A DNA stretch of 64,000 bases from Bdellovibrionota bacterium (GTDB taxonomy: Bacteria; Bdellovibrionota; Bdellovibrionia; Bdellovibrionales; Bdellovibrionaceae). Position numbers and translations under genes: made by a program. The DNA lies in NCBI GenBank assembly GCA_963170155.1, contig CAUJGP010000024.1:62001-126000 (forward strand). The letters are read 5' to 3'. The notes beneath the pieces are model-generated. The model made no database searches. It saw only the letters and a list, made by a program, of their open reading frames with translations, and was not told the DNA's origin. This document shows, piece after piece, positions 1 to 64,000 of this stretch; positions within the stretch are counted from its first letter, which is position 1; each line of letters opens with the position of its first letter.

Positions 1-357
1 TTACGAACCTATATTTCTTCCGTGGCTTTTCGACGTGTCCGTTTTTCCAAGCAAAACGTTTATCTCCGCGATGGATATATTTGCCAGTACTGCGCAAAGC
101 GATGCTCCAATAAAGAATTAACCATCGATCATGTGATTCCTATTTCAAAACAAGGCCCTGAAAATTGGAATAATGTGGTTACAGCTTGCCGTCACTGCAA
201 TCAAAGAAAAGGAAATCGAACCCCTGCCACTGCAGGAATGCCTCTTCTTAAAGAACCAGAAGCCCCACACTGGATTACCCTTGTAGAACTGGAGTTACAA
301 AACGATATGACAGTACCTCTGCTGTGGCAAAATTACTTGAACCATAAAGCTGGTTAA
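1..357 (+). CDS. HNH endonuclease family protein (5' end cut by window)
   Basis: The reading frame is already open at base 1 and runs to TAA at 355-357, so the gene starts outside the window; the GTG at 22 is internal. The visible 118 codons carry an HNH/McrA-like nuclease domain: a CQYC zinc-ligand pair, the DHVIP motif with the catalytic His, a conserved Asn-Asn in ENWNNVV, and a second pair CRHC followed by NQRKGNRTP. The C-terminal 40 residues are a proline-containing tail. Proteins of this short stand-alone type are common in delta-proteobacteria-like genomes and their substrate is generally unknown. Domain assignment is firm; biological role is not known. Confidence 0.85.
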   Translation, partial: LRTYISSVAFRRVRFSKQNVYLRDGYICQYCAKRCSNKELTIDHVIPISKQGPENWNNVVTACRHCNQRKGNRTPATAGMPLLKEPEAPHWITLVELELQNDMTVPLLWQNYLNHKAG

Positions 358-489
358 TGAATCAATTTTCTGATCCTGGATAGAAAAAGAACGCTTGAAC
401 AAAATCAATGCACTCAGCCAAAAGGCACCCTCACTCGAATAAATAGAAATAAGTTAGACAGAACAGAACGAGAAGGTTAGTCTAATCTC

Positions 490-2130
490 ATGTTTGCTCG
501 ACAAGATAAAATCATTCATGATCTAACAAAGTGGCTAACTGGAATTATTAGTGAAACCAATGGGATATCTCTCATGGATACCCTCGATCTTTTACTCCAA
601 AGCGACCTTAAGGAACAAAATGAAAGCGCTTACAATTACGTAAAAGAATTTCGGGAACTTCTCGCTGATTTTCAGCAGGATCGAGTGACAATTAACACTC
701 TCCTTGAACATCCTGTCTCCAAATCCTTGTTTGAATTTTTCAAACACTTTCCTATTAAATACAACGAAGAGCACATTCACCTTACAGGCTCCCTCAATGC
801 GGATTTTATTTTTCCACGCATTCAAAAACTTCTTGATGGGCCCAATCGAACTCTTTATGAAAGAAAAATAAAAGACGTTTATGGAAACGATTCTCTCCCC
901 ATCGAAAAACCTTTCGATGTTGATAACTTGATTCGACTGAGAGAAAATGAAGGATTTAACTCTTATCTCAAGATCCTTTACTTAGCAAAATTGATTCTCG
1001 TCAATCAAGAAGCCCATAAAGAATCGGCTTATCACATGGCTAATGATCTTTACCATCGCTATAATGTTGGTAAAATTCGGCTTAAATTCACCTTAGCAAG
1101 AACCAGCTCAGCTTCAGGAGAGAATATTCCTGGATCTGATGATGTTTCTTCAGAGCAAGTAATCATGGGTCTTTACGAAGGCTTCATGGCTTTTAAAAAG
1201 GAACGACCTGACTTTGATTTTGTATTGTCGCCCTCCTTCAGAAAAGAACGGGATTTCTTCGATTCAAATAAATTCTCAAATCGAACAGACCAATTTATGG
1301 AGCAAGTGAACACGCTCATTTACATGCTGGAAAAACATCCTGAACTCGAATCACACATGACTGATGTCGATACGGTCGGAAGTGAATTGGATCTTTACCG
1401 AAAAGAACATTTCAATGAGATGTTCTCTGGATTTCGTAAACTGCAATACCGTGGCTTCAAAATCAGATCCCATCATGGAGAGGTTTGGCATACTTTAAAA
1501 AAGGGAATTCAAGCCGTTGATAATGCCATGAATATTTGGCATATCGACACTCTAGAACATGGAGTCAGTTTGGGAATTAACCCCAATTTTTATTTTCATC
1601 GCATTTTTCAAAGTATTATTAATATGAATAAATCACGTCAACATGTACCGATTGGTTCTGAATTTTACAAAGAGCTCATCGATATGGACTGGGGTCAACA
1701 CCAAGGTGTTTGTGATAAATTACTTCGGGGCCAACCTCTCAATGAATCCGAAACCACTCTTTTTTTAAAAGCCAAGTTTCATACGGCCAGAGAAGTCGAG
1801 CACTATCAGCACGACGTTCTTAATCGCCTGATCGACAAAGGTGTTTCTTTAGTGGCCCTGCCCTCATCGAACAACAAACTCACCGGAAAATTTCAAGATT
1901 ACAAAGACCATCCTTTTTCATGGTGGGAAAAAAAGAGTGTCCAACTCGGCGTCGGAACCGATAATTACATCACTCTCAACACTAATTTCATCAGGGAAAT
2001 GCTGATCCTATTATACACAGACCCTAAAAATCTTAAAATAACCAAACTTCTCATGGTCACGACAGGAGAGTCACGCCGACCCTATATTAGCCATCTCCTT
2101 TGGAAAATGAGAAAACTGAGTTTTATTTAA
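490..2130 (+). CDS. Adenosine deaminase-like metal-dependent hydrolase, long form
   Basis: This 546-residue protein has the ordered motifs of the adenosine/AMP deaminase amidohydrolase family. HIHLTG (residues 95-100) supplies two metal-binding His. SHHGE corresponds to the HAGE catalytic motif, LEHGVSLG to the RIGHG motif, LPSSNNKL to the CPTSN motif, and GTDN to the metal-binding Asp near the C terminus. It is about 200 residues longer than ordinary adenosine deaminase (about 340), with an extra N-terminal helical region (1-90) and an insertion at about 110-300. The start has no strong ribosome binding site. The next gene follows after 11 bp, so the two are probably co-transcribed. Deamination of a purine nucleoside or nucleotide is inferred from the family; the actual substrate cannot be read from the sequence. 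Confidence 0.8.
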   Translation: MFARQDKIIHDLTKWLTGIISETNGISLMDTLDLLLQSDLKEQNESAYNYVKEFRELLADFQQDRVTINTLLEHPVSKSLFEFFKHFPIKYNEEHIHLTGSLNADFIFPRIQKLLDGPNRTLYERKIKDVYGNDSLPIEKPFDVDNLIRLRENEGFNSYLKILYLAKLILVNQEAHKESAYHMANDLYHRYNVGKIRLKFTLARTSSASGENIPGSDDVSSEQVIMGLYEGFMAFKKERPDFDFVLSPSFRKERDFFDSNKFSNRTDQFMEQVNTLIYMLEKHPELESHMTDVDTVGSELDLYRKEHFNEMFSGFRKLQYRGFKIRSHHGEVWHTLKKGIQAVDNAMNIWHIDTLEHGVSLGINPNFYFHRIFQSIINMNKSRQHVPIGSEFYKELIDMDWGQHQGVCDKLLRGQPLNESETTLFLKAKFHTAREVEHYQHDVLNRLIDKGVSLVALPSSNNKLTGKFQDYKDHPFSWWEKKSVQLGVGTDNYITLNTNFIREMLILLYTDPKNLKITKLLMVTTGESRRPYISHLLWKMRKLSFI

Positions 2131-2141
2131 AGAGGCTCTTC

Positions 2142-3389
2142 GTGATAATAAAGCAAGCTTCACAACTCCAAACCTGGCAAAGGATGCTCATCACCATTCT
2201 CATGGGTTTTTCGAGCGGACTTCCCCTCCTACTAACAGGAGGCACTTTTAAAATGTGGCTGGCTCGGGAAGGCATTGATGTCAAAACCATCGGATTTATG
2301 AGTTGGGTGGGTTTGGCCTATTCATTAAAATTTATTTGGGCTCCCTTATTAGATCGCTATGAATTGACAAAAACCGGACGGAGAAAAAGCTGGCTCATCC
2401 TGACCCAGGTGGCCCTTATCGTTTTAATCGCTGCGATGGGTGCGTTTCATCCCACCCAATCTCTTTTTCCTCTCGCCTTGACGGCGGTTTTAGTTGCTTT
2501 TTTCAGCGCGACTCAAGATTCCGTCATCGATGCTTATCGGCGCGAATTTCTTCCCGATGAAGAAATGGGTCTTGGGGCTTCTATGACAACTTATGGCTAT
2601 CGCATTGCCATGTTAATCTCTGGAGGAGTGGGTATCGGTTTGGTGGGAGATGCCGATTTCAACTTAACTTGGAACCAACTTTATTTTATCATGGCCGGTC
2701 TTATGGGAATTGGTTTTCTAACCAGTCTCTTTATTCCTGAACCAGAGGTCTCCGAACCTATTCCTAAAAATTTACAAGAGGCTGTCATTGAACCTTTTAA
2801 AGAGTTTTTTAAGAGACCACAAGCCCTTCTGCTCCTGACGTTTGTTATTGCTTTTAAACTAGGCGACTCACTTTCTGGTCAAATGCTCAATAAATTTTAT
2901 GTTGATATGCAATTCACCAACCAAGATGTCGGCTTTATTGCTAAAACAGTGGGATTACTCTCTTCTCTCATTGGACTTTTTTTAGGTGGACTGCTGATTA
3001 AAAAATTAAATGTGTACCGCGCCCTTGTGTTATTTGGTGTTTTACAAGCACTTTCCACGGCTTATTTCATGTCTCTCACTTGGACGGGACCACAAAATTG
3101 GGCACTGGCTCTGGCTGTTGTTTTTGAAGATATCACTAGCGGAATGGGGACTTCTGCTTTTCTTGCTTTCATGGCTTTACTCACAAATAAAAGATTTTCA
3201 GCCACGCAATATGCTTTATTGGCAAGCTTTGCTTCCGTTGGAAGAAATTTCTTTTCTGGATTTTCAGGAATCATGGTGGATCAATTAGGTTGGGCTTTGT
3301 TCTTTTTAACTTGCGCCATCATTGCACTTCCCGGCATTTTCATGGCCATTTATCTTCAAAAAAAATGGGTGGCAGTACATACTGATTGA
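2142..3389 (+). CDS. AmpG-like muropeptide/MFS permease
   Basis: This is a polytopic major-facilitator protein with about 12 hydrophobic segments. The N-terminal GFSSGLPLLLTG stretch and the central SATQDSVIDAYRRE motif are characteristic of AmpG, which imports GlcNAc-anhydroMurNAc muropeptides across the inner membrane during peptidoglycan recycling. The frame is open back to a TTG at 2100 inside the upstream gene. I chose GTG 2142 because AAAGAGG at 2129-2135 sits six bases before it and it lies just after the upstream stop; ATG 2184 is a second alternative. The length of 415 aa is close to short AmpG forms. Pairing with the deaminase-like gene suggests nutrient salvage, which is inference. 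Substrate specificity within the AmpG-like branch is not certain. Confidence 0.8.
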   Translation: MIIKQASQLQTWQRMLITILMGFSSGLPLLLTGGTFKMWLAREGIDVKTIGFMSWVGLAYSLKFIWAPLLDRYELTKTGRRKSWLILTQVALIVLIAAMGAFHPTQSLFPLALTAVLVAFFSATQDSVIDAYRREFLPDEEMGLGASMTTYGYRIAMLISGGVGIGLVGDADFNLTWNQLYFIMAGLMGIGFLTSLFIPEPEVSEPIPKNLQEAVIEPFKEFFKRPQALLLLTFVIAFKLGDSLSGQMLNKFYVDMQFTNQDVGFIAKTVGLLSSLIGLFLGGLLIKKLNVYRALVLFGVLQALSTAYFMSLTWTGPQNWALALAVVFEDITSGMGTSAFLAFMALLTNKRFSATQYALLASFASVGRNFFSGFSGIMVDQLGWALFFLTCAIIALPGIFMAIYLQKKWVAVHTD

Positions 3390-3445
3390 TTCGATATGAA
3401 AAAGAATTGCGTGACATCGATCACGTCCCAAAGCCGCTTTTTCGT

Positions 3446-3883
3446 TTATAACTCTATCGAAGGACCACCAATGGCATAGAGCCATTCTTTTGTTGGCAAA
3501 ATAAGTTTTCTCGCTTCTATGTCAAAAAGACCAAATACCATTTTTGCTTCACAAGCCACTTGATGATCTTGTTTGAGCATCAGTTGGCTTAGTGTCCCTA
3601 TTTTTCCTTCATAGTCTAAAGTCTCTGTCTCAATAATCACTTTTTCTCGTAACTTGATTTCTTTATGAAATTTCAAATGAATTTCCAAAATCACAGGCCC
3701 TAGTTTTTTTCTCTGAATCTCGCCAATGCCAAAATGTCTTTGTGTTAAAAATTCCCAACGAGCTTCTTCAAACAGCTGTAAATAAGTCGCATTATTGACA
3801 TGCCCTAAAGTATCAATGTGCGTCTCTCGAATTAAAACTTCATGATGATGCTTACTAAACTGCAATGTATTTTCAGAACTCAT
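3446..3883 (-). CDS. 4HBT/YbgC-like hotdog acyl-CoA thioesterase
   Basis: A 145-residue single-domain hotdog protein. The signature DTLGHVNNATY (Asp24, His28, Asn30-Asn31) matches the active site of 4-hydroxybenzoyl-CoA/YbgC-type thioesterases, which hydrolyse acyl-CoA thioesters in the cytoplasm. The rest shows the alternating beta pattern of the fold, for example LEIHLKFHKEI. It lies 105 bp downstream of the biotin carrier gene on the same strand, so it may be the last gene of the acyl-CoA carboxylase cluster. Its substrate is not known. It is convergent with the permease gene, with only a weak CGTGA/TCACG inverted repeat between them. Confidence 0.8.
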   Translation of the reverse strand: MSSENTLQFSKHHHEVLIRETHIDTLGHVNNATYLQLFEEARWEFLTQRHFGIGEIQRKKLGPVILEIHLKFHKEIKLREKVIIETETLDYEGKIGTLSQLMLKQDHQVACEAKMVFGLFDIEARKLILPTKEWLYAIGGPSIEL

Positions 3884-3988
3884 AATTTTAACCTCAAATC
3901 CCTGCTGATATCCCAGCCATTCTTTTTATATTTTAAGGTCAATAATAAAATACGTTATTGAATTGAACTTTTAATGCCTCACCTTTGC

Positions 3989-4510
3989 TTATTCAAAACG
4001 AATCAGCACGCTCCCAGAATCAACGCTATCACCCTGTTTAACACAAACTTCTTTTACGACACAATCGGCGGCAGCACGCATTTCATTTTCCATTTTCATG
4101 GCTTCCATAATTAAAATTGGCTTGTTATGCTTGATGGCATCTCCGGGTTTCACAAAAATCTCAATGATCTTTCCTGGCATTCCTGCTTTCAATTCCCGCT
4201 CATGACTCATAGAGCCTGAATTCTTCAAACTTCGATGCAATAACATTTCATCATTGAAAATTTTCAGAGTGCGATAAGATCCTCTTGTAAAAACAGTATA
4301 ATCGGTATCACTTCCCACGACATCTACGAGGTAGGAAGAGCCTTCATAAAGAAAACTCACATAAGCCTCAGGTTTTTTATAATCTGTTTTATTGATTTCA
4401 ATGAACTCCCAATCTTTCCCTTCTTCTTGAATGGAAATTTTCCAATGTTGTTTGGTTTCAACCACATCAATATGATATTTTTTTCCGTTCATTTCAGATT
4501 CAAAATACAT
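3989..4510 (-). CDS. Biotin carboxyl carrier subunit of acyl-CoA carboxylase
   Basis: A 173-residue protein whose C-terminal 75 residues form a biotinyl domain: GMPGKIIEI, then EAMKMENEM with the biotin-accepting Lys at about 139. The N-terminal 95 residues are a beta-rich region like that of stand-alone carrier subunits of propionyl/acetyl-CoA carboxylases. It carries CO2 from the biotin carboxylase (4 bp upstream in the operon) to the carboxyltransferase encoded before that. The start ATG at 4510 has an AGGA element about 8 bases upstream. The separate carrier gene, rather than a fusion to the biotin carboxylase, is a normal bacterial arrangement. Confidence 0.9.
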   Translation of the reverse strand: MYFESEMNGKKYHIDVVETKQHWKISIQEEGKDWEFIEINKTDYKKPEAYVSFLYEGSSYLVDVVGSDTDYTVFTRGSYRTLKIFNDEMLLHRSLKNSGSMSHERELKAGMPGKIIEIFVKPGDAIKHNKPILIMEAMKMENEMRAAADCVVKEVCVKQGDSVDSGSVLIRFE

Positions 4511-4514
4511 GTTC

Positions 4515-6017
4515 TTAAATCCTCATCATTAATTTTCTGCCAATTTTTTTCCAGTGACTGACTAAATTGAGCTGTCGAACATCCTTAGATTTTCGATCTT
4601 GATAAGCCGTAATGGCCGCCGCAATTAAAAATACTTTATCATCCATAATTTTAAAAATTTCCGGTTCTTCCACCTGAAAATTTCTTTCAATAAATTGGGT
4701 TGTATAAGTCCCATCCAAAAACTGGGGATGAGAAAGAATGGTCTTATGCAAAGCAATGTTGGACTTCACACCCGTCAAAATAAATTCAGTGAGTGAGCGC
4801 TCCATTCGAAGAATTGCTTCAGAGCGATTCTCTCCCCAAGTAATGATCTTAGCCATCATTGGGTCATAATAAATGGGCACTTCATACCCAGGGTAAATGT
4901 AAGAATCAACCCTCACAAAAGGCCCTTGAGGATGACTACAAGCACGAATTTGCCCTGGACTCGGTTTAAAAGTAATCGGATCTTCAGCGCAAACACGCAC
5001 TTCAATCGCATGTCCCTTTTGCTTCACTTGGTCTTGTGTTATGCTCAAGGGATGACCCATTGCTACCATCAGTTGTTCACGAACGAGGTCCACTCCTGTC
5101 GTCAACTCTGTAATAGGATGTTCAACCTGTAAACGAGTGTTCATCTCCATAAAGAAAAACTCTTTCGTTTGGTTATCGAAAATAAATTCTAAGGTTCCTG
5201 CTCCAACATAATTGATCAACTTGGCCGCCCGAATGGCAGCTTCCCCCATCTTGATTCTAATTTCTGGTGTTAACGATGGGCTCGGTGATTCTTCGATAAT
5301 TTTTTGATGACGCCGTTGAACAGAGCACTCCCGTTCAAATAAATGAACCACATTACCGTGTTTATCCCCAAAAATCTGAATTTCAATATGTTTGGGGTCT
5401 GTCACAAATTTTTCAATGTAGACGGTACCATCCCCAAAATAATTAGTCCCCTCGGAACGACAAGCTCTAAAGGCACTTTCCAGCTCCTGTTCTTTACGAA
5501 CAACACGCATTCCTTTGCCGCCACCACCCGCCGAAGCCTTAATGATCACGGGTAATCCAATTTTATTTATTATTTTTTGGGCTTCTTCCAAAGTTTCAAT
5601 GGGACCATCGCTTCCTGGAACGATAGGCACTTGCGCTTTTTTCATCAATGCTTTTGCCGCTAACTTATCGCCCATTGATTCAATATTAGAAATCGTCGGA
5701 CCAATAAAAGTGATACCCTCTGCTTCTACCGCTTTAACAAAAAGAGGGTTCTCCGAAAGAAACCCGTAGCCTGGATGAATGGCATCCACTCCCGCTTTTT
5801 TTGCCACCTCAATAATTTTTGTAATATTCAAATAAGATTCTTTGCTGGGAGCAGGACCAATATTGTAGGCTTCATCGGATAAAAAAACATGAAGACTGTC
5901 TCTGTCAGCATCACTAAAAACCGCGACGGATTGAATCCCCATTTCGCGACAGGCTCTCGTGATTCTAATTGCAATTTCTCCTCTATTCGCGATCAATAAT
6001 TTTTTAAATTTTTTCAT
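4515..6017 (-). CDS. Biotin carboxylase subunit of acyl-CoA carboxylase
   Basis: A 500-residue ATP-grasp biotin carboxylase that carboxylates biotin on the carrier protein using ATP and bicarbonate. It begins KLLIANRGEIAIRI, typical of the N-terminal domain. It has the glycine-rich ATP loop KASAGGGGKGM, the HIEIQIFGD and RECSVQRRHQK motifs, and the catalytic EMNTRLQVEHPITE region. The frame extends to a TTG at 6023, but ATG 6017 has AAGG six bases upstream while the TTG would abut that element, so ATG is preferred. It lies 8 bp after the carboxyltransferase gene and 4 bp before the carrier gene, one transcription unit. The gene could be called accC or pccA; the substrate (acetyl- versus propionyl-CoA) is set by the partner. 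Confidence 0.93.
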   Translation of the reverse strand: MKKFKKLLIANRGEIAIRITRACREMGIQSVAVFSDADRDSLHVFLSDEAYNIGPAPSKESYLNITKIIEVAKKAGVDAIHPGYGFLSENPLFVKAVEAEGITFIGPTISNIESMGDKLAAKALMKKAQVPIVPGSDGPIETLEEAQKIINKIGLPVIIKASAGGGGKGMRVVRKEQELESAFRACRSEGTNYFGDGTVYIEKFVTDPKHIEIQIFGDKHGNVVHLFERECSVQRRHQKIIEESPSPSLTPEIRIKMGEAAIRAAKLINYVGAGTLEFIFDNQTKEFFFMEMNTRLQVEHPITELTTGVDLVREQLMVAMGHPLSITQDQVKQKGHAIEVRVCAEDPITFKPSPGQIRACSHPQGPFVRVDSYIYPGYEVPIYYDPMMAKIITWGENRSEAILRMERSLTEFILTGVKSNIALHKTILSHPQFLDGTYTTQFIERNFQVEEPEIFKIMDDKVFLIAAAITAYQDRKSKDVRQLNLVSHWKKIGRKLMMRI

Positions 6018-6025
6018 ATTCAACC

Positions 6026-7579
6026 TTATAGAGGGATATTCCCATGTTTTTTGGGAGGATTATAATCTTTTTTATTTTTAAGCATCTCCAAAGCTTCAAT
6101 AATTCGAAATCGTGTTTGAGAAGGTTCAATGACTTCATCCGTATAACCCAATTCTGCAGAAATATAGGGATTACTAAACTTCTCTTCATACTCTTTAGTG
6201 AGTTTTTGCCTTTCTTTCACCGGGTCAGATGCTTTAGTGATTTTATCTCTAAAAATAATGTTCACTGCACCATCAGCACCCATGACAGCAATCTCAGCGC
6301 AAGGATAAGCAAGATTGACGTCAGATCTCAAAAGCTTTGAGCCCATCACAATATAAGCGCCTCCGTAAGCCTTTCTGGTAATCAAAGTGACCTTAGGGAC
6401 TGTCGCTTCCGCATAAGCGTATAAAAGTTTTGCCCCATGGGTGATAATGCCGTTGTATTCTTGGTCTGTCCCAGGCAAGAAACCGGGAACATCCACCAAC
6501 GTGACAATAGGAATATTGAAAGCATCACAGAAACGAATAAAACGAGCGGCCTTTCGGCTGGCCTCGATATTAAGACATCCTGCCAACACTTGCGGTTGAT
6601 TGGCTACAATACCCACACTTCGACCATTAAAACGCGCAAAACCTACAATGATGTTATTAGCAAAACCTTGGTGCACCTCTAAAAAATACCCTTCATCCAC
6701 AATTTCTTTAATAAGTTTTAGCATGTCATAAGGTTTTTTAGGGCTATCAGGGATTAAATCTTCTAAAGATTCGCAAAGGCGATTGGGCTTGTCCCGAGTA
6801 GGTAAAATCGGAGGATCATCCACGTTATTGCCGGGCAAAAAATTCAATAACTCTCGAATCAACAACAAACAATGTTTATCAGAATCACAAGAAAAATGAG
6901 AGACTCCTGATTTTGTACCATGAGTTCCAGCACCTCCCAATTGTTCTTTGGTCACTTCTTCATGAGTCACAGCCTTGATAACATCAGGTCCGGTCACGAA
7001 CATGTAACTGGTGTCTTTAACCATGAAGACAAAGTCTGTAATGCTAGGGCTATAAACGGCGCCTCCAGCACAAGGCCCCATAATCGCACTGATTTGTGGA
7101 ATGACTCCTGAACCCATCGTATTTCGTATAAAAATATCAGCGTAACCGCCTAAGGCTTCCACGCCCTCTTGAATACGGGCCCCTCCTGAGTCGTTAAGCC
7201 CTATAATGGGAGCGCCCGCCTTGATCGCCATATCCATGATTTTAATAATTTTATTAGCTTGCGTGCGAGACATGCTTCCACCCAAAACAGTGAAATCTTG
7301 GCTATAAACAAAAACTGTCTTTCCATTAACGCGACCGTACCCCGTTACAACTCCATCTCCTGGGGACTTATTGGAGGCCATGTCAAAATGAGTGCACCGA
7401 TGAGTTACAAAACGATCCGTCTCGACAAAGCTGCCAGGATCCAATAACACATCCAATCTTTCCCTGGCGGTTAATCGTCCTCCCTGTTTGTGCTTTTCAC
7501 GACGAATCGGCCCTCCGCCTTCCATCGCCAATTCATTCCGCTTTTCCAGATCCTTCAATTTTTCTTGAATGACACTCAC
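6026..7579 (-). CDS. Acyl-CoA (propionyl-CoA type) carboxylase carboxyltransferase subunit
   Basis: This 517-residue protein is a crotonase-superfamily carboxyltransferase that moves CO2 from carboxybiotin to an acyl-CoA. N-terminal half: [43 protein letters not shown], and the [12 protein letters not shown] oxyanion region. C-terminal half: [13 protein letters not shown] and [12 protein letters not shown]. Length and motifs match PccB/methylmalonyl-CoA decarboxylase alpha type proteins. The start is GTG 7579 with GGGAAG upstream. It is 26 bp downstream of asnS and is the first of three carboxylase genes. Propionyl-CoA is the likeliest substrate by family, but acetyl-CoA or other short acyl-CoAs cannot be excluded. 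Confidence 0.92.
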
Positions 7580-7605
7580 AAAGACTTCCCTTTCTTCTTA
7601 TTATA

Positions 7606-8895
7606 TTAAGGATAACTTCGACCATAGAGCCGTGGGAATGGAAGAGTTTCTCGAATATGCGGTAAGCCGCAAATCCATGCTACAGCACGCTCAATCCCCA
7701 AACCAAACCCGGAATGAGGGAATGACCCGAACCGACGCAAATCCAGATACCAAGCAAAATCTTCTTCACGCAATTGATGCTCTTTGATCTTTAAAAGTAA
7801 TTTTTCAATATTTTCTTCTCTCTGGCCGCCACCGATGATCTCACCATATCCTTCTGTAGCCAAAAGATCACAGCCCATGGCAAAACCAGGTTCATTGGGA
7901 TCTTCTTTCATGTAAAAAGCTTTAATCGCTTGAGGAAAGTGATGAACAAAAACGGGCTTTTCAAATTTACTACTGACAATAGTTTCGTCTGTTCCACCAA
8001 AGTCATCACCATCAATGAACTGAGGATTTTCTTTTTTGATAATTTGCACAGCCTCTTTGTAATGAAGTCGTGGAAAGCTTCCTTTGATCACCTCTAATTT
8101 CGAAATATCTCTTTCTAGAACCCGCAACTCTTCGGCCTTATTCTTAATTGTTCTTTGCACGACATATTCGATAAATTGCTCCGCCAATTCCATGTTGTCA
8201 TACATATCATTGAATGCTACCTCCGGTTCCACCATCCAAAACTCAATGAGATGTCTTCGTGTTTTTGATTTTTCGGCTCTAAATGTGGGCCCAAAACAAT
8301 AGACTTTCCCAAAAGCAGCGGCTGTAGCCTCCATATAAAGTTGCCCGCTCTGTGATAAATAAGCTTTCTCATCAAAATATTTTGTCTCAAAAAGCGTGGA
8401 AGTCCCCTCACAGGCACTAGGAGTAAAAATAGGAGCATCTGTTAAAGTAAATCCACGACCATCAAAAAAATCTCTCACAGCTTTAATAATTTCGGCTCGC
8501 ACTCGTAAAATGGCATGTTGTCTCTTAGACCTGAGCCAAAGGTGACGGCTATTCATCAAAAAATCGGTTCCGTGTTCTTTTGGAGTAATAGGATAATCTT
8601 TTGATGGCGCCAAAATTTCACAATCCTTAACACTGATTTCAAAAACACCGGCCTGCCTTTGATGTTTTTTAACCGTTCCGATGACTCGAACTGTGGATTC
8701 CTGAGTGATCTTCTCAAAGGCATCAAAAATAGCTTCTCCGCAGTCCCCTTTAAAAAATACACACTGAACCATGCCTGTACCATCTCTTAACTCCAGAAAC
8801 TTTACTTTCCCTGACGAACGAACATTATAAGCCCAGCCCTTTAATTCAATTTCTTGTCCATCGTATTTTTCCAAATCTTCGATGTAGTAACGCAT
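7606..8895 (-). CDS. asnS: Asparaginyl-tRNA synthetase
   Basis: A class IIb aminoacyl-tRNA synthetase of 429 residues that charges tRNA-Asn. An N-terminal OB-fold anticodon-binding domain (about 1-100: [23 protein letters not shown]) is followed by the catalytic core with motif 2 ([22 protein letters not shown] region) and motif 3 ([13 protein letters not shown]). The [11 protein letters not shown] form and the absence of a GAD insert point to AsnRS rather than AspRS. The length is at the short end of bacterial AsnRS (about 430-470). The gene heads a minus-strand run that continues 26 bp later into the carboxylase operon. Confidence 0.94.
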
Positions 8896-8942
8896 ATATC
8901 TTTATCTCCAACTTTATTCTTTCTAAAAGAAGACTCTACTAA

Positions 8943-8981
8943 CCCTCTATATTGCCCATGTTTTAATCAAAACATAGAGGG
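8943..8981. repeat. Nested inverted repeat upstream of asnS
   Basis: CCCTCTAT (8943-8950) pairs with ATAGAGGG (8974-8981), and inside it ATGTTTT (8958-8964) pairs with AAAACAT (8969-8975) around AATC. The two pairings compete for the right-hand AT. It lies about 50 bp upstream of the asnS start, in the 275-bp gap between asnS and the lipoprotein protease. It could be a leader hairpin of asnS or a transcription signal; there is no T-run. No gene is seen in the rest of the gap. Confidence 0.4.
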
Positions 8982-9170
8982 CGTCTTTCATGGATTCTCT
9001 TTGTCAATAGTCTGCTAGAATTGATCAATTGTGAAGTGTTGATAAGACCATTCGCTGAAGATTGACTCTTATGCTAAATCAACAAGGGATAGCATTATCC
9101 TCTAAAGAATTGGTCTTGTGAAAATGTCATTTACAACAATAACTTCGAGAGATCCTTTTGATAAGTAAAC

Positions 9171-10478
9171 TCAAGGCTTTTGGCTTGCTTTCAATTGCAG
9201 CTCCAACTTTTCTAAAGCTTGAACGGCATTAATGCGGCCCTTCGAAAGGACAGGTGTATAGTCTTTAGGGATCTTTACTGACTGTAAAATAGCCTTTTTA
9301 ATTTGAATAGAAGTGGATTTAGGATAAGCACTCCACAAAAGGGCCGCAAGACCGCTCACGAAAGGCGCCGCCATACTTGTTCCACTCATAATTGCCCAAC
9401 CTCCAGGAACAGTACTCAGAATTTGATGGCCAGGAGCTAAAACATGCACTTGATGGTATCCATAATTAGAAAAAGATGCCATCAACCCAGAAGGCATGTT
9501 CGCACCAACCGTAATTTGGTTTTCTAGATTAAATGAAGCGGGATACTCAGGTTCTTGCTCGATATTGAATCCACCATTGCCTGAAGCTGTTACAAATAAA
9601 ATATCTTTATGCGAAAGTGAAAGGATCGCATCTCGAATGGTTTCTGCACAAACGGCCCCTCCCCAACTGGCGTTGACAATATGGGCTCCTCTTGATTCTG
9701 CATATTTCAGAGCGAGAATCGCACTTTCCATGTCGCCCCCAAAAGGTCCACCGAAAATACTGATGGGAAGAATTTGACTCTCTGGCGCAAGACCGAGCAT
9801 AGGACTCTCTTTTGGCTCGGCAGCGATGATCCCCGCCACATGGGTTCCATGATCAGAAGCAGGTCCTTGAGATTTTCCGCTTGAAAAATCGAAGCCCCTG
9901 TCATCATCAACCAATCCATTTTGATCATCATCCACACCATTGTTGGGAATTTCTTCTTTGTTCACATAAATTCTGTTCATTAAAGAGGGATGAGATTGAT
10001 CGACCCCACCATCAATAACCGCTACGACAATACCTGCTCCCTTGATGTTTTTTTCCCAAAGCGCATCAACTTGGATGTCTGCTTGTCCCCAGACTTGCCA
10101 AAAAGAACCAGGAAAAGAATTTCCTTTTGATTGAACCTCTTGTTGCATTTTCAGGTTGTGTTCCCACTTAAATTTTCTATTTTGTTCTGCTGAGCGCAAA
10201 CGTTTAGCTATTGGATTTTTTTGTTCTTCAACCGATCGTTGTTGAATCCATTGATTCAAATTTTCTTTAGTTCCTTTAAAAAGGGAATAAGATCCATCAG
10301 ACCATCCTAAAACATATTGGTTTGGAATTGAGGATCCGTAGCAAAGTTTACCTGCGAATTGACTGTTATCCTCATCGATAACACTTACAACTTCTTCTTT
10401 TTTCTGACAGGAAATCATTCCCAAGAATAAACAAAATGATATTAATAAATATTTTTTATAAACTTGTTTCTCATCCAT
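9171..10478 (-). CDS. Subtilisin-like (S8) serine protease, predicted lipoprotein
   Basis: A 435-residue protein starting with a signal peptide that ends in a lipobox-like MISC (Cys24), so probably anchored to a membrane facing the periplasm or surface. The catalytic triad of peptidase family S8 is complete: Asp156 in AVIDGG, His210 in DHGTHVAG, Ser368 in SGTSMAAP. The oxyanion Asn lies in TASGNGG. A GVDDDQNGLVDDD segment between Asp and His looks like a calcium-binding loop. Residues 25-140 may act as a propeptide region. The start has an excellent AAGGAG five bases upstream. The HTH gene lies 81 bp upstream on the same strand. Its targets are unknown. Confidence 0.9.
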   Translation of the reverse strand: MDEKQVYKKYLLISFCLFLGMISCQKKEEVVSVIDEDNSQFAGKLCYGSSIPNQYVLGWSDGSYSLFKGTKENLNQWIQQRSVEEQKNPIAKRLRSAEQNRKFKWEHNLKMQQEVQSKGNSFPGSFWQVWGQADIQVDALWEKNIKGAGIVVAVIDGGVDQSHPSLMNRIYVNKEEIPNNGVDDDQNGLVDDDRGFDFSSGKSQGPASDHGTHVAGIIAAEPKESPMLGLAPESQILPISIFGGPFGGDMESAILALKYAESRGAHIVNASWGGAVCAETIRDAILSLSHKDILFVTASGNGGFNIEQEPEYPASFNLENQITVGANMPSGLMASFSNYGYHQVHVLAPGHQILSTVPGGWAIMSGTSMAAPFVSGLAALLWSAYPKSTSIQIKKAILQSVKIPKDYTPVLSKGRINAVQALEKLELQLKASQKP

Positions 10479-10558
10479 GGAAACTCCTTAGAATAAAGAG
10501 GTTTGAACCCACTTTTTACTTCAATTCGCAATCGGTATTTCTACGGACTTTATAGAGA

Positions 10559-10987
10559 CTAAATTAAGTCGGGATCCAAGTACTGGTCTTTCGTTGGCAA
10601 TGACGGTTGAGGAGAATTCATGATCTGTTGTTCAAGGAAGAGATTGATGTGCTTTAGAATTTCAACCTCCGACTTTAATTGAGTGATCATTGTCTCTTTT
10701 TCAGAGAGGATTTGACTGTACGCACTTTTGAGCTCTTGAATTAAATCTTGAATAGACGCTGATAATGCCGGATTGGTGTCTGACTTACGATCTTCTGATC
10801 GATTTTGTAAAGGCTCAAATTGCATGTTTTTTTCAAAAGTATCCACTTCACTTTGAGGAATACGAATAAGATACCGTCCATTATCAATCTTTGTTTCAAG
10901 GCTTTGTGACTTTATACGCCGTCGAAGTGTGCTAATGCTCACTTTCTTAACAACTGCGTAATCAATGACTGAAAGCCATAAATCCAT
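10559..10987 (-). CDS. Helix-turn-helix DNA-binding protein with C-terminal coiled coil
   Basis: A 142-residue protein. Residues 8-50 (YAVVKKVSISTLRRRIKS...NGRYLIRIP) match a MerR/excisionase-like (HTH_17) winged helix: the helix-turn-helix VSISTLRRRI is followed by a beta-wing. Residues about 75-120 are a charged heptad-like segment (IQDLIQELKSAYSQILSEKE) predicted to form a coiled coil, so the protein probably acts as a dimer or larger. The start is ATG 10987 with GGGAG four to five bases upstream. A TGAGTATTCA repeat lies only 24 bp upstream of the start codon, the first of about ten in the adjoining region. This makes self-regulation, or binding to that region, plausible. That is inference; no specific family name is recognised. 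Confidence 0.7.
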   Translation of the reverse strand: MDLWLSVIDYAVVKKVSISTLRRRIKSQSLETKIDNGRYLIRIPQSEVDTFEKNMQFEPLQNRSEDRKSDTNPALSASIQDLIQELKSAYSQILSEKETMITQLKSEVEILKHINLFLEQQIMNSPQPSLPTKDQYLDPDLI

Positions 10988-11057
10988 AAATCTCCCATTT
11001 TGAGTGGGAATGAGTATTCAAAAAAAAATTTCTAAACGCAATGACTATTCATCTGAG

Positions 11058-11272
11058 TATTCAAAATCCACGTTATCCACAATATCCACAGGTATTCCCA
11101 CAGCATGAATAACCTTTAAGTACTCACTATCCACAATAGTATCCACAGTTGAATATTCATTGAATACTCAATATTAAAAAAGTTATCCACAGAACTAACA
11201 TTAATCCACATTATTATGCATAATATATATTCAACGAATATCCAATGAATACTCATCCGTGGATTTTGAATA
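11058..11272. repeat. Long-range inverted repeat bracketing the DnaA-box cluster
   Basis: TATTCAAAATCCACG at 11058-11072 is the exact reverse complement of CGTGGATTTTGAATA at 11258-11272. With the next four bases outward on each side the match is 18 of 19. Each arm combines one iteron-like half with one DnaA-box-like AAATCCACG. The 185 bp between the arms hold both perfect DnaA boxes and two of the phased repeat pairs. Confidence 0.6.
11064..11210 (+). other. Cluster of DnaA boxes
   Basis: Perfect TTATCCACA boxes are at 11073-11081 and 11183-11191. One-mismatch versions are ATATCCACA (11082-11090), CTATCCACA (11127-11135), GTATCCACA (11139-11147) and TAATCCACA (11202-11210), with AAATCCACG at 11064-11072 and a TTCCCACA core at 11095-11102. 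All point the same way on the plus strand. One AAATCCACG copy also occurs inverted (CGTGGATTT, 11258-11266). Two perfect and four near-perfect boxes within 140 bp are far above chance for a 9-mer. Confidence 0.75.
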
Positions 11273-11286
11273 ATCATGGCTACTCA

Positions 11287-11329
11287 AAATATCACAGTGA
11301 ATATTCATTGGATACTCACTGTGATATTT
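11287..11329. repeat. 43-bp near-perfect palindrome upstream of patatin gene
   Basis: Two 21-bp arms surround a single T at 11308. The outer 14 bp are perfect (AAATATCACAGTGA against TCACTGTGATATTT), and 19 of 21 positions pair overall. The inner part is a phased pair of the iteron-like repeats. It ends 64 bp before the patatin start codon, so it could be an operator over that promoter, or part of the repeat region's higher-order structure. Confidence 0.6.
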
Positions 11330-11393
11330 CCATGCAGTTGTAAATTTTAACAAATCATTTACGACTAAAGCCCTATCGTGGAATACTTGAGAT

Positions 11394-12593
11394 ATGAGAA
11401 TACGCGAAAAGAAAAAAATCGCTTTAGCCCTGAGTGGTGGTGGAATAAAGGCTGCGGCGTTTCATATTGGTGTGTGCCTTGCATTGAAAGAAAAAGGTTT
11501 TCGATTTCTAGGAGGATCTCCTGAAACTGTCCAAAGATCTTCTAAACCCAATGATCCCATGACTATTCGTTTGTATGTAGGATCAAGTGCGGGGTCTTTT
11601 ATCAGCTCGGTCCTCGCTTCTGGGTATACAATCGAAAGTCTGGTGAATGCCTTTGAAGTGGGGCTTGGATACAATAAGGTTTTTAATGAGTTTGGTCTCA
11701 ATGAATTAAAACCACTCACTTATCGAAATATGTTTGCCATCAATACTAGGGGGATCATTAAATCAGTGCCCCATTTTTTTCGTAAAAAATCAATCCTCTC
11801 CGGAGGCTTAGAATCTTTACTGAAACATGCTTTTGGGATTAACGGGATTTTTACAACGGGAGGAGTTGAATCTTATCTTCGAAAACATGTTCTTAAAATT
11901 AATAATTTCAGCGACCTGGGCGTAGAGCTTTTCATTGTCGGCACTCAACTCAATCATTCTAGAAAAGTTATCTTCGGAGACTTCAAAGAAGTTTCCAAAG
12001 ATGCACGCATTATGTATGCCAATTTTGCACGAATCAGTGAAGCTGTTGCAGCATCAACAGCGCTCCCCCCTGTTTTTGCTCCTTATGGTATTAAACAAAA
12101 TAATGGCAAAGAGCTTTATTTTTTTGATGGAGAAATCCGCGATACACTTTCCACCCATGTTGCTGCTGATCATGGCGCCGATCTTGTAATTTCAAGCTAC
12201 TCCGTGCAACCCTATCACTACACTCCAGAACTCGGAAGCCTTCATCAATACGGAATTCCTGTCATTATTAATCAAGCTTTATACCAGGTAATTCAGCAAA
12301 AAATTGAAAAACATATTGAACATCAACAAGAAATTCGTTCCATTTACAACGCCGTGGAAGGCTACCTCCGCCAGGCTCATGTGGAACCTATCCACCGCAA
12401 CCGAATCTTAGAAATTATTGAAAAGCGTGTGAATTTCAAACCTAATGTGGATTATATCTATATTCATCCACGCCCACAAAATCATGAAATGTTTTTTGTG
12501 GATCACTTTAGTTTAAACCCAAAAATCATGGCACGCATTGCTCGAATTGGTTTTAAATCGGCCATTTCTACGATGAGAAAATACGGGCTGTAA
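11394..12593 (+). CDS. Patatin-like phospholipase
   Basis: A 399-residue protein with the patatin lipase fold: the oxyanion loop SGGGIKA (14-20), the nucleophile elbow GSSAG (63-67, Ser65), and the catalytic-dyad Asp in DGE (Asp245). Patatins hydrolyse acyl chains from phospholipids. There is no clear signal peptide; the N terminus is basic (MRIREKKK), so it is cytoplasmic or exported by another route. The C-terminal 130 residues (about 270-399) are an uncharacterised extension with a helical H/E/Q-rich part. It is divergent from the HTH gene across the DnaA-box/repeat region, which probably contains its promoter. The ribosome binding site is weak (GAGAT). Confidence 0.88.
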   Translation: MRIREKKKIALALSGGGIKAAAFHIGVCLALKEKGFRFLGGSPETVQRSSKPNDPMTIRLYVGSSAGSFISSVLASGYTIESLVNAFEVGLGYNKVFNEFGLNELKPLTYRNMFAINTRGIIKSVPHFFRKKSILSGGLESLLKHAFGINGIFTTGGVESYLRKHVLKINNFSDLGVELFIVGTQLNHSRKVIFGDFKEVSKDARIMYANFARISEAVAASTALPPVFAPYGIKQNNGKELYFFDGEIRDTLSTHVAADHGADLVISSYSVQPYHYTPELGSLHQYGIPVIINQALYQVIQQKIEKHIEHQQEIRSIYNAVEGYLRQAHVEPIHRNRILEIIEKRVNFKPNVDYIYIHPRPQNHEMFFVDHFSLNPKIMARIARIGFKSAISTMRKYGL

Positions 12594-12723
12594 GAACTCA
12601 CTCCTTTTATAGAATAAAGTTTTTTGATTTTAGATTTTTCAAAAATACCCTGAAAATTTGATTCCATGCATTATAATTATAAGTATTTAAAATTATTAAT
12701 ATTTATCCGTTATCAAATCATTT

Positions 12724-12742
12724 GGTTACGTGATTTGTAACC
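12724..12742. repeat. Small inverted repeat in the patatin-paralogue A gap
   Basis: GGTTAC (12724-12729) pairs with GTAACC (12737-12742) around a 7-base loop. It lies in the 279-bp non-coding stretch between the patatin gene and the first secreted paralogue. No T-run follows, so it may be an operator rather than a terminator. The rest of the gap is AT-rich without a gene. Confidence 0.3.
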
Positions 12743-12805
12743 ACTTGTGTGCATTAATCCTATACATGCCAAAAAAGCTATATTAATCCGCCAATAAACT
12801 AAGCA

Positions 12806-12846
12806 GAGAGCTTTTTTAGAAGAATTTCTCTGATTCAAAAGCTCTC
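12806..12846 (+). repeat. Leader hairpin, copy 1 (identical to 13768-13808)
   Basis: GAGAGCTTTT (12806-12815) pairs with AAAAGCTCTC (12837-12846) around a 21-base loop. It ends 26 bp before the start of the first paralogue. The 41 bases are repeated exactly 962 bp downstream, before the second paralogue. Both copies are followed by an AAAGAAAGG ribosome binding site, so the hairpin would lie in the 5' untranslated leader. Confidence 0.6.
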
Positions 12847-12872
12847 AACCAACATAAAAGAAAGGGCCTTGT

Positions 12873-13628
12873 ATGAAATCACAATTTATTTTTATAAGCT
12901 TGATTGTTTTAAGCTTAAACGGATGGGGGCTATCAACCATTCAAACCAATCTCTCTTCTGGAGCCATAGAGTTACAAAACTCAATCCAAGACGATTTTCT
13001 ATCTTACTCCGCCGAAAGAGACGGTTTAAGAAACTTAAGTCTCTTTAACGCTCTCTCTTCTTCAACAGATAAATTTCTCACATTGGAGGCTACCTACGAT
13101 AAAGGAACACCTGTTTCCTTCCAGCAAATTAATGGAGTCTATGCTGGGTTATGCTATAACAAATATGCCTATTCTAATAAGAAAGAGGATGATTACTACC
13201 GTTATCATCCCCTCAGTGGAGCTCTCGTTGTGAAGGAATTTGAACCAGAGGCAAACAATGGCCCTCTCTTTCCTGCAAAAGAAAAAAAGGTCTTGTATGG
13301 TTTTAATAACGAAACAGGTCATTTTTCTCAACTGACAGCAGAGCAAATCATAGAGGAACTATACTTTTGGAAGATAGGGGATAATTTTAAAAGCGAAATT
13401 CTTTCTTTATCACCATTAAAAGTTAAAACTTCTACTGATCTTGATTATACATCTCCCAAAAGATTTAGTGAGATTCTAGGCTTTGTTCTCTATCAAAATT
13501 ATATCGTGATGAAAGTATCCGTGGGTGAAAAAACCACTGTAAAATGGGAACAAGGAGACCAACGTCGAGAGACAACTATTCGAAGAAACGAAGGAATTAG
13601 ATACTGCTACTTTTTTGATAGAAAGTAG
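12873..13628 (+). CDS. Secreted protein of unknown function, tandem paralogue A
   Basis: A 251-residue protein with a clear signal peptide (MKSQFIFISLIVLSLNGWG, cleavage near residue 19-20) and no recognised domain. The mature part is rich in Tyr, Ser and charged residues. It contains AGLCYNKYAYSNKKEDDYYRY near the middle and ends in a YCYFFDRK motif; one central and one C-terminal cysteine could form a disulfide. It is closely related along its whole length to the gene at 13835-14611. The two are most alike in the first 100 residues and differ in an indel-rich region around 155-190. The strong AAAGAAAGG ribosome binding site and the leader hairpin are shared. Function unknown. Confidence 0.8.
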   Translation: MKSQFIFISLIVLSLNGWGLSTIQTNLSSGAIELQNSIQDDFLSYSAERDGLRNLSLFNALSSSTDKFLTLEATYDKGTPVSFQQINGVYAGLCYNKYAYSNKKEDDYYRYHPLSGALVVKEFEPEANNGPLFPAKEKKVLYGFNNETGHFSQLTAEQIIEELYFWKIGDNFKSEILSLSPLKVKTSTDLDYTSPKRFSEILGFVLYQNYIVMKVSVGEKTTVKWEQGDQRRETTIRRNEGIRYCYFFDRK

Positions 13629-13662
13629 TTTTACTACAGATGAATAACTTTCATTCGTTAAA

Positions 13663-13687
13663 GCAAATGAGATTTTGTCTCATTTGC
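13663..13687. terminator. Hairpin after paralogue A
   Basis: GCAAATGAGA (13663-13672) and TCTCATTTGC (13678-13687) form a perfect 10-bp stem with a TTTTG loop, 35 bp after the stop of paralogue A. There is no strong T-run downstream, so it may be an imperfect intrinsic terminator or an mRNA-stabilising hairpin. Confidence 0.45.
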
Positions 13688-13767
13688 GAGTTCATTGCTC
13701 ATCACTTTTGCTGTTTGGGGTTATGGATTTATTATCAGTAAGGTTATTAATCTAACAAATACATATC

Positions 13768-13808
13768 GAGAGCTTTTTTAGAAGAATTTCTCTGATTCAA
13801 AAGCTCTC
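13768..13808 (+). repeat. Leader hairpin, copy 2
   Basis: This is an exact second copy of the 41-base hairpin at 12806-12846, with stem GAGAGCTTTT/AAAAGCTCTC. It ends 26 bp before the start of paralogue B, the same distance as in copy 1. The conservation of a non-coding stretch within a duplicated unit whose coding parts have diverged suggests it is functional. Confidence 0.6.
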
Positions 13809-13834
13809 AACTAACACTAAAGAAAGGTCATTTT

Positions 13835-14611
13835 ATGAAATCACAATTTATTTTTATAGGCTTGATTGTTTTGAGCTTAAACGGATGGGGGCAATCACCC
13901 ATTCAAACTGATCTCTCTTCTGGAACCATAGAGTTACAAAACTCAATCCAAGATGATTTTCTATCCTACTCCGCTGAAAGAGAGAGTTTAAAAAACTTAA
14001 GTCTCTTTAACGCTCTCTCTTCGTCAGCAGATAAATTTCTCACGTTGAAGGCTGCCTACGATAAAGGAACACCTGTTTCCTTCCAGCAAATTTATGGAGT
14101 CTACGCTGGAGTATGCTACCAAAAATACGCCTATTCTAATACGAAAGAAGACGACTACTACCGTTATAATCCCATGAGTGGAGCTCTCGTTGTGAAAGAG
14201 TTTGAGCCTGAAATAGATAATGGCCCTCTCTTTCCGGAGAAAGAAAAAAAGGTCTTACAATTTGACTACACCCAAAAAGATTATTTTTCTCAACATACAG
14301 CAGAGCAAATTGTGAAGGAGTTACTTGCTTTTGAAAACTCTTGGAAAAAGAACTATCGTTTTAGAAGTGAGATTCTCACGTTATCACCATTAAAAATTAA
14401 AACCTCCACTAATGCTGTTAATCCTAATAATGAATCTTACATAAGGCTCAGCGATATTCATAGTTTTGTTCTCTATCAAAACTATATCGTGACCAAAGTC
14501 TTCGCCGGCGAAACTAGAACTGTGCAATGGCGACAGCAGAACTCTAATCAACAAGTAACAATTCAAAAAGATGAAGACTTTAAATACTGTTACTTTTTTG
14601 ATAAAAAGTAA
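13835..14611 (+). CDS. Secreted protein of unknown function, tandem paralogue B
   Basis: A 258-residue paralogue of the preceding gene. It has nearly the same signal peptide (MKSQFIFIGLIVLSLNGWG) and mature start (QTDLSSGTIELQNSIQDD), the same AGVCYQKYAYSNTKEDDYYRY segment, and the same C terminus YCYFFDKK. It is seven residues longer because of extra residues around 160-175 (FENSWKKNYRF). The unit, including its leader hairpin, arose by tandem duplication about 962 bp apart and has since diverged. No known domain is recognised and the neighbours (patatin lipase, secreted protease) only hint at an exported function. Confidence 0.8.
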   Translation: MKSQFIFIGLIVLSLNGWGQSPIQTDLSSGTIELQNSIQDDFLSYSAERESLKNLSLFNALSSSADKFLTLKAAYDKGTPVSFQQIYGVYAGVCYQKYAYSNTKEDDYYRYNPMSGALVVKEFEPEIDNGPLFPEKEKKVLQFDYTQKDYFSQHTAEQIVKELLAFENSWKKNYRFRSEILTLSPLKIKTSTNAVNPNNESYIRLSDIHSFVLYQNYIVTKVFAGETRTVQWRQQNSNQQVTIQKDEDFKYCYFFDKK

Positions 14612-14690
14612 CTCTGCAACGGGAAATGATTTTTCTCAAAATTAAAAGCCTTGTTATCCTTAACCCAACTCATCTACTAGATACAAAAGC

Positions 14691-14725
14691 TGGTATCACG
14701 AATAAATCTTTAATTCGTGATACCA
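14691..14725. terminator. Hairpin between convergent paralogue B and S8 protease genes
   Basis: TGGTATCACGAAT (14691-14703) pairs perfectly with ATTCGTGATACCA (14713-14725), a 13-bp stem around a 9-base loop. It sits between two convergent genes, 22 bp from the protease stop and 80 bp from the paralogue stop, where a bidirectional terminator is expected. It lacks T-runs, so the termination efficiency is uncertain. Confidence 0.5.
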
Positions 14726-14746
14726 CTGACTTCTAATCATAGGTGA

Positions 14747-16381
14747 TTAACGAAAAGCTGCTTTTGTAATTTCAAAACCAAAATTATTAACATTACCATC
14801 TGTTTTGAAGGTAATTTTAACATAATTTCCATTGATAACAGACGACCATCTCTCACCTATATCACCAGAAAATTCACCAAACACAGTTCCCGCTCGATTT
14901 GTTAAAATAACATAATCATAACGTGCTTCTGTCTTAAATTTCTCGAAGAAAAGAGCGATTTCATTCGCCCCAGGTACTTCAACTATCCAGCTCTGCTCAA
15001 TATTATTCTGATAAGGATGCTCAGTTGAAATATTCAGAGCCTGGGTATTTGTCCAATTTTCAGGATCATTAGGATCCGGTGGTGCTTGTTCATTGATTAA
15101 AGCTAAATAAGCATTCACAAGACCATTGGAAGCTGTTTTTCCTTTTAATGAAGCCATAGGCTTTGAAGTTTTAACTAGCCGAGTACGAACTTCTACAGGC
15201 GTTAAATGAGGCTCTTGAGATAAAAGAAGGGCTGCAACTCCCGTAACATGAGGAGTAGCCATGGACGTTCCCGACCAAGATGCATATCCGTTATTAGGGG
15301 TACTGCTATAAACATTCACCCCAGGAGCTGCAACATGAACTGTTTTTCGTCCATAACAAGAAAAACCCGCCAATTCACCCCGATTATCAACGGCAGCAAC
15401 AGAAATCACATTCGGTAAATTATAACTTGCTGGATAAGAAGGGGAGTTATCATTATTTGCAGAATGATTTCCAGCCGCTGCAGTAAAAACAATACCTTGA
15501 TCACCAGCTTTTTTTATCACTTCTTTTAAAATTTCGGAGTAACCGCCTCCACCCCATGAGTTACTCATAATTTTAGCACCCATTTGAGTGGCATATTTGA
15601 TGGCCTCCACAGCACCATCTAAACTTCCACTGCCATCTGCTCCAAGGAACTTAACTCCCATCAATTTAACATTCCACGCCACGCCAACAATACCAGCACC
15701 ATCATTTCCTTTAGCTCCAATGGTACCAGCGCAATGAGTTCCGTGGCCCTGATCATCAAAGGGATCACCATCTCTATTGGAAAAATCATAGCCATGGATA
15801 TCATCAACGAAACCGTTATTATCGTCGTCCACACCTGGCTTGCCATTGAACTCAGCCAAATTAAACCAGATATTATTTTTTAAATCATTATGATTGTAAT
15901 CGATCCCCGTATCAATTACAGCCACAAGAAGATCTTCTCTTCCTGTTTCTAAATCCCAAGCAGTTTGAGCACCAATATCAGCTCCAGAAACGCCCTCCCT
16001 CTTCGAAGAATCAACCTGCCCTGTATTAATCAACCCCCATAATTTACTGAGGTCAGGATCATTAGGAACTCTATTAACCCTATAAATAAAATTTGGTTCT
16101 GCAAGAAGAACAGACTTATTTTTTAATAATTGGCTTGTAACTACTTTAGGTTCCATCATCATTTTATTATTTGATGTCACAACAATAAGATCTGTATGAG
16201 GAATGACACGTTTGACCTTAACATCGAGAGCCTTCTCAAAAGCATTCCAGTTTTTTAATAGAGAAACTTCTTTTTTAACTTTAAGTACATATTCTCCTGG
16301 TACAGCTTCAGGACTATTAGCAAAGCCCTGACTCACCACCATGAGTGCAAAAATAGAAATTAAGTTTTTAACCCCTCTCAC
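14747..16381 (-). CDS. Secreted subtilisin-like (S8) protease with C-terminal beta domain
   Basis: A 544-residue preproenzyme. A signal peptide (1-21, ending QGFA) is followed by a fervidolysin/I9-like propeptide (about 28-100, GEYVLKVKK to LLAEPNFIYRV). The catalytic domain has Asp157 (AVIDTG), His213 (GHGTHCAG) and Ser373 (SGTSMATPHVTG), with a calcium-type GVDDDNNGFVDD loop. A C-terminal CUB-like or prepeptidase-like beta domain (about 435-544) is probably for substrate or cell-surface binding. The start is GTG 16381 with a strong AAGGAGGGG five to six bases upstream. It belongs to the same subfamily as the lipoprotein protease at 9171-10478, but is soluble/exported. The target is unknown. 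Confidence 0.92.
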   Translation of the reverse strand: MRGVKNLISIFALMVVSQGFANSPEAVPGEYVLKVKKEVSLLKNWNAFEKALDVKVKRVIPHTDLIVVTSNNKMMMEPKVVTSQLLKNKSVLLAEPNFIYRVNRVPNDPDLSKLWGLINTGQVDSSKREGVSGADIGAQTAWDLETGREDLLVAVIDTGIDYNHNDLKNNIWFNLAEFNGKPGVDDDNNGFVDDIHGYDFSNRDGDPFDDQGHGTHCAGTIGAKGNDGAGIVGVAWNVKLMGVKFLGADGSGSLDGAVEAIKYATQMGAKIMSNSWGGGGYSEILKEVIKKAGDQGIVFTAAAGNHSANNDNSPSYPASYNLPNVISVAAVDNRGELAGFSCYGRKTVHVAAPGVNVYSSTPNNGYASWSGTSMATPHVTGVAALLLSQEPHLTPVEVRTRLVKTSKPMASLKGKTASNGLVNAYLALINEQAPPDPNDPENWTNTQALNISTEHPYQNNIEQSWIVEVPGANEIALFFEKFKTEARYDYVILTNRAGTVFGEFSGDIGERWSSVINGNYVKITFKTDGNVNNFGFEITKAAFR

Positions 16382-16542
16382 GATAACCCCTCCTTAGATT
16401 AATGCCACTCCCTTGTGACATTCATTCATTGAATGTTAACAGTAGCGCATTAAAAAATATCCCGTAAGAAAGGCCATTTTTTTAAATATATATTTTATAA
16501 TTGAAAATAAAAATTATTTATGATGCGAAGACGGGGAGGAGC

Positions 16543-17340
16543 TCAGCCATCCCCCAGCTTTTGATCTGTATTGTGTTTATTCACTGTAGCTTTAACAAAC
16601 TCCCTGTTCAGTCTGGCAATAGTGGTTAAATCAATGTCTTTTGGACAAGAAGCTGAACAAGCACCCGTATTTGAACAAGCACCGAAACCTTCTTTATCCA
16701 TTTGAGCAACCATGTTCAAGACTCGTTCTTCACGTTCGATTTGACCCTGTGGCAAAAGGGCTAGATGAGAAACTTTAGCTCCAGTAAACAACATAGCCGA
16801 AGCATTTTTACAACTCGCAACACAGGCTCCGCATCCAATACATGTTGCTGCTTCGAAAGCCTCATCTGCATCACGTTTTCTAATAGGAATACTATTTCCA
16901 TCTTGAGCACACCCAGTATTTACAGAAACATATCCGCCCGAAGAAACCACTCGATCTAAAGCCGTTCGATCCACCATTAAGTCTTTAATGATTGGAAAAG
17001 ATTGAGCCCTCCATGGCTCTAAAACAATTTTATCGCCATCGTTAAAGTGTCGCATGTGAAGTTGACAAACAGTGGTGGAGCGCAAAGGACCGTGAGCCTG
17101 GCCATCGATCATGAATCCACAACTCCCACAAATACCTTCACGACAATCGTGATCAAAAACAATGGGATCACCACCATCAGCAATAATATGCTCGTTCACC
17201 GCATCTAGCATTTCCAAAAAAGAAGCATCTGTTGAAATTCCCTTTGCAGGATATTCCACAAATTTTCCCTCAGACTTCGGCCCAGATTGTCTCCAAACTT
17301 TCAGTACTAAATTCAAAATTTTTGCTTTTGTAGAGGCCAT
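16543..17340 (-). CDS. sdhB: Succinate dehydrogenase/fumarate reductase iron-sulfur subunit
   Basis: A 265-residue electron-transfer subunit of complex II. The N-terminal ferredoxin domain has [10 protein letters not shown] for the [2Fe-2S] cluster, and the C-terminal domain has [11 protein letters not shown] and [15 protein letters not shown] for the [4Fe-4S] and [3Fe-4S] clusters. The opening [10 protein letters not shown] and the overall layout match the Bacteroidota/delta-proteobacterial type, not the E. coli type. The frame extends to a TTG at 17352, but that TTG is part of the TTGGAGAG ribosome binding site of ATG 17340, so ATG is the start. It is the last gene of sdhCAB, 28 bp after sdhA. 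Confidence 0.94.
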
Positions 17341-17368
17341 ATTTCTCTCCAAACCTATAATATAATTT

Positions 17369-19285
17369 TTATTTATAACTTCTTGTCGCGAGTTTCACAT
17401 TGTCAAAATGAAGCTCTTCTTTGTGTAAAACTTGTTTTTTATTCTTATCTTGCCATTCCCAAGCCGCTACATAACAAAAATTTGTATCGTCTCTCTGCGC
17501 TTCTCCCTCGGAAGTTTGACTTTCTTCGCGAAAATGCCCTCCGCAAGATTCTTTACGATGAAGAGCATCCTCGCACATCAACTCACCTTGCTCTAAAAAG
17601 TCAGCAACCCGACAAGCCTTTTCAAGTTCTGGATTGATATAATTTGACTCTCCTGGCACCTTAACATTATTCCAAAATTCTTCACGAAGCTTTGGAATCT
17701 CAGTTAAGGCCTTTTTAAGCCCAGCCTCATTACGACCCATACCGCAATACTCCCAAGTTAGACGTCCTAGCTCTTTGTGAAAGCTTTCCACCGTTCGATT
17801 CCCTTTAATTGACATCAGTTTATTCACCTCTTGTTGAATACCTTGAGCTGACTCCTTAAAGGCTTCATGAGTTGAAGCCACTTTATCCAGCTTCATACTC
17901 GCTAAATAATTTCCAATCGTATAGGGAAGAATGAAATACCCGTCAGCCAAGCCCTGCATGAGCGCAGAGGCCCCTAACCGATTCGCTCCATGATCAGAGA
18001 AATTAGCCTCTCCAGCCACAAATAGTCCTGGAATCGTACTCATTAAATTATAATCGACCCATAATCCCCCCATGGTGTAGTGAGGAGCGGGATAAATCAT
18101 CATAGGAGTCTTATAAGGATTGTCTCCTGTGATTTTATCATACATTTGAAAAAGGTTCCCATAACGGGCTGAGATGGCAGATTCACCCAAACGATGAATA
18201 GCATCTCTAAAATCAAGGTAAACTGCCACACCTGTAGACCCTACACCTCGCCCTTCATCCACTCGATATTTAGCCTGACGGGAAGAAACATCTCTAGGGG
18301 CTAAATTACCAAAGCTCGGATAAATTCGCTCCAAATAATAATCACGATCTTCTTCTGGAATCTGATGGGGCAAACGCGCATCACCTTTATTTTTTGGAAC
18401 CCAAACACGTCCATCATTTCTCAAAGACTCAGACATCAGTGTTAATTTAGATTGGTTGTCTCCATGAACGGGAATACATGTTGGATGGATTTGAGTGTAA
18501 CAAGGATTTGCAAAAAAAGCGCCTCGTCTATGAGCTCGCCATGCCGCCGTTACCGCACAAGCCATGGCGTTTGTAGATAAATAAAAGACATTTGAATAAC
18601 CACCGGTTGCCAAAATAACGGCATCCGCCACATGAGACTCTATCTCACCCGTCAATAAATTTCGGCAAATAATACCTCGTGCTTTTCCATCAATGACCAC
18701 TAAATCCAACATTTCTCTTCGATACAAAAGCTCCACTTGTTTGGCCTCAACTTGCCTCATCATCGCTGAATAAGCCCCAATTAAAAGTTGCTGTCCAGTT
18801 TGTCCTCGAGCATAAAATGTACGGCTCACTTGAGCGCCGCCAAAAGAACGATTGGCCAATAATCCAGAATAATCGCGAGCAAAAGGGACTCCCTGTGCTA
18901 CACACTGATCAATGATATTAACAGAAACCTCTGCTAAACGATGAACATTGGCTTCTCGAGCTCTGAAATCTCCCCCTTTGACAGTGTCATAAAAAAGCCG
19001 CTGAACAGAATCACCATCATTCTGATAGTTCTTAGCAGCATTGATTCCACCCTGAGCTGCAACAGAATGAGCCCTACGAGGGCTTTCGTGAATGCAAATA
19101 GCCTTCACATTGTAACCCATTTCACCCAAAGAAGCCGCAGCACTGGCTCCAGCCAAACCTGTTCCAACAACAATAACATTGTATTTGCGGCGATTTGCTG
19201 GATTAACCAACTTCATATCAAATTTATACTGAGTCCACTTTTCTTCAATATTTCCTGCGGGGATTTTTCCATCTAATGTCGACAT
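17369..19285 (-). CDS. sdhA: Succinate dehydrogenase/fumarate reductase flavoprotein subunit
   Basis: A 638-residue FAD subunit of complex II that oxidises succinate to fumarate. It has the Rossmann FAD motif [18 protein letters not shown] (about 38-55), then [13 protein letters not shown] with the covalent-FAD His at about 73. The substrate/FAD region includes [10 protein letters not shown], and [23 protein letters not shown] is near residue 420. The length fits the 630-660-residue class paired with a single di-haem cytochrome b subunit. It starts 12 bp after sdhC, with AAGGAAAA upstream of the ATG. Confidence 0.95.
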
Positions 19286-19297
19286 AAAAAATTTTCC

Positions 19298-19963
19298 TTA
19301 GTTTAAAAAATAAACATAAATTGGTTGTATTAAAAAACCACCACCAACGATGAAAGCGTAAACGAGACCTACCATTCTTATTTTTTTATCATGAGCCCGG
19401 TTATTGAAACCAAAAGACTGAAACATCGATGCAACGCCATGACTTAAATGAGCTGTTAACAAAAGAAGACAAATGGCATATCCAACAACATAAACAGGGT
19501 TCGAAAAAACCTCCACGACCAAACGATACAAATCCCTCATTTCAGTTCCATTAATAATAACTGAATAATACGTTCCAAATTTGAATGTAATAAGATGGTA
19601 AATAACAAAAAACAAAATAATGGTTCCATGAAAAATCATAGTTCTGGAGGCCCATGGAGTTTTTTTATTCCCAGCAGCTTGAACATGATATTGAGTCCCC
19701 TTGGCCTTTCTGTTTTTTAAGGTCAAAAGAATTCCTTGAATCACATGAGCGGAAAGGGAAAAAATCAAGGCTCCTTCGACAAGATAAATAATATTCCCGC
19801 TTGTAAGGTTGTGACCGTATACATTATAAGCCTCAGCACTCACAAATAAGAGCAAATTTCCCAGCATGTGAGCCATCACAAATCCAACCCAGATTAAACC
19901 GCTGGCTCCCATTAAATACTTCATACCCAGTGTCGATGTTAAAAAACATAGCTTCCTCACCAT
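19298..19963 (-). CDS. sdhC: Succinate dehydrogenase cytochrome b558 subunit
   Basis: A 221-residue membrane anchor with five hydrophobic segments, typical of the single-polypeptide di-haem b558 subunit of B-type complex II (as in Bacillus and Bacteroidota). Candidate haem-ligand histidines lie in MAHMLGN, SAHVIQG, IFHGTIILFFVIYHLITF and TAHLSHGVASMFQ. It reduces quinone at the membrane and carries SdhAB. It is the first gene of sdhCAB on the minus strand. The start ATG has GGGAGC upstream. Direction of the enzyme (succinate oxidation or fumarate reduction) cannot be fixed from sequence, but ETF and the nuo and atp genes nearby favour aerobic respiration. Confidence 0.92.
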   Translation of the reverse strand: MVRKLCFLTSTLGMKYLMGASGLIWVGFVMAHMLGNLLLFVSAEAYNVYGHNLTSGNIIYLVEGALIFSLSAHVIQGILLTLKNRKAKGTQYHVQAAGNKKTPWASRTMIFHGTIILFFVIYHLITFKFGTYYSVIINGTEMRDLYRLVVEVFSNPVYVVGYAICLLLLTAHLSHGVASMFQSFGFNNRAHDKKIRMVGLVYAFIVGGGFLIQPIYVYFLN

Positions 19964-20080
19964 GATTTCCCAGCTCCCTTTTGAAAATTTATTAAATTTT
20001 ATCCCTTAGATTTTTTTTTGTCTATAGTCCCTAAAGATAAATCTTCCATCTCCTCTTCCTAACTTGTTGCGGCTAAGAGC

Positions 20081-20194
20081 GTGGCTTTTCAAAATTGGCT
20101 TGAATCTCCCTTGATCAAAAAAGCAGGAGACTTGCTTTCACAACTATTTCGCGTTAAGAATTTTCCTACAGAGACAAATGAGCTGAAAAAATAA
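20081..20194 (+). CDS. Possible small protein upstream of etfB
   Basis: A 37-codon frame from GTG 20081 to TAA 20192-20194, ending 12 bp before etfB. The peptide (VAFQNWLESPLIKKAG...LFRVKNF...ELKK) looks amphipathic and plausible as a protein. However, no good ribosome binding site precedes it, and the etfB ribosome binding site (ATGAGG) lies in the gap after it. It could be a small translated leader, a remnant, or a chance frame. Confidence 0.25.
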   Translation: MAFQNWLESPLIKKAGDLLSQLFRVKNFPTETNELKK

Positions 20195-20206
20195 AATGAG
20201 GTTTCA

Positions 20207-20980
20207 ATGAAAATTTTTGTATGCATAAAGCAAGTGCCCGATACAGAAACAAAAATCAAAATTCTACCTGATTCAAGTGGAATTGATGCGGCCACAGTCA
20301 AGTGGGTGGTTAATCCCTATGATGAATACGCCATTGAAGAAGCCGTTAAAATAAAAGAATCTCTCCCTGGGTCTGTTGTTACTGTTATCACTCTTGGGCC
20401 CAAAAAAAGAGTCGCTGATGTTTTGCGCACAGCTATTGCCATGGGTGCTGACGAAGGCATCATCATTGATGCTCCTGAATCTCTCGACCCTCTATCAACA
20501 GCAAAGGCTCTTGCTGCAACAATAAAAAAAGAAGGGGAGTTCGATCTCATTCTGACGGGTCAAGCCGCTATTGATGACAATGCTTCCAGTGTAGGACCAA
20601 TGGTTGCACAAATTCTTAGCATACCTCATTCCGCAGTGATTTCAAAATTAACCGTGACCAACGAGTCTTTTCTTGTAGAGCGGGAAGTAGAAGGTGGAAA
20701 TAAAGAGGTGGTACAAATGCAAGGCCCAGCTCTTATCTCTGCCACCAAAGGTCTCAATACCCCACGCTACGCTAGCCTCCCAGGAATTATGAAAGCTAAA
20801 AAGAAGGTGTTAAAAGAACTTGATTTGAATGGTCTCAATCTTGAAAAGACTTTAGGTACTAAGTTCACACACTATCGTCTGCCTCCAGAAAAACCTGCCA
20901 CTAAAATTATCAGTGGTGATGCTTCGACTCAAGTTCGTGAACTTGTTCGACTTCTCAGAGATGAAGCAAAAGCACTTTGA
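20207..20980 (+). CDS. etfB: Electron transfer flavoprotein beta subunit
   Basis: A 257-residue EtfB that begins MKIFVCIKQVPDTETKI, the family signature. It contains the AMP-binding region (ILTGQAAIDDNASSVGPMVA) and the conserved VEREVEGGNKEVVQM stretch with the ETF-beta recognition loop. With EtfA it forms the soluble heterodimer that takes electrons from acyl-CoA dehydrogenases and passes them to the membrane quinone pool. The start has GAGG six bases upstream. It is 58 bp before etfA and on the same strand, a standard etfBA operon. It is consistent with fatty-acid or amino-acid oxidation together with the acyl-CoA carboxylase cluster. Confidence 0.95.
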   Translation: MKIFVCIKQVPDTETKIKILPDSSGIDAATVKWVVNPYDEYAIEEAVKIKESLPGSVVTVITLGPKKRVADVLRTAIAMGADEGIIIDAPESLDPLSTAKALAATIKKEGEFDLILTGQAAIDDNASSVGPMVAQILSIPHSAVISKLTVTNESFLVEREVEGGNKEVVQMQGPALISATKGLNTPRYASLPGIMKAKKKVLKELDLNGLNLEKTLGTKFTHYRLPPEKPATKIISGDASTQVRELVRLLRDEAKAL

Positions 20981-21038
20981 ATTAAATGCTATTTAAGAAT
21001 TTGTATCGCAAGTTTCATCACAAAAGGGGATTTAACAC

Positions 21039-22004
21039 ATGTCAAAAGTTTTAATTTTCACTGAACATCAAAACGGAACACTCAAACGTAGTGCCTTAGA
21101 ACTTCTCTCTTTTGCCAACAAAGAATCTTTACAAATTTCTGCGATTCTTGTTGGCTCTCATTCTCACTCTGTTATCTCTGAACTAGGAAGTTGGGGGGTC
21201 ACACAGATTTATCAACTCAACGATACATCCTTCGATCAATACAATCCTGAACTTTTTGACGCTGCTTTCTTTGAAGTTGCCCAGCAAGCCACACCAAATC
21301 TTATTTTGGCTTCCAGTTCTTCGCTCGGAAAGGACTTATTTCCACGGGTATCTGCGCGTTTAAATTTTGCCTGTGCAAGTGATTGTACGCATTTAGAATT
21401 CAATAACGGACAGATCAAAGCGACAAAACCTTTATACTCCGGCAAATGTCTTGCGGATGTTCAATTTGAAACAACACCGGTTGTGCTTATGAGAGCGAAT
21501 CAACTTCCTGTTATGGAAAAACCAAATAAAAATAGTTCGCCCCAAATCACATCAATCCCTGCGCCTTCTTTAGACCTGAAAACAGTTGTCAAAAATATAG
21601 TGAAGGGAACATCGCAACGGTTGGATTTAACCGAAGCCAATATTATCGTTGCGGGGGGTAGAGGAGTTAAGGGACCTGAGAATTTTAAACTTTTAAATGA
21701 TCTCGCCGACGTTTTAGGAGCAACCGTAGGAGCCTCTCGAGCCGTTGTTGATGCCGGCTGGGTGCCTCACGAAATGCAGGTTGGACAAACAGGCAAAACA
21801 GTAGCACCAACCCTCTATATTGCTGTTGGAATTTCTGGAGCGATTCAGCATCTCGCTGGAATGAGTGGAAGTAAAGTGATTGTTGCTATTAATAGCGATC
21901 CCAATGCTCCGATTATGCAAAAAGCAACCTATGGTGTCGTAGGAGATCTTTTTGAAATCTTACCTAAACTCACTGAAGAATTTAAACAAGTCCTCGCTCA
22001 TTGA
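21039..22004 (+). CDS. etfA: Electron transfer flavoprotein alpha subunit
   Basis: A 321-residue EtfA. The N-terminal domain (about 1-185) resembles EtfB. The C-terminal FAD-binding domain (about 200-315) has GGRGVKGPENF, the VGASRAVVDAGW segment and GQTGKTVAPTLYIAVGISGAIQH, which bind FAD. It is the partner of the preceding gene. The AAAGGGGA element before ATG 21039 is a good ribosome binding site. Its stop codon overlaps the start of the next gene by one base (TGATG), so the acyltransferase is probably translated from the same mRNA. Confidence 0.95.
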   Translation: MSKVLIFTEHQNGTLKRSALELLSFANKESLQISAILVGSHSHSVISELGSWGVTQIYQLNDTSFDQYNPELFDAAFFEVAQQATPNLILASSSSLGKDLFPRVSARLNFACASDCTHLEFNNGQIKATKPLYSGKCLADVQFETTPVVLMRANQLPVMEKPNKNSSPQITSIPAPSLDLKTVVKNIVKGTSQRLDLTEANIIVAGGRGVKGPENFKLLNDLADVLGATVGASRAVVDAGWVPHEMQVGQTGKTVAPTLYIAVGISGAIQHLAGMSGSKVIVAINSDPNAPIMQKATYGVVGDLFEILPKLTEEFKQVLAH

Positions 22005-22663
22005 TGATAAGACTATTTTTCAGAAAGTACCTGCTCCCTCCCATAACTTTTCTAATTTTAAAATTATTGTGGTGGAGCTGGAGAATTGAGATTGTTGAAC
22101 CTCCTTTACTGCAAAAATGGCTGAAAGAGCAAAAACCTTTTCTCCTCGCTCATTGGCATGGTGACGAAATTGCTTTACTTCCTTTAGTAAAAAGATATCG
22201 CCTTGCAACGATTACTTCGACCTCCCAGGATGGGAACTTAATGGCATGGATGATATCAAAGCTAGGGGGTGTCAGCAGCCGCGGCTCATCTACACGTGGC
22301 GGTGTTTCTGCTCTAAGAGGACTACTTAAGTTTATGAAGTACCACCATCGGAATTCTAGTTTGGCTGTCGATGGTCCCAAAGGACCTATCTATAAGGTAA
22401 AACCAGGAATTTTTGAAATTTCTCGGCTCGCAAATGCTCCCATTTTTTGGGCAGGAGTGAGTGCAAATCGCTACTATACTTTCGAAAAAGCTTGGAATAA
22501 AGCGATTCTACCCCTTCCTTTTGCCCGCATTAAAGTACAATGGTTTGGTCCCATGGAACCAGTCAGTCCAGAAATGGATCCTCGCTCAATGGAGTTAGCC
22601 CTTCAGCTGGAACAAAATCTGATCAACGCAAAACAACAAGTGATAACTCTCACAGAAAAGTAA
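22004..22663 (+). CDS. DUF374-type lysophospholipid acyltransferase-like protein
   Basis: A 219-residue membrane-associated protein with an N-terminal hydrophobic segment (about 8-25) and the DUF374/LPLAT motifs: LLAHWHGDEIALLP (the H-x4-D-like catalytic element), SQDG, GSSTRGGVSALRG, and VDGPKGPIYKVKPG. Related proteins transfer acyl chains to lipid A or lysophospholipids at the inner membrane. ATG 22004 shares a base with the etfA stop; TTG 22001 is the alternative. There is no clear functional link to ETF beyond the shared transcript. The exact acceptor is unknown. Confidence 0.82.
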   Translation: MIRLFFRKYLLPPITFLILKLLWWSWRIEIVEPPLLQKWLKEQKPFLLAHWHGDEIALLPLVKRYRLATITSTSQDGNLMAWMISKLGGVSSRGSSTRGGVSALRGLLKFMKYHHRNSSLAVDGPKGPIYKVKPGIFEISRLANAPIFWAGVSANRYYTFEKAWNKAILPLPFARIKVQWFGPMEPVSPEMDPRSMELALQLEQNLINAKQQVITLTEK

Positions 22664-22846
22664 ACAAATACCATATAATTCCGAATACTTTTTGGTTCCT
22701 TCAAATCAAGTCCACAGCTTCAAGAATACCAAAACATGATATTAATTCAGACATTAAGCATCAATAAAATTGGACAAAGTCTGTTTATCGGTGTTAGCCT
22801 AATTTTAGTGCTATGAACGTCATCACACAACATGAGGGTCTTTATT

Positions 22847-23683
22847 ATGAATCATAAGAGTTTTATAAAACCATTTTTATCTTTCTACGTGGTGATTAGT
22901 TTTGGAGTTTGCCTCTTTGCTTCAAATGATTCTGAAGTTATTGCCATCATTAATTCTAAAAAAATCACTCTTGGAGACTTTACGAAAAAATATAATGAAG
23001 TTCGCTCTCAAACCCTTAACCCTCCTTCAAAGGAAGAATTCCTAGAAGACTTGGTTCGCTATTATGTTGGACTGCAAGAGGCTGAAAGCAAGGGACTGCG
23101 TAATGATCCCGCTGTAAAAGAAAAAATGGAGCAAGAACTCTACAAGGGACTACTAGAAAAAACCCTAGGCCCTGAAGTATCTGGCATTAAAGTGAATGAA
23201 GAGCAAATGAAAGCCTGGTACAAAAACAGCCCAGAAATTCGAACAAGTCACATTCTCATTGAATTCAAACCGGGCTCTAAACCTGAAGAAATTGAGGTCG
23301 CTAAAAAAAGGGCTTTAGAGATTTACAACAAAGAAGTGAAAACCAGTAAAAGATCTTTTGAAGAATTGGTTCGTTTATTTTCAGACGATCCCCTCAGCAA
23401 ACAAACTGGGGGTGATATTGGCTGGCAAAATCGCCTCACATTAGTTCCTAGTTATTACGATGCTGCTCTTAAAATGAAAATCGGCGAGGTAAAGGGCCTT
23501 ATTGAAACTCCTTATGGCTTTCATATCATCAAACTAACTGGACGAAACACTTATGAAAACGCTAATAAAAGACAAATTCGAACCGCCGTTTTTGACGAAA
23601 TCAGAAAGCAAAAATTCAATAAGTATTTTGATCAACTCAAAAAGAATTATACTATTAAAACCAACACAAAATTATTAAAATGA
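22847..23683 (+). CDS. Periplasmic parvulin-type peptidyl-prolyl isomerase
   Basis: A 278-residue exported foldase: a signal peptide (MNHKSFIKPF...CLFAS), a SurA-N-like helical region (about 30-125), and one parvulin domain (about 130-235: TSHILIEFKPGS, FSDDPLSKQTGGDIGW, and PYGFHIIKLTGR). Parvulins assist folding of outer-membrane and secreted proteins. The frame begins at ATG 22832, but that ATG lies within the GAGGG element eight bases before ATG 22847, so the latter is the start. It is the first of three consecutive parvulin genes with overlapping ends. Confidence 0.88.
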   Translation: MNHKSFIKPFLSFYVVISFGVCLFASNDSEVIAIINSKKITLGDFTKKYNEVRSQTLNPPSKEEFLEDLVRYYVGLQEAESKGLRNDPAVKEKMEQELYKGLLEKTLGPEVSGIKVNEEQMKAWYKNSPEIRTSHILIEFKPGSKPEEIEVAKKRALEIYNKEVKTSKRSFEELVRLFSDDPLSKQTGGDIGWQNRLTLVPSYYDAALKMKIGEVKGLIETPYGFHIIKLTGRNTYENANKRQIRTAVFDEIRKQKFNKYFDQLKKNYTIKTNTKLLK

Positions 23684-24651
23684 TTTCTTTTAAAAGGCTC
23701 CTAGGGTTTCAGTTTTTATTTGTGGGAGCTTTTTTGTTCACCTCCTGTCATTGGAACAATGCTTCTTACCAACACACAGTTGTAATTAAAGTGGATTCAA
23801 AGGAACTAACGTCAAAGCAATTTGCTGATGAATTGGCCCAGCGACTCTCTAAATATGATTCATTTATGGCAAAAGACACAAAGATTGTAGCACAAACAAA
23901 AGAGTCTATTATAAACGATTTTATTGTTTCTTCCATACTGCAAAATTGGGCTCAAAAACATAACATTCAAATTGATAAAGAAAAAATTGAATCTGAGAAA
24001 AAGGCCATCCGGTCTGATTTTCCTGACGATTTTTCATTCAGAGAGGAATTATCTCGTCAGGGTCTTTCTGTTCATCAGTGGCAAAAAACTGTCGAAAATC
24101 GCCTCATTGAAAAAGCAGTTTTTGAATCTCTCCAAAAAGAAATCCCTCCTCCTAGTGAAGAAAGCATTCAAAAATACTACGAATCCAATAAGCATAAGTA
24201 CAAAAACCAAGATAAAATTTACCTCCAACAGATCGTCCTTTCAGAAAAAGCTGATGCTGAAAAAATTGCTTCTTCACTCAAAAAAGGAAAGTCTTTTGAA
24301 AGTCTTGCTAAACAATTTAGTATTGCCCCTGAAAATAAAAACGGTGGTATTGTGGGATGGGTCGAAAAGGGAACCCTTGAAGTTTTCGACAAGGCTTTTC
24401 TTCTTCCTCTTGGGGAGCCAAGCGAGGTGATCCAAAGCCCCTATGGATACCATATAATGCTTGTTGTAAAAAAAGCTCCATCTGGTATTACTCCTTTAAC
24501 CATGGTGCGTAACTCTATAAAAAGGGAATTAGCTTCACAAACGGATCAACTGTATTTTAAAACCTGGTTGAGTCAGCAGATAAGGAGCATAAATGTATTT
24601 AAAGATCAAAAACTTATCGATACGATGTCTGTGGAAACTCATCAGGAATAA
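23680..24651 (+). CDS. Parvulin-type peptidyl-prolyl isomerase lipoprotein (PrsA-like)
   Basis: A 323-residue protein with a signal peptide ending in a lipobox (FTSC, Cys23), so it is predicted to be lipid-anchored. A helical chaperone part (about 30-170) precedes one parvulin domain (about 180-275: IYLQQIVLSEKADAE, FSIAPENKNGGIVGWVEKG, PYGYHIMLVVKK). The ATG overlaps the stop of the previous gene (ATGA), so translation is coupled. It resembles PrsA/SurA-like holdases. The pairing of a soluble and a lipid-anchored foldase in one operon suggests distinct positions along the outer-membrane assembly route. Confidence 0.87.
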   Translation: MISFKRLLGFQFLFVGAFLFTSCHWNNASYQHTVVIKVDSKELTSKQFADELAQRLSKYDSFMAKDTKIVAQTKESIINDFIVSSILQNWAQKHNIQIDKEKIESEKKAIRSDFPDDFSFREELSRQGLSVHQWQKTVENRLIEKAVFESLQKEIPPPSEESIQKYYESNKHKYKNQDKIYLQQIVLSEKADAEKIASSLKKGKSFESLAKQFSIAPENKNGGIVGWVEKGTLEVFDKAFLLPLGEPSEVIQSPYGYHIMLVVKKAPSGITPLTMVRNSIKRELASQTDQLYFKTWLSQQIRSINVFKDQKLIDTMSVETHQE

Positions 24652-25630
24652 TTATTTTTCACTTTTATTTTTGACTATTATCAGTAGCTTGAATTTTCAA
24701 TCTCATGCCGCCGTCTTAGTAGAAAAAACCGTCGCCATTGTTAATAATGAGCCTGTATTGCAATCAGATCTCAATCAACTGGAAGAGCGCCTGAGAAAGG
24801 CCTCCATGATTGATGATCTTTTATTGTTTGACCAAACCCTTGATGGATTAAAAAAAAACCGAGAGGCTCAACTGCAATTTTTGATTAATGAAAAAATTCT
24901 AGACTCTGAAGTTAAAAGACAAAACATGACCATTACCATGGATCGAGTGGATCAAGAAATCCGTGACATCGCAAAAAGAAACAGCATGAGCAAAGAAGAG
25001 CTCTTTAAAAATATTCAAATGCAGGGGATCTCCATTCCGGATTATCAATCCTTTATGAAGCAAAGAATTGAAAGACAATCAATTGTAGAACAAGAGGTAA
25101 CTTCTAAAATCCGACTCAGTGATGACGATATTTTGGCGTTTTATGCTAACGAATCAGGAAAGAAAATTTCTAAAACTGTTGAATACACTCTTGCTCATAT
25201 TTATTTTTCCCCTCAAAAAGGAGGGCCCACTGAGGCCTTAGAAAGAGCTAAAAAGGTACTGGAGCAAATAAAAAATGGGATACCATTCAATACCCTTCTG
25301 AATAAGGCAACTGAAGAGCCGAATACGGCACCAAATGGTCTACTTGGAACATTTAAATCAGGTGAATTTTCATCTGATATGGAAAAAGCAGTTCGAGATT
25401 TAAATGTTGGAGACACCTCTGAAGTCGTCCGCTCTCGAACAGGTTATCATATCCTCAAAGTTATGAATAAGAAGTTGGTGACAGATCCCGAATTTGAAAG
25501 AACAAAAGACCGATACCGAGGCCTTCTTTTTGAAAAGGTCTTTAAGCGCCAATTCAAAGCATGGTTAGATCTAAAAAGAGAGGATTCTAACATTAAGATT
25601 AACACGGGTCATTCTTCTAAAGCTGGATAA
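24593..25630 (+). CDS. surA: SurA-like periplasmic chaperone/peptidyl-prolyl isomerase
   Basis: A 345-residue protein. An unusually long basic N-region precedes the hydrophobic signal (YFSLLFLTIISSLNFQSHA). The SurA N-domain follows (VEKTVAIVNNEPVLQSDLNQLEERL), then a parvulin domain (about 200-300: TLAHIYFSPQKGG, EPNTAPNGLLGTFKSGEFS, RTGYHILKVMNK). The start ATG 24593 lies 59 bp inside the previous gene but has a strong TAAGGAG six bases upstream. SurA escorts outer-membrane proteins to the BAM complex. It is immediately followed by pdxA, as in E. coli surA-pdxA. The single clear parvulin domain differs from the two of E. coli SurA. Confidence 0.88.
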   Translation: MYLKIKNLSIRCLWKLIRNNYFSLLFLTIISSLNFQSHAAVLVEKTVAIVNNEPVLQSDLNQLEERLRKASMIDDLLLFDQTLDGLKKNREAQLQFLINEKILDSEVKRQNMTITMDRVDQEIRDIAKRNSMSKEELFKNIQMQGISIPDYQSFMKQRIERQSIVEQEVTSKIRLSDDDILAFYANESGKKISKTVEYTLAHIYFSPQKGGPTEALERAKKVLEQIKNGIPFNTLLNKATEEPNTAPNGLLGTFKSGEFSSDMEKAVRDLNVGDTSEVVRSRTGYHILKVMNKKLVTDPEFERTKDRYRGLLFEKVFKRQFKAWLDLKREDSNIKINTGHSSKAG

Positions 25631-25654
25631 GCGGGTCATTAACTTAACACTTTC

Positions 25655-26629
25655 ATGAAAAAAAAATTGATTGCAATAACAACAGGTGATGGGGATGGCA
25701 TTGGACTTGAGGTCACAATGAAAGCCCTACAACAGTTACCATCCACAAAAACGACTTACTTAATTTTTCGAGAAAAATCCACTTCAAATAAACTTTGTTG
25801 GAGGCCTCTCCCTAAAAAAACAACTCGTTCTTTTCACTCACTTTCTGAAGCATTAACAGAAGCACATTCTTTAAAATCTCCCTATCGTTACTTGGAAATC
25901 CTCTCTTCAGAGAGTCCAGCCCAGTGGGTACAAGAATCTGCACAGCTATGTCTGAATCAATTTATCCAGGGTCTAGTGACAGGTCCAGTTTCAAAAAAAA
26001 CTTTTATAGACGCTCAGTTAGAGAGTATTGGTCATACACCTTTGTTAAGTAAAATTTGCCATGCTCCCCATGTTTATATGGGATTTTTAGGTCATGCTTT
26101 TAATGTTCTTCTTCTCACCGGCCATATTCCTCTTCATAAAGTAGAATCTTCTTTAACATCTCAATCTCTGGAAATTGCTTTTCAAAAAACTTTCCAGTGG
26201 ACGAGAGAGTTTCTTCCTCCCAAATACCAAAATCGCCCGCTAGGAGTTCTGGGTTTAAATCCTCATAATGGAGAATCTGGTCTCATCGGTCATTTTGAAA
26301 CAAAAACTTTAGAAGCCCTTATCTCCAAATATCCATTTCTTGCAGGTCCTCTGGTGCCTGACGTTGCCTTTTTTAAAGAGAACTGGAAAAAGTATGCTTT
26401 TTTCGTTGCTCTGTACCATGATCAAGGATTAATTCCATTTAAAATGATCCATAGTCGCACAGGTGGCTGTCATGTAACCGTTGGACTTCCTATTGTTCGA
26501 ACCAGTGTCGATCATGGCACAGCTAAAGATATTTTTGCCCAAGGAAAGGCTCAGCCAGAATCTATGATTGCCGCTCTCAAATGGTGTGAATTATTAATCA
26601 AAAGAAAGGATTCTTACAATGCCCTATGA
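25655..26629 (+). CDS. pdxA: 4-hydroxythreonine-4-phosphate dehydrogenase PdxA-like
   Basis: A 324-residue NAD-dependent dehydrogenase of the PdxA family (pyridoxal phosphate synthesis). It begins IAITTGDGDGIGLEV, matching the family's IAITPGDPAGIGPE, with the unusual TTGDGDGIG form. Other motifs are VTGPVSKKTF, SIGHTPLL (metal His), LGLNPHNGESGLIG, and ALYHDQGLIPFK (metal His). It ends with a VRTSVDHGTAKDIFAQGKA segment. It follows surA by 24 bp and overlaps the next gene by 11 bp. The altered N-terminal motif could reflect a side branch of the family, so the vitamin B6 role is likely but not certain. Confidence 0.83.
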   Translation: MKKKLIAITTGDGDGIGLEVTMKALQQLPSTKTTYLIFREKSTSNKLCWRPLPKKTTRSFHSLSEALTEAHSLKSPYRYLEILSSESPAQWVQESAQLCLNQFIQGLVTGPVSKKTFIDAQLESIGHTPLLSKICHAPHVYMGFLGHAFNVLLLTGHIPLHKVESSLTSQSLEIAFQKTFQWTREFLPPKYQNRPLGVLGLNPHNGESGLIGHFETKTLEALISKYPFLAGPLVPDVAFFKENWKKYAFFVALYHDQGLIPFKMIHSRTGGCHVTVGLPIVRTSVDHGTAKDIFAQGKAQPESMIAALKWCELLIKRKDSYNAL

Positions 26630-27989
26630 TTCAGTTATTTTTAGGGAATATGATATTCGAGGAGTTTTTGAAAAAGAATTTGACCTGGAATTCGCTTATG
26701 GTCTTGGGAGGACTTATTCAACTTATCACTATCAAAAAACACAACAGGCCCATTCCACAGTAGCCGTTGGTTATGATGCTAGAATTTCAAGTCCAGCTAT
26801 TTTTAGAGCTCTCGCTAAAGGCCTCAATGAAGGGGGACTTGATGTTTTGAATCTGGGACTAGTCACAACACCCATGAATTATTTTTCTAATTTTTCAATT
26901 AATGTCACTGGTTCTATCATGATTACCGGGAGCCACAATCCTCCTGATTATAATGGATTTAAAATCTGCCTTCAAAAAAATACTCTTTTTGGTTCAGAAA
27001 TTCAAAATCTCAAAAAAATATTTGAGGCTCAAAATTGGTATGAGGGAGCCCTTGGCCAAACAAAAGACTTTGATATTTTTCCTCTTTACATTAATCGTTA
27101 CCAAGACGAATTTAACAAGCTTGGTCCTATCAAAGTGATCCTCGACTGCGGCAGTGGTGCCGCTGGTGTGATTGCCCGAAAGCTTTTTAATAGTGTAGGA
27201 ATCAACCCCACAATTCTTTGTGAAGAACCCGATGGTCGGTTTCCCATTCATCATCCAGATCCAACTGTTGAAAAAAATCTTATAATGTTAAAAGAAGCGG
27301 TTTTAAAAGAAAATGCCGCTGTCGGTATTGGTTTTGATGGAGATGCTGACCGTATTGGGCTTGTCGATGAAAATGGAAGAATGGTTTATGGGGATGAATT
27401 AATGGTGATAATATCACGAGATATTCTTGCCCATAAAAAAGGGGCAAAAATTGTTGGTGACGTCAAATGTTCTGACCGCCTTTATTCGGACATTAAAAAA
27501 AATGGGGGAGAACCCATTATGTGGAAAACAGGCCATAGCCTCATAAAAGACAAAATTAAACAAGAACAGGCTCCTTTTGGTGGAGAAATGAGCGGACACA
27601 TTTTTTTTGCCGATCGTAACTATGGCTATGACGATGCTATTTATGCTGGTCTACGTGTTGTAGAAATTCTTTCAAAAACAGGAAAACCCTTGTCGCATCT
27701 CTTAAATGACCTTCCACCTGCTTTTAATACTCCTGAAATTCGAATCGACACCACAGAAGAAAAAAAGATTTTGATCGTAGAAAAATTAAAAGAAAAATTT
27801 TCTCACGATACAGAAGAATATACAGTTAATCTCTTGGACGGAATTCGCATTTCATATAAAGATGGATGGGCTCTAGCAAGAGCATCGAATACTCAACCTG
27901 TTCTTGTCTTAAGATTCGAAGCCTATTCAGAAAAACGATTAAAAGAAATTCAAGACTCTATTGAAAGCATTGTAAAAGATTACTTATAG
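26619..27989 (+). CDS. Phosphomannomutase/phosphoglucomutase
   Basis: A 456-residue alpha-D-phosphohexomutase of the AlgC/ManB type, interconverting hexose 1- and 6-phosphates for surface polysaccharide precursors. It has FREYDIRG at the N terminus, the phosphoserine loop ITGSHNPPDYNG (about 102-113), the metal-binding loop GFDGDADR (about 238-245), the sugar loop GGEMSGHIFF, and the phosphate-binding SNTQPVLVLRFEA near the C terminus. The start has AAGGA eight bases upstream and overlaps pdxA. A strong hairpin follows at 28128-28157. Confidence 0.9.
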   Translation: MPYDSVIFREYDIRGVFEKEFDLEFAYGLGRTYSTYHYQKTQQAHSTVAVGYDARISSPAIFRALAKGLNEGGLDVLNLGLVTTPMNYFSNFSINVTGSIMITGSHNPPDYNGFKICLQKNTLFGSEIQNLKKIFEAQNWYEGALGQTKDFDIFPLYINRYQDEFNKLGPIKVILDCGSGAAGVIARKLFNSVGINPTILCEEPDGRFPIHHPDPTVEKNLIMLKEAVLKENAAVGIGFDGDADRIGLVDENGRMVYGDELMVIISRDILAHKKGAKIVGDVKCSDRLYSDIKKNGGEPIMWKTGHSLIKDKIKQEQAPFGGEMSGHIFFADRNYGYDDAIYAGLRVVEILSKTGKPLSHLLNDLPPAFNTPEIRIDTTEEKKILIVEKLKEKFSHDTEEYTVNLLDGIRISYKDGWALARASNTQPVLVLRFEAYSEKRLKEIQDSIESIVKDYL

Positions 27990-28127
27990 TACGAATTAAA
28001 GATGGTTTTTATAACTTTTTAATCAAAAGCCATTCATTTTGATAATTTTTATCATCATATTACTTAAGAGCCAGGGCATTGACTTGGCAATGAGTTAATC
28101 ATGCACAGACAATCATAAGAATTTAAT

Positions 28128-28157
28128 AAAAAACGGAGATTTCTATCTCCGTTTTTT
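28128..28157. terminator. Bidirectional intrinsic terminator
   Basis: ACGGAGAT (28133-28140) pairs with ATCTCCGT (28145-28152) around a TTCT loop, flanked by A5 on the left and T5 on the right. This is a textbook Rho-independent terminator in both directions. It lies between the convergent phosphohexomutase and atpE genes, 139 bp after the former's stop. Confidence 0.85.
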
Positions 28158-28212
28158 GATCTTTTGAAAGCTCTTAATAAGTCAATCGTACTTACAATTT
28201 ATAACTCTTTGA

Positions 28213-28230
28213 AAGGCACTAAAGTGCCTT
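28213..28230. terminator. Hairpin after atpE
   Basis: AAGGCAC (28213-28219) and GTGCCTT (28224-28230) pair around TAAA, 23 bp beyond the atpE stop on the minus strand. It is a likely end-of-operon hairpin, though no U-run follows on the minus strand. Confidence 0.45.
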
Positions 28231-28252
28231 CACTCAGATAAATAAAATGAGC

Positions 28253-28576
28253 TTAGATTTTATTATTGATAAATAAAGCAATCAAGAAAGCCAAAATAAC
28301 AAGAGCTTCAATAAGCGCTAATGCTACAATCATTGGAGTAAAAATTTTATCTTGAGCAGCAGGGTTTCTAGCAATACCTTCAAGAGCAGCGGCAGCTGTC
28401 TTAGACTGAGCTTGAGCTCCACCAAAAGCAGCAATACCAATAGCTAATCCAGCACCAATCGCCAACATACCAGAATTTCCAGCTGATGTGGTTGCCGTAA
28501 CTTCTTCAGCAAAAGCAGGTAGTGAAGACACAAGTGCTACTAAAATAAGTGTCATTTTTTCAAAAATATTTCTCAT
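28253..28576 (-). CDS. atpE: ATP synthase F0 subunit c, with signal-peptide-like extension
   Basis: A 107-residue proteolipid. Residues 1-24 (MRNIFEKMTLILVALVSSLPAFA) look like a cleavable signal peptide, followed by a linker. The two-helix hairpin follows: GMLAIGAGLAIGIAAFGGA, the polar loop with ALEGIARNPAA, and helix 2 with the ion-binding Glu in ALIEALVILAFLI. Glu is followed by Ala and there is no Ser/Thr-rich sodium signature, so proton coupling is likely. Subunit c without the extension is about 75-85 residues. The gene is in a cluster with atpB and atpZ, about 21 kb from the F1 genes and on the other side of the origin. Confidence 0.93.
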   Translation of the reverse strand: MRNIFEKMTLILVALVSSLPAFAEEVTATTSAGNSGMLAIGAGLAIGIAAFGGAQAQSKTAAAALEGIARNPAAQDKIFTPMIVALALIEALVILAFLIALFINNKI

Positions 28577-28623
28577 GGGATGATTCTCCTTTTTTTATTT
28601 TTATTATTGTTTGTTAATTATAT

Positions 28624-29310
28624 TTAGTGTTCATGTGCCGTGGCCATTGAGATATAAACCATAGAAAGCAATGTAAATACAAAGGCTTGGATAAAACACA
28701 CAAAAATACCTAGTAAATAAAAAGGAATGGGAACAAGAACTGGTACAAGATCAAGAAAAACACCCAGAACAGTGTGATCTCCCAACATAACGTTCGCTAA
28801 ACGCATTGATAAACTAAAAGGCCTAATAAAATTTGAAACTAATTCAATAGGCAACATGATCACAGCTAACGGTAAGAAGGGTCCAAGAAAGTGCTTTAAA
28901 TAATGAATACCGTTTTCTTTGAGTCCATAATAGTTATAGGCAGCAAAAGAAAATAAACCCATTGCAAATGTTAAATTAATATTTTCTGTGGCAGGAACAA
29001 CACCAGGGAGAACGCCCATTAAGTTATTGAATAAAATAAAAGTAAATAAGGCTGTGAAAAATGGAACAAACTTTCTGCCATGATGACCAATAATCATGTC
29101 CACTAAACCCACAATAAACTCTGTCAGAAGTTCAAAAATCCCACGTAATGAAAAGCGACCTACAGGAACTACAGCCTGATCTCCAGCACCTAAGGCTCTA
29201 CGACCAGCGATTGCAGCAATAATAAGCACTACTGAAACAACACCAACAGTAGCGACATGTGCTAGCTCATGACCAACACCAGGAACTAAATTTGCCCAAG
29301 TAAATGACAT
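28624..29310 (-). CDS. atpB: ATP synthase F0 subunit a
   Basis: A 228-residue integral membrane subunit of the F0 proton channel with about five to six hydrophobic segments. The essential Arg is in FIRPFSLSMRLANVMLGDH, the family's signature helix; a second conserved part is QAFVFTLLSMVYISMA near the C terminus. The N-terminal half contains NNLMGVLPG. It works with the c-ring encoded 47 bp downstream. atpZ lies 106 bp upstream. The gap upstream of atpB has no gene. Confidence 0.94.
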   Translation of the reverse strand: MSFTWANLVPGVGHELAHVATVGVVSVVLIIAAIAGRRALGAGDQAVVPVGRFSLRGIFELLTEFIVGLVDMIIGHHGRKFVPFFTALFTFILFNNLMGVLPGVVPATENINLTFAMGLFSFAAYNYYGLKENGIHYLKHFLGPFLPLAVIMLPIELVSNFIRPFSLSMRLANVMLGDHTVLGVFLDLVPVLVPIPFYLLGIFVCFIQAFVFTLLSMVYISMATAHEH

Positions 29311-29416
29311 TTTAACCTTTTAACTTATTAATCCCAAAAAGATGGTAAACCAAAAACAAATTGGAGTCCTTCATACAATAACCACTTCAATAAGAGCAAC
29401 CAATTTTTTAATATCT

Positions 29417-29614
29417 CTACGAATTATTCATTTTTTTCAGCATAAAAAGAATGTGAGCAAACCATCCACCAAGGCCAATAAAAGATATCACAATCGTAAA
29501 TAGACCCTTAGCATGAAAGGTCTCATCCAGCCATTGCCCTATCCATACAGAAGCCATAATAACTCCAACAGCCTCAAAACCCATTCCTACAAATATCAAT
29601 CCTTTATTTTTCAT
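29417..29614 (-). CDS. atpZ: AtpZ/AtpI-family F0F1 assembly protein
   Basis: A 65-residue protein with two hydrophobic helices (GLIFVGMGFEAVGVIMASVWIG and LFTIVISFIGLGGWFAHILFML), separated by the conserved WLDETF loop found in AtpZ/AtpI proteins. AtpI-type proteins help c-ring assembly and may be linked to Mg2+ supply. It starts 4 bp inside the TPR lipoprotein gene and precedes atpB, the usual position for this family. The gene symbol rests on family resemblance only. Confidence 0.8.
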   Translation of the reverse strand: MKNKGLIFVGMGFEAVGVIMASVWIGQWLDETFHAKGLFTIVISFIGLGGWFAHILFMLKKMNNS

Positions 29615-30441
29615 TTCTTTAGTCTTTTCTTAGGTTGATTTAAAAGTCGATCTTTTATCTTCTTTATGCGCAAATCGATATAATCTTTAGGTTGATAATA
29701 GCTTTTCATCTCCTCAAGAGTCTTCAAAGCATCCTTATAGGCTCCAAGCTCTTCAAAACACAGAGCTAAATTAATTCCAATATTCTCTTTTTTTGATTTT
29801 TCAGGAAATTGAGCCATCATTCGCTCAAAAGATTTAGCTGCATCTGTAAATTTTTTAAGTGCTTGTTGAATATTAGCTTGAAGCAAATAGACGTCAAAAA
29901 GAAAATCTTCCGAAAGGTCCTGCTCCGTTAGAAAATGATTAGTTTCACTCCATGATTGAGAAAATTGGCCTAAATAATAATAAGATCTTGCGATAGCCAG
30001 TCGGACTCGTAATTTTTCTTCCTTTGGCAAATCACCTGAAAGGAGCTTGCTATATTCCACCAAAGCCTTATCATACCATGCCAGGTGATCAAAATAAATT
30101 TGAGCAATTTGATTCTGCGACCTCCATCGCTCTTCAGGATCTTTAGAATAAAGAATCAAAAATTTCAAAAGATCGATCGCTTTTTCATAATTTTTTACTT
30201 CATACAGCAATATCTTAAGACTCTCTCGAGCCGCGCGAAGCGAAATGGAATTACTAGGTTCTCTTTTCATTACTTTTTCAAAGTCTAAAAGAGCATCACT
30301 AAAATCACCTCTTGATTGGCTCTTAATACCCCGGTCAAATTCAACTTGTTGTCGAGACTGACATCCAACATTGAAAATAAAGAATCCAACATAAAATAAA
30401 AATGAACTTAATTTCACAATAAACCCTGCCGAATATCGCAA
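29611..30441 (-). CDS. TPR-repeat lipoprotein
   Basis: A 276-residue protein: a signal peptide with a lipobox NVGC (Cys27), then about six tetratricopeptide-like helical hairpins (about 35-255, for example ALLDFEKVMKREPSN, ALVEYSKLLSG, ALKTLEEMKSYY), ending in a basic KKRLKK tail. TPR lipoproteins act as protein-binding scaffolds in the envelope; no specific partner is visible. It lies between gyrA (15 bp) and atpZ (4-bp overlap), so it may be co-transcribed with essential genes. Confidence 0.82.
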   Translation of the reverse strand: MRYSAGFIVKLSSFLFYVGFFIFNVGCQSRQQVEFDRGIKSQSRGDFSDALLDFEKVMKREPSNSISLRAARESLKILLYEVKNYEKAIDLLKFLILYSKDPEERWRSQNQIAQIYFDHLAWYDKALVEYSKLLSGDLPKEEKLRVRLAIARSYYYLGQFSQSWSETNHFLTEQDLSEDFLFDVYLLQANIQQALKKFTDAAKSFERMMAQFPEKSKKENIGINLALCFEELGAYKDALKTLEEMKSYYQPKDYIDLRIKKIKDRLLNQPKKRLKK

Positions 30442-30456
30442 AGAAAAGACTCTAAG

Positions 30457-32946
30457 CTAATGAAGACCTGCATCTCCTCCATTTGCAGATTCATCCAAAG
30501 TCATTGTTGTATCAAGCAATGTGGCTACTCCTGTCACAAGCTCTTCTTTATTAATATTTAAAAGTCTTACTCCTTCTGTATTCCTTCCAATCACTGAAAT
30601 TTCACCACAGCGAGTTCTTATGACCTGCCCTTTATCGGTTGTGATAATTATCTCATGTTTGTCACTCACTAGCTTCGTAGCAACAACATGTCCCACTTTT
30701 TCGGTAATTTTCTGAGTGATTAATCCAATGCCTCCTCGGCTCTGAACTCGGTAATCTGCTATGGAAGCTCTTTTTCCAAAGCCTTGCTCTGTCACCATCA
30801 AAAGTGTTTCTGTTGTCTCTTTGGCAATAATTTCCATGCTTACAACAATATCGCCTTTTCCAAGGGTAATTCCCCTCACCCCTCGAGCGGATCGTCCCAT
30901 GGATCTCACATCGCCTTCATCAAAACGAATAGACATCCCTTCTTTGGTTGCCACGAAAATTTCACTGAGCCCATCACTGAGCTTTGCATCAACAACACTA
31001 TCATCAAGATCCGTTGTCAGAGCAATAATACCGGCCTGCCTTGGATTTGAAAATGCTTCAAGAGGAGTTTTTTTAACCACACCTTGTTGGGTAATCATGA
31101 CTACATATTTTGAATCACTAAACTCCTCAACCGGCAAAACAGCTTTCACTTTTTCATTAGAGCCAAGATTAAGCACATTAGCAATAGACTTTCCTTTTGA
31201 AACTCTCGTCCCCAACGGTAATCGATGGACTTTAACCCAATAAACCTTACCCTTATCTGTAAAGACCAAGAGCGTGGTTTTTGTATTAGCCATAAAAATA
31301 TTAACAACAAAATCTTCTTCTCTCGTTTCAATACCTTTTAAACCTTTGCCACCCCGTTTTTGTAGACGATACTCATCAGGAGACATCCTTTTGATATAAC
31401 CCGTATTGGTATATGTAACAATCATACTCTCTTCGGCAATGAGGTCCTCATCTTCGATATCTTCTGAAGATCCTTCTAATTTAGTTCGTCTTTCATCCCC
31501 ATAATTTTCTTTTATTTCTTCTAGTTCTTTAACAATAATTTTATAGATCTCTTTAACATCAGCTAAGACTGAATTGAGCCATTGAATCAGTTCCATCAAT
31601 TCCTTTAATTCAAGTTCGATCTTTTCTCTCTCCAAACCTGTTAATCTTTGAAGTCGCATTTCAAGAATGGCTTGAGCTTGCCGATCACTGAAGCCAAATG
31701 TCGCCACAAGAGCTTCTTTAGCAGAATGAGTTTCCTTTGAAGCACGAATCACAGAGATCACAGCATCAATTTTATCCAGCGCAAGAATAAGGCCTTCAAG
31801 AATGTGCGCGCGATCTTTCGCCTTTCCTAATTCAAAAATACATCTTTTGGTTACAACTTCTCTTCGATGATTAACAAAAGCTTGCAACATTCCTTTGAGA
31901 TCAAAAAGCACAGGTTGATTATTGGCATCCAGAGCCAACATCATAATTCCATAACTGACTTGCATTTGAGTAAACTTATAGAGTCGATTCAATATAACAC
32001 TGGCATTTTCATTTCTTTTCAGTGTTATAACAATCCTCATTCCTTCCCGAGAGGATTCATCTCGAATATCCGCAATACCCTCAATTTTTTTCTCATTGAC
32101 AAGATCTGCAATGCTTTCAATAAGTTTGGCCTTGTTTACTTGATATGGAATCTCAGAGACAATAATTTCTTCACGATCCTTGATTTGAACAATTTCAGCG
32201 ACTGCTTTTATGCTGATAATACCTTTCCCTTTTTTATAGGCCTGTAAAATTCCTTCTCGGCCAGCAATGATACCTGCTGTTGGAAAATCAGGCCCAGGAA
32301 TTAATTTTATCAATTGGTCAATAGAAACATCAGGGTTGTTAATCAATTCAATGCAACCATCAATGACTTCTCTTAAATTATGCGGAGGAATATTAGTCGC
32401 CATACCAACTGCAATACCAGCACTTCCATTAACGAGAAGATTTGGAAACTTTGATGGTAAAACTAACGGAATTAAAAGCGAATCATCGTAGTTAGGGCCA
32501 AAAGAAACCGTCTCTTTTTCAATATCTGCTAATAACTCTTCTGCCAGTGAAGTCATTCTAACTTCTGTGTAACGTTGTGCTGCTGGGCTATCACCATCAA
32601 TAGATCCGAAGTTACCTTGTCCATCAATAAGTGGATATCTTAACGAAAACTCCTGAGCCATTCTCACCATGGTATCGTAGACAGCGACATCTCCATGAGG
32701 ATGATACTTACCAATAACGTCTCCGACCACACGAGCTGATTTTTTGTACGGTTTATCATGAGTGTTATTTAAATCGTACTGTGCATACAAAATACGTCGG
32801 TGCACAGGCTTTAAACCATCTCGTACATCAGGCAAAGCTCTACCAACAATAACACTCATAGAGTATTGAAGATAAGCTTCTCTCATCTCCTTGTTAATAT
32901 CTACAATGCTAATACCTTTTTGATTTGAATCATTTGTTTCTTGCAT
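30457..32946 (-). CDS. gyrA: DNA gyrase subunit A
   Basis: An 829-residue type II topoisomerase subunit that cuts and rejoins DNA. It begins with the breakage-reunion domain ([23 protein letters not shown] region) and has the catalytic Tyr126 in [10 protein letters not shown]. The quinolone-resistance region reads [11 protein letters not shown], so the position of E. coli Ser83 is Val87 here while Asp87 is kept as Asp91. The GyrA box appears as QKRGGKG, followed by six beta-pinwheel repeats to the C terminus, which supports gyrase rather than topoisomerase IV. It is 17 bp after gyrB on the same strand. Confidence 0.97.
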
Positions 32947-32963
32947 AAAATTTCCAATTTAAA

Positions 32964-35399
<2,436 letters not shown>

Positions 35400-35502
35400 T
35401 CATAACTTGTGTCTGACTTAAAACTCATTTTATCGAAAGACTTTGATATTCTTTTAGTAGAATCTTTTAGAAAAATGAACTTTCCGCCCTCTTTATCAAA
35501 GT

Positions 35503-36627
35503 TTACAGAAAAGAAAATCCCCCACGACTCACCGACATGAACCTCTGTTTTTGCCCTGTTAAATCACGGCAAAGATATTGGTCAGTAGTCGTAATAAAAA
35601 TCTGTCCTTCCATCCTATTTAATAATTTCACCAGATTGGCCCGAGTATAGCTATCCAGTTCCGATAAAACATCGTCTAAAAACAAGATAGGTACTGTATC
35701 ATAGGCCCTCCTATGATACATCATTTGAGCCAATTTAAAAGCTAATATAAGCGTTCTTTGCTGCCCTTGCGAACAAAAAATTCGCGAACTTTTATTATTG
35801 ACTAAAAAATTTATGTCATGTTTCTGCGGACCCACTAAACTATGTCCTACCGCCATTTCTGCTTGGCTTAACTCTATCGTTCTTGTCTGAAGACTTTCAA
35901 AAACCTGATCTTGTTTGTAATGCAATGCATTTTTATCTGATATTAAGTACTCCACAGAGATATCCACAGGTTGATGATACAAAAGGGATGCAGCATTTTG
36001 AAAATCTTCAGATAAAGCATTTAAACCACGAATTCGACAATGGGTGAGTTCTGTTGCTAACGAAAGAAAAGGTTTTTCATATGATGCCAATAAATGAAAA
36101 GCCTGGTCCCTTGAAATTGTTTGATTCACATAAGATTTTAAAACCTTATTTTTGGATTTCAAAACTTTAGAGTACTCGTCGAAAACCCTCTGATAATTTA
36201 AATCTGGACACATTAATAAAAACTGATCAACCAAATCTCTTCTTTCAGAGCTTCCTTCTTTAATAGAGTTCAAGCTTTCAGGACTAAAAAGAACCACTGG
36301 AAATTTTGATGACAGACGGTGAGATGAAATTTTTTTCTCATTTTCCCAATGTAACTTTCTACCGTTGTCTATTGAAAACTTCAATTCATCAATCATTTTA
36401 TTTTCAACAGAAAGAGTCACAGAGGCTTGCTTATTCCCAGCTCGGATAAAATCAAAATTGTCTCCAAACCTAAAAGTTTCACCTGTTAAACACAAATAAA
36501 TTCCTTCAATAAAATTTGTTTTTCCTTGTCCATTGTCACCGAATAAGATAGTGAGACCTGATTCTAATTGAAGTTCAATATCATTGATATTTCTAAAATT
36601 ATGATACCGAATCGAATTGACCTGCAT
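35503..36627 (-). CDS. recF: DNA replication/repair protein RecF
   Basis: A 374-residue SMC-like ATPase that helps load RecA at gaps. The Walker A is FGDNGQGKTNFIEG near residue 30, the signature is FCSQGQQRTLILAFKLAQ, and the Walker B is PILFLDDVLSELD. The order dnaA-dnaN-recF-gyrB is the classic origin cluster. It starts 18 bp after dnaN. Confidence 0.95.
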   Translation of the reverse strand: MQVNSIRYHNFRNINDIELQLESGLTILFGDNGQGKTNFIEGIYLCLTGETFRFGDNFDFIRAGNKQASVTLSVENKMIDELKFSIDNGRKLHWENEKKISSHRLSSKFPVVLFSPESLNSIKEGSSERRDLVDQFLLMCPDLNYQRVFDEYSKVLKSKNKVLKSYVNQTISRDQAFHLLASYEKPFLSLATELTHCRIRGLNALSEDFQNAASLLYHQPVDISVEYLISDKNALHYKQDQVFESLQTRTIELSQAEMAVGHSLVGPQKHDINFLVNNKSSRIFCSQGQQRTLILAFKLAQMMYHRRAYDTVPILFLDDVLSELDSYTRANLVKLLNRMEGQIFITTTDQYLCRDLTGQKQRFMSVSRGGFSFL

Positions 36628-36645
36628 AAAGTCTTTCCTTCTTCA

Positions 36646-37773
36646 TCAGTATTTCATTGGCATCAGAACGCAAGTGTAATTTGACTTATCGTGAATTCTA
36701 ATTAAAAGAGGAGAGTTCGGAGCCATGAGCTGGAGATCAACAAGTTCTGAATTATCTGCAGATAACATCTCCAATAAATAACGAGCATTTAAAGTGGCCT
36801 TAAAGTCAACGCCCTTGTAATCTATCTCAATTTCATCAAAAGCTTCTCCAATTTCTTGTCCGCTGGTGCTGATTTGAACTTTTGATTCTTTAAAATCTAA
36901 CATAATGCTTTTTGATTTCTGATGAGCATGAAAAGAAACCCGCTTCACGGCGCTATGAAGTGATTGTCTTGGTACAATGATATGATGATTAATTTTTTGA
37001 GGAATGAATTTTAAAAAATTTGGATATTTACCTTCTATCAAACGAATAAGTAAAACAGTCTCTTTGTGCTTAACAACCAGTTGTGCACCCTCAATGGCAA
37101 GTTCCACAGAATTATCCACAGTTTCTAAAAGTTTATTCAACTCATTCAAACCTTTACGAGGAATAATAACCCCATTAAGTTTAGAATTATCTTCCCCATA
37201 ATTAACTTTATCCACAGAGTTGCTAACAACTGCAAGACGATGGCCATCCGTTGCTGTCATTTTAATATGAAACTGTTGGTCTTCCCAATAACGTTCAAAG
37301 TGAACAGCATTGAGGTGATATCGTGTATCGTCGTTTGATATGCAAAAAAGAACTTTAGAAATCATTTCTTTTAAAACAGAGGCTTTAATTGTGATAAAAT
37401 CACAACTTCCAATCACTGGAAAAACCGGATATTGATGAGGATCACTTCCTTGCAATTTAGATTGATAACGCTTTTGTTGGATTTGAACCCAAAAATTTTC
37501 CTGAGATTTTATTGTGACAGGTAGATCATTAAGTTCTTTTACAATCTCATTCAGATACTTCGCATGAACTGTGGCTTTGCCTTTTACAACAATCTTGGCT
37601 GGAGCTTTTGCAGCAATACTGATTTCAAGGTCTGTTGCATATACAGAGACATGATCATCTTCTGCTTCTATCAATAAATTAATCAGATAAGGCATGTTGG
37701 TCTTTTTTTCAGCTACTGTTTGTGCTAAATAAATAACCTCCTGTAGATCTTTTTTTTCTATTTCAAAATGCAT
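36646..37773 (-). CDS. dnaN: DNA polymerase III sliding clamp (beta subunit)
   Basis: A 375-residue three-domain clamp that begins MHFEIEKKDLQEVIYLAQ and ends with the conserved SNYTCVLMPMKY, the family's typical PMR-like C-terminal end. A conserved middle segment is KMTATDGHRLAVVS. The frame extends to ATG 37785, but the GGGGGA between the two ATGs is the ribosome binding site of ATG 37773, so that is the start. The coding strand carries two TTATCCACA matches on the plus strand (37112-37120 and 37208-37216). It is 18 bp before recF and 221 bp after dnaA. Confidence 0.95.
   Translation of the reverse strand: MHFEIEKKDLQEVIYLAQTVAEKKTNMPYLINLLIEAEDDHVSVYATDLEISIAAKAPAKIVVKGKATVHAKYLNEIVKELNDLPVTIKSQENFWVQIQQKRYQSKLQGSDPHQYPVFPVIGSCDFITIKASVLKEMISKVLFCISNDDTRYHLNAVHFERYWEDQQFHIKMTATDGHRLAVVSNSVDKVNYGEDNSKLNGVIIPRKGLNELNKLLETVDNSVELAIEGAQLVVKHKETVLLIRLIEGKYPNFLKFIPQKINHHIIVPRQSLHSAVKRVSFHAHQKSKSIMLDFKESKVQISTSGQEIGEAFDEIEIDYKGVDFKATLNARYLLEMLSADNSELVDLQLMAPNSPLLIRIHDKSNYTCVLMPMKY
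37112..37216 (+). other. Two perfect DnaA-box sequences inside dnaN
   Basis: TTATCCACA occurs at 37112-37120 and 37208-37216, 96 bp apart in the same orientation, within coding sequence. They encode the protein as well (parts of VDNS and VDKV), so they may be coincidental. Their distance from the intergenic box cluster is 0.7-0.8 kb. Confidence 0.35.
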
Positions 37774-37816
37774 CTTTTCCCCCATCTATATAACTTCTAA
37801 TTATTATTTTTAAATC

Positions 37817-37831
37817 TAGTAGTAGTAGTAG
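37817..37831 (+). repeat. (TAG)5 trinucleotide run, DnaA-trio-like
   Basis: Five TAG units lie 44 bp upstream of the dnaN start, next to a T/A-rich tract. DnaA-trio elements, where DnaA melts origins, consist of TAG/TAA-type triplets read 5' to 3' on one strand and sit next to DnaA boxes. Here the nearest intergenic boxes begin about 110 bp further on, so the spacing is atypical. Confidence 0.4.
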
Positions 37832-37941
37832 CATTATGTATTCTGTAGATTGTTACCTAAACCTTTAATTTTAATGAACTTTCAATGTTGATAAAGGTGT
37901 GTAAAAAAGCTCCTCATTCTTTATTATTTTGTTGAAAACTC

Positions 37942-38020
37942 ATTTCCACAAAAGAGTCCACAAGGCTTTCCACAGGTTTATACAAAATCCACAATCACAA
38001 CCCGTTGATATTGTGGATTC
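37942..38020 (+). other. DnaA-box cluster between dnaA and dnaN (likely part of oriC)
   Basis: Boxes with conserved TCCACA core lie at 37942-37950 (ATTTCCACA), 37954-37962 (GAGTCCACA), 37966-37974 (CTTTCCACA) and 37985-37993 (AAATCCACA). A reversed one (TGTGGATTC) lies at 38012-38020 in the 3' end of dnaA. The first three are spaced 12 bp apart. None is a perfect TTATCCACA, but the position between dnaA and dnaN and the divergence of transcription nearby support an origin function. Confidence 0.6.
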
Positions 38021-39419
38021 TAGTTGTTAACTCATCGATATCTCTCTTTAAATCAGGATCTGTGCCTTGTAGATTCTTAATTCTTTCGCGAGCATTAATG
38101 ACAGTGGTGTGGTCTTTATTTCCGAAAGATCGGCCAATGTCTGTCAATGATTTACCTAAATGTTTTTCAATTAAAAACATACAAACTTGTCTTGGAACGA
38201 CGATAGATTTTATTCTACTAGAACCCTTAAGGTCTTGGATTCTAACTTTATAATAATCTGAAACAACCCTTTGGATATCTTCTATGGTTGCTGTATTTTC
38301 GTATTCCTGGATGGCTAAAACTTTCCTGGCGAGATCGGTATCAATTTGTAAGCCTTGGAGATCGGCGAACATTTTAAGTCGGTTTAGATTTCCTTCTAGT
38401 TCACGAATGCTTGTTTTAGAAATTCTTGCGATATAGTTAATGACATCTTCTGTGAGTTTAACACTCATTCTCTCAGACTTATATCTTAAAATAGCCATTC
38501 TTGTTTCAATATCAGGCATTTGGATATTAGCAATAAGGCCCCATTCTAAACGAGATCGAATACGATCTTCAAGACCAAGAATCTCTCTGGGAATTCGATC
38601 ACTTGCGACAATTACTTGTTTTCGTTTTTCGAAGAGCTCATTTAAAGTATGAAAAAACTCTTCTTGAACAGATTCACCTCTTCTTAAACCCTGAATGTCA
38701 TCGACAAGCAAAACATCAAGCCCTTCTCGATATCTTTGTCTAAATTTATCCATCTGACCATGACGAAGAGAAGAAACGCACTCATTAATATAGCGATCAA
38801 CGGACACGTAAACGACCCTCATGTGAGGAGACTTCTCTTTAATGTGATTTCCTGCAGCAATAAGTAAGTGAGTTTTACCCATTCCAACGGGACCACAAAT
38901 AAAAAGAGGATTGTAACTGCTGCCTGGGTTTTGAGCTATGTTATAAGTTGCAGCATGAGCAAATTCATTGTTTTTTCCAACAACAAAGGTTTGGAAAGTA
39001 TAATCAGGATTGAGGATATCATCAGTTTTGTTTTTTTGGCTTTGTTGTATTTTAAATGGAGTCCCATGATTACTGATAGAAGAAGGAGGTTCATTAACAG
39101 TTACAGATTCTTGTAAGAGATGGTGAGTATCCATCATATACTCATTTGTCATAGAGTCTTGTATAACTAGCTGAATATTAAAAGGTTTTTTATAAACATT
39201 AACGATTTCAGAGACAATTCCTTCAAGATTATTTGAAATCCAATAATGATGCATTTTTGAAGGAACGCCCAGGTAAAACATCATGACTCCCTGGATTTCT
39301 TCTGTTTTTAGCAGTTGCACTGGTCCAAGCCAAGTTTGAAAGAGCTTATTCTTATCGTTTCTTGTCGTCAGATTAGACTTTATTTGAGCCCAAAGATCTA
39401 TCAAAGGATCCACTGACAC
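37995..39419 (-). CDS. dnaA: Chromosomal replication initiator DnaA
   Basis: A 474-residue initiator ATPase with the standard four domains. Domain I (about 1-85) has LFQTWLGPVQLL. A low-complexity linker follows (about 90-135). The AAA+ domain has Walker A CGPVGMGKTHLL (about 175-186), Walker B VLLVDDIQGL, and sensor/arginine-finger elements. The C-terminal DNA-binding domain has the signature IGRSFGNKDHTTVINA, which reads DnaA boxes. The start at 39419 has AAAGAGG just upstream on the minus strand. It is divergent from rpmH across a 239-bp gap. Confidence 0.97.
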   Translation of the reverse strand: MSVDPLIDLWAQIKSNLTTRNDKNKLFQTWLGPVQLLKTEEIQGVMMFYLGVPSKMHHYWISNNLEGIVSEIVNVYKKPFNIQLVIQDSMTNEYMMDTHHLLQESVTVNEPPSSISNHGTPFKIQQSQKNKTDDILNPDYTFQTFVVGKNNEFAHAATYNIAQNPGSSYNPLFICGPVGMGKTHLLIAAGNHIKEKSPHMRVVYVSVDRYINECVSSLRHGQMDKFRQRYREGLDVLLVDDIQGLRRGESVQEEFFHTLNELFEKRKQVIVASDRIPREILGLEDRIRSRLEWGLIANIQMPDIETRMAILRYKSERMSVKLTEDVINYIARISKTSIRELEGNLNRLKMFADLQGLQIDTDLARKVLAIQEYENTATIEDIQRVVSDYYKVRIQDLKGSSRIKSIVVPRQVCMFLIEKHLGKSLTDIGRSFGNKDHTTVINARERIKNLQGTDPDLKRDIDELTTRIHNINGL

Positions 39420-39658
39420 CTCTTTTTCAAATATTAAAATGACTGTAAAATTGTGGAAAAGTCGTAGTAACAGACTCAGAAATTGTTTTCAACTGTTGAC
39501 CTAGACGCTCCATTGTGATTTTATCACCACTCTTTTTTGAGTTGGCACAATCTGATTTAAAATTAAGCTTTAAAGACATTAAGTTTCAGAGAAGATGTCA
39601 GCGTAAAGTTTAAAAATGGCTTTAGTATTAACAGGTAAAATTATAAAGGCGGAATACA
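39420..39658. other. Divergent dnaA-rpmH intergenic region
   Basis: This 239-bp AT-rich region separates the two divergent origin clusters. It holds a reversed DnaA-box-like TGTGGAAAA at 39452-39460 and a candidate promoter toward rpmH. No gene is seen. It marks the switch point of gene orientation. Confidence 0.6.
39496..39524 (+). promoter_or_regulatory. Candidate promoter of rpmH operon
   Basis: TTGACC (39496-39501) and TTTTAT (39519-39524) are separated by 17 bp, a plausible sigma-70-like -35/-10 pair. It lies about 135 bp upstream of the rpmH start. Only the -35 element is a good match. Confidence 0.35.
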
Positions 39659-39808
39659 ATGAAACGAACATATCAACCAAGAAACAAACGTCGCAAAAGC
39701 ACGCATGGTTTTCGCGCTAGAATGGCTACAAAAAATGGACAACAAGTTCTTTCTCGAAGAAGGGCTAAGGGGCGAAAACGACTTGTGATTGCTATTGGTG
39801 GAAAATAA
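39659..39808 (+). CDS. rpmH: Ribosomal protein bL34
   Basis: A 49-residue basic protein that begins [21 protein letters not shown] and ends [12 protein letters not shown], the full-length bL34 family of the large ribosomal subunit. AAAGGCGG is a good ribosome binding site upstream of the ATG. It is the first gene of the rightward origin cluster and overlaps the start of rnpA. Confidence 0.97.
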
Positions 39809-40172
39809 CAATAAATTAAGTCGCTCTGATCGGATTAATTTTCAACACTTAAGAAGTCATGGTTTTAAATTTCATATTAATCATTGGCTTCTTGTTTACT
39901 GGCAGTTTACCGATAGAAGACAAATCAGAATTCTTTGGAATATAAGCCGCAAAGTATCTAATTCGGTAGTGAGAAATAAACTTAAAAGATGGTGTCGGGA
40001 GTTTATCAGGGTTCAGCTAAAAGATATTTGGTTGGTCAGTGGTCTTGATATAAATGTTGTTTTTAAGCCGTTTGAGAAAACCTTTTATAGGAACCTTCGA
40101 AGTGAAGAAATGTATAGAGAGTTATTTAAATTTGAAAAAAAACTCAGGGATTCTGTTAGAAAAAAGTCTTAA
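39789..40172 (+). CDS. rnpA: Ribonuclease P protein component
   Basis: A basic protein of up to 127 residues. It has the RnpA signature [13 protein letters not shown] (family: RNRIKRRIRE) and the N-terminal [16 protein letters not shown] substrate-binding region. It binds the RNase P RNA to process tRNA 5' ends. There is no clear ribosome binding site. Candidate starts are TTG 39789, TTG 39795 and GTG 39798, all within the 3' end of rpmH, as is common for this gene pair, so translation is probably coupled. Confidence 0.9.
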
Positions 40173-40407
40173 AAATTTTTCGATCTTTTTGATGTTAGTA
40201 TATAAATCCATTGGGTCTGTTCATTTCGGTGGATGTTGTCGTTTTGAGCCAAGTTGTTCTGATTATTCACTAGCATGTTACCAACGATTCACTTTTCTTA
40301 GAGCTACACAATTAACTATAGAGCGATTATTGAGTTGTAGGCCCTTTGGTAGAAGAGGGTACGACCCAGTGCCAGAACAAAATGGAGTATTAGATGAATC
40401 AAGATAA
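40132..40407 (+). CDS. yidD: Membrane protein insertion efficiency factor YidD
   Basis: The conserved YidD core is CCRFEPSCSDYSLACYQRF...RLLSCRPFGRRGYDPVP, including the invariant Cys residues and the terminal GYDPVP. The protein helps YidC-dependent insertion. The frame is open well upstream (ATG 40054), but that would overlap rnpA by about 120 bp. TTG 40132 gives 91 residues and keeps an amphipathic N-terminal helix; ATG 40192 gives 71 and would cut it short. The 3' end overlaps the yidC start by 14 bp. The start is uncertain. Confidence 0.85.
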   Translation: MKKNSGILLEKSLKNFSIFLMLVYKSIGSVHFGGCCRFEPSCSDYSLACYQRFTFLRATQLTIERLLSCRPFGRRGYDPVPEQNGVLDESR

Positions 40408-41989
40408 TAATTTTATGGATCCACGTACTCTATGGGCTATTTTACTGGTGGGGGTTATTTGGTTTGGTTGGCAACAGTATATAAATAAAAAGTATGGAGC
40501 ACCGACCAAACAAACCTCTGAAACAATTGTTGAGAATCGTGAGGGTCACCAGCCTGCATTAGTTGAGTCTGGAAAACAAGGTGTGATTGAGAATTCTCAA
40601 AACACAAACAAAAAAGATAATACAATACCAGAGCAAAAGATAAGTTACGCAAATTCGCTGTTTAAATTAGAGATTTCCTCGAAGGGGATGTCTTTGAAAA
40701 ATATAGAATTGAATAGGTACATAGGAAGAGACGATAAACCGATACTGTTTTCTGGAGGAGAGGGTGGTTTATTTGCAACAGTCCTTGGGGGTCAGCAAAT
40801 ACATTTTGACATAACCAAAGAAGACGAAGGTCGTTTTATTGGCAAAGCTGAATTGAATGGGATTACAGTTCAAAAAAGAATGATCTTTTTTGACCAATAT
40901 AATGTTCATGTGGAAACTAGAATAGACTCAAGTCAAAATTCAATCCCAAGTCTTTCAATGACCCTTGAAGAAGAGGTTAAAAAAGTAGAAGAAGGAAGTA
41001 TTTTTGCGCCACCCTTGGAAACACAAGAGATTGTTGTCCTTAATCAAGAAGGTGAAAAAGATTTTAATTTAGCACAAGAAAAAGAGGGCATTCATGCTCT
41101 TTTAAAACAAACTTTTTTAGCCAGCATTAACAGTCATTATTTTAGTACGGCCTTTATTGATAAATCCGAAATAATACCCGATTTTTTAATTGATCATAAA
41201 GCAACAAATCCATTTATTAAAGGAACTTTAAACTATCCTTTGATTAACGATCATAAAAATTTAGTATTAAAGGGAGTTGGGTTTTTTGGTCCTAAAGACA
41301 CAGGTTTATTAGAAAAAGTGGATCCCTTATTAACAAATGTTGTACGATTTGGCTTTTTCTCGTGGATTGCAAAGCCACTTTTGAACACAATGAAGTGGTT
41401 TAATGGTGTCGTAGGTAACTGGGGCTGGTCTATCATTCTGCTAACTTTATTAGTTCGAATTGTTGTTATGCCTCTTCATATCATGTCTTTTAAGTCTATG
41501 AAAGCCATGCAGAAAGTTCAGCCTCTTATTAAGAATATTAAAGAGAGATATAAAGATGATCCGATGGCTTTGAATCGTGAAACGATGGCTTTAATGAAAA
41601 AACATAAAGTGAATCCAATGGGTGGTTGTTTGCCTATGTTACTTCAGATTCCGGTCTTTTTTGCACTCTATCGAGTTTTTAGTGAAAGTTTAGAACTTTA
41701 TAAGGCCCCTTTTATTTTTTGGATTCATGATTTGAGCGTAAAAGATCCTTATTATGTGTTACCTATTCTAATGGCGTTAGTAATGTACATCCAACAAAAG
41801 ATGACTCCAACAACAATGGATCCGGCTCAAGCCAAGATCATGCAGTTTATGCCATTGATATTTAGTTTAATGATGATTTCTTTACCAAGTGCTTTAACTC
41901 TTTATATGTTTGTGAGCACTTTTTTTGGAATAATACAACAATACATGTTTTTAAAAGATAAGAGCTCAGTGGAGTTAGCCAAAGCTTGA
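40394..41989 (+). CDS. yidC: Membrane protein insertase YidC
   Basis: A 531-residue inner-membrane insertase. It has an N-terminal membrane anchor (about 12-25, LWAILLVGVIWFGW), a large periplasmic beta domain (about 60-310), and the conserved five-helix core (about 345-520, including WGWSIILLTLLVRIVVMPL, KVNPMGGCLPMLLQIPVFFALYRV and ALTLYMFVSTFFGIIQQYMFL). The periplasmic P1 domain is the Gram-negative form. Location between yidD and jag is the usual order. Confidence 0.95.
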   Translation: MNQDNNFMDPRTLWAILLVGVIWFGWQQYINKKYGAPTKQTSETIVENREGHQPALVESGKQGVIENSQNTNKKDNTIPEQKISYANSLFKLEISSKGMSLKNIELNRYIGRDDKPILFSGGEGGLFATVLGGQQIHFDITKEDEGRFIGKAELNGITVQKRMIFFDQYNVHVETRIDSSQNSIPSLSMTLEEEVKKVEEGSIFAPPLETQEIVVLNQEGEKDFNLAQEKEGIHALLKQTFLASINSHYFSTAFIDKSEIIPDFLIDHKATNPFIKGTLNYPLINDHKNLVLKGVGFFGPKDTGLLEKVDPLLTNVVRFGFFSWIAKPLLNTMKWFNGVVGNWGWSIILLTLLVRIVVMPLHIMSFKSMKAMQKVQPLIKNIKERYKDDPMALNRETMALMKKHKVNPMGGCLPMLLQIPVFFALYRVFSESLELYKAPFIFWIHDLSVKDPYYVLPILMALVMYIQQKMTPTTMDPAQAKIMQFMPLIFSLMMISLPSALTLYMFVSTFFGIIQQYMFLKDKSSVELAKA

Positions 41990-42004
41990 TAGATGGAGGG
42001 AAAA

Positions 42005-42562
42005 ATGGCAGGTTTTTTTAGTAAAATTTTTGGTGGTGGTAAGAAAAAAGAAGGTCCAGCTGAAGTTGAGAGTTTGATTGAATCAACAATTCAGGGGATT
42101 CTGGAGCGGGCTGATTTTAATTTGAAGTTTAGCCTTACACATACCGAAGAAAATGATGAGCCCGTAGTTATTGTTAATTTTGATGGACCTGATGAGGATT
42201 TATTGAAGGATCGAGAAGGTCAATTAATTGACGCTTTTCAATTATTAATTAAAAGGGTTCTACAGCATCATTTACCTGAAGATAGAACTAATATTGTAGT
42301 GGATTGTAATGGGTACAGAGAAGAATCAAATCAAGCACTGATTGATCTTGCAGAAAAGCTCAAAGGAATTGCTTTAGAAAAGGGTCGATCTGTTTATTTT
42401 AGAGCTCTTCCCCCTAAGGATCGAAAAGTCATTCACCAACATCTTGCAAATGACCAAAGAGTGAAAAGTCGTTCAGTTGGTGATGGTTTATACAAGAAGA
42501 TCAAAGTTTATCCTATTAAGGGGCAAAGACCTGACATTGAAGATGAGACGACTGCTGAATAA
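42005..42562 (+). CDS. jag: KH/R3H RNA-binding protein Jag (KhpB-like)
   Basis: A 185-residue protein with an N-terminal basic segment (MAGFFSKIFGGGKKKEG) in place of a long Jag-N domain. A KH domain (about 30-110) is followed by an R3H domain (about 115-175, KDRKVIHQHLANDQRVKSRSVGDG with the R-x3-H motif). It probably binds single-stranded RNA. The frame starts at ATG 41993, but the GGAGGG between the two ATGs is the ribosome binding site of ATG 42005, which is therefore the start. It is in the yidC-mnmE operon. Confidence 0.88.
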   Translation: MAGFFSKIFGGGKKKEGPAEVESLIESTIQGILERADFNLKFSLTHTEENDEPVVIVNFDGPDEDLLKDREGQLIDAFQLLIKRVLQHHLPEDRTNIVVDCNGYREESNQALIDLAEKLKGIALEKGRSVYFRALPPKDRKVIHQHLANDQRVKSRSVGDGLYKKIKVYPIKGQRPDIEDETTAE

Positions 42563-42564
42563 AT

Positions 42565-44013
42565 ATGTTTGGTGGAGATAGGGATTTAGATACTATTTGT
42601 GCTATTTCCACTCCTCCAGGTTTGGGAGGAGTTCACCTCATTAGAATTTCTGGGGACAAATCTTTGTCTCTGACAAGATGTTTTGCTCCTTTTTTGCCAG
42701 GAAAGCCAGAGTCTCATCGAGTTTATTTTGGAACTTTAATTTCAGAAAAAAACTCTTCTGAACCTATTGATGAGGTTCTTATTACCTATTTTAAAAGAGG
42801 GTCTTCTTTTACAGGAGAAGAAACAATTGAAATTTCTTGTCATGGAAGTCCTTTTATCGCACAGCAAATTATTAAAAATGCAACTTATTATGGAGCACGG
42901 GTCGCGGATCGCGGAGAATTTACTTATCGTGCTTTTTTAAATGGTAAAGTTGATTTAGTTCAGGCTGAAAGCGTTCTTTCTTTGATTCATAGTGAGAGTG
43001 AAAAATCACTACAGGTGGCAATGAACCAACTGAAAGGCGGCTTATCATTTAAATTAAAGGCTTTAGAGTCTGAGGTTACAGCTTTATTGGCACGACTTGA
43101 AGTTTCTATTGATTTTACGACTGAAGATATTGAAATTATTAATGCTTCTGAAATTAAAGAGAGAATTCAAAAAATCCAAGAACCTATTCTAACATTATTA
43201 GGCTCTTTTAAATCAGGACAAAGAATTCAAAGTGGGTTTGAAGTTATTCTTGTTGGGGAGCCTAATGTTGGAAAATCGAGTCTTTTAAATCGTATTCTTT
43301 TTGAAGAGCGAGCCATTGTCACACCTATTCCGGGAACAACGCGTGATCTTATTCAAGAGCAAATAATGATTAAAGGTGTAAAAGTGACCTTAACGGATAG
43401 TGCGGGCATGCGAGAGACCCAAGATCCCATAGAGCAATTGGGGGTTTCAAAAACAAAACAGGGTATCCAGAGAGCAGACCTTATTTTAGCTGTTTTTGAT
43501 GTTTCAAATCCTCATTTTGAATCTTTGGTTCCTCAGCTTCCAGAGTCTCTTTCAAACATTATTTTTATTGGGAATAAAGTCGATCTAATCTGTCATGAAG
43601 AGCAATTAGAACTATTAAAAAAATTGCAAAATTTATTAACTCAATTAAATAAATTCCAAAATGTTTCTGAAGCTGAGACTTTTATTCAAAAAAGAAGTAT
43701 TTTTATATCTGCAAAAAGCGAGACAGAAGCTTTAGTAACTCAAAACCAGGTTCTAAAACTCATTGAAAGCCATTTAGAAACAGGAAGTTTTGGAGATGAA
43801 GCCATCCTATTTCAGGCTCGGCATTATGAAAATTTACAGCGAGCTTCTGAATGTTTAGTAAGAGCTGGACTTTTGGCCCAATCTTCATCGAGCCCAGAGT
43901 TTTTGGCACTGGAAATCAAAGAAGCCTTAATACGCATTCAAGAGGTTTTAGGCGAACAATTTGATGATCAGATTTTGGATCGAGTCTTTAGTGAGTTTTG
44001 TATAGGTAAGTGA
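42565..44013 (+). CDS. mnmE: tRNA modification GTPase MnmE
   Basis: A 482-residue GTPase working with MnmG to install the 5-carboxymethylaminomethyl group on U34 of tRNAs. N-terminal tetrahydrofolate-binding domain: ICAISTPPGLGGVHLIRISG. The G domain inside the helical domain has GEPNVGKSSLLN (about 230-241), DSAGMRE and GNKVD. The C terminus is FCIGK with the conserved Cys. The gene begins 2 bp after jag. Confidence 0.95.
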   Translation: MFGGDRDLDTICAISTPPGLGGVHLIRISGDKSLSLTRCFAPFLPGKPESHRVYFGTLISEKNSSEPIDEVLITYFKRGSSFTGEETIEISCHGSPFIAQQIIKNATYYGARVADRGEFTYRAFLNGKVDLVQAESVLSLIHSESEKSLQVAMNQLKGGLSFKLKALESEVTALLARLEVSIDFTTEDIEIINASEIKERIQKIQEPILTLLGSFKSGQRIQSGFEVILVGEPNVGKSSLLNRILFEERAIVTPIPGTTRDLIQEQIMIKGVKVTLTDSAGMRETQDPIEQLGVSKTKQGIQRADLILAVFDVSNPHFESLVPQLPESLSNIIFIGNKVDLICHEEQLELLKKLQNLLTQLNKFQNVSEAETFIQKRSIFISAKSETEALVTQNQVLKLIESHLETGSFGDEAILFQARHYENLQRASECLVRAGLLAQSSSSPEFLALEIKEALIRIQEVLGEQFDDQILDRVFSEFCIGK

Positions 44014-44073
44014 AGATCGTGCTATTGCTGATTGATTGAATTTCCACAAAGTTAATGAATAGAGGGTCCTATT

Positions 44074-45963
44074 ATGAATTATGATGTCATTGTTGTTGGG
44101 GCAGGGCATGCCGGAATAGAGGCCTGTTTAGCAAGTGCAAGGCTTGGTCTAAAGACTTTAATTGTTACAACAAACACCAAGAGAATCGGGTATATGAGTT
44201 GTAATCCATCCATCGGTGGTTTAGCTAAGGGGCACATGGTTCGAGAGATTGATGCTCTTGGTGGGAAAATGGGATTTGTTGCTGATGCTACTTGTATTCA
44301 ATTTAAAAGACTTAACAGTAGAAAGGGCCCTGCAGTTCGTGGTTCCCGAACACAAAATGATAAGCACTTGTATTCTCATCTTATGACACAGTTTATTTAT
44401 AGCCAACAAGGCTTGGATATTCTTGAAGGTGAAGTGAAGAGTTTGATTTTAAATTCAGGTGTGTGTTCTGGAGTTATTCTCAAAGATGGTTCTCGTATTC
44501 AATCTCAAACTGTTATTTTGACCACGGGGACTTTTATGAATGGGGTTATGCATTTTGGTTTGAAACAGATTCAGGGAGGAAGAATCGGTGATGACGCTTC
44601 GGTTGGGCTTTCAGATCAACTTTCTGAATATGGTTTTGAAGTTAGGCGTTTGAAAACGGGGACTCCTGCGCGGTTGATCAAGGGGAGTATTGATTGGTCT
44701 AAAACCATACCTCAATTTGGAGATGATCAATTCTATCCATTTAGTTTTCAATCTTCTCGAAGTTACCAACTACCGCAAGTGCCTTGTTTTTTGAGCCGGA
44801 CTAATGAGAAAACTCATGAGATTATTAGGAATAACCTTCATCGTTCACCCATGTTTTGTGGAATTATTGAAGGTTCTGGACCAAGGTACTGCCCTAGTAT
44901 TGAAGATAAAATTACTCGCTTTTCTGACCGTGAGAGCCATCAAACTTTTTTGGAACCAGAAGGCTTATCAACAGATCTCATTTATCTTCAAGGAATTTCG
45001 ACAAGTTTGCCAGAAGAAGCACAGCTTGAATTTTTAAAAACAATACCAGGTTTAGAAAATGTGAAAGTAGCAAGGTTTGGTTATGCTGTTGAGTATGATT
45101 TTATCGAGCCCACTCAAATTTACCATAGATTAGAAACTAGAACGATTAAAAATCTTTTTTTAGCGGGTCAGATTAACGGAACAAGTGGATATGAAGAAGC
45201 TGCAGCTCAAGGTCTAATTGCTGGGATTAATGCGGCTCATTCTGTTCTTGGAAGAGAAGAGTTTATTTTGGGAAGGGAAGAAGCTTATATTGGGGTTCTC
45301 CTTGATGATTTGGTGACAAAAGGAACAAAGGAGCCCTACCGGATGTTTACCTCCCGTGCTGAACATCGGTTAGTTTTGAGAGAAGATAATACTTTAGATA
45401 GATTAGGTGAGGTGTCTCAAAAGATTGGTTTAGTCGATGAAAGAGCCATTGAATTAATGAACCAAAATAATCAGAGAAGAGAAAGCTTATTATCTCGGTT
45501 AAAATCCGCAAGAATTAACCCCTCTGCTATCATACAAGAAAAACTCTCACAAATAGGCACACCAGTTTTGACAAAGTCCTTAACTTTTGAAGAGTTATTG
45601 CGTCGTATAGAGGTTACAAGTTTAGATTTAAAACAGCTTGGATTTGACATGGATGAGGACCCTCAGATCAATGAAAGTGTTGAAATTGAGGTTAAATATT
45701 CTGGTTACGTGAAAAGACAGTTAGAAATCATTGAACAAACAAAAAGACTTGAATCCCTTAAACTCTCAGAATCAATAAATTATTTTGAAATCAAAGGTTT
45801 ATCATCAGAAGAAATTGAAAAACTATCTCGAATTAGACCACGGACTTTAGGCCAGGCTCGGCGCATTAGCGGTGTTAATCCCTCTGCAATTCAAGCGATT
45901 ATGATATACTTAAAAGGTCATCAAAAGAAGCTAAGGGAGTTTGACATTGGACTACTTCAATAA
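44074..45963 (+). CDS. mnmG: tRNA uridine-5-carboxymethylaminomethyl(34) synthesis enzyme MnmG
   Basis: A 629-residue FAD-dependent partner of MnmE. It has the FAD motif VVGAGHAGIEACLASARLG at the N terminus, SCNPSIGGLAKGHMVREIDALGG, RAEHRLVLREDN and GTSGYEEAAAQGLIAG. The C-terminal helical MnmE-binding domain ends at about 625. The start ATG has AGAGGGT upstream. The 3' end overlaps rsmG by 23 bp. Confidence 0.96.
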   Translation: MNYDVIVVGAGHAGIEACLASARLGLKTLIVTTNTKRIGYMSCNPSIGGLAKGHMVREIDALGGKMGFVADATCIQFKRLNSRKGPAVRGSRTQNDKHLYSHLMTQFIYSQQGLDILEGEVKSLILNSGVCSGVILKDGSRIQSQTVILTTGTFMNGVMHFGLKQIQGGRIGDDASVGLSDQLSEYGFEVRRLKTGTPARLIKGSIDWSKTIPQFGDDQFYPFSFQSSRSYQLPQVPCFLSRTNEKTHEIIRNNLHRSPMFCGIIEGSGPRYCPSIEDKITRFSDRESHQTFLEPEGLSTDLIYLQGISTSLPEEAQLEFLKTIPGLENVKVARFGYAVEYDFIEPTQIYHRLETRTIKNLFLAGQINGTSGYEEAAAQGLIAGINAAHSVLGREEFILGREEAYIGVLLDDLVTKGTKEPYRMFTSRAEHRLVLREDNTLDRLGEVSQKIGLVDERAIELMNQNNQRRESLLSRLKSARINPSAIIQEKLSQIGTPVLTKSLTFEELLRRIEVTSLDLKQLGFDMDEDPQINESVEIEVKYSGYVKRQLEIIEQTKRLESLKLSESINYFEIKGLSSEEIEKLSRIRPRTLGQARRISGVNPSAIQAIMIYLKGHQKKLREFDIGLLQ

Positions 45964-46630
45964 ACGAAATAAGCCACCAGAGGATAATAAACAAAAAGAA
46001 TTATGGCGCATTAAAGAGTGGTTTGGTGATTTATCAGAAGATCATGTAAATAAACTTAAGTTATTTAATTCTGAAATTATTAAATTAAATCCTTCTTTAA
46101 ATCTTATTTCTGAAAAAACAATTCCTTTTTCAGATGTCATTCACTTTGCTGACTCTATTATGGCGAGTAAAGAAATTGTTAAAGACGCTAAGCCTACAGC
46201 ACTTGTTGATATTGGGTTAGGAAATGGATTTCCTGGAATAGTACTATCAGTTCTTTTTCCTGAGGTGAAGGTAACCATTTTAGATAGAGATCCTAGAAAA
46301 GTTGAATTTGTAACACATATTTCGAAGTTATTAAATCAATCTAATTTAACAGCGAAGGTTATCGGACTAGAGGCTATTCCTTCTGGTAGCTTAGATTTAG
46401 TTATCATGAGGGGCCCAACAGCTATTTCTAAAGCTATTTTAGCTTTGCGTAAGCAGGTTAAAAAAGGTGGAAGTCTTTATATGATGAAAAGTGAGGAATG
46501 GGCGACGGAGATTGCTAATATTCCAAGTCAGTTGTGTAGCTTCTGGATTCCAAGCCTTGTTGCCGAATATCGTCTTCCTGTTGGAGAAGTAAAATTTGCA
46601 GTGATTAAACTTAATAAAATTGCAGATTAA
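45941..46630 (+). CDS. rsmG: 16S rRNA (guanine527-N7)-methyltransferase RsmG
   Basis: A 229-residue class I SAM-dependent methyltransferase. It has LVDIGLGNGFPGIVLSVLFPE for SAM binding and VTILDRDPRKVEFV following it. The N-terminal LNPSLNLISEKTIPFSDVIHFADSI is typical of RsmG. Position after mnmG is the usual one. A 28-bp palindrome begins 8 bp after the stop and could serve both as parS site and terminator stem. Confidence 0.93.
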   Translation: MTLDYFNKRNKPPEDNKQKELWRIKEWFGDLSEDHVNKLKLFNSEIIKLNPSLNLISEKTIPFSDVIHFADSIMASKEIVKDAKPTALVDIGLGNGFPGIVLSVLFPEVKVTILDRDPRKVEFVTHISKLLNQSNLTAKVIGLEAIPSGSLDLVIMRGPTAISKAILALRKQVKKGGSLYMMKSEEWATEIANIPSQLCSFWIPSLVAEYRLPVGEVKFAVIKLNKIAD

Positions 46631-46637
46631 GGTCCTG

Positions 46638-46665
46638 CTAACTTGTTCCACGTGGAACAAGTTAG
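46638..46665. promoter_or_regulatory. parS-like centromere site (28-bp perfect palindrome)
   Basis: The half-site CTAACTTGTTCCAC (46638-46651) is mirrored exactly by GTGGAACAAGTTAG (46652-46665). The 16-bp core TGTTCCACGTGGAACA matches the general parS form (B. subtilis TGTTTCACGTGAAACA) with the central CACGTG. It is about 1 kb upstream of parA, as expected for the ParB nucleation site near the origin. The arms extend beyond the usual 16 bp. Confidence 0.8.
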
Positions 46666-47035
46666 TAAACAAGACTATAGTATCTAATAAGTTTTTCTTT
46701 ATTCCTTAAAACCTACTTTTAACTGATTCAAAAGAGAGTTTATTAATTTATTAAGTGTTGCTAAGTTAAAATAAAACTTCCCTATTTAATTAAATCGGAC
46801 TTCAGCTTTAAAAATACCTCTATTTAATTTGAGAATTTTATTTTTTACAATTTGGCATAATCAACAAGGTTTGAGTGGTTGATTCATCACAGTTTTTATT
46901 TTACGAAAAAAGGATTCAAGTGAAGTGATTTTATACCAGTTCCAAAGTTAATATCTTATTAATTTGAGCTCGTATTTGAGTCCTTGAAATTAACACGGAT
47001 TTTTTCCAAAAAACTCGTTTTGAAATAAAATTTAT
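46666..47035. other. Non-coding stretch between parS palindrome and lipoprotein gene
   Basis: Together with the palindrome this makes a gap of 405 bp (46631-47035). It is AT-rich, with scattered short A/T runs. No open frame with coding character, repeat or RNA gene was recognised. It separates rsmG from a gene pointing toward it, so terminators for both may lie here. Confidence 0.5.
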
Positions 47036-47524
47036 TCATTCATCAGAAGGAGATATCGTAGTGGATTCTTTTTCTTCTTTTAAGTTTTCTATTGGCTTAT
47101 TGGCGGGTTGACGTTGCTGTCCCCATATTTGAGCTTTTTTAAATTTTTCAATCTCTTCTTTATTGTTCCATTCCTGGCCTTTATTAAAGGCCTCAAGGTA
47201 TGCGTTTCGTACGAGTTCTTCGCGGCTTAGAAGTTTTAGCTTCCAATATTTAATTTTTTGCTCCAATTTTCTAATCTCGCGTTTTGTTACATCTGCTTTA
47301 GCCCGTGCTGTTTTTATATCAGTTGTTGTGAGACCAGGGTCTTTTGATTTCATTATGAATTCGAGATGTTGTTTTGAGATATCTGCAAGCTTTGTTTCAG
47401 TCATCACAAGTTCTTGCTTTAAGCTTTGATAAATATAGTCATTCAAATGTGGGTTTGGGATGGGTTTTTTACACCCATAAAGAAAGAAACATATAATGAT
47501 GAGAAGCTGCTTTGATAAATGCAT
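47036..47524 (-). CDS. Small lipoprotein with coiled coil, unknown function
   Basis: A 162-residue protein with a lipoprotein signal (MHLSKQLLIIICFFLYGC, lipobox LYGC with Cys18). A charged helical segment follows (about 35-125, rich in Lys/Glu with heptad-like spacing), then a hydrophilic tail (EKESTTISPSDE). No known domain is recognised. It is one of only two minus-strand genes to the right of the origin, and it lies divergent from parA. A parS-like variant begins 3 bp upstream of its ATG, so ParB binding could affect its expression. Confidence 0.7.
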   Translation of the reverse strand: MHLSKQLLIIICFFLYGCKKPIPNPHLNDYIYQSLKQELVMTETKLADISKQHLEFIMKSKDPGLTTTDIKTARAKADVTKREIRKLEQKIKYWKLKLLSREELVRNAYLEAFNKGQEWNNKEEIEKFKKAQIWGQQRQPANKPIENLKEEKESTTISPSDE

Positions 47525-47526
47525 AA

Positions 47527-47542
47527 TGTTCTACGTGGAACA
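47527..47542. promoter_or_regulatory. Second parS-like site
   Basis: TGTTCTACGTGGAACA differs from the palindrome core at 46644-46659 by one base (T for C). It lies 85 bp upstream of the parA start, between divergent genes, and may serve both as a parS site and as an operator for parAB autoregulation. Confidence 0.65.
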
Positions 47543-47631
47543 TCGGCACAGAGAGACAAAATCTTGAGTCGAGAGAATTTACTTGCCACAGTAAAAAAAA
47601 TTGAGGACCGTTTAATAAATGGAGTTTATAT

Positions 47632-48492
47632 ATGGCAAGAACAATATGTATCGCGAATCAAAAAGGTGGAGTTGGAAAAACGACAACGTCAGTAAATCTT
47701 TCGGCTGCGTTAGCTCATATAGGTAAGAGAGTTCTTTTGATTGATTTAGACCCACAGGGAAATGCTTCTAGTGGGTTGGGCCTCAAAAAATCAGAATTTC
47801 AGGATCTTAATATCTATCATGTGCTTATTGGCGAAAAAACAATAGTAGAGGGGACCTACACTACAAGGGTTGGGAGCCTAAAGGTCGTTCCATCGACCTC
47901 AGATTTAGTTGGAGCTGAGATTGAACTTGTAGATACCCAGCATCGTGAGTTTAAATTAAAACAAGAAATTCAATCCATTGCTTCTGAATATGATTTTGTT
48001 ATTTTGGACTGCCCGCCTTCATTGGGTTTACTCACAGTAAATGCTTTAACAGCTGCTGATAGTTTTTTAGTTCCTCTTCAGTGTGAATATTATGCATTAG
48101 AGGGGTTGAGCCAACTTTTAAATACAGCGGGTCTTATTAAGAAGAATTTAAATCCAAATTTACATATTGAAGGCATTGTTCTTACAATGTTTGATACAAG
48201 GAATAATTTAAGCCATCAGGTTGTTGCAGAAATAAAAAATCACTTTGGCGAGAAAGTATTTAATGCTGTAATTCCAAGAAACGTTCGATTAAGTGAGGCA
48301 CCATCTCATGGACTTAATATTTTAGAGTATGATATTAAATCGATTGGTGCGGTAAAGTATTTAGAGCTTGCAAAGGAATTGGTGCATCGCGTTGATTCCC
48401 TGTCTGTACAAGAACAAAACCAACTTATTAATAATGATAAAGATATAAAATTAAATGATAATTCAATAACTGAGGAAGAAATCAATGGCTGA
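47632..48492 (+). CDS. parA: Chromosome partitioning ATPase ParA (Soj)
   Basis: A 286-residue deviant Walker A ATPase. It has NQKGGVGKTTTSVNLS at the N terminus (residues 8-23), the Walker A' LLIDLDPQGNASSG, and FVILDCPPSLGLLT. It drives segregation of ParB-parS complexes. The C-terminal 25 residues are an acidic/polar tail (DKDIKLNDNSITEEE) not needed in shorter homologues. The 3' end overlaps parB by 8 bp. Confidence 0.95.
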   Translation: MARTICIANQKGGVGKTTTSVNLSAALAHIGKRVLLIDLDPQGNASSGLGLKKSEFQDLNIYHVLIGEKTIVEGTYTTRVGSLKVVPSTSDLVGAEIELVDTQHREFKLKQEIQSIASEYDFVILDCPPSLGLLTVNALTAADSFLVPLQCEYYALEGLSQLLNTAGLIKKNLNPNLHIEGIVLTMFDTRNNLSHQVVAEIKNHFGEKVFNAVIPRNVRLSEAPSHGLNILEYDIKSIGAVKYLELAKELVHRVDSLSVQEQNQLINNDKDIKLNDNSITEEEING

Positions 48493-49558
48493 AAAAGGAG
48501 TTGAACAACAAAAAAAAGGACGTTTGGGAAGAGGGTTAGGATCGCTTCTTGGAGGGCCCCCCGTATCAGATGCAGGTAAACCATTAGAAAACTCAACAAT
48601 TGAAAAACAACAAAATAAATCATCAGGGGTTGGAGCTTCAGCATCCCTAGATAAAGTGCCTGTCACATCTCTAAACTCTAAGGGGACGGCTGGGACAACG
48701 ACTGCAGCCACTACGAGTGGTCCGGTTATACAGCCACCTGCAGTTCCTCCAGAAGCTCGTATTTGGAAAATAGCAGTTGAAAAACTGCATCCCAACGAAT
48801 TTCAGCCACGTCAAAAGTTCAACAAAGACAGTCTTAAAGAGCTTTCAAGTTCCATAAAAGACAAGGGAATTTTACAACCAATCATTGCTAGAAAGCATGC
48901 TAGTGGGGCGTTGGAAATTATTTCTGGAGAAAGGCGTTGGAGGGCCGCGCAAATGGCGGGGCTTCAAGAGGTTCCGGTCATTATTAGAACAGTGAATGAT
49001 CAGGATTCTTTGGAGTTGGCGATCATTGAAAATATTCAAAGAGAGGATTTAAATCCTATTGATGAAGCCGAAGCCTATCAAAGATTGGCTCAGGAATTCA
49101 AATTAACCCAACAACAAATTGCAGAAAAGGTAGGGAAGGAAAGGGCTACGATTGCTAACTCTCTTCGCCTTCTGCTTTTAGCAGATCCTGTCCGAGATAT
49201 GTTAGTTAACCATGAGCTTTCTGTTGGCCACTGTAAAGTACTGTTATCTATAGAAAATCCAAAAACTCAAGCGGAGCTTGCTAAAAAAGTGCAAAAGGAT
49301 CAATTGAGTGTTCGCGCTCTTGAAAAACTAGTGGTCAAAGCTCAAAAAGGATTATCTTTTGAGGATGATACAGATGATCCAAAAGAAAATTTAAAGAAAA
49401 AGATGGTAGCAACTCTTGCTGAAGAGCTTCAAAAAATATTGGGAACCAAAGTGGCCATCGACTATTCAGAAGGAAAAGGAAAGTTAACCTTATCTTTTTA
49501 TTCTGATGATGAGCTTAATCATCTGACAGAAAAGTTGAAGCAAGCATGGAAGAAATAG
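48485..49558 (+). CDS. parB: Chromosome partitioning protein ParB
   Basis: A 357-residue CTPase/DNA-binding protein. The N-terminal KGRLGRGLGSLLGG is a typical ParA-interacting motif. It is followed by a long Ser/Thr/Ala-rich linker (about 25-90), which is longer than usual. The core has NEFQPRQKF, the CTP-binding GERRWRAAQMAG and ENIQREDLNPIDEAEAY, then the helix-turn-helix (LTQQQIAEKVGKERATIANSLRLL). The C terminus is the dimerisation domain. It overlaps the bactofilin start by 13 bp. Confidence 0.95.
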   Translation: MAEKGVEQQKKGRLGRGLGSLLGGPPVSDAGKPLENSTIEKQQNKSSGVGASASLDKVPVTSLNSKGTAGTTTAATTSGPVIQPPAVPPEARIWKIAVEKLHPNEFQPRQKFNKDSLKELSSSIKDKGILQPIIARKHASGALEIISGERRWRAAQMAGLQEVPVIIRTVNDQDSLELAIIENIQREDLNPIDEAEAYQRLAQEFKLTQQQIAEKVGKERATIANSLRLLLLADPVRDMLVNHELSVGHCKVLLSIENPKTQAELAKKVQKDQLSVRALEKLVVKAQKGLSFEDDTDDPKENLKKKMVATLAEELQKILGTKVAIDYSEGKGKLTLSFYSDDELNHLTEKLKQAWKK

Positions 49559-49896
49559 CATTAACTAGGACCTCAGGAAATGTAACTGCAATCCTAGACC
49601 AAGGTGCTAGTTTTGAAGGAAAGCTCACTTTTGAGGGAACTGTTCAGATAGGAGGTAACTTTCGGGGTGAAATTTTTACGAAAGACACCCTTGTTATTAA
49701 TTCTGGTTCAAAGGTTATTGCTGAGATCGAGGCTGAGACTATTATTATTAGTGGCTATGTCGAGGGAAATCTTTTTGCACGTAAAAAGGTTATTATGAAT
49801 CCACCTGCTGTTTTTAAGGGCACGGTTACAACGCCAAGTCTTAAAATTGAAGAAGGAGTTGTTTTTGAGGGAGCCTCTCATATGCCTAAAACGTAA
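49546..49896 (+). CDS. Bactofilin family cytoskeletal protein
   Basis: A 116-residue protein made of one DUF583 beta-helical domain (about 15-110: SFEGKLTFEGTVQIGGNFRGEI, VIAEIEAETIIISGYVEGNLFA, KGTVTTPSLKIEEGVVFEG). Bactofilins polymerise into nucleotide-free filaments that scaffold envelope or chromosome-segregation proteins. In Myxococcus, bactofilins bind ParABS components at the cell poles. Here the gene starts within the last 13 bases of parB, so it is likely expressed with parAB; a function in positioning the segregation machinery is inference. Confidence 0.9.
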   Translation: MEEIALTRTSGNVTAILDQGASFEGKLTFEGTVQIGGNFRGEIFTKDTLVINSGSKVIAEIEAETIIISGYVEGNLFARKKVIMNPPAVFKGTVTTPSLKIEEGVVFEGASHMPKT

Positions 49897-49915
49897 AAAT
49901 GAAAAATAATTATTC

Positions 49916-49945
49916 TTGACCATAAAATAAAAGAAATGCTACTTC
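49916..49945 (+). promoter_or_regulatory. Candidate promoter of the atpF'-atpC operon
   Basis: TTGACC (49916-49921) and an extended -10-like TGCTACTTC (TACTTC 49940-49945) are separated by 18 bp. It lies in the 82-bp gap between bactofilin and atpF'. The -10 match is moderate. Confidence 0.35.
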
Positions 49946-49978
49946 CAGGAACTCTCACTTGAAACCTAGGATTTAGTA

Positions 49979-50410
49979 ATGGCCATACTCAATCAGCTCG
50001 GAATAAATCATACTACTTTTTATTGTTTTTTGATTTTTGTAGTAACCTTCTTTTTTCTTAAAGAAATTTTATTTAAGCCCTATTTTGTTGCCTTTGAAGA
50101 GCGGGAAGGCCGGACTAAAGGTGGTGAAAATAAAGCACGAGACTATCAGTCTAAAACAGAGGGTTTGCAGAGGGAATTCGAAGAAGAAGCAAGAGATGTA
50201 AGTGCAGAAATTAAGTCAATTTTTGATGAGACAAGAGGTCTTGCTTCAAAAGAACATGGAAAACTTGTTACAGAAGCTAAAAAAATAGCAGAACAGGTTG
50301 TTGAAGAAACACGAGAGCATGTTGCTGCTGAAGTTAAAAAAGCTCAAGAACAGATGAGAGTTGAAATTCCCGGTGTCGCACTATCCATCACTAAGAAAAT
50401 GCTAGATTAG
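49979..50410 (+). CDS. atpF': ATP synthase F0 subunit b'
   Basis: A 143-residue peripheral stalk subunit. It has one N-terminal membrane helix (TFYCFLIFVVTFFFLKEILF, about 12-33) and a long charged coiled coil to the C terminus. It is followed by a second b-type gene, giving the b/b' heterodimer. The pair is the mark of ATP synthases of alpha- and delta-like proteobacteria, cyanobacteria and chloroplasts. It heads the atp operon. Confidence 0.85.
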   Translation: MAILNQLGINHTTFYCFLIFVVTFFFLKEILFKPYFVAFEEREGRTKGGENKARDYQSKTEGLQREFEEEARDVSAEIKSIFDETRGLASKEHGKLVTEAKKIAEQVVEETREHVAAEVKKAQEQMRVEIPGVALSITKKMLD

Positions 50411-50419
50411 GTAATTAAA

Positions 50420-50980
50420 ATGAAGATGATTTATTGGATATTATTCGTAAATATTTTTTCGAGTGTCGTATTAGCATCTTCGGGTGAACATCACGAAGAT
50501 GGGGTTCCGAGAGTTGTTTTCTATCAAGCCATCAATGTTTTTATTATTTTTGGTTCTATTGTTTACTTTGGACGAACAAAAATAGTGGCTTTTTTTAATT
50601 CTCGTAAAAATCAATTTTTGCAGGCTCAAGAAAAAGCACAATTAAGTCTTCGGAAGGCAGAGCTTGAGTACACTGAGGTTAAATCTAGTTTAGATAAACT
50701 TAAATTAACGAGAGCGGAGTCAATTTCAAAAGCGAAAACAGATGCTAATGATATGAGGACACAAATGATTCAAGAGGCTCACTCATTAGTGACAAAAATT
50801 AAGGCAGAGGCTCAAGTGACGGCCAAATTGGAGTTGGAGAGAGCCAAATCTCAGTTAAAAGAACAAATAATCAAAGAAGCCTTTGAACTTTCTAAAAGAG
50901 ATTTATCATCAAAAGCTACTTTCGATGATCAAAGAAAGCTGCAGGAAGATTTTATTTCTAAAGTGCAGGTGGTCCAGTGA
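50420..50980 (+). CDS. atpF: ATP synthase F0 subunit b, with signal-peptide-like N terminus
   Basis: A 186-residue b subunit. The first 21 residues (MKMIYWILFVNIFSSVVLAS) look like a signal peptide with a VLA cleavage motif. After a short hydrophilic stretch (SGEHHEDG), the real membrane helix follows (VVFYQAINVFIIFGSIVYFG), then the coiled-coil stalk to about 180. A usual b subunit has only the second helix. It overlaps atpH by four bases (GTGA). The signal-like N terminus parallels the one on AtpE. Confidence 0.88.
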   Translation: MKMIYWILFVNIFSSVVLASSGEHHEDGVPRVVFYQAINVFIIFGSIVYFGRTKIVAFFNSRKNQFLQAQEKAQLSLRKAELEYTEVKSSLDKLKLTRAESISKAKTDANDMRTQMIQEAHSLVTKIKAEAQVTAKLELERAKSQLKEQIIKEAFELSKRDLSSKATFDDQRKLQEDFISKVQVVQ

Positions 50981-51519
50981 ATCAGTTGTCTATTATTTCA
51001 AAAAGATACGCAAAGGCACTTTATGCTGTCGTTAAGGATAAAGTTGCTGCATTGAACGAATTAAGAGTCATTATCAAGATTATTTCAGAAGATACGGCTG
51101 TAAACAGTTTTTTTTCATCAAGTTTGTATTCAGAACAACAAAAATTAGAGATTTTTGATAAGGCGACTCTTGGTAAAGGCCTTTCTGAAGATATTACGCA
51201 TTTTCTTAAGCTTATGATTGGTAATGGACGCTCAAATCACCTTCAAGATACTCTTTTAGCTTATGAGGCTCTTGTTGATGCTGAAAATGGTGTTACAAGA
51301 GGGGTTGTTCGTTCTGCAATTAAGTTAGATTCTGAGGCCCGACACAAAATTGAATCTGTGGTTTCTCAGTTTATAAAGAAAAAGGTCATTTTAAATTATT
51401 CTGAAGACCCAAAGCTTGTCGGTGGTATTTTAGCTCAAGTTTGTGGATGGACATTTGAAGATACATTAGATTCTCATTTAAGAAGATTAAAAGAAGATTT
51501 GAATAGGAGAGCGAATTAA
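50977..51519 (+). CDS. atpH: ATP synthase F1 subunit delta
   Basis: A 180-residue OSCP/delta subunit linking F1 to the stalk. N-terminal helical domain: [17 protein letters not shown]-terminal signature: [27 protein letters not shown] and [32 protein letters not shown]. The start is GTG 50977, overlapping the atpF stop. It shares one base with atpA (TAATG). Confidence 0.92.
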
Positions 51520-53042
51520 TGGTGGATACTCATATTCGTGCAGACGAAATAAGTCGCGTATTAAAAGAACAAATTGCTCAATACTCTAAAAAAGTAGAAG
51601 TCAGTGAAACTGGAAGTGTTCTTTCAGTTGGTGATGGAGTTGCTCGTGTTCATGGCCTTGAAGGGGTTATGGCCGGGGAGCTTGTGGAGTTTCCAGGTGA
51701 AGTCTACGGAATGGTATTAAACCTAGAAGAATCTTCTGTAGGTGTTGTTGTTCTTGGTGAAGACCGAGAAATTAAAGAGGGTGATCTTGTTAAGAGAACC
51801 AAAAAGATTGTGCAAGTTCCAGTCGGTGAACCTCTATTGGGACGAGTTGTGAATGCCTTGGGAATGCCCATTGATGGCCGAGGTCCTTTAGAGACTAAAG
51901 AATCTCGTATTATTGAATTAAAAGCTCCTGGGATTGTGAAAAGAAAGTCTGTTCATGAGCCATTACAAACAGGATATAAAGCGATTGATTCTTTGATTCC
52001 TATTGGTCGCGGACAAAGAGAATTGATCATTGGAGACAGGCAAACGGGCAAAACAGCCTTAGCTATCGACGCAATTATTAATCAAAAAGGCCAAGGTGTT
52101 TATTGTTTTTATGTGGCGATTGGCCAAAAGCAGTCTACTGTTGCTGGTGTTGTAGAAAAGTTACGTCAAGCCGGTGCGATGGAATATACAACAGTTATTG
52201 CAGCTAACGCATCTGATCCTGCTCCTCTTCAGTTTTTGTCGGCTTATTCAGGCACAACTATGGCTGAGTATTTTAGAGATACAGGTCGCCATGCACTTAT
52301 TATTTATGATGATTTGACTAAGCAAGCACAAGCTTATCGTCAGTTGTCGCTCCTTTTACGAAGACCTCCTGGACGCGAGGCTTATCCTGGAGACGTATTC
52401 TATGTTCACTCTCGTTTGTTAGAGAGAGCCGCAAAGCTTTCCGATGAAATGGGTGCTGGTTCATTAACGGCTCTTCCAATTATTGAAACTCAAGCTGGAG
52501 ATATCTCTGCTTATATCCCAACAAATGTGATTTCAATTACAGATGGACAGATTTTCTTAGAGTCAGATTTATTTTATAAAGGGATAAGACCTGCTTTGAA
52601 TGTTGGTAAATCAGTATCACGGGTGGGTGGGGCTGCTCAAATTAAGGCCATGAAACAAGTGGCTGGCTCTATTAAGTTGGAATTAGCTCAATTCAGAGCG
52701 CTTGAAGCTTTTGCTGCCTTTGCATCGGATTTGGATAAGGCATCTCAGCAGCAGTTGTCTCGGGGCCGTCGATTGGTGGAATTGTTGAAACAGCCGCAAT
52801 ATGCGCCGCTAAAGGTAGAGGATCAAATCATTTCTATTTTTGCAGCAACTAATGGTTATTTAGATGAAGTTCAAGAAAAAGATGTTCAAAGGTATGAAAA
52901 AGAATTACTTCAGTTCTTGCATCAGAAGTACTCTCACATACCAAAAAACATTGCGAGTGATAAGCAAGTTAAAGATGAAACTAAACAGCTTTTAGTGAGT
53001 GCCTTGCAGGAATTTAAAGCTATTTTTCAACCAACGAAGTAG
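51519..53042 (+). CDS. atpA: ATP synthase F1 subunit alpha
   Basis: A 507-residue non-catalytic nucleotide-binding subunit. It has Walker [12 protein letters not shown] (about 172-182), [48 protein letters not shown], and the arginine finger in [17 protein letters not shown]. The length is normal (about 505). It is part of atpF'-F-H-A-G-D-C. Confidence 0.98.
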
Positions 53043-53051
53043 TGGAATACG

Positions 53052-53933
53052 ATGGCTAGTTTGAAGGATATTCGTGCTCGAATTGAGACGACAAAAAATA
53101 CTCAGCAGATTACAAAAGCCATGAAAATGGTTTCTGCCGCTAAGTTGCGTCGAGCTCAAAATAATATTATTAATATGAGACCCTATGCTCAAACTTTAAT
53201 AAAGGTGATTGCTGATATTGCTGCAACTCAGAGAGTGCAGCACCCTCTCCTCACATTAAAGCAAGATCAAAAGAAAGTGCTTGTTGTCGTTCTTAGTAGT
53301 GATCGTGGCCTTTGTGCTGGTTTCAATGCAAATATCAATAAGTTTGTTGATCAATATTATAAATCCAGATCGAGTGATTTAGAAAAAATGGACTTTCTTT
53401 TTATTGGTAAAAAGTCAGCTGAGTTTTTTCAAAAAAGAAAGTTACCTATTATTGATGTGATAACCAAGTTAGATCGTGAAATTTCACATCAATTAGCATC
53501 TAAGGTTTCTGAGCGTCTTTTAAGTCACTTTTTACAGGGTGATTACGATGAAATTAGAATGGTTTATAATGAGTTTAAATCAGCTATTTCTCAAGTTGTC
53601 GTAACGGAAACATTATTTCCCATTGATTTAAGTAAACAGACTTTTAATAAGCAAGAAACTTCTGTTGGTTTTGCTATAGATATGATTTTTGAACCTTCTC
53701 CAGAAGTCATTATTGATGAACTTTTAAAAAAACATTTTTCTGTTCAAGTTTATCGATGTATGTCTGAAAGCGTCGCCTCAGAACATGGAGCGCGGATGTC
53801 AGCAATGGAGAGCGCTACGAATAATGCAAAAGCAATGATCAATACCTTGACGTTAACTTATAATAAGTTGCGGCAGGAGAAAATTACAACAGAGTTGATT
53901 GAGATTACCACTGGGGCAGAAGCTTTAAAATAG
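53052..53933 (+). CDS. atpG: ATP synthase F1 subunit gamma
   Basis: A 293-residue central rotor shaft. It has the N-terminal helix MASLKDIRARIETTKNTQQITKAMKMVSAAK region, the middle LSSDRGLCAGFNANI, and the C-terminal helix SEHGARMSAMESATNNA...YNKLRQEKITTELIEITTGAEAL. The length is normal. The start ATG is 9 bp after atpA. Confidence 0.96.
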   Translation: MASLKDIRARIETTKNTQQITKAMKMVSAAKLRRAQNNIINMRPYAQTLIKVIADIAATQRVQHPLLTLKQDQKKVLVVVLSSDRGLCAGFNANINKFVDQYYKSRSSDLEKMDFLFIGKKSAEFFQKRKLPIIDVITKLDREISHQLASKVSERLLSHFLQGDYDEIRMVYNEFKSAISQVVVTETLFPIDLSKQTFNKQETSVGFAIDMIFEPSPEVIIDELLKKHFSVQVYRCMSESVASEHGARMSAMESATNNAKAMINTLTLTYNKLRQEKITTELIEITTGAEALK

Positions 53934-53946
53934 AATTAATGTTTAG

Positions 53947-55766
<1,820 letters not shown>

Positions 55767-55825
55767 AAATACTAACCCAACGGTTGCGCTATTTTAATCT
55801 CAGACGAAGCTATTAATTAGCATTA

Positions 55826-58800
55826 TTATTTTAATTTTTCTAAAAGCTCTAATTCTTCAAAAATTCTTGAAATAGAAATTTGATTCATGCGAATCGAAAG
55901 CTTAGAATCTGGAGCAATGGCGTATTTCTTGTTTTCTCGCATGGCTAATTGAATCATGGTCTCTGGCTTCAGTGGCGTTTTTTCAGAGAAAATAAGAGAG
56001 AGATTTTTTAATCCTGCAGTAAGATCTTTGATTCCTAAATTTTTACATTTGAGTCGCAAAAGCATGACTCCCATCAGATTAAGGACAGGTTCTGGAATTG
56101 GTCCAAATTGATCTTTGAGATCATCTTCCAACTCCACAAGTTCATCTTGAGATTTTAAATGAGAAAGCATTTTATAGTATGAGAGCCTTAATCTGATATC
56201 TGGAATATAAGTATCAGGAATGAGTGCTGGAATGCGTAGATTGATTTCGGGATCTAATTCGATGCCAGAGGCTTCTTCTCCTTTAGCTTCAGAGAGCGTT
56301 TCATTGAGTAAATCCATATAAAGTTCATAGCCAACGAGATCTGCGGCTCCCGATTGTTCAACGCCAAGAATATTACCGGCTCCTCGGAGTTCTAAATCAT
56401 GTTGAGCCACAATGAGCCCGCTTCCTAAGGCAGTGTTTTCTTGAATGACACGGAGGCGTTCCTGGGCGATTTTATCAATCGTTTTTCCTTTTGGAACCAG
56501 CAAATAGCAATAGGCTCTTTGTTTCGATCGTCCAACCCGACCTCTTAATTGGTAAAGTTGTGAAAGCCCCATTTGGTGGGCATTATCAACAAAAATAGTA
56601 TTGGCTCTTCCTACATCGACTCCCGATTCTACAATGGTAGTACAAACAAGAACATCTATTTCATGATTGAAAAAAGCAATCATAGTTTGTTCAAGCTCAT
56701 CTTCATTCATTTGTCCATGGCCGACTCTAATACGCAGCTCTGGAAGAAGGTTACGAAGTTCGTCTGCAATGCCGTAGATACTTTGAACTCTATTGTGAAT
56801 AAAGTAAACTTGCCCTCCGCGCGAGACCTCGGCTGTGATGGCTTTTTTAATGGTTTCACTTTCAAATTTACAGGTGTAAGTGCGTGTTGGTAAACGATCC
56901 ACAGGAGGTGTATTAATAAAACTTAAATCTCGAATACCAACAAGGCTCATATTCAATGTACGTGGAATCGGTGTTGCTGAAAGAGTGAGAGTATCTACGG
57001 AAGAACGCATTTTTCTGATTTTTTCTTTATGAACCACTCCGAATTTTTGTTCTTCGTCAACAATAAGAAGGCCTAAGTTTTTAAAAGCAATATCTTTTGA
57101 AAGAATCCGATGAGTTCCTATTAGAATATCCACTTTTCCATCTTTAATATCAGATAAGGTTTTTTTCATTTCTTTAGAATCTACAAATCGATTGAGAGCT
57201 CGAATTTCTAGAGGCCAATGATGGAAGCGTTTTTTAAAAGTTTCAAAATGTTGAAAGGATAAAACAGTGGTGGGAGCTAAGATGGCTACTTGTTTTCGAT
57301 CTTGAGCCACTTTAAAAGCAGCTCTCATCGCAACTTCTGTTTTACCAAAGCCTACATCCCCGCAAATCAAACGGTCCATAGGTTTTGAAGAGATTAAATC
57401 AGAAATGACGTCTTGGATGGCTTGTGATTGATCTTTTGTTTCTTCGTAGGGAAAACCAGACTCAAAGGTTGCGAAATCCGCGTCAGGAATTGAAAATGGA
57501 GATCGCTCCAGTTGGGAGCGCATGGCATAGAGTTGCAATAGTTCGTTAGCTACGTCTTTGAGATGACTTTTAACTTTAACTTTAGCTTTTTCCCAACTGG
57601 TTCCTCCTAACTTATCAACAGAAACAGAGGCGAGGCCACTGGAGTATTTTTGTAGTTGTCCTATTCTATAGACAGGAAGATAAAGCTTATCTGCATCTTT
57701 ATAAGAAATTTGAATGAATTCAGAATTGAAACCGTTCACGGGCATGATTTTCAGCCCTTCATATTTTCCAATGCCATGTTTAATATGAACGACATAATCC
57801 CCAGGATTTAAATCGCCAAAACTCAGTCGTTCAAACTGTTTTTGAACTTCTTTTTGACTCTGAGATTTTTTGAGGCGGGATTTACTCCCTAAAAAATCAT
57901 CATCCCTTAAAAAGATAACTTTTTCGTCAGTAAAGCGAAGGCTTTCTCCTAGATAAAGAGGTAAGATGTGAAGCAAATGAGGATCTCGTTTTTGCCACAG
58001 CGACCAATCTTCAAGTAAAAATTCATCATCTTTTGTGAGCTCGACTTTAAAGTTAGATTTTTCTAAAAAGAATTTGAGTCGATCAGCTTGTTGATGGTTG
58101 CGTCCAAAAATAAAAATTGTATATCCATCTTCGCGCCATTTATGGAGACGAGTATGAATCGACTGTAACCAAGATTCGCTTCCGACAGATTGGCTTTGGA
58201 GGAGATTGAAAAACTCTGTGGGCTTGTGAGTTTGGTAATCAATAATTTCAGGGAGATCATGAGTCTGCGTATTATTATCAATGAGAATGCGATTAAAGGT
58301 GACAATACGACTTTCTAAAGGAAACGAGATTTGATCAATGGGGCTAAAAAGATGATTCCAAGGGGGGCGGATTGTTAGAGTTTCTGAGTGGTCATAGGCT
58401 TGTTTTATTTCTTCTATAAAAAGATCACTAGTTCGATTTACTTCTAAGCCATCCAAAAACCAAACACTTAACGGACTAGAAAAATGCTCTACAGGAGAAG
58501 TGCTGTTATTATAAAAAAATGGCAACATGAAATCAATACCTGGAAAAAAGTGATTGCGAGTTAGGCTTAACAGAATTTCATGGACCTCATCTTTATTAAC
58601 AGATCTATTTTCTAATGATAGACGAAAATGAAAAAGGACTTCGTCAATGGAGATTTGATCATAGACCACTTCATGAGCCGGAACTACGTAGGCTTCTGGT
58701 AGAAGCTTTATGGTTCTTTGTGTTTCAGGAGAGAATAAGCGGATGGAGTCAATGAGGTCTCCAAAAAGTTCAATACGGATAGGGTATTCAAGAGCGGGAG

Positions 58801-59353
58801 AGAAAAGATCAATGATGCCTCCTCTTATGGCAAACTGCCCAGGATCTTCTACGAAAGGAGCCGATTGATATCCTAAGCGTTCTAGTTTTTTGGTGAGATT
58901 TGCATTGAATTCGGTACCCTCTGAAATTTTAAAACTGACTTGATGAAGTTGTGAGAAGGGAAGTGTTTTTTGCTGAAGGGCTTGGACGGGCGCAATAAAA
59001 ATATCACCTGGTTTGGCATGGGCGGCGGCATGAATCCAACCAATTCTTTTTGTAGCTACAAAATCATTGGGGATGAGTGTGGAGTAGGGTGAAACATCAT
59101 GAAAGGGAAGAAGATAGATTTCTTTTGGATAGTGAAAGGCGACGAGATGCTGCTTTAGAGTTTCTGCATCTTCTAAACTCGCTGTTACGATCAAGTGTGG
59201 TAACTCATTGATTTTCTTTGAGTAGGATTGAGCTAGAAGAAAAGCAAGTGCCAAAGAAGAATGGGTACCAATGATGTCCACTTTCTTTTTTGAAAGAGTA
59301 AAGTAACGCTCAAGAATAGATTCCAGATGGGGATTCAAATGACTTATTTTCAT
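55826..59353 (-). CDS. mfd: Transcription-repair coupling factor
   Basis: An approximately 1175-residue Mfd that removes stalled RNA polymerase and recruits UvrA. The N-terminal UvrB-like module (about 1-350) has [18 protein letters not shown]. The RNA-polymerase-interacting domain starts at [23 protein letters not shown]. The RecG-like helicase motor has [17 protein letters not shown] (about residue 670), a DEEQ box ([12 protein letters not shown]), [10 protein letters not shown] and [18 protein letters not shown]. A C-terminal TRCF domain follows. ATG 59353 is chosen; an in-frame TTG at 59395 has its purine-rich element only 2 bases away, too close. It is convergent with atpC. Confidence 0.96.
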   Translation of the reverse strand: [1175 protein letters not shown]

Positions 59354-59567
59354 AGAGTTCGGTGTTATGCCATGAAACTGGTCATGAGGGAACAAAACTC
59401 TTTAGCACATTATTCTTGGAATTCACCTTAAGTGTGATTATAACTAATCACTATTGTGAAACTTATTATTAATACATTTTAGTTTTGCTTTGAGTGCCAA
59501 TTCAAGATTGGTTGTTTTGAGCAAAGATTTGTTTTTATAGAGATGGTTATGGCAGAGGGGTGTGGGC

Positions 59568-59939
59568 ATGCCTTTAGGTGGAGTGATTTTTTTATTTATT
59601 TTCATATCAGCTTTTGGAGCCTTACTGCTTTTTATTGCTAATAGAATTGGCAATCGAATCAAGAGTGTGAGTGATGTTAAATCCGCTCCTTACGAGTGTG
59701 GTATTCCTGGGATTGATAAAAAGGATACAAAAATATCGGTTAAATTTTATCTCACAGCGATTTTGTTTATCCTTTTTGATATTGAAATTATTTTCATGTA
59801 TCCATGGGCTCTTACTTTTAAAGATTTTATTTCAAATTCCATGGGGTGGTATTCATTGTTGTGCATGGGGTTCTTTCTTTTAGTGTTTATTTTTGGACTT
59901 GTTTGGGAAGTGAAGTCTAAAGCGTTGGAGTGGGAATAA
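59568..59939 (+). CDS. nuoA: NADH-quinone oxidoreductase subunit A
   Basis: A 123-residue membrane subunit with three helices. The conserved loop KSAPYECGIPGIDKKDTKISVKFYLTAILFILFDIEIIFMYPWA contains the family's essential Asp and Glu residues. The frame opens at GTG 59562, but AGGGG is only one base before that and seven before ATG 59568, so ATG is the start. The stop overlaps the nuoH start (TAATG). In most genomes nuoB follows; here nuoH does. Confidence 0.94.
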   Translation: MPLGGVIFLFIFISAFGALLLFIANRIGNRIKSVSDVKSAPYECGIPGIDKKDTKISVKFYLTAILFILFDIEIIFMYPWALTFKDFISNSMGWYSLLCMGFFLLVFIFGLVWEVKSKALEWE

Positions 59940-61096
59940 TGGGATCAGATATTGTAGAAATTGGAATTAATGGGATCAAACTTGTTCTTATTTTTTTAAT
60001 GATGGTGCAGGCGGTTCCAATTTTGGTGTGGGTTGAGCGGAGAGGGTCTGCTTTTATTCAGAATCGTTTGGGTCCAAATCGAGTGGGCCCCTTGGGTTTA
60101 CTTCAGCTTTTGGCTGATGCTGTAAAATTTTTGACTAAAGAAGAATTTGTTCCAGCAAAGGGCGTACCTTTTCTTTACTATATGGCCCCTATTTTTGCTC
60201 TCGTTCCAGGAGCTGTTGCTTTTTCCGCCATCCCCATGGCGACGCCTCTGCTTATTGATCGCTTTGAGCTTTTTGGGCAGATGTGGGGTCCCTATACCAT
60301 TTTATTCCAAGGATATGAGATTGGCGTGGGTGTGGTTTTTGTTTTGGGAATTTCATCTCTCGCAACCTACTCTATTTTAATGGCGGGCTGGGGTTCTGGA
60401 AATAAATACTCTTTATTGGGAGCTCTCCGAGCTAGTGCTCAAATCATTAGCTATGAATTGGCATTAGGTTTATCTATTGTGGGCGTTCTACTTTTAAATG
60501 GCAGTTTTAACTTTGGTGAAATTATTGCAGCTCAACAAGGACCCTTAGCTTTTACTTTTATAGGTCACACTGTAACAGTGCCCTTTCTTCCTAATTGGGG
60601 TGTTTTTTATCAACCGATTGGAGCTTTATTGTTTCTTACAGCTTGTTTTGCTGAGAGTAATCGGCTTCCCTTTGACCTGGCAGAGGGTGAGGCTGAACTT
60701 GTTGCGGGTTTTCACGTGGAATATGGGGGCTTTAAAATGCTTCTCTTTTTCATTGGAGAGTATGGTCATATGATCGTGGGTTCTTCAATGTTTATCGCTT
60801 TATTTTTAGGGGGCTACCATTTTCCATTTCCTGGAATCACACCTGAAGTTTTACGTTATTATGCTACGGAATTAGGATATGGACCTCAGGGTGTGAGTAT
60901 TTTCACCGCTCTTATTCTCTTTCTTTCATTTTTTGTAAAGCTAGCTCTGTTACTGTGGTTTTTTATTTGGGTGCGCTGGACTTTGCCTCGCTTTAGATAT
61001 GATCAACTGATGGACTTAGGCTGGAAGACGATGCTTCCTTGGGCTTTGGCCAATACCATTATTACTGCCATTGTTATCCAAATTTCTAAAATTTAA
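59939..61096 (+). CDS. nuoH: NADH-quinone oxidoreductase subunit H
   Basis: A 385-residue membrane subunit at the junction with the peripheral arm, where quinone binds. It has WVERRGSAFIQNRLGPNRVGPLGLLQLLADAVKFLTKE, AESNRLPFDLAEGEAELVAGFHVEYGG, and WFFIWVRWTLPRFRYDQLMDLGWK. The frame extends to GTG 59930, but ATG 59939 has GGAG at a better distance and shares a base with the nuoA stop. It is directly followed by nuoJ, so nuoI is absent here. Confidence 0.96.
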   Translation: MGSDIVEIGINGIKLVLIFLMMVQAVPILVWVERRGSAFIQNRLGPNRVGPLGLLQLLADAVKFLTKEEFVPAKGVPFLYYMAPIFALVPGAVAFSAIPMATPLLIDRFELFGQMWGPYTILFQGYEIGVGVVFVLGISSLATYSILMAGWGSGNKYSLLGALRASAQIISYELALGLSIVGVLLLNGSFNFGEIIAAQQGPLAFTFIGHTVTVPFLPNWGVFYQPIGALLFLTACFAESNRLPFDLAEGEAELVAGFHVEYGGFKMLLFFIGEYGHMIVGSSMFIALFLGGYHFPFPGITPEVLRYYATELGYGPQGVSIFTALILFLSFFVKLALLLWFFIWVRWTLPRFRYDQLMDLGWKTMLPWALANTIITAIVIQISKI

Positions 61097-61108
61097 AGGA
61101 GCCTTAAC

Positions 61109-61645
61109 GTGACAACAGATGCATTTTTATTTTGGTTTCTTGCTCTTGTTACTTTTATTTCTGCTCTCGGAGTGGTTGTTTTTGCAAATCCTATTTTTTC
61201 CGCTTTGAGTTTGGTGATGACTATGGTGACGGTGGCGGCTTTATTTGCGACATTGAATGCTTTTTTTCTCGCAGGGGTTCAGTTGATTGTGTATGCAGGA
61301 GCCGTAATGGTTTTATTTGTGATGGTCCTGATGCTTTTTGATTTACACAAAGAAAAAAAGGCTTTTACGCAAGGAGCTTTCTCTGGTTCTGTAAAATTAT
61401 TGTTAGGTGGCTTGTTAGCTGGTTTGATTGTTGGTGCTGTTTCTATGTCAAAAGAGCTTTACAAGGCTATTAGTGATCAAGCGGTTACAAATAGTGCTAC
61501 AGGCATAGAATCGACAAAAGCCTTAGGTCAATTGCTTTTCACACAATACATTTTTAGTTTTGAGGTTCTTGGCATTCTTTTGTTGGTTATTGCTATCGGA
61601 GTGGTTGCTCTTGCAAGAAGTAAAGGTGGGACGCATGTTAAATGA
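61109..61645 (+). CDS. nuoJ: NADH-quinone oxidoreductase subunit J
   Basis: A 178-residue membrane subunit with five hydrophobic segments. It has [32 protein letters not shown] and the conserved [26 protein letters not shown] helix with its pi-bulge. The start GTG has AAGGAG eight bases upstream. The 3' end overlaps nuoK by 11 bp. Confidence 0.93.
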
Positions 61646-61958
61646 AGCGTGGATTGAGCCTGGATTAAATCATTACCTTATGTTATCAGCGATTATTTTT
61701 TCGTTAGGTCTTTTGGGAGTCCTTTTAAGAAAAAATGCCATTGTCATGTTGATGAGTATTGAGCTCATGCTCAACGCCGTTAATTTAACCTTTGTTGCTT
61801 TTAGTAAATATTCAGGAAATATCAATGGTCAAGTCATGGTATTTTTTGTGATGACCATTGCGGCGGCTGAAGCTGCTGTTGGTTTAGCAATAGTAGCTTC
61901 TATTTTTAAACGATTTAAAGAAGTGAATATTCGGTTCTTTGAACATTTAAAGGGTTAA
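61635..61958 (+). CDS. nuoK: NADH-quinone oxidoreductase subunit K
   Basis: A 107-residue three-helix antiporter-like subunit. The conserved Glu residues lie in [14 protein letters not shown] and [15 protein letters not shown]. The frame is open to 61560, but ATG 61635 has AAGGTGGG upstream and gives the usual length for the family (about 100), so the longer form is rejected. It ends 2 bp before nuoL. Confidence 0.95.
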
Positions 61959-61960
61959 TT

Positions 61961-63895
61961 ATGGATCATCAAACTTTAGTCGCCGTACTTTTATTAGCTC
62001 CTCTAGTGGGTTTTTTCATCAATGGATTCCGTTATCGAAAACACAATCATTTGGTTGCGGGAGCTATTGCAACCACAATGGTTTTTATCAGCTTTGTTTG
62101 TTCGATTCTTTTATTTTTAAACTTAACGGAAATGAAAGAAGAAAATCGTCGTATTGTTGTGAGTTTTTTCGAATGGCTTAAAGTTGGAAATTTCAAGGCG
62201 GAGTTTTCTTTTGTTATTGATCAAATCAGTGGCATCATGATTTTAATCATTACAGGGATAGGCTCGCTCATCCATTTATTCAGCATAGAGTACATGCATC
62301 ATGATAAAGGTGTTGCTAAATATTTTTCTTATTTGAATCTCTTTGTTTTTAATATGCTGCTTTTAGTTTTAGGCAGTAATTTACTAGTTATGTTTGCAGG
62401 CTGGGAAGGTGTCGGACTCTGCTCTTATTTATTAATTGGCTTTTGGTTTTCAGATGAATCAAAGGCAGCTGCAGGAATGAAGGCCTTTATTACCAATAGA
62501 ATAGGTGATGCTGCATTTCTTATTGGGATGTTTATTTTATTTTTACAGTTTGGAACGATTGATTTTGCAAATTTAAATGGTTTAGCGCCATCAACTCCAA
62601 CGCATGATTGGTTAAATCCTTTAACGATCGCTTGTTTATTGCTTTTTATTGGAGCCACTGGAAAATCAGCTCAAATTCCCCTCTATGTTTGGTTGCCCGA
62701 TGCCATGGCCGGCCCAACCCCTGTTTCCGCTTTGATTCATGCGGCGACAATGGTAACAGCAGGGGTGTACATGATCGTTCGCTTGAATCCTATTTTCATG
62801 GCTGCGCCTAATGCTTTATTGGTTGTTGCTATTGTGGGAGCTGCCACTGCAGTGATTGCAGCGTCTATTGGTATTGTTCAAAATGACATTAAAAAAGTTC
62901 TTGCTTATTCCACTGTCTCACAATTGGGTTATATGTTTTTGGGTGTAGGCGTGGGTGCTTTTGGATCTGCTTTATTTCATTTGATGACTCACGCTTTTTT
63001 CAAAGCACTTATGTTTTTAGGTTCAGGCAGTGTGATTCATGCCATGCATGAAGAGCAAGATATTCAAAAAATGGGGGGGCTAAAAAAGTATTTACCCATT
63101 ACTCATCTGACTTTTGCCATGGGTTGGTTAGCTATTTTAGGGTTTCCTGGATTTTCAGGATTTTTTTCTAAAGATGAGATTCTTTGGATGTCTTATCATT
63201 CGCCAATGGGTCATCCTGCACTTTGGGTGGCAGGTGTCTTAGGGGCGGTAATGACTGCTTTTTATATGACTCGTCTAATGGCGCTTACTTTTTGGGGTGA
63301 GAGTCGAGTTCCTAAAAATATTCATCCCCATGAGTCTCCAGCCCTAATGTGGATACCGCTTGTTGTTTTAGCGATATTATCGGTTATTGGAGGATGGATT
63401 GGTATTCCCCATATTATTTCAGAAATTTTGCCAGGCCACCCAGCCAATATTTGGGAGCATTGGTTAAATCCTATGATTACTAAAATTCCAGGTCTTGCGG
63501 CTGCCAATCCTCAGGAAGAATGGACGTTGATGGGAGTTTCAGTAACTTTAGTTCTTCTTTCCAGTGGTATTGCCTTTATCTTTTATGGGAAGGCTTCAGA
63601 ACTTCCTTCAAAGCTCTCTGAAAACTTTGGGGGATTGTATCGCCTTTTAGTAGACAAATACAGAGTGGATGAATTCTATGAAAAGGCTTTGATTCGACCT
63701 TTTGTTTGGTTGAGTGAAAATCTTTGGTTGCATGTGGATGTGTCTTTTATTGATCGTTGTACTCACTGGTGCTCAAATTTTGTAAAAGGAGCAGGAGCGA
63801 TGGCAAGAACAGTACAAAATGGAAATTTACAGCAATATGCAATGTATATGGCACTGGGTCTTGTGGTCATTCTTTCTTATATATTAATGAGGTAA
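61961..63895 (+). CDS. nuoL: NADH-quinone oxidoreductase subunit L
   Basis: A 644-residue antiporter-like proton-pumping subunit with about 14-16 helices. It has MFAGWEGVGLCSYLLIGFW, the conserved TGKSAQIPLYVWLPDAMAGPTPVSALIHAATMVTAGVYM, STVSQLGYM and LTHAFFKA-like MTHAFFKALMFLGSGSVIHA. The C-terminal lateral helix region follows (about 520-644). It is in the nuoA-H-J-K-L-M operon, 3 bp before nuoM. Confidence 0.97.
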   Translation: MDHQTLVAVLLLAPLVGFFINGFRYRKHNHLVAGAIATTMVFISFVCSILLFLNLTEMKEENRRIVVSFFEWLKVGNFKAEFSFVIDQISGIMILIITGIGSLIHLFSIEYMHHDKGVAKYFSYLNLFVFNMLLLVLGSNLLVMFAGWEGVGLCSYLLIGFWFSDESKAAAGMKAFITNRIGDAAFLIGMFILFLQFGTIDFANLNGLAPSTPTHDWLNPLTIACLLLFIGATGKSAQIPLYVWLPDAMAGPTPVSALIHAATMVTAGVYMIVRLNPIFMAAPNALLVVAIVGAATAVIAASIGIVQNDIKKVLAYSTVSQLGYMFLGVGVGAFGSALFHLMTHAFFKALMFLGSGSVIHAMHEEQDIQKMGGLKKYLPITHLTFAMGWLAILGFPGFSGFFSKDEILWMSYHSPMGHPALWVAGVLGAVMTAFYMTRLMALTFWGESRVPKNIHPHESPALMWIPLVVLAILSVIGGWIGIPHIISEILPGHPANIWEHWLNPMITKIPGLAAANPQEEWTLMGVSVTLVLLSSGIAFIFYGKASELPSKLSENFGGLYRLLVDKYRVDEFYEKALIRPFVWLSENLWLHVDVSFIDRCTHWCSNFVKGAGAMARTVQNGNLQQYAMYMALGLVVILSYILMR

Positions 63896-63898
63896 TTC

Positions 63899-64000
63899 AT
63901 GTTGCTTTCAACAATTGTTTTTCTGCCAATAGTTTTTGGATTGATTTTACTGGCCTGGCCGAGTGAAAGAACTCTTCGACCTTTAGCTTTAGCTTTTGGC
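63899..64000 (+). CDS. nuoM: NADH-quinone oxidoreductase subunit M (3' end cut by window)
   Basis: The first 34 codons only: MLLSTIVFLPIVFGLILLAW and a following PSERTLRPLALAFG, matching the first transmembrane helix of NuoM. ATGAGG upstream of the ATG is the ribosome binding site. Position directly after nuoL supports the assignment. The rest lies outside the window. Confidence 0.8.
   Translation, partial: MLLSTIVFLPIVFGLILLAWPSERTLRPLALAFG

Follow-up and report, generated by a model that had tools for sequence, protein, structure and literature searches.

A composite array of DnaA boxes and palindromes near oriC in a Bdellovibrionota bacterium: probably a DnaA/regulator hub, not an origin

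Introduction

What is the role of a dense array of DnaA boxes and short palindromes in a gene-free region some 27 kb from dnaA? The region lies in a 64,000-nucleotide stretch of a Bdellovibrionota genome (assembly GCA_963170155.1, contig CAUJGP010000024.1, positions 62,001 to 126,000), hereafter the window. In a preliminary description it was regarded as a possible true or second origin of replication, an integrated plasmid origin or a locus titrating DnaA. The limits given there, 10988 to 11393, correspond exactly to the gap that separates two divergent ORFs, one starting at 10987 (-) and the other at 11394 (+). The features considered below are listed in Table 1.

Table 1. Coordinates, strand and basis of assignment of the features of the array, its flanking genes and oriC (positions in the window).
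Feature	Position	Strand	Basis
Divergent intergenic region with composite DnaA-box/palindrome array	10988..11393		gap between the two ORF starts
Gene for a 142-aa MerR/BldC-like winged-HTH and coiled-coil protein, probable palindrome binder	10559..10987	-	ORF, homologs, AF2 model, fold matches
Patatin-like phospholipase gene, divergent partner of the regulator	11394..12593	+	Pfam PF01734, E 5.5e-18
Degenerate box AAATCCACG	11064		precedes the TTATCCACA-ATATCCACA pair
Abutting DnaA boxes TTATCCACA-ATATCCACA, 9-bp period	11073..11090	+	motif scan; aligned with the three-box run of G017
DnaA boxes CTATCCACA (11127) and GTATCCACA (11139)	11127..11147	+	motif scan
DnaA boxes TTATCCACA (11183) and TAATCCACA (11202)	11183..11210	+	motif scan
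Palindromes TGAGTATTCA (11011), TGACTATTCA (11042), TGAGTATTCA (11054)	11011..11063		motif scan
Palindromes TAAGTACTCA (11117, 1 mismatch), TGAATATTCA (11150), TGAATACTCA (11161)	11117..11170		11150/11161 spacing of 11 bp
Palindromes TGAATACTCA (11246), TGAATAATCA (11267), TGGCTACTCA (11277, 1 mismatch)	11246..11318 segment		motif scan
Palindromes TGAATATTCA (11298), TGGATACTCA (11309, 1 mismatch)	11246..11318 segment		motif scan
Composite module, site-box-box-box-site-site, common to sister G017	11054..11175	+	inverted relative to flanking genes between the genomes
oriC, dnaN-dnaA intergenic: NNWTCCACA boxes, AT-rich DNA, DnaA-trio	37786..37994		GC-skew minimum nearby
DnaA-trio TAGTAGTAGTAGTAG in oriC	37817-37831		run shared with G017 and other genomes of the order

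Two motifs in one intergenic region

The region, of 31% GC, contains the two perfect and four one-mismatch DnaA boxes originally reported, TTATCCACA at 11073 and 11183 and the one-mismatch boxes at 11082, 11127, 11139 and 11202. All six are on the + strand. Shuffled sequences (first-order Markov, same 406 bp, n=2000) averaged 0.27 boxes, and none had more than 3. The repeats estimated at about ten were resolved into eight exact TGANTANTCA palindromes, six of them of the form TGARTAYTCA, and three with one mismatch. In the same shuffles exact palindromes averaged 0.03 and never reached the observed number (0/2000), and for sites with at most one mismatch, of which the locus has 11, the average was 0.56 and the highest count 6. 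The preliminary description also mentioned three repeat pairs with an 11-bp period, and slightly more were found: four pairs are 11 bp apart (11150/11161, 11298/11309 and, with 2-mismatch members, 11235/11246 and 11106/11117), one is 10 bp apart (11267/11277) and one 12 bp (11042/11054). Spacings of 10-12 bp place the sites on the same face of the helix.

Background density was determined over 899 kb (31% of the genome) together with whole-genome pattern searches. The locus was the densest 400-bp window both for NNWTCCACA (6, with oriC next at 4) and for TGANTANTCA (8, all others at most 1), and the only two TATCCACA-N(0-30)-TATCCACA pairs of the whole 2.85 Mb genome are located here. Elsewhere in this genome, and in the relative G036, TGARTAYTCA stays near background. 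A sigma-70 scan of the intergenic region revealed no promoter better than chance.

The regulator and its divergent partner

A homolog of the 142-aa regulator is encoded by 59 of 60 relatives and, more widely in the phylum, by 169 of the 192 genomes; in G036 it lies at about 3,747,459-3,747,914. Its AF2 model comprises a winged HTH (residues 3-54) and a single long helix (73-124, 52 residues) with high pLDDT. The predicted architecture has both parts of a MerR/BldC-type wHTH plus coiled-coil layout. The best fold matches, with modest scores, were BldC and Xis (excisionases); the BldC match (Z 5.2, 50 aligned, rmsd 3.2) has an ordinary Z and supports the layout only. Foldseek also listed RacA-DNA, and pSK1 Par came up in a second-look list, both weak and further down. 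Among profile matches, Pfam DUF3972 was marginal (26.8 bits against a gathering cut-off of 26.2) and was matched by 3 of 20 family members at E 0.01, while HTH_17 was matched weakly by 2 of 20. Neither Pfam nor NCBIfam gave a KfrA, RacA or pSK1 Par family match at E 0.01, and fold matches to these were weak. When solved structures were searched by sequence and profile, the matches were all unspecific coiled-coil proteins. Literature searches on DUF3972 and on patatin in Bdellovibrio yielded nothing functional.

Of 66 family genomes, 62 have the patatin gene. Its divergent pairing with the regulator is a conserved trait of the order, and several distant families in the phylum likewise have patatin beside HTH matches. 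Wherever the regulator gene shares a contig with dnaA, the two are 27-47 kb apart in genomes of the order, and in the present genome the regulator gene and its array are about 27 kb away. The relatives checked have it on the rpmH/yidC side of dnaA. Its place on the dnaN side in the present genome is apparently due to an inversion that spans about 54 kb and has its centre near dnaA, as judged from gene order. The apparently inverted segment is bordered on both sides of dnaA by related genes, inverted copies of one gene, at 12873-14611 of the window (12.9-14.6 kb) and at C24:129174-129941 (67.2-67.9 kb; L084:3174-3941). As a separate observation, the lipase gene is adjoined by a tandem pair of genes for similar, probably secreted proteins (12873-13628 and 13835-14611).

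Palindromes across the order, boxes in two genomes

The HTH-patatin intergenic regions were compared at 74 other loci from the order. Exact TGANTANTCA occurred 37 times there against 0.42 expected; with at most one mismatch there were 180 sites (9.2 expected), spread over 66 loci. The 74 loci are related, so the counts are not independent, and the motif recurs in several families at different places. No site was found for the reversed pattern or for any of ten control palindromes built in the same way. Close to its start, the regulator gene encodes a conserved E-Y-S whose codons can also read TGARTAYTCA, so coding positions of this kind were dropped from the counts. Given this order-wide enrichment, the neighbouring regulator most likely has its operators in these palindromes.

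Most relatives have about 2-3 such sites in this intergenic region, and the operator has grown to 11-21 sites only in the present genome and its sister G017. Tandem pairs of 21 nt (two sites one base apart, one mismatch allowed) were detected in 11 of 119 genomes; those of the present genome (2/2) and of G017 (7/7) all lie between regulator and lipase, where G003 and G009 have them as well. Beyond this region, close TGARTAYTCA pairs were noted in or beside mnmE and rsmG near oriC (G016:C60:10941-10961 and G009:C57:2888-3209). In G109, a distant member of the phylum, six TGANTANTCA fall within 1.1 kb (L156:3538-4661), mostly inside a 656-aa ORF, 1-2 kb from a regulator homolog (2194-2520, -).

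The DnaA boxes have a different distribution. Among the sampled genomes a box cluster at the regulator-lipase locus was found only in the present genome and in G017, where all close TATCCACA pairs are at this locus (2/2 and 3/3, respectively), whereas none of the close pairs of other genomes (60 relatives) is in the regulator-lipase intergenic region. As for the conservation expected in relatives, it thus holds order-wide for the palindromes and extends no further than the sister genome for the boxes. A segment of about 60 bp, with one palindrome and the box run, is 80% identical between the two genomes (E 7e-10), and the local alignment score of the module is 59 against a maximum of 26 in 300 shuffles. 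The module has opposite orientations relative to the flanking genes, and each genome carries six boxes, all in one direction. A flipped module that keeps six same-direction boxes argues for box number over a fixed origin architecture, and its intactness after the flip is explained more easily by a protein-loading hub than by an origin or a single promoter.

A probable composite DnaA/regulator hub

It is probable, on balance, that an autoregulated operator array has become a composite hub for DnaA and the regulator, which serves DnaA titration or replication-coupled transcription and is not an origin. We infer the occupant of the palindromes, the binding of DnaA here in cells and the effect of both as follows. 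The region would be the shared operator and promoter of the phylum-wide wHTH coiled-coil regulator and the divergent patatin-like lipase. A coiled-coil dimer may sit on each palindrome, and cooperation between sites 10-12 bp apart, one helical turn, would give autoregulation, so that the regulator would control its own gene and perhaps that of the lipase. In the present genome and G017 this operator, expanded to 11-21 sites, would have gained its six one-direction boxes, onto which DnaA may load as an array. DnaA could then couple transcription of the pair to the DnaA-ATP level and gene dosage. Alternatively or in addition, since the hub is copied early, DnaA could be kept from oriC soon after initiation, as in datA-like titration.

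A datA-like role is plausible, as judged by comparison with the known locus. The cluster lies outside yet near oriC, 27 kb from dnaA, and is the densest in 0.9 Mb. The datA locus is always near oriC (PMC4585315), and in E. coli DnaA boxes concentrate there (PMC12371093); retention of DnaA after early duplication has been proposed for datA and for these oriC-near boxes (PMC4585315, PMC12371093). Like datA, DARS and the chromosomal DnaA-box clusters of E. coli, the present locus is a non-oriC cluster close to oriC with a comparable number of boxes (five to six), and like datA, with its IHF sites, it has sites for a second protein beside them. It differs in that these second sites are predicted to serve a MerR-like coiled-coil regulator within the regulator's own promoter region, and in that the cluster is known from two sampled genomes only. 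In B. subtilis, Rok is required for some DnaA binding away from oriC (PMC4447404); predicted DnaA binding off oriC together with another DNA-binding protein is common to both cases, but the second protein is different and the boxes here are strong consensus boxes. For the regulator part, KfrA of RA3 provides a parallel, being autoregulated through repeated operators (PMC7783346) and having an N-terminal HTH, an alpha-helical coiled-coil tail and repeated sites in its own promoter region. In contrast to KfrA, the regulator is chromosomal and phylum-wide, has a short tail and palindromic 10-bp sites, gives no KfrA family match at E 0.01 and has DnaA boxes added to its array.

Several observations weigh against the hub. 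The boxes are present in two sampled genomes only and are therefore no general feature of the order; 11-21 sites exceed what simple autoregulation needs; the locus has no good sigma-70 promoter pair; and identity between the present genome and G017 is only 39% for the regulator, compared with 80% for DnaA. Moreover, TTATCCACA is not required by the Bdellovibrio DnaA consensus, and the affinities of the boxes are thus guesses from consensus.

Anchoring and origin readings

The main rival explanation, itself rather unlikely, is an origin-proximal anchor or centromere-like site, where the regulator would coat the array and organise or tether the origin region, with DnaA as the link to replication. 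The wHTH-then-coiled-coil layout of the regulator is that of RacA, RocS and pSK1 Par, proteins compared in PMC11500499, and RacA-DNA and pSK1 Par are among its weak fold matches. In the order its gene keeps a distance of 27-47 kb to dnaA wherever the two share a contig, its nearness to oriC outlasted the inversion around oriC, and the origin region of Bdellovibrio must be anchored to the pole by a yet unknown complex (PMC11318664). Nevertheless, most relatives have only about 2-3 sites, the conserved distance may merely reflect conserved synteny, the conserved divergence with the lipase gene suggests ordinary regulation, and a ParABS system has its parS-like sites nearer oriC. While RacA, RocS and pSK1 Par share with the present system an origin-linked gene and array as well as a MerR-type wHTH and coiled coil, the regulator has a single array at its own gene and not sites spread around oriC. 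A RacA-like spread of binding sites was looked for and rejected, there being one cluster only with the others at background. The array was also considered as parS and found to be unlike it; the parS-like palindromes TGTTCCACGTGGAACA and TGTTCTACGTGGAACA adjoin parA at 46644-46659 and 47527-47542. In a bolder version, for which the chances appear slim, the phylum-wide wHTH coiled-coil protein would nucleate at its own array and, together with box-recruited DnaA, form a complex near the origin that would license or anchor a Bdellovibrio-type origin.

That a second origin fires here, alongside or in place of the dnaA-linked oriC, is highly improbable. Six DnaA boxes, iteron-like repeats and AT-rich DNA would suit an origin, and one that lies 27 kb from oriC and fires only rarely would hardly show in the skew. 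Cumulative GC skew, which had been proposed as a check, has one minimum, in the window at 39 kb beside dnaA, and does not change direction at 11 kb. An intact oriC lies between dnaA and dnaN; its boxes match the Bdellovibrio consensus, and its run of five DnaA-trios recurs in the dnaA-dnaN regions of G017 and G036. No such run was found at the 11-kb locus. The earlier statement that the dnaA-linked origin has only degenerate boxes is correct in that TTATCCACA is missing there, and incorrect in that its boxes fit the published consensus NN(A/T)TCCACA (PMC5124646) and stand with a conserved DnaA-trio. The 11-kb locus shares NNWTCCACA boxes with the B. bacteriovorus oriC (PMC5124646), yet oriC in these genomes lies in dnaA-dnaN and carries the DnaA-trio, and the locus has neither. 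The arrangement and orientation of its boxes differ even in sister G017, and the boxes are missing from other relatives. As GC skew, oriC comparison and DnaA-trio all point to dnaA-dnaN, the readings as true, second or secondary-chromosome origin are unsupported. Two perfect DnaA boxes were also noticed within the dnaN coding sequence, at 37112 and 37208, about 0.7-0.9 kb from oriC.

A remnant of an integrated iteron plasmid or of a Vibrio chromosome-2-type origin can be practically dismissed: the likeness is a superficial layout of repeats, DnaA boxes and a DNA-binding gene, whereas Pfam and NCBIfam scans of the neighbouring gene found no Rep or RctB-type initiator and no replication-initiator domain, and this 142-aa regulator has been inherited vertically through the phylum together with its neighbour, with which it forms a conserved divergent pair.

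Significance

In Bdellovibrio, a single pole-located origin is thought to fire per round, and no anchor or licensing factor is known for it (PMC11318664). The regulator described here is a concrete and testable candidate for a link between DnaA and cell-cycle control; descriptions of such loci in this phylum are scarce. Its candidacy is based on the order-wide linkage to dnaA and on a probable operator motif of its own, which in one lineage is joined by a cluster of DnaA boxes within the array. Even a modest reading still provides an unnamed, phylum-wide protein family with a predicted binding motif and a probable target.
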